Source: Marchantia polymorpha subsp. ruderalis
Lineage: Eukaryota; Streptophyta; Marchantiopsida; Marchantiales; Marchantiaceae
Assembly (NCBI GenBank): GCA_037833965.1
Contig: AP031352.1
Coordinates: 13,682,501-13,746,500 of the forward strand
DNA: 64,000 bases
Direction: 5' to 3'
Shown here: positions 1 to 64,000 of the stretch, piece by piece
Layout of the letters: every line of letters begins with the position of its first letter
Position numbering within the stretch: position 1 is the stretch's first letter
Program-made: the position numbers and the translations under genes
The notes under the pieces: generated by a model
The model's database searches: none
What the model was told of the DNA's origin: nothing
What the model saw: the letters and a program-made list of their open reading frames with translations, nothing else

Positions 1-1740
1 CATTCGGCCTAATGCTTTCGGCTTTGTTCCCTTGCGTACAACTAGCATTCCGGTGAACACGGACCAATTAAAAAATCAATATATGTTTGTTTTCTTTTTC
101 TTTCACCTCGAGACAAAATAGTAGACTTAGGGCACCATTAAGAGGACCTACGAGTCTGAAAACACGGTTTCAAACCATCAACGTAAGGGATAATCTTCCT
201 TATTTTAACTATCGAATGTCTTCGAAAAGACATCCGATAAAATTGGAAAGATACAGAGAAAATTAGCATGGCCCTGCGCAAGGATGACACGCACTATGGT
301 TGGTCTGATTTCAAAGTGAAAAAAGCATTTCTTTTGACAAACAAATGACAATCTTGAATACTTTTATTATCCTGGTTCTTGTTTGGTACAAGAATGACTT
401 TAGTTGATCGCATTCATTCCCATAAAACCTCTTTTTTGTCATTATTGTTATCCTCCCAAAAGCATCCCCAGGAGCCTCTTGCGCCATTCAAATGATACTT
501 AAAAATATGTGACGTTCTTAATCCATAAAGTCTTGTCATCTGATACATGTGATAAAAATTATTCAAAACATTAAAATATGAAAAAATGTGAAATCACAAT
601 AAGATTAGTAATATTTGTAAAAAAAGAAAATAAATTTACGCTCCAATATCTAGATTTTATCTCGCCTAAAAGCTAATTATTTTACTCCACATCCACGCCT
701 TCAATCGTCTTCATAGCAAAGCAATGTCCTTGTGACATCAAAAATGTACTTCAACAACTGATCTTCATATCATCTTATCAAACGATTGCATTCTTCTTGC
801 ATGATGAACTCAAACAATATATCTTCAGGTTTGAAAATTACAGAATAGCGTGTAAAAAGTGTCATCATATATATGCATCAAGAATAATGAGATTTACATC
901 ATATTCTTCTCTTCAGCTCGTATTATCTCATCCACTGTATGCACACTCCTCGCAAACATATTTTCATATCACGTTAATCGAATCTGTCTTAAAACCTTTC
1001 ACTATCCTCACCTCAAGTATATTGCAATGAAAATGATTGTTTGAGTAAATATACGATTTTAATACTGAAATTGTCTCTTGTGAGGTTGACATTTTTTTAA
1101 TTGAACCTTTCCCTCCTCTCAAGCTGCTCTCTTTGAATCGTCAAAGTTCATACTAGTATTCATTGCCTACCACTTCCAATCAACGTTATCATTTTCCTAT
1201 TTAATCCCATTCCCAACACTTTGGCCCGTAAGATAAAAATCTCATAAATCGGAATAATCACTCCAGTTTATTGCAATCTTTGTCTTGGCGTGAGCTTTCT
1301 CACAGAAATATGGCAACACATGGTTCATCCTCATGTTCCACCCATTTTGTAAATTCTATCGCCGTCGAACATGGCTTCAGAATAGACACTGGTCTATTCT
1401 ATTCTGAGAAAGTATTCCTATAGCATAGCAAAATGTGGGCTCCTACGTTCATTAGTCCTTGCTTGGCCTCAATTACTGCGAGTACCAATCTGTAAGTCCA
1501 AACCCCAAATAAATATCCCATAAAAACCACCAAAAGAAAACAACCGTGGTCGAAACGATCTAACCATGGTACTACAACTGTAACCGATCATTGTACCGAG
1601 ATTTGTGGGCGCATGAGATTCTCATACTGTGCTCGTGACGACGACAACCTCGCAACTGCAACAACCACCATGAATACATTGTCATGATTACAAGGTTCAG
1701 GTACTGTGGCGAAATCGATCTCTGCGGTGAGGATTGCTCA

Positions 1741-1758
1741 CATATATATATATATATG
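1741..1758. repeat. (TA)n microsatellite
   Basis: A short pure run of alternating T and A is visible. It is an ordinary simple repeat with no gene around it. Confidence 0.8.
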
Positions 1759-3065
1759 CATGGCTTGACTGAGCTGAAGCTGGGTCTCGTCCGCTGGTTT
1801 CGGTTGACAATCTTTCTCGTGTTTGGGCTGATGTAGAGGATGCGCTGCGGAGACCAATTTTGTGGCAGCGGTAGCAGATGATACGAAGAAGGGCAGCCAC
1901 AGCATGCCAACGTGCGCATGTCGGGTCTAGAATCACAGATTTCTTCGAACGCATACCAGAAAGGTTGCCCTGATGTCCCGAGGCTTCGAGTCCGCGATTC
2001 CACGCTTGGTCTCGGAACCACTTGCTTGCCTGGCTTGCTTCTGGAGTCCACCCTCCTGTCAGAGAATCTACGAGGGTGGCTGCTACGTCCATCTTGCAAA
2101 ATCTCCTCGCAGCTTGAAAAGTGGTAAATGATTCGAGGTCTTTATTGCTCAGAAGCAGGCGCAATACGACTGCTGAAAAGTATCTTTCGGCCGCCAGACT
2201 TTTTATCTGATCGAGTGAGATTTTGCAGCAAATGTATGTGTGAAACTGTTTGCTCCTTGCGAGCTGGACATCTATCTTCTAATGTAGTGACTTCTGATAT
2301 CTGAGATGGCACGCATCCAAACTCGGTCTTCACTCCTCTCTTCGGCGAGTTCAAGGACTACAATTAGGTTCATACTCGTAGCGGTTGGAAAAACCTTAGC
2401 TTCACCATGGGGAGGAACAAATCGTACTCCCATATCCTGCATTTCATTGTGGTTCACTTTGATTTGTCTTCCTTGATCATGAACCCGAAAGAGTGACAGA
2501 TTCTGGAGCCGTTCGCTGTAAGAATTTAAGAATCATTATTATGCTCAGCAGAATCTCGGAGTCTGACAGTATGAAGGAAAGTACTTACTTCGAAGACCAT
2601 GAAAGCTCAAACGACTTGGCTTCAACTTCATCATCGTGTCAGTCACATATTCCAGCCATATCCAGATAGCCAGAAATAAGCAATAATTGTACTTCTCAAG
2701 TAGACAGGATCTCCTTTGTCTGCTCCGTTCTTTCTTCTATGTGCGGGTCACCCAAGCCAGTCTGCCATGTTTTACACAAAGTCCCGGTAATGCTTCTGAT
2801 CAGGAAACATGGAGCTTTCGATTGTGGAACCCAAGTGTTGGTGATAGACACGAGTCCGATTGGCTTTCGAGTTTTCCTCGCAAGTCCAGCCTCGCTCTCA
2901 CTTCCGGCATCTCGGGGTTCAAATCGTCGACTACTGACGAGCGTCACAATACATGAGACTTGTTGTGAATGGATCCGCTGAATAGACTGACGAGGCTGCA
3001 GGCGACTGCTGCGTGTTGCTGGGTGTACTGCGGAACTCCCTGGCAGCAAGCAGGACCTGCGACAC

Positions 3066-3091
3066 GAGGAGGGGAGGGGAGGGGAGGGGGA
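3066..3091. repeat. (GGGGA)n simple repeat
   Basis: Four to five consecutive GGGGA-like units form a G-rich plus strand with at least four G runs, so quadruplex formation is possible. The same motif recurs at the very end of the window (about 63984-64000). Confidence 0.75.
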
Positions 3092-3540
3092 TGCATCTTC
3101 CAGACCACGTTCTCGATCTCGTTCGCACATCGCTCATGACCTCATCAAAAACGTCGAAGCTCTGGAGGCATAGCTGCCAGAGATCGAGGACTTCACCGAC
3201 TACCGCAGCGAATGTTCAAGTAGCGGGAGGCTTTCATCCGCAATCCGACCTTGAATCCCAGTCAGGACAAGGTTGAATCCTGCTCTCCAAGACTAGGGGG
3301 CCTAGTCTCCAAGACTGGACCGGACCGACGTGGTGCTCATGTCCTGGTCTGGCTGATAGTTCCTGAGACCGATTGGCAGGAATGCAAGAAGTAACTTCAT
3401 CCTTTCATAGACACGAAGGGCTTTTACCTTTTTTTTCCTGAAATACATAAACAACACATATTGTGGACAAGAGAAATAACATTTAAATATTACCAGGAAA
3501 AATTACAAATTGCCAGACAATTGGCTTTTGCCTCGGTTCT

Positions 3541-4327
3541 TCAAAATCTAGAAGGGAAGAAGGACTTTGCATCTAACTCCTTCACATACTCCTCGAAATC
3601 TAGCTCTTCACCGTCTTTTTCTTCCACCAACATCTGAAGTACTTCCCAAATATCTTCTATCATCAAGTTACCAACCCCAGGTTCTATGTTCTCCAGCTTT
3701 TCATTCAGCGTTACACTCTCCTCCAAATGTGTGTTGGTGGCAGCGGGCGACAAAGAGCTCTGGCCATTTACAGGCTCCGCAAGATGCAGCACCTCCTCCA
3801 ATGGGATATGCTGGTGGTGCCCGGGTTGCGCTTCCTGCAGTTCATTGCACATATAGGCTGTCCCAACTTGGCATACCATATCATCCTGTAAAATAAGTTC
3901 AAACAAATAAACATCGAAAAACACTAAAGAATTTAGTATAAGTACAAAGAGAATATAATAAAGAGTAATACCTTTCTGGAGAAAAGTGTGTGAAGGGGCA
4001 CAGAAAATAATGGAGTGTTAGTAGCGGTAAGTTTTGTCGAAGTTGAAGGCTGATGATCGAACAACTCCAGAGCTTTCCGCCTGTATGCTGCAGCTGCCTC
4101 CTCTTTGTTGCCAAATGTACCTAGCCAGGCACGCTTTTTCGTAGCTGGGTCTCGAATTTCCGCAACCCATTTTCCCCACTTCCTTTGACGAGCTTTTTCG
4201 TAGCTGGGTCTCGAATTTCCGCAACCCATTTTCCCCACTTCCTTTGACGAACTCCCTTGTACTCGCAATACCGATTCTCGGGTCCTCCCTTGCCACTCCT
4301 GCGAGGATAAGTGTAGACTTCACCCAT
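3541..4327 (-). pseudogene. AP2/ERF (DREB-type) transcription factor gene broken by a 59-bp tandem duplication
   Basis: The family is a DNA-binding transcription factor acting in the nucleus, often in stress responses. Translation starts at 4327 (MGEVYTYP) and enters an AP2 domain whose first strands read [19 protein letters not shown]; the second half reads RAWLGTF and then [16 protein letters not shown]. The WLG core and alanine-rich helix are typical. Exon 1 ends at 3972 (AAAG followed by GTATT). Exon 2 starts at 3885 after a TTTTACAG acceptor and ends at a TGA at 3541-3543, adding an acidic C-terminus (LDFEEYVKELDA). A perfect 59-bp direct repeat (4133-4191 and 4192-4250) lies in the middle of the domain. 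Because 59 is not a multiple of three, the frame is lost right after DPATKK and soon stops. With one copy removed the two exons would be in frame for 213 residues. I infer a recently disabled gene; an assembly error in the repeat is the main alternative. Confidence 0.75.
4133..4250. repeat. Perfect 59-bp tandem duplication inside the AP2 domain
   Basis: Two adjacent identical 59-bp units (4133-4191, 4192-4250) cover the codons for the [16 protein letters not shown] part of the AP2 domain. I see no base difference between the copies, which suggests a recent event. The repeat does not create an obvious short intron, because the unit lacks an AG-GT junction that could splice one copy out. Confidence 0.9.
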
Positions 4328-4377
4328 ATTGCCATACAAAAGTGACAGATGGGTACGATTGATATGTATTGATCTAG

Positions 4378-4385
4378 TATTTATA
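4378..4385 (-). promoter_or_regulatory. TATA-like box of the AP2/ERF gene
   Basis: On the minus strand the sequence reads TATAAATA about 50 bases before the AP2/ERF start codon, a normal spacing for a short plant leader. The identical element occurs in the other arm of the inverted repeat. Confidence 0.55.
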
Positions 4386-5347
4386 CTCTCCCAACATCGA
4401 AGGTAGCAAAACACAGGTGTCAAAAATCTCCCAACACCGAGGAAAGTGAAACGCAGATGACAAATGGCAAAAATTTAGTTCTAGTCTAGGACAGATTTCT
4501 AACTCCAGCGTAGATTACAGAGTTTATCCGCACATCCATTATAGCATGTGCGGATAAATCGAGAGACTAAAAAGACACTGTTCCTCGAAATAGGGAGAGT
4601 TTGCATGAAAAATGCACTATATCTAATCTGAAGAACAACCTGAACTCAAGGTCGTTTCTGCTCCTTGTTTAAAGGAGCAGGTTCAAGGTTTGGTGTTTAA
4701 TGAGGTCGCTGTGATGTGCTCATGGCTTCGGCCGGTATGGCTCACGGTCGCTTGTGGTGATTTGTGTTTTTTGATTGTACATTATATTGTTCGGGGTGAC
4801 CGATCAGTGTCGATGAGCGCGAGCGACCACAGAATTCTGGGACGTGGGTGCTCCGAAAGTTTGGGCCTCGGAGCTTCTGGAGATGAACGACCACATTCAG
4901 TTCAATGCAACCACTGATCGATTGACTGATCAGTCACCCCGACCAATATAATGTACAATCAAAAAACACAAATCACCACAAGCGACCGTGAGCCATACCG
5001 GCCGAAGCCATGAGCACATCACAGCGACCTCATTAAACACCAAACCTTGAACCTGCTCCTTTAAACAAGGAGCAGAAACGACCTTGAGTTCAGGTTGTTC
5101 TTCAGATTAGATATAGTGCATTTTTCATGCAAACTCTCCCTATTTCGAGGAACAGTGTCTTTTTAGTCTCTCGATTTATCCGCACATGCTATAATGGATG
5201 TGCGGATAAACTCTGTAATCTACGCTGGAGTTAGAAATCTGTCCTAGACTAGAACTAAATTTTTGCCATTTGTCATCTGCGTTTCACTTTCCTCGGTGTT
5301 GGGAGATTTTTGACACCTGTGTTTTGCTACCTTCGATGTTGGGAGAG

Positions 5348-5355
5348 TATAAATA
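5348..5355 (+). promoter_or_regulatory. TATA-like box, mirrored copy in the right arm
   Basis: TATAAATA lies about 50 bases upstream of the mirrored start codon at 5406. If both copies work, transcription runs outward in both directions from the palindrome. Confidence 0.5.
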
Positions 5356-5405
5356 CTAGATCAATACATATCAATCGTACCCATCTGTCACTTTTGTATG
5401 GCAAT

Positions 5406-5555
5406 ATGGGTGAAGTCTACACTTATCCTCGCAGGAGTGGCAAGGGAGGACCCGAGAATCGGTATTGCGAGTACAAGGGAGTTCGTCAAAGGAAGTGGGG
5501 AAAATGGGTTGCGGAAATTCGAGACCCAGCTACAAATCACCACAAGCGACCGTGA
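5406..5555 (+). pseudogene. Truncated mirrored copy of the AP2/ERF gene start
   Basis: This frame repeats the first 43 residues of the AP2/ERF protein (MGEVYTYP to EIRDPAT) and then runs into unrelated sequence, ending after NHHKRP at a stop. It lacks the WLG core and helix of the AP2 domain, so it cannot encode a working DNA-binding protein. It carries its own copy of the promoter. The junction at 5533/5534 joins AP2 coding sequence to a second copy of the inner part of the same arm. Confidence 0.8.
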
Positions 5556-5589
5556 GCCATACCGGCCCGAAGCCATGAGCACATCACAG
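5534..5589. repeat. Direct repeat of 4970-5024 fused to the end of the right arm
   Basis: The sequence beginning AAATCACCACAAGCGACCG and running through GAAGCCATGAGCACATCACAG occurs at 4970-5024 inside the right arm and again here. This second copy has one extra C. It follows the truncated AP2 fragment directly, which marks a template-jump junction. Confidence 0.85.
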
Positions 5590-5603
5590 ATACCTCATTT
5601 TCG

Positions 5604-5641
5604 AGTCATGCCATGCCATGCCATGCCATACCATACCATAC
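5604..5641. repeat. Short (CATGC)n / (CATAC)n tandem repeat
   Basis: Several five-base units change from CATGC to CATAC along the run. It sits next to the rearranged AP2 locus, just outside the fused repeat. Confidence 0.75.
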
Positions 5642-7404
5642 GTAGATGCAAGGTCCCTACGTCGCACTACAGTGTATACACGGTCTCTTCTTCTTGTGGG
5701 AGAAGTGTTCCTGGCTCTGTCCTTCTCTTCTCCTCTCCTGTTCCCTCAGGATTTGGTTTCTTTTTGCATGGCGAAATTAGACTTTTCCTGGCAGCGGAGG
5801 TCAGACATGTACTGTTTACAATATGTACATTTGACGTATGTACATCGTATATAGTCCCGAACTCAACAAACAATGACATCCGAAATCTGCTTCGAAAATT
5901 GAAAGTGCATACAACTGTTACCGGTGACTTTCGACATAAGATATAATACAGAAATTTTGAAGATAAAAATCATCTAAATCTAGTTTAATGGAGATCGTCC
6001 AAGCCTCAAACAAATATAGTTCCCCATGCTAGACATCCTATTCATTTGCTGAAGGTAATAAAGCCGGAATATCTATCTACATCCGACACAAAAACAGCGT
6101 TGCGCATACATGGAAAATCCTTCAGTTCCAAGCAATGGCGGACCTAGGATTTTTCTGGTGGGGGCTCCCCGCCAGGTATTTTTGGATTTCTTTTTCACAA
6201 TATGTAGCCCCTTCTTGGGCTTGGGGTTCTTCAGATTTCCTCTTCTCGGATGACAAAACATCTCTATACTTCATCATGAAACCACTGCAACATCCATCAC
6301 TTATAAAGCATCGCACTTTATACGGAATATATCTTTGACGAAAAGGTATATTGTGTATATACCTTTTCGATCTAACAAAACAATGAAACCAAAAAATCAC
6401 TTCGTAAAATGAAAGTGCAAACAGACGTCAATTATAGAAACGTTGTAACCCGCTGTCAACCCGTATCATTTACAACATACGAATATACGTATACTTTTTT
6501 ATACATACGGGCATGACTCAAATAAAAAATGCAAATGAGGCATGATCCAGCCTAAATTAAACTAAGATAGAGTAGACCTTCATTTAGGGTTAGTTTAGAC
6601 GATGGGCAAATGTGACTTTTCTTAAGCATTTAGAGTGCATTTCATGGGCAACATACCTTTAGTTCAATTACTGCCTTGCCTTTTTCAGGTAAAGGCGTAA
6701 ATTAGTATGTTCTGAAGTTCTTATGGGGTCTTCAGCGTGCGTGCGCTCATCCGGTCTTCATGGTACTATATGCTGTGGCAGTGCTCCTTACAATGTCCGC
6801 ATGCTTCCGAGTTATGCGACAATACGTCCCTAGATATTCTTTCAAAAAGTGAGCATTTTCAATCCCTTGTGGATCAGAGCTCAAAGTATATTATATCAGG
6901 TAAAAGGTCCGCTACATTTCTCCAAGTAAGATCTGTCATATATTTGTCTTCAACTCCAATCGAACTGCAAACTTTCGCACAAAGTGTCGTACTGAAGCCT
7001 CAAATTTGATAATCAGGTGAGAGGTTCAGCGGACCTCTTCCGAACAAGTTCACAATTTGATTCCTCTCGTATTTATCATGACGATCTGCAAAATCTGCTT
7101 GACCGTGCCTAATAACGAGGGAAAGCCTAGCACTCATGCTTAGACAGAGCCTGCGGTCCACAAGATCCTAAATCACTACTGTAGGTGTCATGTGACACTG
7201 TACAAGAAAAATTGTAGGTCCTAAATTTGCTTATGTAAAGACCATGAACATGGGCTTACATTATTACATATTCATACTTGAAGCCGGACCAGAAGCTTCA
7301 TGCAGCTGGAAATGCTGTCAGCAGATCAGGTTGATAAACAGACTGTGTATAGGCCTCTTCAGAAATTTCCTCGCACAGGATGTCCCAAGGACGGGGTCAT
7401 TAGA
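5642..7404. other. Intergenic stretch without a supported gene
   Basis: No domain or splice-supported coding region is visible here. A small perfect hairpin lies at 6339-6369. The right end probably holds the 3' untranslated region of the nucleosidase gene. Confidence 0.55.
6339..6369. repeat. Small perfect inverted repeat (12-bp arms)
   Basis: CGAAAAGGTATA at 6339-6350 and its exact reverse complement at 6358-6369 flank a 7-base spacer. It may be a remnant of a miniature transposon, but I see no other signature. Confidence 0.6.
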
Positions 7405-10400
7405 TCATTGCAAATCACTAAGTTTCTTGCCACTTATAAACTGCAGAGCCTTAGACACCGTTCGCTGGATGGCATGTGCCGTTAGACTCAAGTTTGCCAA
7501 AAACTCCTCATCTGTGGCCGCTGGACTGTCAACTATGTCGGTAACACCCTTCAACATGATCAACGGCACTGATAACAGATGTGCGACATAGGCGATTGCA
7601 GCACCCTGCGCGAACAATTGCATAAAATATCCAAGTGAGCTCACTAGTGGTGAGCTTCAACAAAATTATCTTCTGGAAATGACATAGTCGCATTGAAACA
7701 TTCACCACCTATCTGGGAAAAACACAGTTACCCCAAAAGGCATGTATAAAGGGCAGACCTCCATGTCCTTCACTGTGGCATCGTTGGCTTTCATAATTAC
7801 AACATCTTCTGGGACGTGGTCAAGGGAATCGCCAGTTGTCAACACACCCGTCTGCACATACACATCAAGTACAACTCATATCATTATTCCTTCCAATGGT
7901 GCAAATCATTACAAAACTTCTTCTAAATCATGCAAGGTCATGCGCCCCTTTGACTCTTGACTTTCTTGGACCACCTTCAATTGGAGCGCGGAAATTAGTT
8001 TCGGCACAGGTGTTGCTTCCAAGGCTCCGACTCCATACTCACGATACCCCTGCACAAATCAGGTCACATTGAGTGACTTGAGAGGGGAAATCTCCAGGGG
8101 TTAAGCTTAAACAATACTGCATGTATCTAAGAGCAGTTTATTTAGAATAAGCGAAGAAACGTAATTCCCTCAAGCTCCACACAACCGATGGACAGTAAGG
8201 CAAAGGGTTGAAACTGTACTGGTATAGAGTTTCTTCTATCATGGAAAGCAGTCTCTGAAATCAGGTAAACATCGGCTATTGCAGCTCCTTTCGCCTGCAG
8301 TTAGGAAAAAAAGTGTCTATCAATAGTTTGATTACCAAAAACCTCATTTGAACAAAAAAAAAAATGAAAAGTAAGATTGAAAAATAAACTTCGGTGGAGA
8401 AAGTTATGCAACACAGTTAAGCAGCACCGAAAATACCGTAGGTGAGGGTTATATCGCAAGAGCAATCAACGAGAAAGTGAGTGGTCATGGAGCATGAGTG
8501 TCATGACGCGCAGTACTACTTTTAGATTTTCGACCTCAATTCAGGTCCTTGTGTCGCAGTCTCTTTGCTGATTACAACAATATACAAAACAAGCTAATTT
8601 ATAAGATAAGACCTGGAAGTGCCATGCTTTGTAGAAAGAAAAAAAAATTAATATGATGATGATAATGCCGTAACAGGATTTGAACGCATGCATTTTGACA
8701 TAGACTCCGAAAATACAAAAAACTCGTTGATGATGAGATGTTGAATGACAGCTTGAAGATGATTATGATGACCAGCTTCAAACGATGCCTGGAGTCAGTA
8801 AAAAGCTCACTGAACGTCTCAAATGCCGCGCCCTATCTTACAGCCCTCAACAGCGACCCCATTAACAAAATTCTTGAAAGAAGAAATATGAAATCTCACT
8901 TGAAAGCCACCCGCTGTTCCGCAGTTGATAATAAGATCTGGTTTCAGAACTTGGATACTATTAAACGTCAACAATGATGCTGGCACTGTTCCAACAGGGT
9001 CACAACCTGCAACGAAACTGAGTCAGCCCCATCAGCTTCATTGCTCTACAGCCAGCAACGACGATATTGCAAGCTAACAAAGTAGCGTTTCCCGACTTGA
9101 ATTTGTTCACACAGACACTTACCATGAATGCCGTCTTTTCCTGGGGTAACGATGTGCACATTGAGACCCTCGTACGTCCCAGAGTATTTTACCCACGGCA
9201 CACCTTCAGGAAATCTGGGGAGAACAGCCTTCGATTAAGGATAAAAACCATTTTTAATAAATGCAATCATTCAATACGCATCCGACAGTGTTTTCTCAAT
9301 TAGACAAAGGTGACTAGCTAGGCTTGAGTCAACTTTAAGTGGGGAAGTATGAAAGCTTTAGCTTCCTGACTTTTACTTTCAGCCTATGAGATGCCTGCTT
9401 CCACCCTCTCAAAGAATGTCTAAGCAGGCACAACGAATTCTTGACAGCATTAGCAAAGCAAGCACACAGCCGTAACATGTAGTCAACATACACTGCCTGT
9501 GAGTCCTGGGTGAGGCGCAAATCTGCCACCAGGGGAGCCGCTTCTGCGTGCAGTGCTGGAATGTTTCACAAAACACCTCGGTAAGGTCAATAACTCAGTT
9601 TCATAATTGGAAACTAAATCACTTCTTGATTAGGGTGTCAAGACTGTTGTTAACACTTCATTGGCCGAGTCATTCTTCGCAAATTTTCTTCCACACATTC
9701 GTGGCTTCAGTCTGCCTTAAGAGAAGCAAACACCCTACCTTTAACACAAAATCTTACAACAGTTTTTTGTAGCAGATGGCTTGGGCCTATATTGGGCAGA
9801 TTTGGCCCTTAGCTTTGAAAATTGAGGACTTAATTGGATCCCAGTTCTACGTTTCACGTTGATGAAAGCATATTAATTCTACGAAGATATTCTTATGGAC
9901 ATTCTCCTTGCCACATCACGAACCTCGCGTCGGTGTCTCCAAGTCTCAACTTTGTCGAAACTTCTTCACAACAGCATCGAACTAGAGGCCAACAAGTCTG
10001 TTGTCGCGGTTTGAATCAAGCTAGAATATTTGCAAAGCTAACGGTGCAGGATTTTATGAAGATGCAATCTCGATACTGTTAAGCAAGATCAACCTCCATG
10101 TTGACAGTCAGTTTCATGCTTAGCGAAGAAATATGACTCAGCACAGAATAAAGCAATTCACAAGTAACAAAACACAACCGCAATTTGGAATTTGAAGAAA
10201 GGGCTCCTGAATTTGCTGAGGACGTTACATGTAAAAGGTGAGAAGGAAGAGAACAACGTGTAGTGTACTCTGACGATTGTAGTGATCAAGCAGACCCCCG
10301 CCTCCTGCTAGGCCCTTTCAGAGAACGGAGAGGAGTTCCTAATCTCTCGAGCGATTTCTTATAATATACATCAATCAGAGGAAGACACGGAGTCTTTGGG

Positions 10401-10612
10401 CCACGGTGCGAATCGCTCGAGAAAAGAAAAAGGGAAACCACGGCGACCAGCGAGAATGGGGAGGCAGGGAGCACCAACTGCACAGGCAGCAATTTCTACA
10501 ACTCCGGATTTCACATACATTGCTGAGAAAGAAGGAACGTACCAATGACCAGCAAGACAGTCGAGATTGGAGTATCTGGCAGCGGACTTTCCTTCAGCGC
10601 AGGTGGTGCCAT
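7405..10612 (-). pseudogene. MTN: 5'-methylthioadenosine nucleosidase gene (plant MTN type) with a frameshift in exon 4
   Basis: The enzyme hydrolyses methylthioadenosine in the Yang (methionine salvage) cycle in the cytosol. Eight exons join with GT-AG borders and matching phases: 10612-10543, 9555-9494, 9228-9123, 9006-8899, 8294-8220, 8049-7975, 7851-7759 and 7605-7405. The start MAPPALKESPLPDTP leads into LLVIALHAEAAPLV, which keeps the catalytic Glu. Later come VGTVPASL, GTAGGF, KGAAIADVYLIS, FHDRR, LTTGDSLD, VKDME (second Glu), VTDIVD (catalytic Asp) and the family ending ISGKKLSDL. Corrected length would be about 262 residues, close to Arabidopsis MTN1 at about 267. In exon 4 the codons for LKPDLIIN contain one extra base: three G at 8939-8941 on the plus strand where two are expected. 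The exons sum to 790 bases, and the shifted frame meets a TGA in exon 5. All other exons look normal, so a sequencing or assembly error is possible. Confidence 0.85.
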
Positions 10613-11689
10613 GGTTCCACCCTCACAGGCAGATGATAGCACGTCCCACGCCCGCAGCTCCAATAAGCAGCAGCGCAACTCGAATGTGCAGCACCAATAA
10701 GCAGCAGCGGACGTCGATTGCGCAGGAAGTTGCAAACGCCGGCGATCTAGTGTTCAACTTTTTTTTTCTCTTTCTGATGGTGGTACATGTACTAAACGTC
10801 GAAAAGAATAATGACATCAACTCGTATTTACTTTTATTTATATTCATTGGAAAAGTGATAGAGTGAAAAAGCAAAATTGACAAAAGGAAAATGAATGAGC
10901 AAAAACTATCGAGAAGCATTGTAGGTACCACCGAAATTTTCCGATGATTTTAGGAAAATCTGATTTTATTAAATATTCGATACTAATTATGAATATTATT
11001 TCAGAATTGAGCCCAAAGATGATGTAGTAATTGATGAATAGTTAGTAACGAAAACCCTACGCGTGGGAAATAAACCCATTTTTTAATGCGAGAAATTGGG
11101 GGTGGGACATGAGTGCATGAACTATCTGAAACTAATTAAAACTAGATTTGGGTATGAACCTCCGACCAGAGGTCAACCAACGGCTTCGTATAATAACTTG
11201 GCATCTTTTCAGGATGTGTACAGAGAAGATTTTGGATCGAAAACACCTGACCCACCAATGCCAATGGACTGAGGAAGCTTCCAACAACCCTAAGCACTCG
11301 AGACCCGAGACCCCAACACGAGGGCTCTTTGAGTGCAGCAGAAAGCAAATCCTCCCCAATCTTCTGCCGACTGAAGTGACGTCCACGGTGAACCTGCATC
11401 ATGGTGAATTTGCAGAGTGGCGCCAGTGCCTTCTCAATCACTCTCGTTCACTCGGTCTGCCGGGGCTCAGAGCTCGATCTCGTAACTCGCTGGGGGAGAC
11501 ATTTTGTCCTGGGGCAGGCCTGAGGGGAATTGACGTCGCTCCCTTCTGCTCGCGACCAGAAACCGGGGAGTGCTGCTCCAGCACGGCTCATCCACTGAAC
11601 TGTACTTGAGGAGTGGCCCTCAAGGTCGATTACCTTCGTGCCCAATCCGGGCAAGAGCTCAAGAGTGCCCCGCAGGGTAAGCAGCCTTC
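10613..11689. other. Shared upstream region of the nucleosidase and ankyrin genes
   Basis: The nucleosidase gene is transcribed to the left and the ankyrin gene to the right, so this interval must hold both promoters. A 15-base direct repeat, CAATAAGCAGCAGCG, occurs twice at about 10661 and 10695 just upstream of the nucleosidase start. Open frames between 11130 and 11650 exist on both strands but show no recognisable domain. Confidence 0.55.
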
Positions 11690-12169
11690 ATGACGGTGCC
11701 TCTGCCGAACGGGACGCCCGAAGCCCTGCCGACGGACGAGCAGACGAGGGAATTTCTGGAGGCTGCGAGGTATGGCGACCTGGAGGATCTGCAAGCAATT
11801 GTAGCGCGAGGGATCATCGTCGACTCGTCGGACGAGCAGGGGCGCACGGCGCTGCACATGGCGAGCGCCAACGGGCACTTGCCGGTCGTGCAGTTCTTGA
11901 TCGCCCAGGGCGCGGACGTGAATTCAAAAAACGCCGAGGACAACACGCCGCTGCACTACGCCGCCGTCAACTGTCACGTCGCCGTCGTCGAGCAGCTCAT
12001 CGCCCAGGGCTCCGATGCGTCTGCCGTGAACAAACACGACCGCACGCCGCTGGACGAAGCCCTGGGAAGAAATAGCGACGCCGTCGTCCAAGCCATCAAC
12101 ACCGCCGTTGCGACACACGCTCTGGGATCCAACTCCCTCAGCACTGTCGACATGATTGACGAAGAGTGA
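11690..12169 (+). CDS. Small ankyrin-repeat protein (yeast Yar1-like / plant single-domain type)
   Basis: This single-exon frame encodes 159 residues. After a short N-terminus (MTVPLPNGTPEALPTDEQ) it shows ankyrin repeats: FLEAARYGDLEDLQAIVARG (about residues 22-41), GRTALHMASANGHLPVVQFL (51-70), NTPLHYAAVNCHVAVVEQL (85-103) and a last one with RTPLDEALGRNSDAVVQAI. The consensus TALH/TPLH and the leucine pairs are clear. Repeats of this kind bind protein partners. The length and order match the small ankyrin proteins related to yeast Yar1, which chaperones ribosomal protein uS3, but assigning that role here is inference. The start codon is the first in frame before the repeats. Third-codon positions are rich in G and C, unlike the A+T-rich flanks, which supports a real coding region. 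Confidence 0.85.
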   Translation: MTVPLPNGTPEALPTDEQTREFLEAARYGDLEDLQAIVARGIIVDSSDEQGRTALHMASANGHLPVVQFLIAQGADVNSKNAEDNTPLHYAAVNCHVAVVEQLIAQGSDASAVNKHDRTPLDEALGRNSDAVVQAINTAVATHALGSNSLSTVDMIDEE

Positions 12170-14940
12170 CGAGCTTTGTGGCTCTCTTCTTCTTCTTGGG
12201 GCGGACTCGACGAATTCGTTTGGAAGCTCACAGAGATTCGAGCAGTGCACGTTGTACGAGAGTCAGTGCATTTGTAGATAAGGGTGAAACCTTGATAAGT
12301 TTCTCCATGGTCAAAGTGAATGTCGTGTCCCGTCTACTCCGGATTGATTTTCTCAATGACATTGATTTCGGCATAGAGCGTGGCATTGGCATGATTCCTG
12401 TCTGGTATTCTTTGTTCGTACTCAACGCTGCATCCTTCGATGTCTGTCACTTTGTGAAGATTGAAATATCGATTGTCTATCTGGCATCAAGTGCCGATGT
12501 CTAAAGTTCTCGCAGTCCTAGCAATTTTTGTTGGCGGCACTACCGAGCGCAAGAAACTTGGAACGGATTTGTTTTGGCAGAAATTTGTGCCACCTTCCAC
12601 AGATTAATGGAAAGGGCGATCTTTATCTTCTCTATTGCGGCCCCGGCATCGGCACAGTCGACCGCCCGATAAGCCCAGGATAAACCCGGCTCCTTTGTAA
12701 TGGAGAAGCCTGCAGGGAAAAAGATCGACAAATCAATGAACAATCGAGGAAGTAAAAGCCATCACTCATTTTGACAACTGTGTCGAACGTGCACGGTGCT
12801 GGATTACTAGGAAGCAGCCATGATATTAAGATTGCTGATTAAGCCGGAGTCGGTTGCTTCATGCGCACATTCAGTGCGCGGCACATTCACCCGAAGTAAA
12901 CAGAATTCGATGTGTAATCAAACTATAATCGATGTCCGTTTGCGAATACTTTCATCCTGAAATCGTACAGATGCCGCTGCACTGCATTTTTGCAACCGAT
13001 GAAGGTCATTGAGAAGTGAACGTGTGCAGCCCTGAACAAAATCTCTGTAATTCTATCCGTCTTACCTCCAGGGTCTGTTCTTTCCATTTTCTCTTCATTT
13101 CATGGCTAGAGTTCCTTAACAAGAAAAGATCAGAATGACACCGAGAGTGACATATGTTTATCTTGTGAAAAGTACATTCTACGAAACGGAAAAAATACAT
13201 GTGACAAATCATGATTGTATCAGATGAAGAGAACTTTACATAAAAAACGGAAATTAAAAACGAAACAAAAAACAAATGATTCCAATATCAACATCCGTAC
13301 CACGTATATATCGTTAATTGTTAATGTTTTTCCAAGCTCAATCATACACGATTGAAGTTATGTTCTAAGTGTGATAATTAACAAATAGTGACTGGAAAAA
13401 CATAAGCATCATATGTTAGTAATGTGCAGCTTACTTTTAGAACCTGTACAAAAGTTTGTAGAAAAACGTTTAGAGTAAGGTGATCACATAGATATACAAT
13501 GTTAAGGTAATAGTCATCAAGTGGAACGAGTTACAAAATCAACATGAGACTTGGTGCTAGGTTCCAATAGTATCGCGATAAGATAAATGTCTTCTAACAC
13601 TTACTAAATCTGAATGATAAACACCATACTATCTACAAACAACATGAAATTCAGATATTACATCACATGATCGGATTGCTCTGTTATGTGTATAGCCACA
13701 CTGACTGTACTCTATAGAATATTGAAATGTCTTTGTCTGAAATAAACTAGAAAACCTAGCTAACTTCATATGACATGTTCTTTAGTAGCAACATACTTCA
13801 CGAACATCTTGAAGTTCTCATCATAATTCCAGATAACTCATGTAGATGACCTTTAGGCAATTCCTTATACTTGGAAAACTTTACTGTTATCGCCACACAC
13901 TTGCCGCTCGAACATGAAAGTGGTTATTATAACCAACATATCTGCACTTGTAACTTGCTAATCTTGAGCCAAATATAAATCTGACTTTACACTCTATTGC
14001 ATCTCTAGATATGAATGTCAGAGCATAACCTGACACCCATAATTGTCACACACCGTCGCTAGCCACACATATCAAAGTTTCCTCATATGAGGTATCCATA
14101 CTCTCGAAAATTTCATATCTCTAATGCCATCATGCATAGCTATATTATGTAAGCCAGTTTACTCTTAGATTTTTGAATATAAAATTAGATTAGGAAATTT
14201 AGTATTTACTATTTTTGATTTGTCAAGTTCTTAATATAAGCATATATTACCCATCATAAAGTTTGATTTTAAAACTAATCACATTATCTTTGTTGCTTAT
14301 GAATAAAAATTAATTATTTAATTACATGTTTCATACAATATTAGAGTCTTGTACTTTTTTGAAACATTTTGATTGTAATATTTACAATCATCATAGTATC
14401 TTACTTCAAATTAAACTCATCCACAATTTTCATCAAATCACTAATGCGATCACATTGAAGACTTTAAAACCTCTTATATATTTAGGACTTAAATGATTAA
14501 ACAAATCATATATTTAAATTTATTTTATCAACTGAAGTGATATTAAATTTGTGCATTCATATTGTGATGATCATAAATTTCAACACATATTACAAATAAT
14601 TGATCTATGTGATTTTTGGAACCATACTTGATATTTTTCATTTTACATTACCAATACTTCAACAGAAAATTTCCAATTTGTATATGATTCATATGTATGA
14701 GTATGTTAGTTAAAAAAATGCATGATCATGATCCGACCAAATATTCATTATAATACAATGTTGTCACCAACATGATCACAATCGGAAGATTGTCTCATGG
14801 GAAAAATTTTCAAATATCAGAGTGAAAGTAAAATCTTTCTAGTGGAGGATTTCAATGCACATACTATTTGATTTATCCAATTCAGTGATTTTTTACTAAA
14901 AAAACATGAATATAGTTTGTGATCCATAATCTCCTTAGAT
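12170..14940. other. Intergenic, becoming strongly A+T-rich after about 13.2 kb
   Basis: The first few hundred bases are probably the 3' untranslated region of the ankyrin gene. From about 13.2 kb the sequence turns markedly A+T-rich with dense stops in all frames. It may contain decayed 5' parts of the LINE element that follows, but I see nothing I can name. Confidence 0.55.
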
Positions 14941-16560
14941 TGGTCTCTTTGACATAGCATTTTTTAAACCTTCAGAGTAACTTGGAAAATTAAAGTTCTG
15001 AATGGATATTCTCACTTTTCCAACTTTCACTCCAATAATTATTTTTCTTATATCCGCGCTAGCACCATCTATTATTATCTCTACTCGTTCGCTGATAGCT
15101 CTTTTATTTTTACATTTGATATTATTCTAGATATTCAGCCTGAACTCGATCACGCCCATCTTTCTTTACTCTCTTATTGTCTAAGGCAATTCCTCTCTTG
15201 ATATATCAATCTATTTTAGCTTTTATCAACTTTCGCTTAAATCCTTGTAGAAAAAGCCTTAATACACTACATTTACAAGAACTCTTCATCCGCATTTTAC
15301 AAAGTCCAGAATCCATACATGGCAAGTTTGCAATTTATTAAATTGCTCAAAAATACAACTTCTAAGTTTTTTTCCACAGCATAACTACAGAAGTGTTATG
15401 AGGTTGTCTTGTAATGGCTTATTTGCCTTTGTAAGCATAAGATCAGTTGATAAAAATTTGAATATCTAAAGTCGGCTCATTAACTACTTGATGACAAATT
15501 ATTGCACTATCATGGCAAGTATTATTTTTGTTAAATTGTTTCAAAAATTGATGAAGTTCAAGTTGACCACATGGACATAATCTTTTCAAAAAGAGAGCTC
15601 GGTTTCAAGATGGTTTTTATCCAACATACAACACCATCAATCATCGGTCTTAAGTGTTTACAAGAAAAATCTATAATAAAGGAAAAGAATTGTTTGTGGC
15701 CGCATCAATTTCAAGAAAGCTTTTCATATTGTACATTGTAATCTTCTATGGGAAAGGTTGAAAGTCATTTGAATACCATCAAATCTCCTAGCAAATGTGT
15801 ACACGTTATGACATTTCATTTGTATCAAGATCAACTACTCACAGACTCAATATATCCTTGAATACCATCGGAGTCATTCAAGTTTGTATACTCTACTCTC
15901 TCTTATTTGGAATTTGCATAGATGATATGAAACATTAGTTTGACAAATGAGATTGTGAAGATGTCAAGCTTAGAACTTTGTCATCAAAGCTTTATCGTAT
16001 TCAGATGATATCATATAACTATCACGTGATACATTGGTTTACAAAAACATCCCAACATTTGGCAACTTTTTGTACTCAAATTAGATAGAGTTAAATATGA
16101 AGAAATCTAAGGTCATTATAGTGGAAACTAAATCCAAAATCTTGTTCTTTCACAAGATCTACGATTGGAACAAATGAAGAAATATCTAGACATCGATTAT
16201 ACTAATTTATAGTTAAACACTTTGCATGCAAAAGAGAGAAGAAACGGGTTACAAACCTCCAGATTCATTTTTAAATAGATAAAAAAAATTTCATCTTGTG
16301 TCTAGAAATCTTAGGATATTCTAATATCAAAGCTTAGTGTTCCATGTGATCAAGTATGGGGTACTAGTTGTAAGCATACAAGTTGGAAGTGTATGCATAG
16401 GATGCAAAAAATCTTCCTACAAGAAAAATTGGATGTAAGAAGCAAAACCCCGCATGTTATTCTTCTTGCAGAAACATGTTGTTTTCTTTCAGAATCTAAA
16501 GCTCTTTACTTTACTTTACCAAAAACACTTTGTCACAACCATTAATATGACTCAATTTTC
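14940..16560 (+). mobile_element. Decayed LINE-type (non-LTR) retrotransposon
   Basis: Reading across frames on the plus strand gives the landmarks of a LINE ORF2 in the correct order. The end of the endonuclease appears at about 15045-15170 (a STIDY-like STIYYYL, then PELDHAHLSLL, where SDHxPL is expected). Reverse transcriptase motifs follow: NFKKAFHIVHCNLLWERL at about 15698-15765, LFGICIDDM at 15903-15929 and the catalytic YADD box as YSDDII at 15998-16015. MKKSKVII lies at about 16097 and a KYLDIDY-like piece near 16184. Stops and frameshifts interrupt it many times, so it cannot be active. Borders, poly-A tail and target-site duplications are not identified, so the ends given are approximate. 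Confidence 0.7.
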
Positions 16561-19393
16561 CAATTGTTTTTATGACGTCATTTTTTAATATCACCTCGGA
16601 AATGTGTAGAATACAGCCACATATTCAACTACCGATTGGTATTTGATAGTCATTTATCCCCTTTTACTTAGTTTAACCTTGTGGAAGGAGCTCCATTTTT
16701 TCATATATGATGGTCATTGGTACTTACTTCGTTTCATTGAAGCTGTTGTTGATTTGGAATCTCGGGGATTCCATAGTTTTTATTATATCAAACATTACCA
16801 AATGCAGTATATGTTCAATCAAAATGTTTGAATACTACGTAAAAAAGAAAAAGAAACCTTTCCCTATAGTCTTTATAAGATTTCTTGATGCTTCTCTCCT
16901 CAATAAGTTTGAAGACAATATGAATCTACAACCTACTTATCTATTTTATAAAAGACTGGAAAAAAAAATAAGTGCTTATTACAATTGATAATGTTGAGTA
17001 TAGCTTATTATTGAAACTTAATTAGCTCCGATTGTACATATCACATTTTACATTAAATTTATGCAAGGTTTTCTAGAGTATACTTGCAATCCATTGGGAC
17101 ATTTCAATATACCCTTCCACAAAAGTATAATATGTCACTCTCATTATTCTTTGCTGAAAAGCAATCGGATCCAAAAAGTCATGGATCAATATGGTTTTCT
17201 TCATTGATTACGTTTCTACCTTACAAATAGATTTCATGAACAACAAATTAATGTCCAATGCAAAACTAAATTATCTCAGATTGTCTCAACTGCCTTACCA
17301 ACAGTCTGCACATTTCAGTTTGGGATTCCATCAATGTTGAACATTTCCCAATTTCTGGAGGTTAAAGCCTGCATTCATATTTCGAAAAGTGGTGATTTTG
17401 ACAGACACTCCTTGGTCACTCCTGGGTCAAAATTTGGGGCAAGGTGACAGTACTTCATGACCATTCTCAGCTTTCATTTGCGAAATGACAACCTCTCTGG
17501 AGAAATTAGCTACCACAGCTTCGGCAAGCGCATTCAGAAAACCAACTCGTGGTCTGAGAAGAAGATTTAGATACTCCTTTGACCAAAACGTCAATCAGAA
17601 TTCATTGGCGTCGGCAAAAGTTTTCATCGTTTCCGTTAAACCTGTAAGATCATGCATTCACCACCTGTGCCGTAAGCTTTCTCCTCGGCACCTCCGCTTA
17701 TGGTCAGACTCCTCGTTGGCAACGGTTTCCCAACGGAATCAGCAGTATCCCACCATTGCGACGGCAGACGAATCACGCAGCACCATATCGGACCTGGCTG
17801 AAAGGAGTCTTCGCGATGTAGTTATCCACCTCGTTCTTGTGCGCCTCACGACGACCAAACGTCACTAAGTGCGTCGGTGTCAGATGCAGATTAGATACGT
17901 TGAAGGCTTGGCTGGAATGATTTTATCTGCACAAGTTTGCTTTACTTGAGTGCTCTACTCTTCAATTTTTAACTCGGAGTAAAAGTTCTTCCGAAATATT
18001 TCTTATGCGGGGTTGTCGGGCTTTCCACTCCACAGACCACTTCCACCTCTACACACTCGTCAAGAGGACGAGATCCTTGCCATTCCAGATGCAGTTCCTC
18101 GTCACTCTGCTGGATTATTCATTCTTATTGATCAAAATTATTGCATTCGGCAATAAATGACCACGATACTCGCCACTGATGGATACAGGGACGTGTTAAA
18201 ATATTTGTACATATACGAGGAACACGACAGAGCTGAAAGAAAACTTCCCTCCAGCCTGCCGAGCCCTCCAAGACATATGGATGTAGAACACTTGTGGAGG
18301 TTGATTGCAAAGACGATCTCCACAAATGCGGTGAGAGATGGAGACTGCCATTTCGTGAAACGACGAGGTGAAGGCTAAATGACACAAATCATAAAAATTT
18401 CAGTCCTCGCACACAAGCACTCAATTCTCCAAGAAGCTACTAGATAAGGTGCCCAGTTGTGTGTATCGGGAAGGATGAGCATCGATCCGCAAACTGACGC
18501 TTGCTTCATATATTGGGACGAAACATATTCGATGGATAGTGATAGAGTCCAAACTGTGACTGCTGTACAGCGTGTCAAAGTCAGTGACTAATACAACTCG
18601 CTTCTCTAGCTGGACCATTTGACTCTTAAAAGCTCTTTAATCATCAAATGCACTTTCAGTTGCGGCCCTTCTCAAAGAGAGCTTTACTTCAGAAGCATCC
18701 TGATAACATGATGATTTACAAAGGGAGCAACAACAGAAGTCCATTCCTCTACAAAAAGCTCTCGTGCAGCCTGTATTGTCTTTTAACCCAGGTGATCGAC
18801 ATCATCCTCCTGCAGGAATGAATACACAGGATAGTTCCTCAGTACCAAAGGCAAAGCACGCTGAGGACATGGAAAACCGAACGAAAATCGCATAATGAGC
18901 GTAGTTGAATAAAGATGACTTGGTAGCCAAAAAGCCATAGGTCACATTGCAGCTCATATCTTATGTTGGGCGAAAAATACGAAGCTAATTTTACTCTGCA
19001 GTATTTCAAAAGAAGTCGCAAGAATGAGCGCGTACTTTGCAAAGTTTAAAAGCTTCCGAGACCGCTTCATATTGCAGCAGTGAGATGTCTTTTCAATGAG
19101 GTGGTTCCCTGCAATAACAGTAACTTCAAAGCTCAGCCTCTCTTCATCTCTCAAAGATGGAAGGACCATCGATACTGAACTCTCGGTACGTAAAAGTTCC
19201 TTCATTTGAAGGCAAAGAATCAGAAAATCACCAAATAACTGAATGAAACAATTACCTGCATCACAGGCAGCCCTTGCACGTGTTGTTGAGTCCAAAGTCC
19301 CCCTTATGAACAACTAATTACACTGGTGTGTAACTGGTCTCAAAGAGTCCAAGGTCTCGATCCTAACAATGCCAATCAACCCTCCGCCAAATG
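16561..19393. other. Intergenic stretch downstream of DEK1, no supported gene
   Basis: The left part (to about 17.3 kb) continues the A+T-rich block. From 17.4 kb composition normalises. A 127-codon frame at 17485-17868 and several minus-strand frames between 18.1 and 19.3 kb show no recognisable motif. The last few hundred bases probably include the DEK1 3' untranslated region. Confidence 0.5.
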
Positions 19394-22300
19394 TTATAGG
19401 GGTTCAAGAGTAATAGCAGCCTTCGTGAACACCGACAGCGTAAAATGGCATTCTTGACCGGGAGCGTAGGTGGTGGGAACTATTGTGTACCCATCAGGAT
19501 CAGGCGCCAAAACAATTTCACATGGAATCTCCCGCGTATTTACATAATCGGTCCCTGTAACAGCCTCGTGCATGTAGATATTCGGACCCGATCGCCTTCC
19601 TAACGTTTTGATGATTCTCATTCCAATATAAAACAACGAAGAGTCGCCACCCGACTGCACGTTCCTGTAGCCCGGCCGGCTTCTTGAGGAGTAGCCTACA
19701 CCCTGAAAAACGAATGAGTGGAGAACGGGTCAAGACGCCATATAGAACATAGCACAAGTTTCTTAAATGCCATGTACTGCTATATGCGACCATTGTTGAC
19801 CAGGTGTGGACTGATATTATTACCTGCGTAAGGGTAATAAATACATGGATTGGTAGTCGAGCGTCTGGGCCAACGGCCTTCAGATGGAATTGAGGATTTT
19901 GGTGCCACGTTTCGTAGTCTTGACATCCACCGGCAGACGAAGCGCGCCACTGTCCTCTCACCGAATACCTCATTTCAGGAGGATATATCCGACAAACGTA
20001 GAGAGAACGAAAATGAAGCTGGAAGTCTTGCCATGACATCCAAAAGACGCCATCTGCTGCCTGAGTCGAACAGAAACATTCGATTGCGTTTCGTTACCGA
20101 CTAAAAGACACTGATCAACTATCTCCATAGACAAGGTTCCAATCGAAGCCCAATGATACGCGTGATTACAATCGACAATCTACTTTTCGAACCCCTGGAA
20201 AGTAAATATACCTGAGGTGTGTACTTAAGTTTGTGCTTCATCCTATCCGTCCACTCGGCAGACAGATCAGACCAAGGACCGTTCCACTCCACATCATTTG
20301 CCCACGGATTTCGAATTTGCACGAGCTTGTGCCCGTCGACTTCGCAAACCTTCGGTATCAAGAATCGAACAAAAAGTAAATAACTCAGAATCTTGCAACT
20401 ATCACGTAAGTCACAAGTTGGCACTATTACAAGGACGCGAAATTTTGCGTACCAAAGAGCGAAAGAACTATACTAATATACCGTGCAACCTTTTGTCAAA
20501 TATTCAGCTTAACTTTCACCTGTAGCAGAGAATAGGCATGCCCTTGCACAATTCCACTTGAGGAGACATGTGCGTCTGAACCGGAAGGACTACCCGCTCC
20601 AAGAAGGAATCCTTCCTGCTTGAAGCGCACAAGCTGGGTCCAGAGTCTTCCACTGGCGAGATCTAGCTGAGCTTGTGGGCTCGTCATATCAATTTCCTCT
20701 CCTGCACCACCTGTCAAGTCCACGAGGGCGTCTTGTACTACACCTGCGTCTAACGCTTCATACGATCCGTGCAGCTTGGCGTAGGCCTTCTCAAGGATAG
20801 AAACCCACAGTTCATTGCCCTTTCTACTGGTAGCGAAGGCAGGTTTTCCACGAGCTTCACACGGAATCCAGTCATCAACGACGACGGGAACCCATTCACC
20901 CTGAAACGTGAACTCAAAGTTAGTAACCTCTACGACAACCCAGAGCTTTTCAGCCATCTACATACAATGTATGTCATGATCAGCATACAATACCACAGAT
21001 TTGCTACATCATTCAAAAAAGACATCGGGCGTGCTCACAGATACAATCTCGACAAAAAGCAAGTTCTGGCTTTAGGTGAGTTAGGACCTGGATACAAAAC
21101 CGGACTGTGTATATTCCCTCCTCGTTAAATTCAGGAGTAATGATCACTTCGGCAATTTTAGATGCCTCTGTTAAAACTGCCACAGCGCTGAGGAACCAGC
21201 AGTCACCCAATCGGCCCTGTCGTAACCAGTAGAATATGAGATGATGACCAAAAAGAACATGAGTTGAAGCTTACACAATCCAATAGCTACAGACCCACGG
21301 GTGAGCACTATAAGATTCTGCCCCCAAGCATAACACGTTGGATTTACACAGCCCTGGCTGATAATCTAGAGCAGTAGAAGTGTAGAAGTTGGAAGATACC
21401 TGGCACACGTCAGAAGCGTTTGCAGGGCCTGAAAACAAGCAAGGAGGAGAGACAGGGCTTGCATTCCTCACTGCTGCACCAGGGCGTAGCCACTCTCTCA
21501 CAACCTGAGGAAAGACATCAGAAAAAAACCTTGAAGACACGAAAAGGCTTCCAGAAAAGTAAGCATAAGTACAGCAAACTGCCTATCCGGCACTGTTTCA
21601 TCGCATAGTTCGATTGATTTCTTTAAAACATTTCATTAAGGAAATAGACGTAATTAGGTTTTCAGGAAATTCGACAAAGAATAGTGATACCGGCGTTTAG
21701 CGTCGGTTGGAGAATGGGTTTGCTAGGAAACAGTCCGAAGTTTCAAGATTCCCACGTAAAATAGAGAAAACAACGATCTAAAATACCGCACCTGCAGCTT
21801 TGGCATCGGATGGTCAGGATCCACATGAAGTGAATGATTGGTTGGTGGAAATTCCTGATCAGTGAAGTGAGTCTCGCCACGAGCAGCCAAAGCTTCTTTG
21901 ACAGCTAACTCCACAGCACGCATCCTCTGGGTCACTTCATCCTGAGTTTCAATCTTTGGTCTTCTCATCTTTCTCGATATATAATCCATGTCAATCGCCA
22001 TCGTATCTTTCTCAGCCTTCCTTTTCCTGCCATTAGCAGGTTGATCGTCCCAGTAAAGCTCGTCTCGATCGTACAAGTCAAGATCCGACGCCTCATAACC
22101 CCAATCCTCCAGCTGGAAAATTGCAAGACGTAAATCAGCGGGTATAAGATAAAAATACATAAAAATACAGCGAGGATGAGCTAAGAATCAGATGAAACAT
22201 CATGGTGACACAGTAGCGTCAACCTCTTGCTCTTGCAGCGAAGATCTTTGATAGATGGCATATCTAAATCCTCACCGGTGATTCAACTGGTGACCCCCGC

Positions 22301-25300
22301 CAGTCATCATCTGGAAGATTGTGGTCATTGTATTCCTCTGCACTGGTACTGCAACTCTGGTGAACAGCCGCTATCTCGTCTTCTGTCAGCAGTCTTCCCC
22401 ACAAAAACACGTCCATGACATGCATCCTTGAATCGTTCCCCTCGCTGTCAGACCTTCCGAACGCATCTAAGTCCATGGGTGGTCGTATTCCCACCCAAAC
22501 CTCTGTGCCCTCCTCCCAAATGCCCTTCTCAGCAGGTAATTGCAAGCCATTCAAGTTATCTAGTAAAACATCCCCGTCAAAATGACCGTCCAAGTATGCA
22601 GCTGCTTCTCCAACATCCGCATCGAGCGTCACCGTCACAGTATGCCATCTGAAATAGCGTGCTGAGCGTTAGAAGGCTTTCAAACGAAGCGCCAAAAGTA
22701 CCCATGGAGATGACGAATGGACCGAAAGTACCGAGAGTAAATAAAAGGATCCAGTATTAGCATTGCACTGATTCATCTCACCTGCCATCATGAAGGCAAG
22801 TATTGCCAATGTTCCAATCTTTGACAGAAGTAGTTTGCCCTGCACCTTTGACCACAAGACGGAGTCCAACTTGTCCAGCCTCTAAACCTTCTTCAGCTCC
22901 AGCAATAAAGATCTCCCAGCAAATACGTTGCTGAGCTTCTGATCCCATCAAGCAAATTGGACCCGATTCGGGCTGAACCAGGACAGCCGCTGAGAAGGTT
23001 ACTTTCCGACTCCCGCAAAGAGAAGGATCAAGGACACCACATGGCCTTGGCACTGACCGTGGCTCATCGTCGATTATACACTGAGCTCCTGCTACACCAG
23101 TCTGTGCAGCAAGCACAAGACAATTCCTGCATCCTCAGTTGCCGCAACTTGTGTAGGAAGAACAGAAACTTGACTTCTTGATTTTTTACGAACCTGCCTA
23201 CTAATTTTTGCAAAAAGATTGGCAGAGAAGCAGTTAGTCATGAATGTAATTGAAAAGGAGAAGCTTCGGAGCTTTCTTGAAACCCCTTCAGCTTATACAA
23301 GGAATTTCATCTTTCATAACGACAAGTCTCGAGGTTTCACTCTTCTTTGAAATACCTCCTGTGCTCGTCGAGCTCTTTGCGCCACGAAATATCGTCGAGC
23401 AATACTTGAAACCTGATCTACCGCTTTGCTTTCGTCAAACAGGACATCACCACCCACAGCCCGGACAGCAGCCGCCATCGCTGCCGCCTCTTTAGAGCCT
23501 ATATCTGGGACCGATGCAATAACTGACGCTTCCATTTCTCGGCGCCTTCGTTCTTCTTTCTCCAACAAAGCTTTTCTTCGTTCCTTTCCTTTTCCTTCTT
23601 CTTCACGACGTTGTTGCATCAACTCCTCTTCCATTTCTTTCTCTCGCAAGTAACTACAACAGCGATACGTATTCAGTCTCGAACTACATACATCATATTT
23701 TACTGGAGGGAAGAGGGTCAACTTTGAATGATGAAGGTCCTGAACGCAATCATAACATTACATATACAGCCACAATAAGTATCCAGAGTAAGGTCTTACT
23801 CTTCTTGCACCATTTCAAATCGCTTTCTATCCTCTGTTGTCCATTTTTTAATCTCTTTCGCGCTTAGATCAGATGATCCAATACTGTCCAGAAACAGTCG
23901 CAGGCGGACTTCATCCTGCAAAATTTAAACACGCCACCTTTCTCCAGTTAATACTGCCACTAAAGCATTCAACAAGAAAAGCCATGTGTATCACATTTAC
24001 ACCTGTATCACATAACCTACCTGTACACGTTCTGCACGCGCAGCTAGTCCAAGAACTAGAAGCAGATAGCCACCGAATTTGTCCCACATATAGACCCACT
24101 CCGTATCGATGGCTTCTTCCAGAGCCAGAATTCGGGCATGGGCACATAGTTTTCTTCTGTATCCGACGTCCAGGGTGGAGTCATGTCGAATAAAGCCGAC
24201 ACCAGGTTTGCACCAGAATAAACCAGCTGCTAATTCTTCGTTTCGTAAACGCTCTCGTAGCTTCAGCACATCAGCTCTTGGAAGCACAAAGTTTCCCGCC
24301 TTATCTCGAGCCATAGCTGCGTCTCCAACCAATAATGCAGCGGAGCTCGCTGACCTTTGAGGGGCGGAGTATGTCCCAGACAAAGCGTTTCTTGTCTGCG
24401 TCCAATCGTCGATGAAACAAATCAATCTATATGAAATGCAGACCGACTTAATACATGATAAGGTTAACCAAATGTTCAGCTTCATGAACACAAACTCATA
24501 CACATTGAACAAGAAATAGAGTAAGAACTTACCTTGGTAGATGAACGAGCTATAGCCTGGACAACAGTATCCTTCTTCAAGAAATGCAAAGCGTCCTCCA
24601 TCCTCTGTTCAGGGAAAATGCAATCATCAGTATGTAGGAAAAAGACTTAAGCTGCTTCAAATTGTGAGAAAAATACAACGTTCTGGACAACGCGTGGATA
24701 CAAGAAGCACTTATATTTGTAGGAAATACTTTCTGTCATCACCTTCAGTGTAGATTGAGGTCGAGAAATCGCAAACCCGAAGGCCACAACCAGAGTTGTG
24801 GCCGATACGGCAGCACCAGCGAAGGGAGGATAGATCTCCAAGCTTGCAACAACGCCCCATCCAGCAGTTCCAAGAGCAATTCCATAGAGCACGAGAAAGG
24901 CTCCGCTGTATGGAAAATCCAACGACTAATTCATGAGGGATAAATTAACGGCAAATCTAAACTCCCGGACCTACAGCTTCGAGATCCGACCCATGCATCC
25001 TTAATCGGACTTTCAAGAATGTCGCACAGAGCTTCCAGTAAGATAATTCTCACCTGACATTTTTTGCACAATCTGCGTGTGCATCATAAACATAAACCGG
25101 AAGAACTCGTGGAGAATAGACAACGACTGGTGGTGATAACAACACCTGCAGCAGATGGAAACAAGATAATGTTGAACTCACACTTCTTCAATTCAACGGA
25201 TACCTTCGCACGCATAGTGTCGTCCAGCATCGTCCATAGCATCTCAGGGCAGAGGCTTAAGATAGGAATCAAAGTTTGCTCACAACCATGGCAGCTACAC

Positions 25301-28300
25301 AACCTTCCGTAAACCAAACCAGAAATCATAGTGTCTTTGAGCAACTGAGAATCCTGATCAACTGTCATTTTCTAATCTTTCACTTTTTTTACAAATCGAA
25401 AATAATAATTTCATGCTTCATTTCAATCATCATAGTTCAGAATGGAGCATGCAGTACAGACAAGCTGAAGATGATTGAAAACTTACCGTAAGAGATCTGC
25501 CACCCACGAGAAAGAGAAACGCGAAGTACCCAACAGAAGCGCCGACAAACGGTTCATCTGCATTTAGATGCATTTAGATCTTGAAGCTTAATATCAGATA
25601 CAAGGAATAAAAAATACGAAGGCAGGTACCTCTGAAGCAATAACATCACTAAGGGTAGAACAGCAAATCCAGCCGGTTCAAGAAATCTCACCTGCAAGCA
25701 ATCCAACCAGGAACGCAGCCAAGGCCAGAACAAATGTTGCCAAAGACACTAAAATAGTCTCCATACGAGTGAGATAAAAATTGTGGGAAGCCCAATGATG
25801 GACTACTCCAATGGTAAGGACCATCATGATTAGAAAAAGGAGAAACGCTACTCCCACCTGTCAAAGAAGAACAGTTTATCATAAGAATAAGGTAGATACA
25901 CATACGACTTTAGACTCCTTTACCAGTATAACTTCTTCGCTCAAACTTGGCCAATTCCTGCTTTCAGAAGACATACAACCGGACACCAAATCTGTGGAAA
26001 CTTGCAAATGATCAATCAACTTACCATCCAAGGATCTATCATGGCAATTACGGCAGATATTGCTCCCAGTAGTAAGAGTAATCCAACCCCCAGACAGGCA
26101 TAAACTCCACGTGAGAGTTGCCAGCCCTCATCTTTCCTGCAAGATCAACGTACGACGTCAAGTAAGCGATCGAAGATGATGATAACCTACGAAGCAGGGG
26201 TAAGAAGGTCGAAGCAAACAAGAAAAGCTGCATACTATAGAATCTATAGCAAACATGAGCAGATTGTCGGCCTAAGTTCTAGGCAACTATTATATCAATC
26301 TTCAGTGTAGGGTTCGGGTAACCTCCAGGTTACCCGAACCCTACACTGAAGCAAGACATATTCGTGAGGTTTTACAGACATCAAAGAATATCAGAAAGGA
26401 TTTCAGGACCAATGGGGGCTCGAAAGGTCTATGGGACGACATACATAACACACAGCGGCCGTGGGAGCTGTTGCCCACGCCTATTGGAGATATTGTAAAC
26501 CAGGGAGTTAGCTCGAAATGGACATATCAGATCGAACCCGCTGGAGAAATGAATCAAGCATGAGGGCAATGACTCCATAGAGAGGTAGTTCCTCAATAGA
26601 AACAAAAGATGCCAGTGTCTTACACAGCGGTGTGGCAATAAAACTACCCACCTATAGTACGTTAACTGCGGAACAGATAGGAAGATACCCATACATGAGA
26701 CTCCCAGAAGTAACACCATCGTCTTCAGAATGGATGTCAAAACCCGAGAGGATATGCGCATGAAGCATCATAACCTAGGCTAACAATCATATTTACTGAA
26801 CCAAGACTTGCGAGAAGCAGGACATACTAACCATTTGTAAAGACCACATCCCAGTAGAAAAACGGCCGGAATGCACACCAAAGGCAACAAGGCTGCAATA
26901 AAATCTGCCTGGACCGGCACTCTTTCGTCTCGAGCATGCACGATACCCATATATGAACCCCCACAAAATGTCACCAGAACAACTGCAGTGACATGAACAG
27001 ATATTTATTATCCCAGTAAAAATCACGATCTCCGCCCTCAGCACCTACCAAGATTGTAATTCAATAACTTCATGGACAAAGCTCACTTCTACTTGCCTAC
27101 GGCAACTTCTTACCAATAAAAATTGCGACGCACACGGCCGAGGAGAAAGAAAACCTGTATGTTGCAAACCAAGAAACTGCTGGAAGTATCCCGGTTAAGA
27201 TCAAAACTAACGCTGATGCTATAGCCCAACCCAAGTAGAATGATGACGCATAAGGAGAATTTGAGCTTGGCTGTGGACCACTCCATCCCGAGTAGCTCAG
27301 GTCATCAAGAGGCTTGAAGGATATGAGGAGACCAAGTCCGATAATCGAACCGACACATGTGATGATCGCTAGAGTCATCGGAATGTCCTGCAAGTTGGGG
27401 AAGTTCGGAGAAAGTGTCAAAATATCTCCGCTTTAACAAGAGTGAACATGAGGCCTCACTGTAACGTTGTATCCCCTTAGCTGTATTCAACGTTGGGTAT
27501 CGTACCAAATAACTCCAAAAAAAAATTCCCTGTAAAGTAGTGCATAACATAGGTTACAGAGGTTGTGGCAAGCATAGGACAGAGACGTAAAACTTGGGCC
27601 CTTCGGCTTACCTCTCCCTGCCCACACATGCCCTTTGTTTGGGAAGATTGTGGTCCGTCACTTTGCGAGTCAGACGCCTTTGGCTTGTAAAATCTATATC
27701 CATTCCGTACCCAGAGTGGCAGTGCCATGGACAGCGAGGCTGCGATTAGTGGCACTGCCAAAGCCAGGCCAAGAATGATCGATGATTTGCTGCACATACC
27801 AGAGATTTCGTTACTCGCAATAGAGGGTCAGAGTATAGTCTCGCTGATCATCAAAAGTCATATGTTTGCAAGATTAGCAATAACCACCTCCTTTTCAAAG
27901 AGAAAATAAATTTTTGGAAAATAGCCCACCTGAGAAACGCGAGCAAGAGTCCTACAGACGTACTTAGAAGCCATGCCACCACTCCATACTGTTATCATCA
28001 AATCACCATACCAATCAGATCATCACTGAGGATCTAAAGATGTTTCCAAATTCTCCACTTCATCATTGTCAAACGACCAACAGTTCAACACCATCAAAAA
28101 ACATATACTACAGCCATCAATGGAATGGGTATAGTCAGAAGATATGGACAACATATGCTTTAAGGGCTGACTAGGACACAATACTTCCGGAAGACGGACT
28201 TAGGTCAAGAATCCAATTCATACGAGAGTCCTCGATAGATAATGTGAGAAGATATATGGCAGGATAAGTCTACTCAAAGTATTCCACTCCGGTCTCAAGA

Positions 28301-31300
28301 CAGATAGATAGACGTACCTTCCGTGCTCTCGAGTTAAGGCACATGTTTTCAGCTTTCATTACTCGGAAGAAAGCCATGATGGAACATAGAACTGGGGACA
28401 AAAGCAGTGCTGAGAAACCGAACTCGAACTGCGGAGAAACAGTAAGAAAGTCAGTGGAGTTGTGACATAAACTGATAATCAGGAAATCGGCAAGAGCGCA
28501 ACTGCTGTTATAACAAGCTTTCTTCGAAGGTAAAGACCAGGATATGTTGTTTTATGTCTGAGGTCACCTGCTCATGTGAAGCATTTATCACGGTGACGGT
28601 TTGAGGTCGGAAGATTGCGATAAGAATGGTTTCCTGGACAAATAATACACTAAAAAGAACCCAAGCACGCTCTGGTGTTCCAGCAAACAACTGTACAAGG
28701 AATCGGATAGGATGCACCCATTTCTCCCATTGCTTCCTCCTCAACTCCTCCGACCAAGTTATGCCCTCCTCGGGCAATGAAGCATCTTGCGATGGGTTTG
28801 CGCCAGTTCCTAGATCTGTATTGTCCCTATGGTCTCTATCGGCATCTAAACTGCTTCGTTGTAATAAGGCCAAAAGTGTTGGATCGAGTCCCTTTTCTTT
28901 AAGCATTACGGCGAAATTCGGATCCAAACCCTTGTCTTCAAGGAGTGATGTGAGATCTTGCTCTGCTCCTCTCCTCCCCCTAAGCATCGCCATAATACGG
29001 GGATCATTCAGGCGTTCTTGAAACATCAGCGCCAGGTGATCAAGCTGATCCAAAGGACCTACAATACTTGAAAATGACTCAAGACTATGCCCATGACTGT
29101 GCCCGAAGTCCGGACCATGCGAGATTGGTCTGTAACGCTCTGACAACCCTTGTCGATCTCCTGAAATAAGTCCAGCATCCGTATCTGAGGTTGTGGTCTG
29201 TCTAGGTGTCGGACCCTTATCCTCGGACACTTGTCCGACTCCAAGCTGCCTGACAACGGCCCTGTCAGTTTCATCTGGCATGGGAGAGCTTCCATCTTCG
29301 GCACATTCCTCAATAACCCCAATTGCACCATGCTGAGCTGCAACGGATCCAAGATGCTGGTTCGGAAGCCCACTGTAAGGTCCTTCGCCTGTTCTCATAC
29401 CTGCTCTGCTCATGGCTTCTAGCGCAACACCTAGCTGAGCAGCCTCAACGCTACTGCTACGCATCGCACTTGAAGTACGGCCATCAGAAAAACTAGAAGA
29501 ACTGCCGAGTCCTTTCTTGCGAAATCCTTCTCTGAGCCGAACGACAGTGTGCTCAAGAGCAGCTCTCCTGGCAGCTGAAGGACTCACTACCTCCAGATGT
29601 CGTCTGACAGCTGCACCTAAGAGGACTGTGGCGACTACAGCATAACTTATACAATGTCCCAGATACCTGAGCCAGCCACATTAAGTACAATATTAGCATT
29701 CGCAGTCCAAAAAGAAATACTTATGTTCTACGTGAATTATACGCATTGTATCCTGCCAAAAGGTCGATCTCTTCCATACCAGTAATAAACACCGAAACCG
29801 ATGAGAATAACTCGATATAGTCCAGCCACAACGAGTGCCACAACGGGGCTTTTGAGAAGTTTGAAGCCAAACAAACACGCTCCGACATTGGCATCTGGCA
29901 ATAGATTCAGGGATGTGCTTGTCCATATTAGCAAAGATCATGAAAAGCACATATTAGAAATCCAAGAAACTCCAATTAGTCATCCAAGAACCTGGAAGAG
30001 ACAGATGTTGACAAAGAAGAGAAAAAAAGATATATTGCTCTTTAAAAAAACCTCGAAAAGAGATATCAGAAACGAGAGCATCAATCACTCGCAACGACTA
30101 GCAACCTATATCTGCGACCACAAGCAAACCTGGACATATATAACTAGGTCGTAGGAAGAGCTGAATGTAAGCATTTTACTGTGGGGGAAAACAGAAGTAC
30201 ATTGCAGCAACGGTGAACTTTTTAAAGGCAGCTGACCCTGGAAACTGAAAAGGTACCGGTCAGAATAAGACTGCTAATATGACAGAATAAGACTGCTAAT
30301 TGATAGTGTCGGGACAAACCCAGGATCATCACGGCAGCTGACGTAACACCTCCAAGCCAGCGAGCTTTCCGTGCAGTGAGTCCATATAGCAACGAGTATC
30401 CGACCAACACCAGGACCGAGCCCAAATACATGAGCGCAAAACGGAACGCTCTGCGAGACGAAGAGAAAACAAGTCGGAGAAAATTAATTATACGATCCAT
30501 ATGGACAGCATGGTTCTGTGAGGAGAAAAATCAATGGCATAAAAAGCCATCAAACATGTGTCTCGGAGGAGCAAGACTGACTTCTGTTTCACAAGGGCTG
30601 GACGTGATTTCGAATAGACAGAAATATGCGAACATTTGAGGCACTTCGACGATCTCTAAGCGAAACGAGGAGTACGTGGAGAAAATTCGACTATACAGAC
30701 CGTGGTAACCGTGGGTTGCGTGCTCGAAGTGAAGTAACTAAAGCAGCAAGAACTTTTCATGACAATGTCATATCCGATTTCTTGTAACCGACGTAAAAGA
30801 CAAAATTCCAATGCATGTGACTCGATATAAACCTTACACGGTTTACCTCTCTACTTGCTGCCTCGAGACATTTCATAAAAATCCTGTCATGAAGACCGTC
30901 TAGCAAACTGTAGAGAAGTCTAAACGTTTGGTTGCAAGATGAAAGCCTTAAATACGGCGTCAACTTGCCGCATCCTCTATTGGAATAAAAGAGATATTAC
31001 CTGTTTTGCTTTTGCAGAGCTGGGTCTCGAGGATCTGGAGGTTCTGGCATACATGCAACTGGGCCAACTTCTATACAGTCGGCATGGGCAAATTTGTATG
31101 ACCGCCTCACATACTCATCCACATCCAGGCCAGATCCTGCAATGAAATGTTCGAACTATAACTGTGATTGACAGTACAAGCTGCAAGTGCTGTTGCGAAG
31201 ATTTAAATACAATCAATCATCCTCAAAAGCGTACCGACAGCCGAACTCCGAACTAAATAATTCATCATCTGGAGACACTACGTACTGAACTATTATGAGG

Positions 31301-33599
31301 AAACTGCAAATAGTATTACATCCGCCATGTTCGCAACGACGAGAGGCACGTCTTAGTAGTAGGTGTATGGCAAATACCGTGAAAGACCATCTTGCATATA
31401 AAGAGCATATTGATTCCCATTGCTATCGCCGAGACCCCGAAGAAAAACGCTGATGGTGAGTATCGATGAGATGCAGGCCTTCCTGCACTAACATAAACAG
31501 CAGCGAATTCGTACCCACAAAGAAGAGTCACTGCTAGCAAGAGCAGGATGAAGACGGCTCCTGTTGCAATACAAAGAGATTATCGAGTAAGTAATATATT
31601 GGACGGATTACCACCGGAGAAGAAGGATTACAACAAGCATATTCTCATCAGCAAGGTCAATTGCAACTAAAAGGTAGTCAGAAGCTCAATTACACGAGCA
31701 AGCCCAGGCTTGCATGTCCTGAAACGAACACGGACTCTGCAGGGTTTTCGGGCACCGCATCGAATTGAGAGCGCATGATACGTTATGTAAAACTCTAGCA
31801 AACTTAGAGGGAGAAATCGATATTCGGCACCAACGAAGACAGATCAGGAAATAATAAAACCGACTGTCCAACTATGAGTTTGCAATGATTCGTCCCATTT
31901 CAAGGCATTATACCAGTGTGGCAAAGGGGAGAACTGACACATGCAGATTGACTAAGTATAAAATGTTGTCGACTAGCTGATGTGTACGTTATCCTTGGAT
32001 GAACATTTCCAATTTGAATTATGTGTAATAAGCTCCAAGCCCGTTCCATATCAAAAGACACCAACTAGAAGAAGAAGAGACTTACTGGAGCTCTGCCATT
32101 GCGTTCGCCACCATAACATAATGGCGTAAAAAGCTAGCAGAAGAGCCGTGCCCGCCATAATCACTGCGAGTCCAATGGTGGTATGATCCAAAAGAGCGAT
32201 GAGCCGCATACCCCACAAGATGAGCACGACTATCGGCGATAGGACGAACGCCCAAGCGGCCCAGCAAAGAAGTCCGGCGACAAGGCTCAACTGCGGGCCT
32301 TGTAAAAACCATGGCCATTTCCGTGCGAATATCCAACTGGAAAATAACAAGCACTTGATGACCGTTATCTACGAAGATCTTGAAAATCCCACATGGTCAC
32401 TCACAGTACCAATCAACACGGACGAACTCAACTTGCTGAATACTAGTTTTCTTCCATCTGACCAGCATACACGCCCACTTTCGATCGGACTCTTCGATGA
32501 ACCTTACATTCAAGACCACTAAAGGACGAATCTAAAGCCCGTCTACGTGCGCAACGAGATCGCACTTGACTAGGCAGTTTTGTGATTAACCGAGAAGATC
32601 CAACTGCCCCAGTCGAGCTTAAGCTCGACCTCAATTCGCTGCGACCTTCGCGGAAGGTCGTCATGTATGAACGTATAGATTACCCGCTCTGATTTTCTTC
32701 TTCAGTGCAAGGTGCTTCAATTAAGCGGAATAGGGAGAAACGCTCGTGGCCGTGCCTGGCAGTTTTCCTGGGATCCGGACGTACACTACGAGGACAAAAT
32801 CTAGACTTCTCAGTTATTGCTGCAGCGATACTTTCATATTTTGAGCTGCATGACGTCGTCTTCAGTGACCCACGTAGCGAAGCCGGTGTACTATCCAGAC
32901 CCCATGTACTATAGTTTGCAACTGCCAACACAGGAAGTCAAAATCACTTCCGGGACCTCGACAAAACCATGCGCTACCAGAGCGCAATAAATTCGGCAAA
33001 GAGATCCTTGCTGTTTCGACATTCCGCAAATGTCACCAGCCGAGTTTCCAGATTGCACGTACTTCACTGCAGACATTCTAAAGGTATAAAGTCGCTGTCA
33101 GGGTCCATAGGCATTCGGTCTGTAATCGAGACTCCAAAAGGCAGTCAAGACTGATGCGCGATCCACATGACCCAGTTCATCCTACGACATGACTTCCCCG
33201 GTGGAGTTTTCTGGAATCGGGATCGGAAGTCTATCTCAAGGCACCACTGAGAGACGCCTCGTCCATACAAGTATTTTGGAGAATAATGGTTTCAATATAT
33301 CCTCTCAAGAGCTAAACCCTCAAAGGTGGCAACGTCCCCATTTTGCAGTGTGCCCACTCGTCTAATTAGTACTTCTGTGGTTCATCGTTTCGGAACATGC
33401 CCATCGGACTGAGCGCTTAGAACGTTGAATTTGTAAAGGTTTGATTACCAAACAAGAAAACGCACCTGTATATCCTCCATGGGCGCCAATTCACAGCGAC
33501 AAGAATGGCAATCGAAAGTGCGCTAAGCACCGAAAAGCATGTGCCAAACACGACGCAAGAAAGGACTAAGCCGTGCCGATCGAGCTCCGTAGTGCCCAT
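19394..33599 (-). CDS. DEK1: Phytocalpain DEK1, membrane-anchored calpain-type cysteine protease
   Basis: DEK1 is a plasma-membrane protease that controls cell fate and division-plane orientation in land plants. The gene starts at 33599 with MGTTELDRHGLVLSCVVFGT and ends at 19394 with VFTKAAITLEPL. Many exons join with GT-AG borders; the first are 33599-33466 and 32336-32086. The N-terminal membrane segments run from about 33.6 to 29.7 kb (VNWRPWRIYSWIFARKWP, MAGTALLLAFYAIMLWWRTQ). A large loop exon follows (about 29669-28568; GLDPNFAVMLKEKGLDPTLL), then a second membrane block (about 28.4-24.7 kb). The arm carries KTRNALSGTYSAPQRSASSA and a charged coiled region (REKEMEEELMQQRREEEGKG), then the laminin-G-like domain (about 23.1-22.3 kb), the calpain core and the C2-like domain. 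Junction phases agree everywhere I checked, and no stop or frameshift was seen. Residues after KGM near 27.6 kb differ from Arabidopsis, so that exon border is uncertain. Confidence 0.95.
20210..21222 (-). other. DEK1: DEK1 calpain catalytic core (CysPc)
   Basis: All three catalytic residues are present. The Cys sits in GRLGDCWFLSA (codon 21199-21201), the His in GIVQGHAYSLLQV (codon 20538-20540) and the Asn in VQIRNPWAN (codon 20308-20310). The core is split over several exons: about 21218-21090, 20898-20520 and 20350-20211. The C2-like domain follows downstream to 19394 (FWMSWQDFQLHFRSLYVCR, LFYIGMRIIKTLGRR). The protease is therefore predicted to be active. Confidence 0.92.
26300..26351. 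repeat. Perfect 25-bp palindrome in a DEK1 intron
   Basis: CTTCAGTGTAGGGTTCGGGT and five more bases at 26300-26324 are matched exactly, as reverse complement, by 26327-26351, with only two bases (CC) between them. The element lies between DEK1 exons of the second membrane block and is not coding. Confidence 0.9.
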
Positions 33600-35760
33600 T
33601 GTATGATTCCACCTGCTTCATTCACCCATCCCTACTACAACGAGTGAGAAAAATCCCGTTCATGAGTGCCCCACCCGTCCACCACCTGCTGACTTTTCCT
33701 CCCCGTCGATGCATTCAGGCAGATGTTGAGTGATCTAGCTTCACATAGTCACCCGTTCCCTCTCAATTGAGCTCGCACGATGCCACCGTGGTAGTTTCAA
33801 ATGAATTAAACGAAGGTGCACTCCACGTATGCTGTGGAATACTTTTGCTTTCAATGCCAACCACGGATTTCCAGTTCAACATGCAACCATATCTGCGCAC
33901 TTGTGATTCTCTCATCTTCAAGAGACCCCCGAGTCCCTTCCAACGTTCTCAGCCCACCCAACAAAGTGCATTCCCACCATAAATCGGAGCCCGGCGCCCA
34001 CTGCTTCCCCCCAAAAATCAGCTCGTCTGTCTACACTGTCATTGAACTTCCTCCGCAGACATTCTGGAGACGGATAAGCCCTAAAAAGCAGGAGAAAAAC
34101 ACTCCCCAGCTCCGACCAGACCACTATTTAAAGAGATGCAGCACTGTACACCCACCCCGTAAGGTTCCAACCCGCAATGCAAGCGTGTTGGAGTCCCCGC
34201 AGCTCCTCCGAGGCTTTCACAACGTCGATCCAAATGGCATCCTCCCCAGGCCACCTAGTTTAGACAACAAATGTAGTTCCCAGTTACCGACTCACTCGCA
34301 TGGCACCACTCCAAGAGCACCCCGCGATCTTTTCCTCAGTGAAATGCGGAGCGCGAAGTTCTGTTCTAAAATATTGAGCTCAAAGATTCCCCAATCACGG
34401 AAAAGTCCCTCATGGCACCGTCCCACGGATTTTGCGTCACCTCAGATCCGCTTCTTGGCTCTACACTGCTGGTGATGTTGATCTCCCCTCCTCCCTAGGG
34501 TTTTCCTCCCCAACTCCTTCGCTTTCCCAACTCAAGACCCACACTCACCCACGCACGCTCGCTCGCTGTCGACGCTAAACTACAAAACCGAGTCCAAGGT
34601 TTTTGTACACTCGCCTCCCTATTGCATGCACAAGTCTCACTCGCTCAAAATCACCGGAGCTTTCCTCAAACGCTCTCTGGAAGGTTGGACGGGCATATGT
34701 CAAAGCGCTTCCCACTCTCCCGGATCGGCAAATCTTCCTGCCCCTCGCCTTCTTCACTTGCCTTTCTTTGCTTTCCTTGTCCCACAAGCGCAGGCAACAG
34801 CAGGAACAGAGACCGAGCTCATGAATGCGGACATGAATGAATGCCGGAAAATCGGATTGAATGTCTCTCCCCAGTCCTGTGCTCACTGGTCACTCCCGAG
34901 GTCCTCTGCATTGCGCTCGCGGCGGCAATAAAGGCGCGTCGTCACTTCCGCCATCGCCATAGCCACATCTGCCCTCTTACTGCCAACTCCTCCCGCTCAC
35001 GCCCCTTCTGCCATAGCCTCACCTCTCTCTCTCCTTTCTCTCTTCTCTCTTGTCTGCGTAGTAGGAGCCTGATTGTACCACATAAAACGAAGGTTCCCCG
35101 GCATCTCCAGACATCACCGTCCGATCTTCATCTTGACGCACCACAGCGTCCGGTCTCCCCCTGCACCCGGGCAACCCAACTGGGCGGGGCTACTGCGTCG
35201 GATGCTGACATCGTACCCTTCTCTGCGACACTATTTCGCTGCAACGCCCTTCGCAGCGAATGTTATCTTACTCAGAATGGTCGCATCCTCCGCCGTTGGA
35301 TTCCAATTTCGAACACCTCAACGAACACAGGCCCCGATCGACGCCTTACAACCATTGGAACAGAGTCCAATCCAATGTGGAGCTGACACGTACATTCCGT
35401 GTTCTTCTCTGATTTTCGTCCGGTTCAAACTCTTAACGAAGTTTGAAAATTCTATTCGGATTTCGCGGGCTGTCCTATCTGCCCGGCCCTTTCTTCTTTT
35501 GGATATTTTCGCCGGTCCTCATGCCCGCGATGGTTTCCCATGCTTTAAGTCCCGTGTGCCATTTGATTACCAAAATATCTCTAGTTTTAATCACTGCTCA
35601 TCACAGGCTAACCATTTGTTGACTGCAAATCGACAAGTCCAAGCATTTTATACCTCTACTTCAGCTCGATGTATGTGTTATTCCCTTAGCAAGTCAACGC
35701 GGTTTCAACAGTAGATTGGGACTACTCTTTTCAAAGCTTCATTTGTATGCTGAGCACACC
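33600..35760. other. DEK1 upstream region, C+T-rich on the plus strand
   Basis: This region precedes the DEK1 start, so it likely holds its promoter and 5' leader. The plus strand is rich in C and T, with a long CT run near 35020-35055, so the DEK1 sense strand is G+A-rich. Long open frames on the plus strand (33816-34475 and 35073-35714, about 215 codons each) overlap each other's regions, show no domain, and are better explained by the skewed composition. Confidence 0.5.
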
Positions 35761-37990
35761 ATTATCCAAATAGAAACATTCTCCGGCTAGCTTATAAGGT
35801 TAGAAGGTATCTCAATATTGAAAATATTGAGACCATATTTCACATTTCAACCATAATCAATCACCGTGAGACCCAGCAAAAACACGAAACCGTAGAAATT
35901 CCCGATACATAAATAAATAAAAGCTAGAGTCGAAACCGCATCCACATCTAAGACAAGACCAAGTGAGAAAGAAATGAAGCGCGATGGCGGAGACTAACAT
36001 AAACAAGGAAATCCAGTCCGAAAATATAAATATAACTCACTTACATTTCACTACTGCACTTTATTTAAACAATACCATAAATTTAAAAACTCAATAAGTT
36101 TCATTGATTTAAAATTTTTATTAGTAATCATCAACATAAATTCTCTTTTTCTCTATAGATGTGTCAAGCTTTTTTGAAACAGGATCTTTCTTTATATGAA
36201 GCAACTTTTATATATATATGATAAAAATATTAACAATTTCAAAATTTATTTCTTGAACATATATTATCATTTAGCATTGACAATCAAAACAAATCACATG
36301 ATTTATAAAGACATCAAAATGATAACTGTTGATCTATTGACCTGTTTTGCCATGATTTCATCGTAACATCAGTGAGTTTGTACAAATATTCATATCCTTA
36401 AAAGCTTTTAATAATGTTACTTGACATGAACAATTTGATATGTGAAAATAACAAATTTGCAAATGTTGTCACACATCTCACTAAATACAACTTTAGGAAT
36501 AAATTAAATTAAAAAATCCTGATTCAATTGTATCATTTTTTACAATATCAACATAGATGCATATCTCACATTAAAAAAGAAATCTAAAATTTTGAAAAGT
36601 TGATATCATAGTTCACATTGTTTCATCTATTGATTAAAAAATGAGGATTTAATTGTTCAAATTTAGTCAATGTTGAATTATAAGAAACAAATAATTTGTA
36701 AAAGTATTTTGATTTGAAACTTTCAATCTAATGGAGTAAGAATGGACACTTGATTTCTTTTATACCTTTAGAATTATAATGTTGCCGTTGTTTGAATGAA
36801 CATATTCTAACGAATTTTAGATAGCGTGACTATTTGTTTCAAAGAATTTGTTAACATTAAAATCATCATACAATCTAAATGTAATGAAATTTGTGTTGTA
36901 TAATATGAATACATATGACATTTATAGGTGAATGGTGTGGATTTATGTCAACATAAATCAAACTTGCTTACACACCTATGTGAATATTTTTTATGTATAA
37001 CGCTACATGATATATGACTCTCAAAAAAACTGTTGTTAAGAAAATTCAAGTTGGTTGTAAATGTAATGATTCGTTAAGCGTATAGATTAATTCACAGAGT
37101 TTTATCTTAATGTACTCAAGCACGTTTGACATGCTCTTCAAAATGAATCCAAAATCGTATCAATTCCTGTAAAGTATTTTTTGAATATTCTACATATGTT
37201 TCGTATATTTTTTCATTTAAAATACTGCTTGACTTTACCATATAGTAAATTCTAACGCAAGAAGTTTTGGTTCCTTAAAAGGTCTATACAGCTTATGAAA
37301 CCGATCACATCGCTGCAACGAATTAGGAAAAAGTCGTGATACATATTATTTGTACGAACAAGTTTTATTTTAGTTTGTTTTTTAGTCAGCTTCAGTTGGA
37401 TAATCTTTTCTAAAATAGTGATGCATTCAAAGTTTTAAAATATACATTGGTTTAGTTATTTTGATGAGTCCCGTTTTATTCGCACCGCAAATGAAGGCTG
37501 AAAGAATCCGATAGAATAAAACGATAGATATATATATATATATATATATATAGAGTCAGTGAATGTGTGAATGGACGTTTGTTGACAAATTTATTTTCAA
37601 AATTGGATTAGTTCGAAAAAATAAAGAAAAATTTATTTTCAACAGATAATGTATAAAATTCTCAAAGAATAGTTTATGAATTTACAGAATGATAATACAT
37701 ACAACAACTGGTGTTCATCGATGATTTCTAATGTTTATATTTTTTCATGGTATGATCTCTCGTTGTGCATGCTATGATTTGCCTTGCATTAGACTCTGAA
37801 ATATGTGAGAAATAAATATAGTTTATGATCATTGGGATGAGCAGGGTGTGATTTAGATTCTTTGACATAGATAAATTGAAGATCTCGAGAGCATGAAGAC
37901 ATATTTTTACCTTTACATGTTTGGTTCCATGCGTATAAAACGAAAAGTATCAACCATATAGTGCCAAAGTCATTGTCTTGCATTTAACCA
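35761..37990. other. Second A+T-rich block without genes
   Basis: Composition shifts sharply to A+T at about 35.8 kb and back at about 38 kb. All frames are dense in stops. A pure (TA)n run lies at 37528-37552. The block resembles the 13-17 kb block that carries the LINE remnant, but I could not recover transposon protein motifs here. Confidence 0.55.
37528..37552. repeat. (TA)n microsatellite
   Basis: About twelve consecutive TA units form a pure run in the A+T-rich block. Confidence 0.85.
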
Positions 37991-40900
37991 AATTCCTGGA
38001 CTGAAAACAGAGGAGATTACAGCACCAATAAAGTGGCATACACGCTTTGAACGTTCTTGCTACGAGGTTCCCCCACATACCACTACTCTGGTGGAGTACA
38101 TGGCGGAAAGGTGGTACTGGATCCTTTCCGCTGGATATCATTACGTTGCCCTCCATATAAACATATCTCTCGTCTTTTGGAGCAGATGGCGGAAATGTGG
38201 TACCACAAGGACAAAGTCTGGAACCGCAGACAGACCGCCACAAGGATAGAGCAAGCTGGGGAATGACACATGTGGAAACCAAATTCCGTGACGTTGAAAA
38301 AGCAACGCTTCGACAGACGAGCAGCGTCTGGCTGGTGGGACGAGGAAATCATTCCGGCACCATTATTCATTGCCAACGAGAGCACTTTTCACTTCTCGCT
38401 TTGCCCACACCGTTTCGTTGACGCTCTCGAGGTCAGAATCAGCACCGTCGCCCTTTCGCGCTCAACATCTGTCTCATGCAACTCCTACACTCCGCAGTCT
38501 GCCACGAAATGCCAATGAAAACGAGTTCCCTTTGCCCATCTTGGCCCTCGGCAATGATCACTGCTCACGCCAGGCTTCACACTTCCCCACATCTTCTCAG
38601 GCAGCTCCATTGAGTACCTTCATGGATCGGTGCGAAACTCTCACGGATATCAATTACGAGAATATGAGGAATATGAGGATATGGCAAGGGTCTATGATCC
38701 ATGCCCCAGAAGACGTGATGATGCTTTAATGGAAATGTCTTCTTCTAACTTTCGGGGGTGTTTGTTCCTCTCTTCCCTTGCACGGGAAGATCGATGGCCC
38801 CGTCTCGTTTGCAGCATCCTTGCTTCATGCACTTCCAAACGGAGATTGATGAGGAGAATGATTCCATGGTCCACGCAAAAGATGCCGGACCCCTCGAACT
38901 GACACATGAATTTGGTCGAGGGCATGAATCCAAAACCTCGCTCGCTCTCGTTCATTTCTTTGCAGGAAACCATCATTCGGCTCTCGAAAGCCGCAGAAAG
39001 CAGATGCCAATGTCGTCCGAGCATTTCCGGACCGCTGCTGGGCGTTGGAAATTGGGGAGAGTCGAAAAGACAAAAAGGTCGAGAAAAGGTCTTTGCGGTC
39101 AACTGAAGAGAACAGCAGACCCCTGAGACCACTGGCATCCAAAGTCTTCCCGGTGACTGAGAGCAGCAACGACGGCGGCAGCAGCATGACCGCAAGTTCG
39201 CCAAGCCAAGCCTTGGGCTAATAAATGAAATCAGCGGGCATTGGCTACATGATACGAGCAAAGGAGAATGTCGACGATGTGGACGAAAGTGGACACCTGG
39301 AGGACGAGGAACGGTCGACAAGCCCGGCCGTTTACCAAGTCTGCCTGCCATTCGATCGTAGATGGCCTGACTCCGAGACGCTCCATTAACGCTCTACTGT
39401 ACTGGCCCTCTACGTGGGACACGTAGAAAAAGCTGCGAGATTTCGTGGTTTGGAAGGTGGTGGTGCCTCCCAAACCCCGTATCGGTGATGCAAAGCAAGC
39501 CACATGTGTCTAGCAATGAGACAAATCCAATAACACTCGGATGAAGATGTGATGCATTTCGAATGCTCGCAACATTTGCATTTCTGCGCTTAGAAATCAG
39601 AAAGCACAAATCTCCTTCGCAACAGCTGCAGCTACGAAAATAGTTGCGTCTGCATATCTTGCGCATTGCTCGATGAAGTGTACTGGAAAGGCGTTTTGGG
39701 TTCTACGCGTAAGAGTTTCTTCCCCTTTTCTTGAAATGTAGGTCTGGAGGGAGATTAAAGACCTTGTAGCTCGTCAAAATTCCAAACGGCTTCAAAGAGA
39801 AATCGGATGCCGCCTGTGGAAAATTATGCCTGGGTTCTCAAATTGTCCTCATCGCGCACAAGTTGCTCAACTTGCGCCGGAGGCCTGTGGTCACCGGTAT
39901 ACCGTAACGCCCGGAGGAGCTACGATGGAGATACAGCATTAATAAGAGTCCCGTGGGTGAAGATAAGATCAGGAGCCACAAAGAGCGTGGCAATGAAAGG
40001 GAGAGGAGGATTAATGGAAGTTTAGTTAGCGTAATGGGCGGTTGTACAGGACATGTGGCCAACAGCAGTGCTGCGCAAGCATTTTCAGGCTTGTGTACGT
40101 CACCACAGCACACGTACACGCAGCAAAGAAGGTTCAAGGCTCGAGCAAATCCTCTACAACTCCGCAGAGGAAAGGCAATTAGGCCGGCCCTAATTGCCCA
40201 GCGGCTAAACCACGGCCTGAGTACACGTACAAGACAAATGCAACTGTTGCTGCAACGATCGACGAAGAAGATCGGTTTCCCTAACGAGCAAGACCCAAGA
40301 AATCCACTTAATGGACCTGAAGTCAAAAGTGAGCAGGCGTACTTGTACTGGCCCCCACATGGACTCTGTCTTCTACTCACTACGCTTTTGCCATTTTGCG
40401 CTTGCGCTTATGGTGATGTGATTGCAAAGCACACTTGCACATCTTCCTTCGCCCTTCACGCTGCAGGGGCTCAGCTGGGCTAGGCCACGTGAGCTCAGCA
40501 ACTGAACCTTCAATATGCAGGAACATGGAGATATTATGAGCTCCATCGCCCGGATTCAACTGCTGAGAGAGCCTCGTTCTCTTCTTTTCTTTTTCTTTTT
40601 TTCCTTTCTTCTTCTCTCCCCCTCCCCCTCTCTCGACACAAAACAAGTACAGTAGAGTACAGTGCTCGGGGCATGGGAAGCATAGAAGAAATCCACATGG
40701 AGCGCGGACCACTCACCGTGTCGCGGGAGCCGACGGTTAGCGAGCTTTTTGACATCGTGCAGGACATGCGAATTATTGTTGTGGGACATGTTTTTTGTTC
40801 GACGATGATGCGGTACACCGGAGGTGGACTCGACAAGGACTCGGACTCGGAGCCCGGGTCAAGGAAGCAGGAAAAAACAAAAGCAAGGGAAGAACGTGTG

Positions 40901-43267
40901 CCAGAGGGAGCTCGGAGTCCAGACCCTTCAGAAGCGGCTCACATGATGTCCCTCCCGGATGAGGTCGGCCCAGGGCCCCAAAGTGGCTCTCCCTAACTCG
41001 CCACCATGTTATTGGCAATGTGGTGCTCGAAACGATTTTCTCAAGGTGCCGAGATGTGATCTTAGCACCTCGCTCTCTCCTGGCCTTTTGATATTTATTG
41101 TGGCCGGGGTCTGCCCCCTAAGGAATTGGATTCTACAATCCGGCCAGCAGTAGTCCGCACGAAGGCCACTCACTTATCATGATCACCGTCTAGGCTGGAA
41201 GATGCAAGTCCCGGAGTTTCGCAGAAAAAACCCAAATGATCATTTTCCATCCAGTGCCAGGGAAAAAATGATCACAAGCTCATGCAGAATCCCTACTCTA
41301 GATATGGAACATGGTAAATATTGCTGGGGCTCGAAGGGCAAAGTAGAAACAAGAAAGATTAAACTCGAACCGATGGCCTGGAACACTGATCACAACGGGA
41401 GATCCTTCAAAGTGACGTGAGCAGTAGGAAGACTAGGTCGGAGGCAGATCTTCAGGTAGGTGCCAGGTACACATCCGAGAGGATCCCGACTGGAAGCAAT
41501 TTCCTTCAATGCGGACCGGGCGGACCTATTTCTCGTACCCAGTCTAGAGTGAACTATACATGAACATTCCGGTTGGTGGCGGTGAGTTCACTCGACACAT
41601 CTGGAGGCGTAATCAATTTTCCAATGATGCAAGCTATGACTTGGAAATTTCAAAGAAAAGCATGTCGGATTTGGGAACTTCTCGTGCCCGCATTAAGAGT
41701 GAGAAGCTTAGTCGTGGCCAGGAGAGTAAGGTCAAGGTTACAAAAGAACTCCTCGCTTGACCTCGGTTGGTAGGAAGATGAAACATGCACAATATATTCC
41801 TCAACATTCGGCATGGGTGTCTAGAGTTTCTGATCCCTGGCCCATGATCGTGGAAACCCAGCATCACTTTCCTTACCTTACCTACTAACACGAAGAGAAA
41901 AGTGACACCGTCGAATAGACTTGGATGAAGTCTTTTGCGAATCTTACGAGTAGGTAGCCAAGGCATGACCGACGATTGTCGAGCCGAGGATGTTATGAGA
42001 ATGTTTCGATTTCTTCCTTCTACATGTCAGTCCTCTCCATCATCAACGTGACAAAAGAAGACAAAAATTCTCCGTAAACATGGCTGAACACCCATTTACT
42101 TGAGTCCAGTGAGAAATCACCAAAATTCCAGCTCAAGATGATATTGGCGCACTCAACGTCAGCAAGAGTCGATGGGCGACTAACTTAATGCAGAGGTTTG
42201 CTGGTTTAACAAGTCATTCTTTAGTTGGCTGTGGAGATTACGGGCATTGGTACATAACATGGATTGTTGAGTTAGGGACCGTGCACAGCTTTACCGAGAA
42301 TGTGAACAAGTAAGTATCATAGTTGTCATTCTACTTTTGTGTATTTCGGAAACCGCAATAGTATCTTAATCAGCAGGGGTTTTCGTCAAGCTCCAGGTAG
42401 AGGGAATAGTTGATGGGTAGTGCATCTTGAAGACCCCCAATATTTAGACATTCGTAAAAGTGGATCGCAAGAGATGTTAGAGTAGAATTACTAGGAAACC
42501 TTTCACATTTTACAAACTGATTGCGAGAGGTGTAAGAGAAGCAGACGGAATGGAAAAATACGAGAGTGACTAGTACACTCCCCCATTTGCGTTGGGGAGA
42601 GGGATGTCCTGGATCCTCGCGTCGATTTCTAGTGGAAGCTGTTGCCATGGTTCTTTGTCTGGATGGAGTCTTGGAGAGCGAGATGGATGGGACGCGAGGG
42701 CGAGCGAGCCTGGTGGGGTTTGGTTCTGGTTGGGGGAGTGAGATACACGAGTGCATGGCCTACGTTGTAGAACAGCATGGTTTAAGGCACACATGACCCA
42801 CTACAACAGTGGAGAATCGATGTCTCCCTCGACACCAGATCAGCACGAGACCCGGTCACGGACTTTCCCTCACAGGACATGGAAATTGTTTTATTATTGG
42901 GGGCTTTTTGTCTGCAGCCGACGTAAAGAAGTGGTCGTGCCAGAAGTTCATCATCATCCTAGACTGCAAGACCAGCTAAAGCTGAGGTGACAGGGTCGGA
43001 TGGAGGGTTTGAAAGTGATGAAAATTGCGCCTTCTATGCACGACGCTCTGGGTCGAAAGGATTACCTCAGCGCTGGCCCCACTGCCAGAGCCTGTACCAG
43101 AAGTAGGATCCTACAGACAGCGAGCAAGACATGCTACGTTTGCAGCAGCTGCATTATCACGACGCTTGGCACATACGCCCTAATGCACTCGAGTGGACGA
43201 GCAGATAAGTAAAAGGTTCCCGACCAAAGGGAATGTAACTCCGAAGAATTTTACCTCAATGGACTTA

Positions 43268-43312
43268 CAGCACTCTACCCTCCCTCCCTCCCTCCCTCCC
43301 GCTAGAGTGCTG
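43268..43312. repeat. (CCCT)n run framed by a perfect 10-bp inverted repeat
   Basis: CAGCACTCTA at 43268-43277 and its exact reverse complement TAGAGTGCTG at 43303-43312 enclose a 25-base CCCT-repeat loop. The minus strand therefore offers six GGG runs inside a potential hairpin. Confidence 0.8.
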
Positions 43313-44139
43313 CAACCAACACTATCGTAGTCTCCATCACTCACCACATCAACTAGGCACTTCAATGTGCATGTGCATCTGCATCCGATGGCGTGATCCA
43401 CATAAGACACATTACAGATGGTGCCCAGGAGTTCACAGACCCCCGTTGAGCTCCTCGAGTGGGAGGGAACACCGTCCTGCTCAGTACGACTGAAGCAGGC
43501 GAGTCGGGGACACGACCGCCATATGTACAATTCTAGTTCCTCTAGATGAGCAAACAGACCGCCATCCTTGCAGGCATCGTTGTCACCGCGCTACCTACAC
43601 CAGGCAGGCCGTCCTGGAACGCGAGGAGGGAGGAGGCAATGGGGCATCCATGTGCACCGTATTGTGCTGGAAAACCATCGAGGCGAAGATCGACCGTATG
43701 GATGCCCATGACCCCTGCTTTAATCTTTTCCTTCTGATTTCCAGTGCCAGTGCCAGCGCCAGAGCCAATGCATTGACTGTCTGCCTGGCCGCTCGAGCAT
43801 CGTCTCCCACTCCCGGATAAGGCCTCGGCGCGAGAATACGAAGGCAACCGTATGCGCTCGTGCGTCGCCACCGAGCCCGAAAGAAACGACCTTCCGGATA
43901 GAAAGCTGTGCATCCGAATGGTCCTCGGCGTCACGGACCGACCACAGTCCAGGACCCTCTCCCTGATGCATGCATAAGCATCCAACAAATGCTCGAGCCG
44001 TACGGGGCTGAACTGAACGAACCCGAACGAGTCCGATGAATTGGCTTCGACCTTCGTCGCCCGAGCTAATGATTATGGCGAGCAATCGGATCGGAGACAC
44101 GGTGAGGGGAGCGTGTGTGAAGAGCAGCCGCGGGCCAAC

Positions 44140-44171
44140 GGGCGGGCGGGCGGGCGGGCGGGCGGGCGGGC
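44140..44171. repeat. (GGGC)n simple repeat
   Basis: Seven or more GGGC units in a row give a G-rich plus strand that could form a quadruplex. In the minus-strand frame it reads as a Pro-Ala-Arg repeat, which inflates an otherwise unsupported open frame. Confidence 0.85.
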
Positions 44172-47100
44172 AGGACCCGAAGAGGAAAGGATGAAAAACA
44201 ACCTTTTGAAGTTTGAAGTTGGGAAGGCGAAATCTTGGAAAAACCAGCATCATCATAGTTTACTGTTGAGCGAATATAACAAATAATAACTGTTGGCAGC
44301 ACACAAAATCACCGCCCTGTAAGTAGGTTAGTGAAATGGCCAAGGACTGTCTAACTCTTGCTTTCATGAGATTCTTGCATCATAAAGAGGCACATCAATT
44401 CCCGCATTTATTTCTTGCATGAGCATAACCAAGTCCACATTCCTACATGTTATTCGATGTTGTTCTTAGCACGCTCGAATCAAATCGGCCAGGGAGCTCT
44501 CGCATTCGTCTCTTCGTGGCCTGGTCCTGAAACGGAAAACTGCATGGCTCTAAGCGCGGGCGGGATTAGGGTCGACTTATGTCTACAAGAGCATAAAGCC
44601 CCGGAAAATCACGAGCCGTCGTTGGCTCATGTCGAGGATTGTGGAGATTGAGGAACTGTCTTCACCATCGACGCTGCTCTGAATTGGAAAGCCGTAAAGC
44701 CTACACGCGGGGAGGCGGGTTGTAGGCCTGCGGCATTGTGCGCAGTTTTATAACATTGATGATCGCATTACACCAGTCATCGAGCTCGTGCTCTGCTCCG
44801 TGAAAGTCGAACAGTTGTGAGGGAATCTGAGCTCTGAGCTTCTTGCTCGCCCTGGCTGGCTGGCTTGGCTCTTTTGGGCCCAGCTGTGCCTTCTCATTTC
44901 CATCTAACTAAAGCCGGTAATCGGATTCCTCTCCTCCTCCTTCCCAACGGCGGCCTTGGAAGCTCTTTTCTCCATTGATCGATGGGTGACATGCGGTGGA
45001 TAAACCTGTTCCGAACCTCGAGCGTGTCCATGACCATCAGCTTGCATGATCATGCAACGATGGAAACAGACAGGCATTCTCCAGATATCCAGCTTTGGAT
45101 GTGTGGAGCGGCTCTGGAAGGAATTCTGATAGAGTGATAAAGTGAGGTTCTCATCTGAACCTCGACACATTTGTTGTTCTCCGCATGTGCTGGAAACGCC
45201 GTTACAACCCTCCATGCATTGGCAATTAAGTGGGATTAGAATCACCGTCACCGCTATCCATGCGCGCCTCGTTTAGCCACCTACGTCTCGAGGATCAGAG
45301 CACCAAATCCTAGGACTCTCAGGCACGGGCGATAATGAAATTTGCGTCTGCAGAGAATGTGAAGAGTTTGGACCTTGGCCATGAAAGTGCCCCTTTTTGC
45401 TCTGAGCTTTTCGTTTGCAGCTTAGAAAACTTAGATGAAAAGAAGAGCTGCTCTTCGACGAGTCTTTCCTGAAAGTTGAAAAGCTGTTAATCTTCACAGA
45501 CACTGAATGCAAAGAGGAATGCTGTGGAAGAGTCATATTCGCCAAGAGGGTCAGGTGTCCAAGATTAGCTTGAAGCGGGCTGCATTGTGTCATAGGCCAC
45601 ATTGCTTGCATGAGGTCTCAACAAGCGTGTGCGTGGGACATCCAGACAGCATGAACAATTCTCTATAATCCTCTTTTCATGGTGTTCACCGCATCTACCA
45701 ATATGTCCGGCGAAAATCGCTAACAGGCGTGGTGTGTACCATATAGTACTTTTCTGATCTGTTGCAGTATGCATCTGTTAGCGTGGACCTGCCCGAATTA
45801 GGATCTCGTACCCATCTGGTTCGTCTTTTCATGCATGTAAGGAGGCTTCTGGAGGAAAATTTGAAATGGCAGACAAGATTGTCAAAAGTTAATGGATTAT
45901 TAGAATCAATAATTTCCGATCTTTACTTATCGAAAACCAAGTATGCATTTTCTTTATCATCGTCGGAGAGCTTTATTCCACATGCAAAGGGTAATTCCGG
46001 GAGGTAAAGCATGTGAGGTTTACTTTCTTTGGGAGGGTGGATTTACAGTCAAGGTTCCAACAAGATGGTAATGGATTTTGCCATGAGGAATTTGGATGTT
46101 TTGGATACATCAGACAAATTCTATGCAGTTTCTCGTAAACGTTATAGCCAGAGCTTTAAAAAATACATAACTATTCAGATTTGTGTTCAGCAGTGTCAAC
46201 ATTAAAGTGCAATTTGGACTGAAAGTTGTTCCTTCACGATGCAGAGATGTACTAATTGTTTTGAAACCACTGCAATATTTGCAAACTATTACATATGGTC
46301 TTCATACTCGTTGACAAGCATACATAGTTTAGCAAAGATACGGCCGTTTAAACAACCTAAACTTTGTCCGTGTCGGTTTTGTACATTGCAAATTGGATGC
46401 TTCTCCGCACATGATATTTTCGGTTATTATCGGCAGTGGTTGGGGAAGAACATGCAGGCAAATACCATTCCGACCATATATCCGATTTGTCAATATATAC
46501 GCTGTCAACCTGAAAGCGATAGTTTCACGTAAGCTGTGTCATTTCGACGGTCACGGTAATAAGCAGTTCTCGAGGCCGGAAAATGTTCTCCATCCTCACA
46601 TCCGATTGGTCGTTGTATTTGCCAATATTGTCGTGATACTAAACATCAGTTCACATCTTCGTTCCATTTGTTTACGACGGTTTTGGTATCTACAGAATTT
46701 GTTTCTACTTTAAAAACCATCTCGAGGCCAAGGTTCTTGGTGCACATGCATTTTTGCAGTAAGGTTGTGAGAGGTGTTGTCAGTTGTGTGAATAAGTCGC
46801 GATCATAGATCAAGGCAGGGAGACACGGTTGAGAATGTATCTAACCAGCGATTTTGCACACATAATGTACTCTGTTTGCAAAGTATCTGGTAAAATGTGT
46901 TCTTATTAGTATTTTACAAAGTTTAGTTTTTCTGTTCTCATTTTACTTGCTAGAATCGGGCACTTTGGAACAGATTTAATTCCGAGTTATGTGAGTAACA
47001 ACCTTGAGTGAGATTTATTTTGTCTGTATGCTGAACACTATTTTTCCCTCCACGAAGTGCAGACTTGTTCTTATCAGACTGCTATTTTTCACATTTTTAG

Positions 47101-48209
47101 AAGGTTTCACATATACTGCTATCCTCTGCAATGATATAGAGATATTATCAATATACTTCAATATTCGTTCACACGTGCTGCCGTTCACAGGTACGATCAT
47201 ACATGAAGGTTATCATCTTCAAATCGATTGAATCAATCTCAACACGAAACGTAGGACATTTTATAATTAGGTACATTCTGCATGTCTCACTACCATATCA
47301 TCGGAAGTACTTTCAGAGTGAGATCTTCACGAAGTCTGGCCTAGAAATGTACTCGATGAAGGTACAGACAATTTCTGAGCAAAGAAACTACAGAAGATAC
47401 GTTTCAGCTAGGAAATCACACGCAGTGTTGTGTCTACTGGGTCATATAACATATTACATAAAACACACAGGGGAACATGATTGCGCATATCCAATACTAT
47501 ACCCTAATTCACCACAATTGGGAACAAGATTTTCCGGGAATGTCCAGGCAGACAAAATTCAATAGTAAACCGGCTGTTCCGTCTTTGCAAGTAGTTTGTG
47601 GAGATGATTCGTCGTAGTTGTGAGGGATGGGTTCACTGAAACGACATTACCTGACGTACAGCGTAACGGAAACCACATTGCGGGGCATTTTCTCTAAAAG
47701 CATGGAGAAATGAAAAACTTCCTCTACGTGATAATTCAATTAACAGCCGAGAGACATGAAGTGAGGTAGTGTGGGGCATCAGTTCTCGCTATTAATCCCT
47801 ATAACTGGACACATCAGACCATGATTCGTCTACTTTGATCCAACTCTTGCAGTCTCTTGAACATTCGGGTAGTTTATAGCATTCAACTCAGATGCACATG
47901 CCAGAGATAAGCCAGCTCGAATTCATTAGTGGATATACATACAATAACTCAGTGGATGTAAGAGAGATTACGACTCTTTTCGACCTGTATACTGGAAATG
48001 AACATCCAGAAGCCTTGAACTACCTTCCATCACTTCAGATAATACCACAAAGTCTGAATAGATAGCTGTGCGTTGAAGGCCTCGCAATACTGAACATTCC
48101 GAAGGGTCGGAGCTTAATGAACTGAGCTCACTGTGATTGGAGTGTGGATCCCTACTGTAAAGCAGTGCAAAAAATTGGGCCTTTTCGAATACCAGGCAAG
48201 AAATTACAC

Positions 48210-49276
48210 TTAGTCCACCTCTTGTAGAGGGGGGGCAACATCCTCTGCGGTGAATTTACCCTTGCCCTTCTCAGCGGCTCTACCCTTGCCCTTCCTGTCA
48301 AGAAGAGCCTTCCTGTCCTTATCAAGCTTCAACTTGGTGATGACAACCTTGGATGGGTCGATACCAACATTCACGGTGGCACCTGATAGACCAATAATCA
48401 AGAAATGAGAAAGAACACCTCGAGAATTACATCATGAGACTCAGGATAAAATAGACTGTTTCAGCCCTAAAACTAACAGACGAGCTCAACTGAGTGTGGA
48501 ATGGAATACGTAGAAGCTGCACTGGAGGAAAAATTCCTTACCGTTCACCTTCTCGCGGGTGATACGCTCAACGTGGATCACCCACTTACGCCTGTAGACT
48601 TGCACAACCTTACCCTCACGACCCTTGAATGTACCGCGGACAACCTGTACCTCGTCATCCTTCCTCACGGGGACAGATCGCACCTGCACGATTACGAATG
48701 ACGGCGAAATTGAGCAGAGAGGCTTTACGGTGCATTCGCTTTGGCGAACATACTTTAGTAGCATGAACCTCTACTCACAAAATGATAATTTATATCCTTA
48801 AAAATACAGAGCAAACTTAGAGAGCAAGTGTGCAACGCTCACGTTGTATTTGATCTTCAAATCAGAAGATAGGGCAGCGCTCATCAAAATGCGTCTCACG
48901 CTCGAGGGTGCACTGAAGTGCGCCCTTCGGGACTTGCGTCTAGAGCTGCTTACCCCTGCGGTGCGACAACATTGGCAGACGGAGATCGAGTAAATCCACA
49001 TGCGATGTTCACACAGCACAGCGAGTTCCTCATTCCAGGCAAACCAAGGCAAAATCGACAACAAATATTTGAAGTGTTTCTTGAAACCACTAGACACAAG
49101 CGAAAGAACCATACTTGGATTGAATTTCATGTTGTTTCCGATTAGGGCTTGACGATCCTCACGAAATGAACGAGAACAATGACAGAAAGGAAATTTCACA
49201 GCGACCCTACTGGTGTAAGATCAATTTCATCGACAAATACAACAAAGAATCTGCACATACTTGGATTGTACTTCAT
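48210..49276 (-). CDS. RPL26: 60S ribosomal protein L26 (uL24)
   Basis: This is a large-subunit ribosomal protein positioned near the tunnel exit. Four coding exons fit exactly: 49276-49261, 48955-48843, 48683-48542 and 48382-48210, together 444 bases or 147 residues, the usual plant length. Exon 1 is only 16 bases (MKYNP plus one base). The protein continues [20 protein letters not shown], then [20 protein letters not shown] with the KOW motif ([20 protein letters not shown]). It then reads [20 protein letters not shown] and ends in a lysine-rich tail, [17 protein letters not shown]. All splice borders are GT-AG with matching phases. A second possible first exon lies 146 bases closer (49130-49115). 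Fibrillarin lies next upstream on the same strand. Confidence 0.95.
49115..49130 (-). other. RPL26: Alternative 16-base first coding exon of RPL26
   Basis: On the minus strand this reads ATGAAATTCAATCCAA followed by GTATG, a donor identical to that of the distal first exon (ATGAAGTACAATCCAA, GTATG). Both would splice in the same phase to exon 2, giving MKFNP or MKYNP. Both are preceded by an AGCCCTAA motif. I infer a duplicated promoter-plus-first-exon unit; whether both are used is unknown. Confidence 0.7.
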
Positions 49277-49390
49277 GGTGGCAGCGTTTAGGGCTGCAGA
49301 CGTTCGTGATACTGCAGCAGCTGATGCAGGGAGAGAGAAAGAGGAGGAAAGAATGCGAGAGACTTGACAAAAGCCAGGTTCTCTCGAAGT

Positions 49391-49398
49391 AAACCCTA
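49391..49398 (+). promoter_or_regulatory. Telo-box (AAACCCTA) upstream of RPL26
   Basis: AAACCCTA lies 115 bases upstream of the distal RPL26 start. Telo-boxes are known promoter elements of plant ribosomal-protein and other translation-related genes. A related AGCCCTAA also occurs just before each of the two candidate start codons. Confidence 0.6.
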
Positions 49399-50805
49399 GA
49401 ACCCGGGAATCGACGGCTGCGATCTTGAGGTCGCTGGGAAGGCTCATACTCGGGCCTCGTTTCGACGTATAGGACAAGATGAGACCCAGTTGCGTGCAGT
49501 TGACTGTGGTTCGCGAGGTCCGGTATCCAGTTTCTTTTCTCCTGGTGACCGGCACGTAGTTCTTGTAGTACTGGATTTATTTCTGTAGTTTTAATTATTG
49601 TATAATATTCCTAACCTAAATGGGTTCCAAGATAGACCCTTAATTTTTCGCAACGAGATTCTCATCAAATATTTCCCTCCTTCCGTCGCCTTTCTTCGCT
49701 TTTTTTTCGTACATCGTTTTTCATGAGTCTAATAATGGGATACCATATATTTACACGCCCTTAATGTGAAGTCGATTAATTTTTTCATAATAGATGGAGA
49801 AAAATATCTTGGGAGCCTGATTTCTATTTCTCATGGTCCAGGACATTTATCATGACGCAATGAGTTTGAGTAAAATCAAAGTTTCTAAATAGTGTTGTAG
49901 AGATGCCGATACAGCCTTAAATCCTAGTTTAAGGCTGTATGCACTTGTTCCAATCGGGAACGAAGGATGTATATATTTGTCTAAGTAGAACCCCCTTCAT
50001 TCTCTCAAAGGTGCCGCACTCATGGCAAATTGGCATCAGATCGCAAGGTCTGCCAATTACACCAAAGGCGTGCATCAGGTTATGAGGTCATATCGTCTGC
50101 TGTGCTTTACTAGTTAGTAACTGTAGCCATTATTGAATGTTGTACAGATGTTAAACGCTAATCTGAGACAAGCTGTTAACTTGGCACTTATCTTCCTTCA
50201 CTTCTTTCCCGTTTCGAAGTTAGATGTGTGACAATATAATTTAGCATTGTACTTTTGGTTTTTTATCATAATGATGCAGTTTTTCTATATTCTTCAATTG
50301 TTTTAATATATAATTGTAATTTGGGCATTGCATTTCTCGTCTCTTTTCGATAAGTTTTTACTCGCATTTTTCCTTTCTCGCCTAGTGAGTACAATCTTTC
50401 ACTTTCCTCCGTATTTGTTGTTTATATTCAGTCTGTACCATCGTCGTGTGAGATAGGTTTTTCACGATCATCTCATACTTTAAACAAGTTGGATAATAAG
50501 TTGTTTTGGAACGGTATGATAGTTCAAATTCACGGAATAAACAACGCAAGCAATTACTTTTGATGCTCATAAACTTTCTCTTTTGAAACGTAGTTGGCAC
50601 TGGTAATTTCCTTACAAGTATCTCAAAATTATGTACATAGATGGCTTCATATCTCGAAAGGATGCTTGCGCAATGTATATTCCAGATTGTAATCACAATC
50701 AGAACAGTTTCGGATTCAGGGTGACTTCTCCTCAGACAAAACTCTTGCCCATAAAGAGCTTACAACTCTCCAGTCTTACATTACATGCCTACACTAATCT
50801 AGTCC
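49399..50805. other. Intergenic between RPL26 and fibrillarin
   Basis: This interval is A+T-rich and without a supported gene. It must hold the RPL26 promoter on the left and the fibrillarin 3' untranslated region on the right. A perfect 13-bp hairpin lies at 49909-49940. Confidence 0.6.
49909..49940. repeat. Perfect 13-bp inverted repeat with 6-base loop
   Basis: ATACAGCCTTAAA at 49909-49921 pairs exactly with 49928-49940 across TCCTAG. Its role is unknown; it is a candidate miniature-element remnant. Confidence 0.7.
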
Positions 50806-52618
50806 TCACGCAGCAGTCTTTTGCTTCTTCGCAACTCGGTACGCACCGACAACACAGGCGTGGTCACGCTCGAAGGGCTCCAGTGTCACCTGCTCAGATG
50901 GTTTAAATTGTTCCTTTTGCAGTTTCTTCACCTCCGCCGCAAAAACGGCTTCCGCAGGGACGGTAGAATCGATACAGTTGGCCTGCAGACAGAACTCAAG
51001 TCAGCTAACTTTACAGATTTAGAGTTCACTGTAATACGTGCGTTCAGATGCGCAAGTTCTCAGGTGGAGGAAGGCCGAAAGCATACCTTGATTGAGATGA
51101 CAAAGTGACCACCGTTCTTCAAGAAGTTGTGGGCATTCAAAGCTACAATACGTGCCTGCGGGAAATAGCAGCAGCAGTGGACAACAAGTATCCAATGTAT
51201 CTTGTTGTCAGGTTTAAGCCGTATACCGTACGAACATATGACAGTCGGAAGACGGTACGACGGTGTCAGAGTAAATCAGTGTATAAATCATATCGGAGGG
51301 AGAGTCCGAAGTCCTAAGGCAGCAAGTGGTACCTACAGAATCGTAAGGCTAGCGCACGAATATCACATAGTCGAACTATCTACAGGCCCGTGAGGGCAAA
51401 AGCGTCAGAGTCGGATTTATCACTTATAATTAAGTGAAGGGGAATCCATAAATTCTTCATACGCTTGTAGTTGGAAAGCCGCAGTGGCTGAGTGAAAAGG
51501 AAGAAAAGAAAAACTTTTAGCATGGACTCAAACAGCACCTGATCAGGTTGGGCAACATCTGCGAAAATTACGTCGACCATTCCCATCAACATACGATATC
51601 TGTTGGGATGTCTGGCATCCTCGATAATGGGAATAACATTTGTCCGCTTCTTGGCCATGTTAACCAAGTCACGTCCACTTCGGTGAGAAAATTCCACAGC
51701 ATAAACAATACCAGTAGGACCGACGAGGTCGGACACATGAGAGACGGTAGTACCAGACGCAGCTCCCAGATACAGGACATGGGAACCTGGTTTCTGCAAA
51801 CGATAGTAACATAGAAAGTTAAAAAACACTCAAAGTGCAAACTAGGTTACGAGGGAATTCAATAGCGACAATGCACTCTATCAGCTGACAAACCAGCACC
51901 ACGATCACTGGTACGAAAACATTTCGCCTCGTGTCAGATTTCAAGGAAGAAAAGAGTAGGAAACTTGCAACGAAAATCTTACAATCCAAATGTTGTCTAC
52001 TCCTCCCAGGATTGCAGCCGCAAGCTTCGACCTGAAGGGGTTCCACACTCTGTACTCCACCTTCGCTCCAGGCTCTCCTCCCTCAACCTCGACACTAATC
52101 CTCTTCTCTCCGTACACGCTCTCTCCGGGTACCATGTTCTTGGTGACCAAAGCGTCTTCCTTCGCCTTGGCAACGAAAACACCTTCGTGTCTATGAGGTT
52201 CAATTACTACCTTCGCTCCTCCCTTCATTCCTCCTCCTCTTCCACCGCGGCCACCCCCTCGACCGCCTCCTCTACCACCTCCCCTTCCTCCAGGAGGTCC
52301 ACGACCTCCACCTCTTCCACCACCAAAGCTTCGGCCTCCACCTCTTCCGCCCCTACCTCCTCCATCTCCGCCTCGTCCTCCACGGCCGCCTCCGCGGCCT
52401 CCACCTCTGAACCCACCTGCAGCAATACAGCGGAAGGAAAATGTAAGTAACAACGATGAGGGCAACAGGACCCTGACGTCGAAAGGAGCGTTTCTCAGAA
52501 TGGAGATCGGCAAATATTTCCTAAGAAATCCACAGCACAACACAGGATAAAACTTCGAGCCCTTCCTTCCAGATACCAGTCAGTTGGTGTGCTCGTAACT
52601 CGATCTTTACTTACTCAT
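50806..52618 (-). CDS. FIB: Fibrillarin, rRNA 2'-O-methyltransferase of box C/D snoRNPs
   Basis: Fibrillarin is the nucleolar methyltransferase that modifies rRNA guided by box C/D snoRNAs. Five exons fit with GT-AG borders and phases: 52618-52615 (just ATGA), 52416-51983, 51793-51539, 51155-51087 and 50982-50806. They total 939 bases, or 312 residues. The N-terminus is the glycine-arginine-rich domain ([14 protein letters not shown] to [20 protein letters not shown]). The methyltransferase fold follows: [20 protein letters not shown] (SAM-binding motif I), [44 protein letters not shown] and GGHFVISIK. It ends [20 protein letters not shown]. All catalytic motifs are present. The extremely short first exon is notable. 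Confidence 0.96.
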
Positions 52619-52750
52619 GGTGACAGTTTAGAGCGCTCGTCCACACGTAAAGATTTCGGTCTACTCCGAGAGCTGATGTGAACTCGAGAAAAGGACTGAC
52701 TTCTCCACAGGACTTCGAGTTTCTACACCTTCATTGTCTGTCATAAGAGC

Positions 52751-52782
52751 TTAGGGTTTTATCACCCAGGGTTTTAGGGTTT
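52751..52782 (-). promoter_or_regulatory. Telo-box-like AAACCCTAA cluster upstream of fibrillarin
   Basis: The plus strand carries TTAGGGTTTT at 52751-52760 and AGGGTTTTAGGGTTT at about 52768-52782, so the fibrillarin sense strand reads AAACCCTAA repeats about 130-165 bases upstream of the start codon. Such elements are typical of plant genes for ribosome biogenesis. Confidence 0.6.
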
Positions 52783-53949
52783 GAACATCCTCCACGAGGG
52801 GAAAGAAAAACGGTTGCGTTACTGTGTTGTGGTACCGTGTCCATAGACTACGGACGGGGACTGAAAGTGGACTGTGGTTCGCACTATTTCTGCGGGGCCC
52901 ACAAACTGTACACCTAGTCATAGTTCTCCGTCACAGTTCACGTCTTCTGTCGAGGTAATCAGACGCGACGTCGCGAGATGGACAAGAGAGAGCGCGGCGG
53001 GGCCGTCGCGAGTCTTGACAATGGGATCCAAGCGGCCTCGACTATACGAGTCACAGAGGCAGACGTGGTCGCAATGCTGTGCGACTTCCACTTCCGTAGA
53101 CAGACAGACACCGCCGCAGCTGCCAGAGTGACTCGTCCAGAGTTCGAGGGGGAATCACGCTCCTCCTCGTCGCGTGCTGTAAACTCCTCAAACGAGCTCG
53201 TCCCGGAACTCGATTCCCATCGAGAAATCTGCTACAACTTCCAGCGCCGACGACGGCCACGCGTCGGTCGCCCCGTCAGCTTCCGAACCTTGGATCTCTT
53301 TCTAGCTCCAATCTCTGACAGTAACCCGTAACCTTGGCAGAGGCGCCGCACAATTAACAGCTCGAGAGGAGATTCACTCGAACGGGACTCGGGGTTTGTT
53401 CTGGGGTTTTAGGTCACAACGTGTAGTGTACGCGCGGGCCCGTTTCTTCGGCCCCGACACCGACTCCGCTGGCAAGTCTTTCGAGTCGAGTTCGATTTTC
53501 ACGTCCCATTGCGTCGTAATCTTGAAAGTGGTGCGTGCTTCTTTCTTGGTGGATACGATTGCAGATGCTGCGGGATCTCCGTTCGTGGGCATTGCTGTGG
53601 TAGCAGGGATTGTCGACAGGGAAATTTGACTCGATTCGAGATTAGCTGAGCTCTGGTGACAGGTGGAGAGGAGTGTCGGATGACGGGTGAGGAAATGCTG
53701 TCTTTTTTGAACTTTGTGAAATGGAAGGTTTGGTGGAGGTGTAGGACACGGTCAAGGGCGGAGGCTATGGGAAGTCGATAGTTTTTTGAGAAGTTGCCAC
53801 AAAGATTTTAATGTGGTGGGAGATGCTAGACTCAGCGTCTTGGAAATCCTAGCTTTTCCAAGAGAAAAGTTGTTCCTCGACACCATAACTGCGGTGGGCG
53901 TTGAAGAGGGTAACCCGGAACTGCTGCCAACTTCGGGACAAGCGCCAAG
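52783..53949. other. Bidirectional promoter region between fibrillarin and ISY1
   Basis: Fibrillarin runs leftward and ISY1 runs rightward from this interval. Plus-strand frames at 52874-53131 and 52978-53331 show no domain, although a short upstream exon of either gene could lie here. The composition is G+C-rich, as expected of a shared promoter and leaders. Confidence 0.5.
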
Positions 53950-54831
53950 ATGGCTCGAAATGAGGAGAAAGCGCAGTCTATGCTCAACAGGTTTCTGCAA
54001 TCCAAGAACGAGGAGAAGAAGAAACCCAAAGAGCGTCGCCCTTTTCTGGCCTCGGAGTGTAGGGACTTGGCAGAGGCAGACAGATGGAGACAACAGATTG
54101 TGCGGGAGATTGGTCGGAAGGTTATGGATGTTCAAAATCCTGGGCTCGGAGAGCACCGCTTAAGAGATTTGAACGATGAGATCAACAAGCTCATCAGAGA
54201 GAAAGGGCATTGGGAGGCGAGGATTCTGGAGCTTGGAGGACCGAATTACTCGAAAACTGGTCCGAAAGCTACAGATGAGGAGGGGAAGGAGGTCGATGCA
54301 GCCAGCGGTAAAGGGTTAGGCTATCGATATTTTGGAGCTGCCAAGCAGCTGCCGGGAGTGAAGGAGCTATTTGACAAGCCTCCTGAGTTGAGAAAGAGGA
54401 GGTCCCGATATGAGATGTACAAACGAATTGATGCCGATTATTATGGATACAGAGATGACGAGGACGGCTTGCTAGAAAAACTAGAGAAGGACGCAGAGAA
54501 GGAGATCAGGGCGAGGGCCATCGAGGATTGGCAGAGGGTAGAAGCCGTAAAAAATGAGGCTCGGAAGGGAGTAAAAAGTGGTGAGGTCGTAACGTCGAAA
54601 CCTCTTTTTGAAGAGGACGAGGAGGATATTATAGACGACGATGATGTCCAGGTAGAGAAGGAACGGCCCGCCCAACGGGAATTTGTTGCCCATGTCCCAT
54701 TGCCCGATGAGAAAGAAATCGAGAAAATGGTCCTTCAGAAGAAGAAGCAGGAATTGCTGGACAAGTACACGAGTGATACCCTCATGGAGGAGGAGCAAGA
54801 AGCGAAAGACATGCTCAACATTCACAGGTGA
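53950..54831 (+). CDS. ISY1: Pre-mRNA splicing factor ISY1 homologue
   Basis: ISY1 belongs to the NineTeen complex associated with the spliceosome and acts in the nucleus. This single uninterrupted frame encodes 293 residues. The conserved N-terminus MARNEEKAQSMLNRFLQSKN is followed by KERRPFLASECRDLAEADRW, GRKVMDVQNPGLGEHRLRDL and NDEINKLIREKGHWEARIL, with GYRYFGAAKQLPGVKELF further on. These are hallmark ISY1 blocks. The middle has DADYYGYRDDEDG, then long charged helices and an acidic patch (EEDEEDIIDDDD). The start is the first ATG before the conserved block. It is intronless while its neighbours have several introns. It is divergent from fibrillarin. Confidence 0.95.
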   Translation: MARNEEKAQSMLNRFLQSKNEEKKKPKERRPFLASECRDLAEADRWRQQIVREIGRKVMDVQNPGLGEHRLRDLNDEINKLIREKGHWEARILELGGPNYSKTGPKATDEEGKEVDAASGKGLGYRYFGAAKQLPGVKELFDKPPELRKRRSRYEMYKRIDADYYGYRDDEDGLLEKLEKDAEKEIRARAIEDWQRVEAVKNEARKGVKSGEVVTSKPLFEEDEEDIIDDDDVQVEKERPAQREFVAHVPLPDEKEIEKMVLQKKKQELLDKYTSDTLMEEEQEAKDMLNIHR

Positions 54832-57071
54832 TGAACACACTATCCAGAACCAAAGGTTTCAGCTGTCACACGTGGAGACTGCCGGAAGGAGAATTACCGA
54901 TGAGGTCCTGAGGTGCAGTATGTTTCGATTTCGCTACTCAGCCTCACAAGACGTCATTAATTGTATGATACGATTTTCAAGAAGTGCGATATATTTGTAT
55001 ATATCGTGTCAATACCTGTATTTTTCTCGTTGTGAGTCACAAGTTTTGAAGGCACTGTGTGAATGATTTTCAAAGGCCTGAACTGGAATTCGCTTTGCGG
55101 CCGAATTCTTTGATCTACCGTTGTCGACTCTTATCGTTAAAATACACTTGTAAGAATGGTGAGACCTGTACTGAAGAGTCAATGTTCTGGACTATGAGCT
55201 GGTTTATTGAGCTTCGTATGTTACGAGCGTTGCCCAATTTTCCGGAAGGAATCCGCATTTGCATTGCAGAAGACTTAAGTTATCTCGATCAGTAACATCT
55301 CTGCAATGTTGAAGAATGTGGCGTGTATATATGTATACATGTTTTTCCCCTACTCAAATATGCCTACATGGTTTTGTTCACGACACATCTTCTGCAGGTT
55401 GCTTACGGGGCTCGGAGCCTCACTCATTGGTCTCTAGTACGGGTCAATACCCATTTTCTTTAGATCCTCCTCATTCGACTAAATGACTTTGCTGCAAATG
55501 ATCCAGTTGATCATGTATGCCTATCTATGCCATTTATATGTTCCCTCGTGTCTTCTCATGATATACGCTGCTACTTTTGAACAACAGAATTATACATGTT
55601 ATCTGGGCAAGTACGTCAATAATATTGTTTGGATCATCATAGTTTCAAGACGGTGGACATATCTAAAGCACAGTAAGAATGGTTAGACTTTCTGAAATAT
55701 ATCGAAACCGCCGTGCAGATCGAACTTCACCAGGATGGAATTGTAAAGGTTTCGATCATTTTTTTGTGGTTTTGAGGTTGGGTGATTGGAATACTACTAG
55801 TTAAAAAAACTTAGCGTCAGCAGATCGAGCAGCATATGTGAAGGTGGTTGTATACCGCAAGGTTTTGGATCCACCTGTAGTTGTACGAACGATCACTTGG
55901 AATGTAGCTACGACTAAGTTTGGTTGTGGCAAGGAGAAAACTGTCTCATCCCACGAACACAGACGTCTTGGTTTCAGCCCTGTACTTTTACTATGTTCAT
56001 TTTCTTCACCAGTGTGACATTGGTGGAAATGCGAGGTATTTACACCGACTTCTCTGAATATTTACTAGCCGGTTCGGCAGAGTGACTTGAATAGTTTGAA
56101 ATAATTGCCTAGGTGTAAAGAGGTGCTCACACACAAACTGCCCAGACGCCACACCAACCCAGTCGACAGTCTGCTCTAAGAACTCAATCACGAAGTGAGC
56201 GGGCAAATACGATATTGTTTTGACAGAATCTTACCAAAAACATGAGTGGAGGTATCCGATTAAGTATTGAGTTAAACTAATTACTGATTATCCTTCAAAC
56301 TAAACTTCGAGATTGATGTCTTCAATAAATGCTCAAAGATACCCATCGCGTGTGAAAATATTAGTTCGAATGTTCCTCAATATATCCTCAAAGTACGGCA
56401 GAACACACCACTTCATTTTCTGCCCTCAACCCTGGCAACCTTGCTCTGCTCTGTAAAGCTCACACTCAAAGATCCCGTCAACTAGAATCAAGGCGACTTG
56501 CTCAGGGTCACACCACAACAAAAGATACATTGATACAGCTATGCCGCGAAATGTCATCTTTATAGACCGGAATAGGTCATAACAAGGAAATACAGATCCT
56601 ACAGCCTCTCGTCGCCGCGCAAGACACAAAAAGCTTACAGATCACTGATGTCAGGCTCTCATAGAAACCCAAAAGAAGGCCTCTTATTAGTACTAAAAGT
56701 GAAGAAGATTTACGGTTGATTTTGACCATAATATTTACAGCGAGGTGTGTTTCACTGATCCCAGATCCTATCTACATGACAAAAACAATGGTGAGAGGCA
56801 ATGACGAAGCTCTACAGCCCTTCACTCATACTCTACACGAGAAAATCATAAGTTTCCAACAAAATATCGTCCTAGACCACTGTGCTCTACGTATCTATAG
56901 ACCGAACAGAATTGATTTTCGTTGACCTAGTGTTCCAGATGTGGAGAACATGTGCAAGGGTTGAAAAGACATTAGCATTTGCTATTTTTTCTGTCCAAAT
57001 CGAGTTACAACTTTATCAAGACCTCAGTTTTGACTCAAGAAATCTGCTCTCGAGGATGTCTTAACATCATT
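54832..57071. other. Intergenic between ISY1 and the diacylglycerol kinase
   Basis: Both flanking genes end here (convergent), so it holds two 3' untranslated regions. It is A+T-rich with short open frames on both strands and no recognisable domain or RNA gene. Confidence 0.6.
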
Positions 57072-60000
57072 CTACACTTTCTTCGAGTGCCGAGATTTTC
57101 TTGAAGCTGAACCCTGTTGTTTCTGCTCATCGGCGACCGTTGCTTGCGAAATTGGCAAATTCATCTTTGCTGACTCGTCCGCTGGAATGATTTTTGCAAC
57201 ACAGTCCCCGGAGGCTAAGATTACAGCTTGACCTTTGTGAGTGATCTCCATGACTGTGGGATCCGTGTCAAGTGGTAGCTCTTGTTGCCAAGGCTCTCCG
57301 TCCACTCGCATATAAGTGTGGTCTTCCCCACCTTTGTGAAACTCAATTTTGACTTTATGGGCCTGCATAGCCCGCAATAAGAGTAAGCTAAAGCAATAAA
57401 AGCATAAAATTTTCGATCTGGGATCTCCATTCATATCTTTCAAGAAACGAACATACATCTTGAACTTTCAGCTTCCAAAAGTGCTAGCTTTTTACTCTGC
57501 ACTGTTGGAAAGTTTCGCTCGGTAGTTGTAGTCATGAAGATTGAACGCAATCGTCCGAACTAATTCAAGAAAGACTCAACAAAGACCAAAAACTTCACAC
57601 CTGTCTATCCACGATTCGGAGAAGAAATGTAGACGTAGGAGTAAATACAAAGAGATGACGTAAAGCTTTTAGCTTCGAATAAGTGAAAGTAAGAACGTAA
57701 CGTTTTACGAACCTGAGCTATTCTGGTACCGTGAGCCCGAGGAAAAATCATGGATGCGCCATGCCATCCATCTGTGAAGCCAACTATCTCTATGAGCCCG
57801 TCATTTACAAAAGGGGCAGTTAAATGTCTCTGCAAACAGCACGGCAGTGTGATCACTTTCACATTCGTTCATCATATTAAGCAAGGGAGGAAAGAACAGA
57901 TGACTACATCAATCAGAAGACTCACGTCAAACAAACAAATGGATACTAGTCGAGATAACACACAAGCTCCAGCTATAGACAGGTTGAATTACTAACATAA
58001 AAATCATACATACGGAAGGTCAACTCATCGCCTTGTTTATAAAGAGTGAAGCTATTCTTAAAATTCAAAGCTATTCTTGAAACGTGACTAAGATAAACTC
58101 TTTACGCACCTCCTTAGCTTTATCGCCACTGGGAGTACCCCACGGATTAAAACCTCCGGAAAAGCTTGGAAGATTTAATATCACAATGGATCTTATTCTG
58201 CAGTTCAACAAATGCGCCAGTAAGGAGATTGAACCATATACAAAGATTCATGTGTAAGATGTAAAACACCTCACAACGAAATAGTTTGGAAAGTAATATC
58301 TTAAGTTATGTCGGTGTCTACGACAATTAAGTTCAACATAACGCCTTATTTAAAAGAAAAGTTCAAAGAGGAAAAGAATTTAGAGTTTTGAGTAGGAAAC
58401 ATGAACAGACCTCCTTGATATATGGAGTTTGTCCCACTGACCATCGTATCTGGCTGTAAAAATGTTTGCCAGCGTGTTTATATTCCTACATTATTTTATT
58501 CGAGCACTTTAGAATGATCCCTTGAAATTTTCTTTCAGTGCAACTACCAAATCATCACAAAACAAAGAACATCCTCAGAATGATCTACAATTAGAGAGCC
58601 TGGAATTGCAAGATCAGAGATATTTACACAAGGTCTATAACTAAGATTGAGTCTCCAGATGAGAGTTGAGTCCTCACTTGGATCGGGGATGACAGCAGGG
58701 AGCACAAAACCAGCCTTGCCAGCAGGAAAAAAAGGCATACAGACCCTGCAATCAACATGAACACCATGAACAATTAGAGAAGGTATTGAGCAAACACTAC
58801 ATCGAGGCCATTCGCAATTTTGAACCAGTGAAGTAACACGCACAGACTTTCAAATCGTCAGTACAAAACCAAGACCTTTGCCTTCGAAAGGTTCTGGCTA
58901 CTACGATTGTAAGAATTTCTGGTAATGACAAACCTGATTCATAATTTGATTTTTGAAATATTTTGGATGTTTGTTTCGCATTGTGTGGAATGCGTAAGAT
59001 ACTTGTGAGTCCATCCCTGCACCAAATGAAGACATGTGTGTGGTCTTAAGGGGCAGTACATAATATGCATACGAGATAAGTCAGATACAGACTTCAGCGC
59101 TGACAGTGAAGTTTTAAAAGTGAAAAACAAGGCAGAGTGTTCCAACATACAATAAGATGAACGTCTGAAAACACGGTCATGAAACCTTACCTATACTCAT
59201 ATAGTTCCAGAAACCTCCTTGATAAGAATGTTGACCCTCCTACATCAACATACATTAGAATTACTAAGACAAGGTCAATTGCTGTATGAAGAAAAAGCAC
59301 ATAACCTCGCGATATTTTAAATTTTGCGAGCTCTTTGATTGTATTCTAAAGCTTCTAGCATGTCTTACCTGATAGCTCTCAGTGTTTTCTGGGACACGGG
59401 AAAACGATTCGTGAGTTTTCAAGGTATTCGACGCCAACAATTTTGATGACTTCATCTCCGACAAGGGGCTGTCTTCCAAGGGTTTAGACATGCGTATGAC
59501 CACGTGCCATCTGCAGCGATGGACTTCTCTTCCACATTAGTTTCAGATCTCCGATATGTAGCTAGGACGAATACATGTTTGACTCCTAACAGAATCCAGC
59601 CCGGTCAGAGATCAAGAGAAGAATTGCAACAACAAGAAGACAAAACGACTAAAAGATGTAAAACGTCTTTAATCTCATACTAAGTTACAGCAAGTGAAAG
59701 AAAAACTCAAATGCGTGGTAAGCGAAGCTAGATCGAAGCTTCTATGTGCTGCACAAGCGCCTAGTAACGTAAAAGCTGAACCTCTACCTGTCCACAGGCA
59801 TTGGTGATGCATCGGCAGTCTTCAACAAAATATCACGACAAGACTCCACCGTTGGTGTGGGATTTTTCTTTCCCTGTTGGAAGACATGAGACGACTTCCT
59901 CATTAAAAATGCCGACCTGCCAACATTTCTCCATGATTTGCGGAGCATATTTGCGTCACACGACTCGCAGTGAACCCGTCACTCCCTTGTCCTCCTCAGA

Positions 60001-61724
60001 AGTATTTATACTCTTACGAGTTTCAGTTGTATAATGATGGTTCAACCATATCCATTCCATTGGAAAGATACACTAAGCCCAATATCCGCCAGACTGAATA
60101 CAGATTATACGACCCATAGAGAGGAGACTTGAAAAAAGGAAACTTTCAGATAACTTTTGCTATGCTCTCAACAACTTACCCATCCGAACGAGAAGGGAAG
60201 ATTATTCCCCGTGCCCAGGGGTACAGTGGAAACAGGAGGGAGGTCCTTTAATTTCAAGTCAGCGACAGCTCCAAGCAACCAGCCGTGGGTTCCATCTCCT
60301 CCAGCCACCTGGAAGCTCAAACAGTTAGAACTTGTAATCAAGTGCCTTCAGAAAGGCTAGATTTGATAACCGAACCTCCCATGAGGACATGACCATATAA
60401 CAAACTTTTTGAGCTATAAGCTGTAACATGCTACATATGTGAATCACCAAAGGTACAATCTACTTCTGGGCACAGTCCAGATTGGGCCTTGATTTACTAT
60501 ACATACCACTTACATATTGTGTATCAAGCTTTAAATGTAAGTTTAACTCGCGAAGATCTTGACAGTTCTCTTACCACAATACGCAGTTTCGCTCTAATCG
60601 CAGTAGCAACTGGGTCACCATGCCTCTTCAATTTCTCAAGATGACTCAAAAAGTCTCGCAGAATTTCTTCAGGATTGTCCGCGGGAAGCTCGAAAACCTA
60701 GACAGAAATAATAAAGGCACAACTTCAGACATTAGTTCTTTGACGGTGCAGACAGTATTTTAAACAAAAAATTACAAGCGGAATACAACGATTAGCTGTT
60801 CAATTTCTCCGTAAATTATATCACTGCGTCAATACTAGAAATATGTACTTCATAAGAAAGTTTGGAAGAAACTCCTTAAACGACACAAATCATACCTGCT
60901 TTGGGTTCAAAAGGGCTCGAAAGTGTGGGAGTATCTGCGAACCCAACTGACCTCCACTCTTGGTATTTATGAAAACTAGAACAGGTGACCTATACAAACC
61001 AAAAGAATTGTGAGCTTTTTTGATAGCAGCCTCAGACAATGATTCTTCCCTGTTGGTCAGGCTTTTAAGAATTTGCAGAGAAAACAAGTAAAATCTAATT
61101 TATAGGTAAATGCGTGGAAGCGTTACAGGAACAATTCGTTTAGGTCTTTTAGCAAGTTCACTTAAGTACGAAGATAAGCATACACTTGACGGAAACTATA
61201 TCGCAGTATTGACTTTCCGGGAAATGCAATTCACTCAGAAATCTTTTCTGCGACGCAGCCTAAAGACTCTTGCCATGAGACATTCGCAGTAAAACCTCAG
61301 CGGGGAAAAAAGACTAAATCTCATATTCAATGAAGGTTAAAAGTCCTACAGTTTCCACCTAGCAACGGTTCACATCTAGCAGCTAGGATGGTCAGACAAT
61401 TTCTAAATCATCATTCAAATGCAAGAACTAAACAGACTGTTTGGGAAGACTAAAATTTCACTAACAAAAAGGTTACCGATTATCTTCCTCGTCCATATCC
61501 TTTATTTCTCTCAGTCCAGACATGCAATTATTTATTCCTTAGTAGACCTCTCTCTTCAAGTTTCCTCGCGTATCAAGTGAGGAGATTTACTCTGGGCACG
61601 TAATCTGGTTTGCATTCGACGGGGCCTTCTCTCGATTTAGTATGTACTCCGGAATGAGCATTTCCTCCATAAGCTCCACATTTTCATCTTTCTCCATCTT
61701 GCTTCTGAGTGGTTCAGTCATCAT
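57072..61724 (-). CDS. Diacylglycerol kinase, plant cluster III (DGK5-like)
   Basis: The enzyme phosphorylates diacylglycerol to phosphatidic acid in lipid signalling. Exons read in order from a probable start at 61724 ([27 protein letters not shown]). [20 protein letters not shown] follows at about 60990, [20 protein letters not shown] (about 60698-60573) next, then [15 protein letters not shown] with the ATP-binding GGDGT signature and [15 protein letters not shown] (about 60310-60175). [11 protein letters not shown] lies near 59870, [11 protein letters not shown] near 59510, [20 protein letters not shown] near 59240-59000 and [15 protein letters not shown] near 58700. Then come GQWDKLHIS (58440), [20 protein letters not shown] (58170), [20 protein letters not shown] (57820) and [13 protein letters not shown] (57310), with the stop at 57072. 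There is no C1 zinc domain, as expected for this cluster. One small exon near 58.6 kb and the 5' end are uncertain. Confidence 0.88.
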
Positions 61725-64000
61725 GATAGTTTCGACGAATTGCCAACACCCACTATCTCGCACTCTTGAACGAAATGTGTAGTCGCTTCTTCGGGACAAC
61801 CAAAAACTGATTTTCAAATTCAAAAACCTTCTTTGAATTTTTAAGCGGATTTCAGCCTGCAGTTGAAAGAACAACACAAGAGCTCAATTTCCAGTGCCTC
61901 GGCTTCGGAGAAAATTTCATGTCAAACCCCGGTACACTCAAACTAGGAAGCCTGCCCACGATCGAAAGTGTCTACTAATGTCTCCCTATGTTTCTCCAAT
62001 CTATTCACTGAAGCACAGTTCCTAAGATGACACTTTACTTCCTCTGTATCTCCGTCATCGAAGATCTACTACCAGCTCTCAAAACGGCAAGAAAGCATGC
62101 CAGACAAGTCGCAGTTATATACTGCAAGAGAAGTGGGAAGCCCTTCAGCTGAAATCTCGACCTGACTCCATTGAGCAAGTAGGGATGAGAATTGTTCAGG
62201 AACAAGGAGCGGGCTTCCGACCATGCACATGATTGGAACAAGCCTCCGAAACTCGAGTCTGCCTGAAAGCTAAAACCGGGCCTTTATCCTCAATCCAACC
62301 CAACTGGTGCACGCAAGATCTGAACCAAACAACCCATTCGCAACCACAAATTGATCCTAGCACTGCTTGCGTTCTCACCTTCGATATACACCCATAGCGA
62401 GCCCGTGATGAAGCAGACCAGCTCGGGTAAGAGATGGATCCGATTTGGGCACCCCATGACCACAAAAGCAGAACGCATTTATACCACCATGTCGAACCTC
62501 ACGAGCTCCGAAATCCTCAATTGACGGCTCAGTGCCTGAACCCGGCAAATTCCCTTCCCCGAAAGACGACCGAATCGTCAGACCTGGCACACTCCTCACG
62601 ATGTCACAGCTCCACCGCATTCAAACGCGCACATTCCAGTCACAAGCTCCGCAGCCTGCCCCTCTCCTACAGTATCGTATGTACATACGCTACTTTCCAG
62701 AAATATACGCCAGCCCAACCGTCGAGACGATGCTTGAGAATGACCCACTCAATCACAGAGCCCGAACTCGGACTTCGGACGAAACGGCTGTCGACTAGCG
62801 GCGACGTGAATGTACAGCCGGCGGGGCAGGCTTTTTGCATCTACTACGCGCATGTGAGTAGGTACTCCGGCCCCGGTCAAGCCTGTTCCGCTGCCGCCTC
62901 CCCAATGCTACCTCCGGTCAATTCCCGGTCTTCATGACCGTGCTACTGTAACGTGGTACAGATGCGTGCACTGCAGATCTCCGGTAGTACCACTGGGCGA
63001 CATCACGCGTAGAGGAACTGTCCCGGCGGACCGCAGTTCTCTTTCGTGCGACCAACTGGGTAGTCCTTGCAAGCCAAGCAAGGTTTGAGTCCACCATTCT
63101 ACATGGTACTGGATACGAGTTTGCTGGCCAAGCGTTGGTCGACGGGGACCACGTAGCCGCGCGCGGTCCATTCGATGGTTCGCTCATCAAGCACCCAGCA
63201 GACCCGCGATTTGACTTTCGAAAGATATAGTTGTCCATGTGCTCACACTGTACTTTGTGGCCCCTAGTCCCTGCTGTCCCTGCGGTCCTTGGCTCGTGTA
63301 CATGTCTCTGGAAGTCTGAGTCGTTCCCTTGTCATTTCCCTCCGCTCTTAAACATTAGAATACCGTTCGACAAGTTTGAACTCAGTTTTAAATCTTTGAT
63401 TTCACCCCAACCCATTGGTCTAGAAGATTCCAGAGCTCATGCTGAGCCTTCACATCGTCCCAAGAAGGGCCATCAAGAAAGGGCCTGTTCTCTCCATGGG
63501 AGTATGGTCTGCCTGGACGACGGGACTTACAGCTGCCATTTGATGCCTACTTGATCAACTCGGTTTATTTACTGAACTCGAAGATTGACTCCGCCGCATC
63601 GGACCGGCAAGATTCCTAACCGGCATCTCGGAGGTGCATCAAAATGACGAATCGTGAATGGTTGAGACGAGACCTCTGAAGAAGCCCATCAACTTGGCAC
63701 TGTAGGCGAATATCCGGCAGTGGATTCTGGACCGTAGCCAGTATGAGTGCGTGTTATTTGTATCAAGATCTCGTCCATGATGTAAGGAAACATTATCTAA
63801 TCTGCAAAACAACTTCCGCGGTTCTGCAGTGAAAACGAACTCCTTGGACTTCGATTCCTGCAGCGGCTGTATCGCCGAGCACCTTCAGCCTTCAGTTGAC
63901 ATCAAAACGAATTTGGTCTTCACGACGAGGAACTCTGACCCATCTGTTTTGACACAATGTTTAGAAGGATTCTGGATAATGGGCGGGGAGGGGAGGGGAA
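61725..64000. other. Region upstream of the diacylglycerol kinase, no further gene supported
   Basis: A splice acceptor-like CTGCAG at about 61860 suggests the kinase mRNA has an untranslated upstream exon further right. Open frames between 62.3 and 63.6 kb on both strands show no domain. The window ends in a GGGGA-rich run. Confidence 0.5.

Follow-up and report, generated by a model that had tools for sequence, protein, structure and literature searches.

A head-to-head inverted duplication of an AP2/ERF-type promoter and gene start in a liverwort, probably a young scar of fold-back break repair

The promoter and start of an AP2/ERF-type gene are present twice, in inverted orientation, in the window (the whole 64,000-nucleotide stretch of DNA that was analysed), and the locus is probably a young, local scar of DNA-break repair by fold-back rather than an evolved device. 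Positions 4200-4808 pair with 4925-5533 over 609 bp without a gap (pairing i+j=9733), and base-by-base pairing from 4200/5533 to 4808/4925 gave only two mismatches, just as the sequence-only reading had described; chance is excluded as a source of 609 nearly perfectly paired bp. The mismatches (4790/4943 and 4801/4932) both fall within the innermost 19 of the 609 bp, on the spacer side, and the outer 590 bp, checked directly, contain none. A repeat search drew the limits slightly wider, at 612 nt (arms 4197-4808 and 4925-5536). A scan of the 64-kb window for ungapped inverted repeats of at least 50 bp, separated by up to 3 kb, gave no second one except a partial echo of the 609-bp pair in a tandem copy. 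The locus has near-identical inverted arms around an unduplicated spacer, the arrangement by which a fold-back inverted duplication is recognized. No publication on it was found in a literature search conducted mostly at the level of search records. The features are as follows:

3541..4327, minus strand: native AP2/ERF-type gene with two exons, broken by a 59-bp duplication (reading frames, Pfam profile, inspection)
4133..4250, minus strand: perfect 59-bp tandem duplication in exon 1, shifting the AP2 frame (copies 4133-4191 and 4192-4250 identical)
4200..4808, minus strand: left arm, the donor, with native AP2 gene start, 5' leader, promoter and upstream DNA (the gene runs on to the left of 4200)
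4378..4385, minus strand: TATAAATA of the left promoter, pointing left (motif position; putative function)
4791..4942, no strand: hinge, an imperfect, gapped short inverted repeat (4791-4817 / 4914-4942), a candidate snap-back primer (alignment and controls)
4809..4924, no strand: unpaired spacer of 116 nt (no second genomic copy found)
4925..5533, plus strand: right arm, the inverted copy, cut off inside the AP2 domain (outer 590 bp equal to the left arm; runs into filler)
5348..5355, plus strand: TATAAATA of the right promoter, pointing right (motif position; putative function)
5406..5555, plus strand: chimeric 49-aa ORF, the gene start joined to filler and then a stop (ORF list, Pfam profile)
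5532..5599, plus strand: filler of 68 bp, a direct copy of 4968-5034, equal to an inverted copy of 4699-4765 (repeat search, alignment)

The left arm is taken as the donor and the right arm as the copy because the gene extends leftward beyond 4200, while filler without a gene follows 5533. The arms had been said to include promoter, leader and part of the DNA-binding domain, and the left arm does hold the ATG (4325-4327, minus strand) together with the start of the AP2 domain. Within the duplicated promoter, window 4523-4558 contains a short hairpin-like palindrome (TTTATCCGCACAT..ATGTGCGGATAAA), which is partly retained in a relative of the locus on C3 (L002, C3:10138884-10139258).

The complementarity score of the hinge was compared with those of 3000 control positions within the window. 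Inward of the first mismatch, none of the 3000 controls reached the hinge score in either of two runs; the score was 15.5 against a control maximum of 15.0 when the site was not excluded, and 18.0 against 12.0 when the site was excluded and the start moved by one base. When counting began inward of the second mismatch, the score was equalled or exceeded at 7 of 3000 control positions, and inward of the arm ends (4809/4924) it was at chance level. With 925 of 3000 controls as good there, a hinge extending inward past the arm ends was rejected, and the signal is confined to 4791-4808. Whether inverted homology at the junction of spacer and arm exceeds chance depends on where copying began. The placement of both mismatches in the innermost 19 bp favours a pre-existing repeat, with only the outer 590 bp copied; these 19 bp could equally be copied sequence that changed twice later, which leaves the primer role of the hinge short of proof.

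The filler at the outer end of the right arm differs from 4968-5034 by one inserted base and two adjacent substitutions. It overlaps the arm end by 2 bp (AC), a microhomology, and its template strand and direction of copying are those of the copied arm. The two or three changes in 68 positions, against none in 590 for the arm (Fisher p 0.011 if counted as two events and 0.001 if counted as three), are probably errors at synthesis, although the filler could instead be older than the arms. In the proposed course of events, a broken 3' end just to the right of the spacer would have snapped back on the pre-existing short inverted repeat and primed leftward synthesis on its own strand, through the promoter and the gene start. 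Synthesis would have halted at about 4200 and the growing end re-annealed at about 4765, in one template jump, after which some 66-68 nt more would have been copied, with errors, and the new end joined to the DNA now at 5600. Both gene starts would now be dead as AP2 genes, and any transcript of the right promoter would at most be short and useless. Should either promoter fire inward as well, the RNA would cross the spacer, and the resulting hairpin could feed siRNAs or methylation.

The duplication had been called very young, and the 590 bp without a difference uphold this, with an upper 95% bound on divergence of 0.51%. Plant substitution rates are commonly set at 7e-9 per site per year, a value that is not specific to this species; at this rate the duplication would be under about 0.4 million years old, unless gene conversion, which could keep the 590 bp identical and so speaks against this reading of the age, has kept the arms alike. 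So fresh would the event be that hinge, template jump and filler remain legible to the single base.

Neither copy of the gene retains an uninterrupted AP2 domain, the native gene being frameshifted and the right copy truncated. In the native gene, exon 1 runs down to 3972, the intron occupies 3886-3971 (GT..AG, by inspection) and exon 2 extends to 3541. The 59-bp tandem duplication puts the AP2 frame out of register and leads to a stop, the ORF from the native ATG ending after 68 codons, so that the idea of a functional AP2 parent gene was rejected. The Pfam AP2 profile is split over two frames, with positions 2-22 matched in the frame of the ATG (25.8 bits, below the cut-off of 33.3) and positions 7-51 matched downstream (37.2 bits). 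The 49-aa ORF of the right copy matches positions 2-28 of 54 at 27 bits, likewise below 33.3. An edge of the 59-bp unit lies 8 nt from the arm end at 4200, a proximity that may be coincidence (roughly estimated at about 4%); the tandem copy may represent the opposite end of one and the same lesion, and a single episode for both duplications is possible. DREB proteins carry valine and glutamate at two diagnostic positions of the AP2 domain. The gene has the valine and replaces the glutamate by aspartate, so that the DREB part of the earlier AP2/DREB label is not established.

The subfamily to which the gene belongs consists of dispersed, frequently broken copies, and related DNA lies on C4-C8. 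A genome search gave at least 33 AP2 matches, at least 6 of them with in-frame stops. Outside the AP2-coding part, the arms match only two places in the genome search. One, C3:10138884-10139258 (L002 1501-1875), carries this promoter and gene start in an older, truncated form that is 68% identical; the other, C8:20722090-20722159, is a 70-bp promoter piece that shares 82% identity with a portion of the duplicated promoter. The C3 copy ends next to a short inverted repeat noted by eye (GGCAAGGGAGAA..TTCTCCCTTGCC). The subfamily has another inverted pair at C5:1487582-1489222 / 1490401-1492110 (L041 2583-4223 / 5402-7111), whose members are 82% identical, stand tail to tail around a 1.2-kb spacer and have a stop in both AP2 stretches. 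This pair is, by its sequence, older than that of the window and, by its orientation, the better-placed siRNA candidate. Elsewhere on C5, two AP2 loci 80 kb apart (L022 and L023, C5:19667972 and C5:19748238) are 99.9% identical over 3159 bases and have a tandem repeat of about 96 bp within them.

The frequency of such pairs was surveyed in 174,000 bases, made up of the window, seven stretches around the site, the promoter relative and AP2 loci, and four random 10-kb stretches; one stretch (L037) overlaps the window by 4.5 kb, and the sample is too small for a genome-wide rate. Inverted pairs of at least 300 bp were that of the window, the 82% pair on C5 and three in one further stretch (L044), of 756 bp at 89%, 518 bp at 89% and 339 bp at 69%. 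The window pair is the only one in the survey above 95% identity.

Among the alternatives to a repair scar, the strongest is a nascent small-RNA locus, in which transcripts that cross both arms, started from outside or by inward firing of either promoter, would fold into a 590-bp stem, be diced, and silence the locus and its AP2 relatives; we consider this unlikely. The earlier prediction that a read-through transcript would form a very long hairpin is supported, an RNA crossing both arms being predicted to fold end to end in a near-perfect structure at -1243.6 kcal/mol. The arms derive from a protein-coding gene family, as do those of young MIRNA and siRNA genes. That new MIRNA loci can arise from inverted duplication of gene sequence is described as accepted; for MIR163, computational evidence is reported there that the promoter was duplicated too (PMC1790633). 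The same account holds that long perfect stems or large fold-backs may at first give mixed siRNAs, before any miRNA, given a functional promoter nearby (PMC1790633). In Arabidopsis Ws, the PAI1-PAI4 inverted repeat is reported to mark unlinked copies, and there a heterologous upstream promoter drives the read-through (PMC3203196). Against a small-RNA locus here stands the direction of transcription, as both gene promoters face outward and give one sense only. The two identical promoters had been predicted to fire outward, and the orientation of TATAAATA in each arm agrees, neither reading through the arms. Outward gene promoters make the same sense RNA and therefore, by themselves, neither a hairpin nor complementary RNAs. 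An Rfam search of the window likewise gave no known RNA family at gathering score within the arms, the only matches being elsewhere, to U6 snRNA (window 218-313, plus strand, 70.2 bits) and to the snoRNA snoR60 (window 51401-51466, minus strand, 41.5 bits at a gathering score of 40). The duplication could seed a small-RNA gene; with the promoters oriented as they are, it would not be expected by default to act on other AP2 genes.

The reach of the arm toward AP2 relatives was assessed on the 29 AP2 loci above the curated cut-off, out of at least 32 AP2 matches besides the window gene, by searching for 21-nt stretches with limited mismatches to the coding piece of the arm (130 nt). In support of a small-RNA locus, this piece finds a match in 17 of the 29 loci when up to 3 mismatches in 21 are allowed, and in 2 of 29 when the limit is 1. 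A match of this kind is ordinary for the subfamily, and this counts against such a locus. When 11 subfamily members (L017, L018, L021-L023, L026-L028 and L031-L033) were each compared with the 28 others, 10-15 loci were matched with at most 3 mismatches and 4-10 with at most 1, so that the arm has slightly more loosely matched loci and fewer closely matched ones. At the 3-mismatch limit, some AP2 loci outside the subfamily do about as well (up to 16 of 28). Under the same limit, the promoter part (4400-4808) had no match among the 29 loci in sense, and in antisense it matched 2 of 29. The idea that AP2 relatives are specially targeted was rejected, the match not exceeding ordinary subfamily homology, and there is no sign in these comparisons that the arm is specially aimed at them.

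A broader version of the idea is that the birth of a small-RNA gene has been caught early in a liverwort, with inward firing giving hairpin siRNAs that restrain a fast-decaying AP2 subfamily, one inverted-duplicated at least twice (here and at C5:1487582-1492110, 82%); this we regard as highly unlikely. Should strains differ at the locus, they would form a clean natural experiment on the fate of a newly formed, gene-derived inverted repeat, which may provoke small RNAs and methylation immediately or stay inert.

Two further readings are very improbable. One takes the structure as a transposon or fold-back element with gene sequence incidentally contained in its terminal repeats, in keeping with the dispersed repeat that forms the right flank from about 5806 and with the pieces of AP2 relatives scattered in the genome. 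The dispersed repeat (window 5806-6552) adjoins the right arm, and 5534-6600 has at least 70 matches, 3 of them the site itself, with 40 of 88 candidates scored. The complete unit of arms and spacer had no second copy in a genome search skipping very common words, and on this ground a transposon or MITE was rejected; moreover, the left arm passes directly into the native gene and therefore lacks an outer boundary and a target-site duplication at that end. The other reading, by which a chimeric or adapter-missed read left in the assembly an inverted copy absent from the plant, draws on the fact that inverted copies are a known type of long-read error, whereas a missed-adapter fold is expected as a plain palindrome, lacking the 116-nt unique spacer, the altered bases of the filler and the unrelated flank present here. 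If the assembly is a HiFi assembly of a haploid, as reported for MpTak2_v7.1 (PMC13078153), reads would also span the 1.4 kb.

Compared with known systems, the locus shares with the inverted-duplication founders of MIRNA and siRNA genes (the Allen model, MIR163 and MIR161), as described in PMC1790633, arms from a gene family with the promoter included; in contrast to those founders, its arms are still nearly perfect and its family match is ordinary. With PAI1-PAI4 of Arabidopsis Ws it has in common adjacent inverted gene copies and unlinked relatives, but the PAI1-PAI4 copies are reported to stand tail to tail and to be transcribed through from a heterologous promoter (PMC3203196), whereas the copies here are head to head with their promoters facing out. 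In mammalian cells, small tandem duplications are reported to arise at breaks with complementary 3' overhangs (PMC8355091). The perfect 59-bp tandem copy, with no microhomology by eye, resembles these, though the reported cases are mammalian and the link to a neighbouring inverted duplication is our inference. Human fold-back inverted duplications, as described in PMC3907307, likewise have a spacer that is not duplicated and carry short inverted sequences at the inner junction, to which the candidate hinge would correspond, with spacers of 766-70,466 bp in that set against 116 nt here, and short fold-back insertions are reported at yeast breaks, mostly of 5-34 bp (PMC11724301). Unlike the human and yeast fold-back duplications, the one described here is interstitial, measures about 0.65 kb and has not cost a chromosome end; as with the filler here, templated insertions are reported at some junctions of the human and yeast cases (PMC3907307, PMC11724301).
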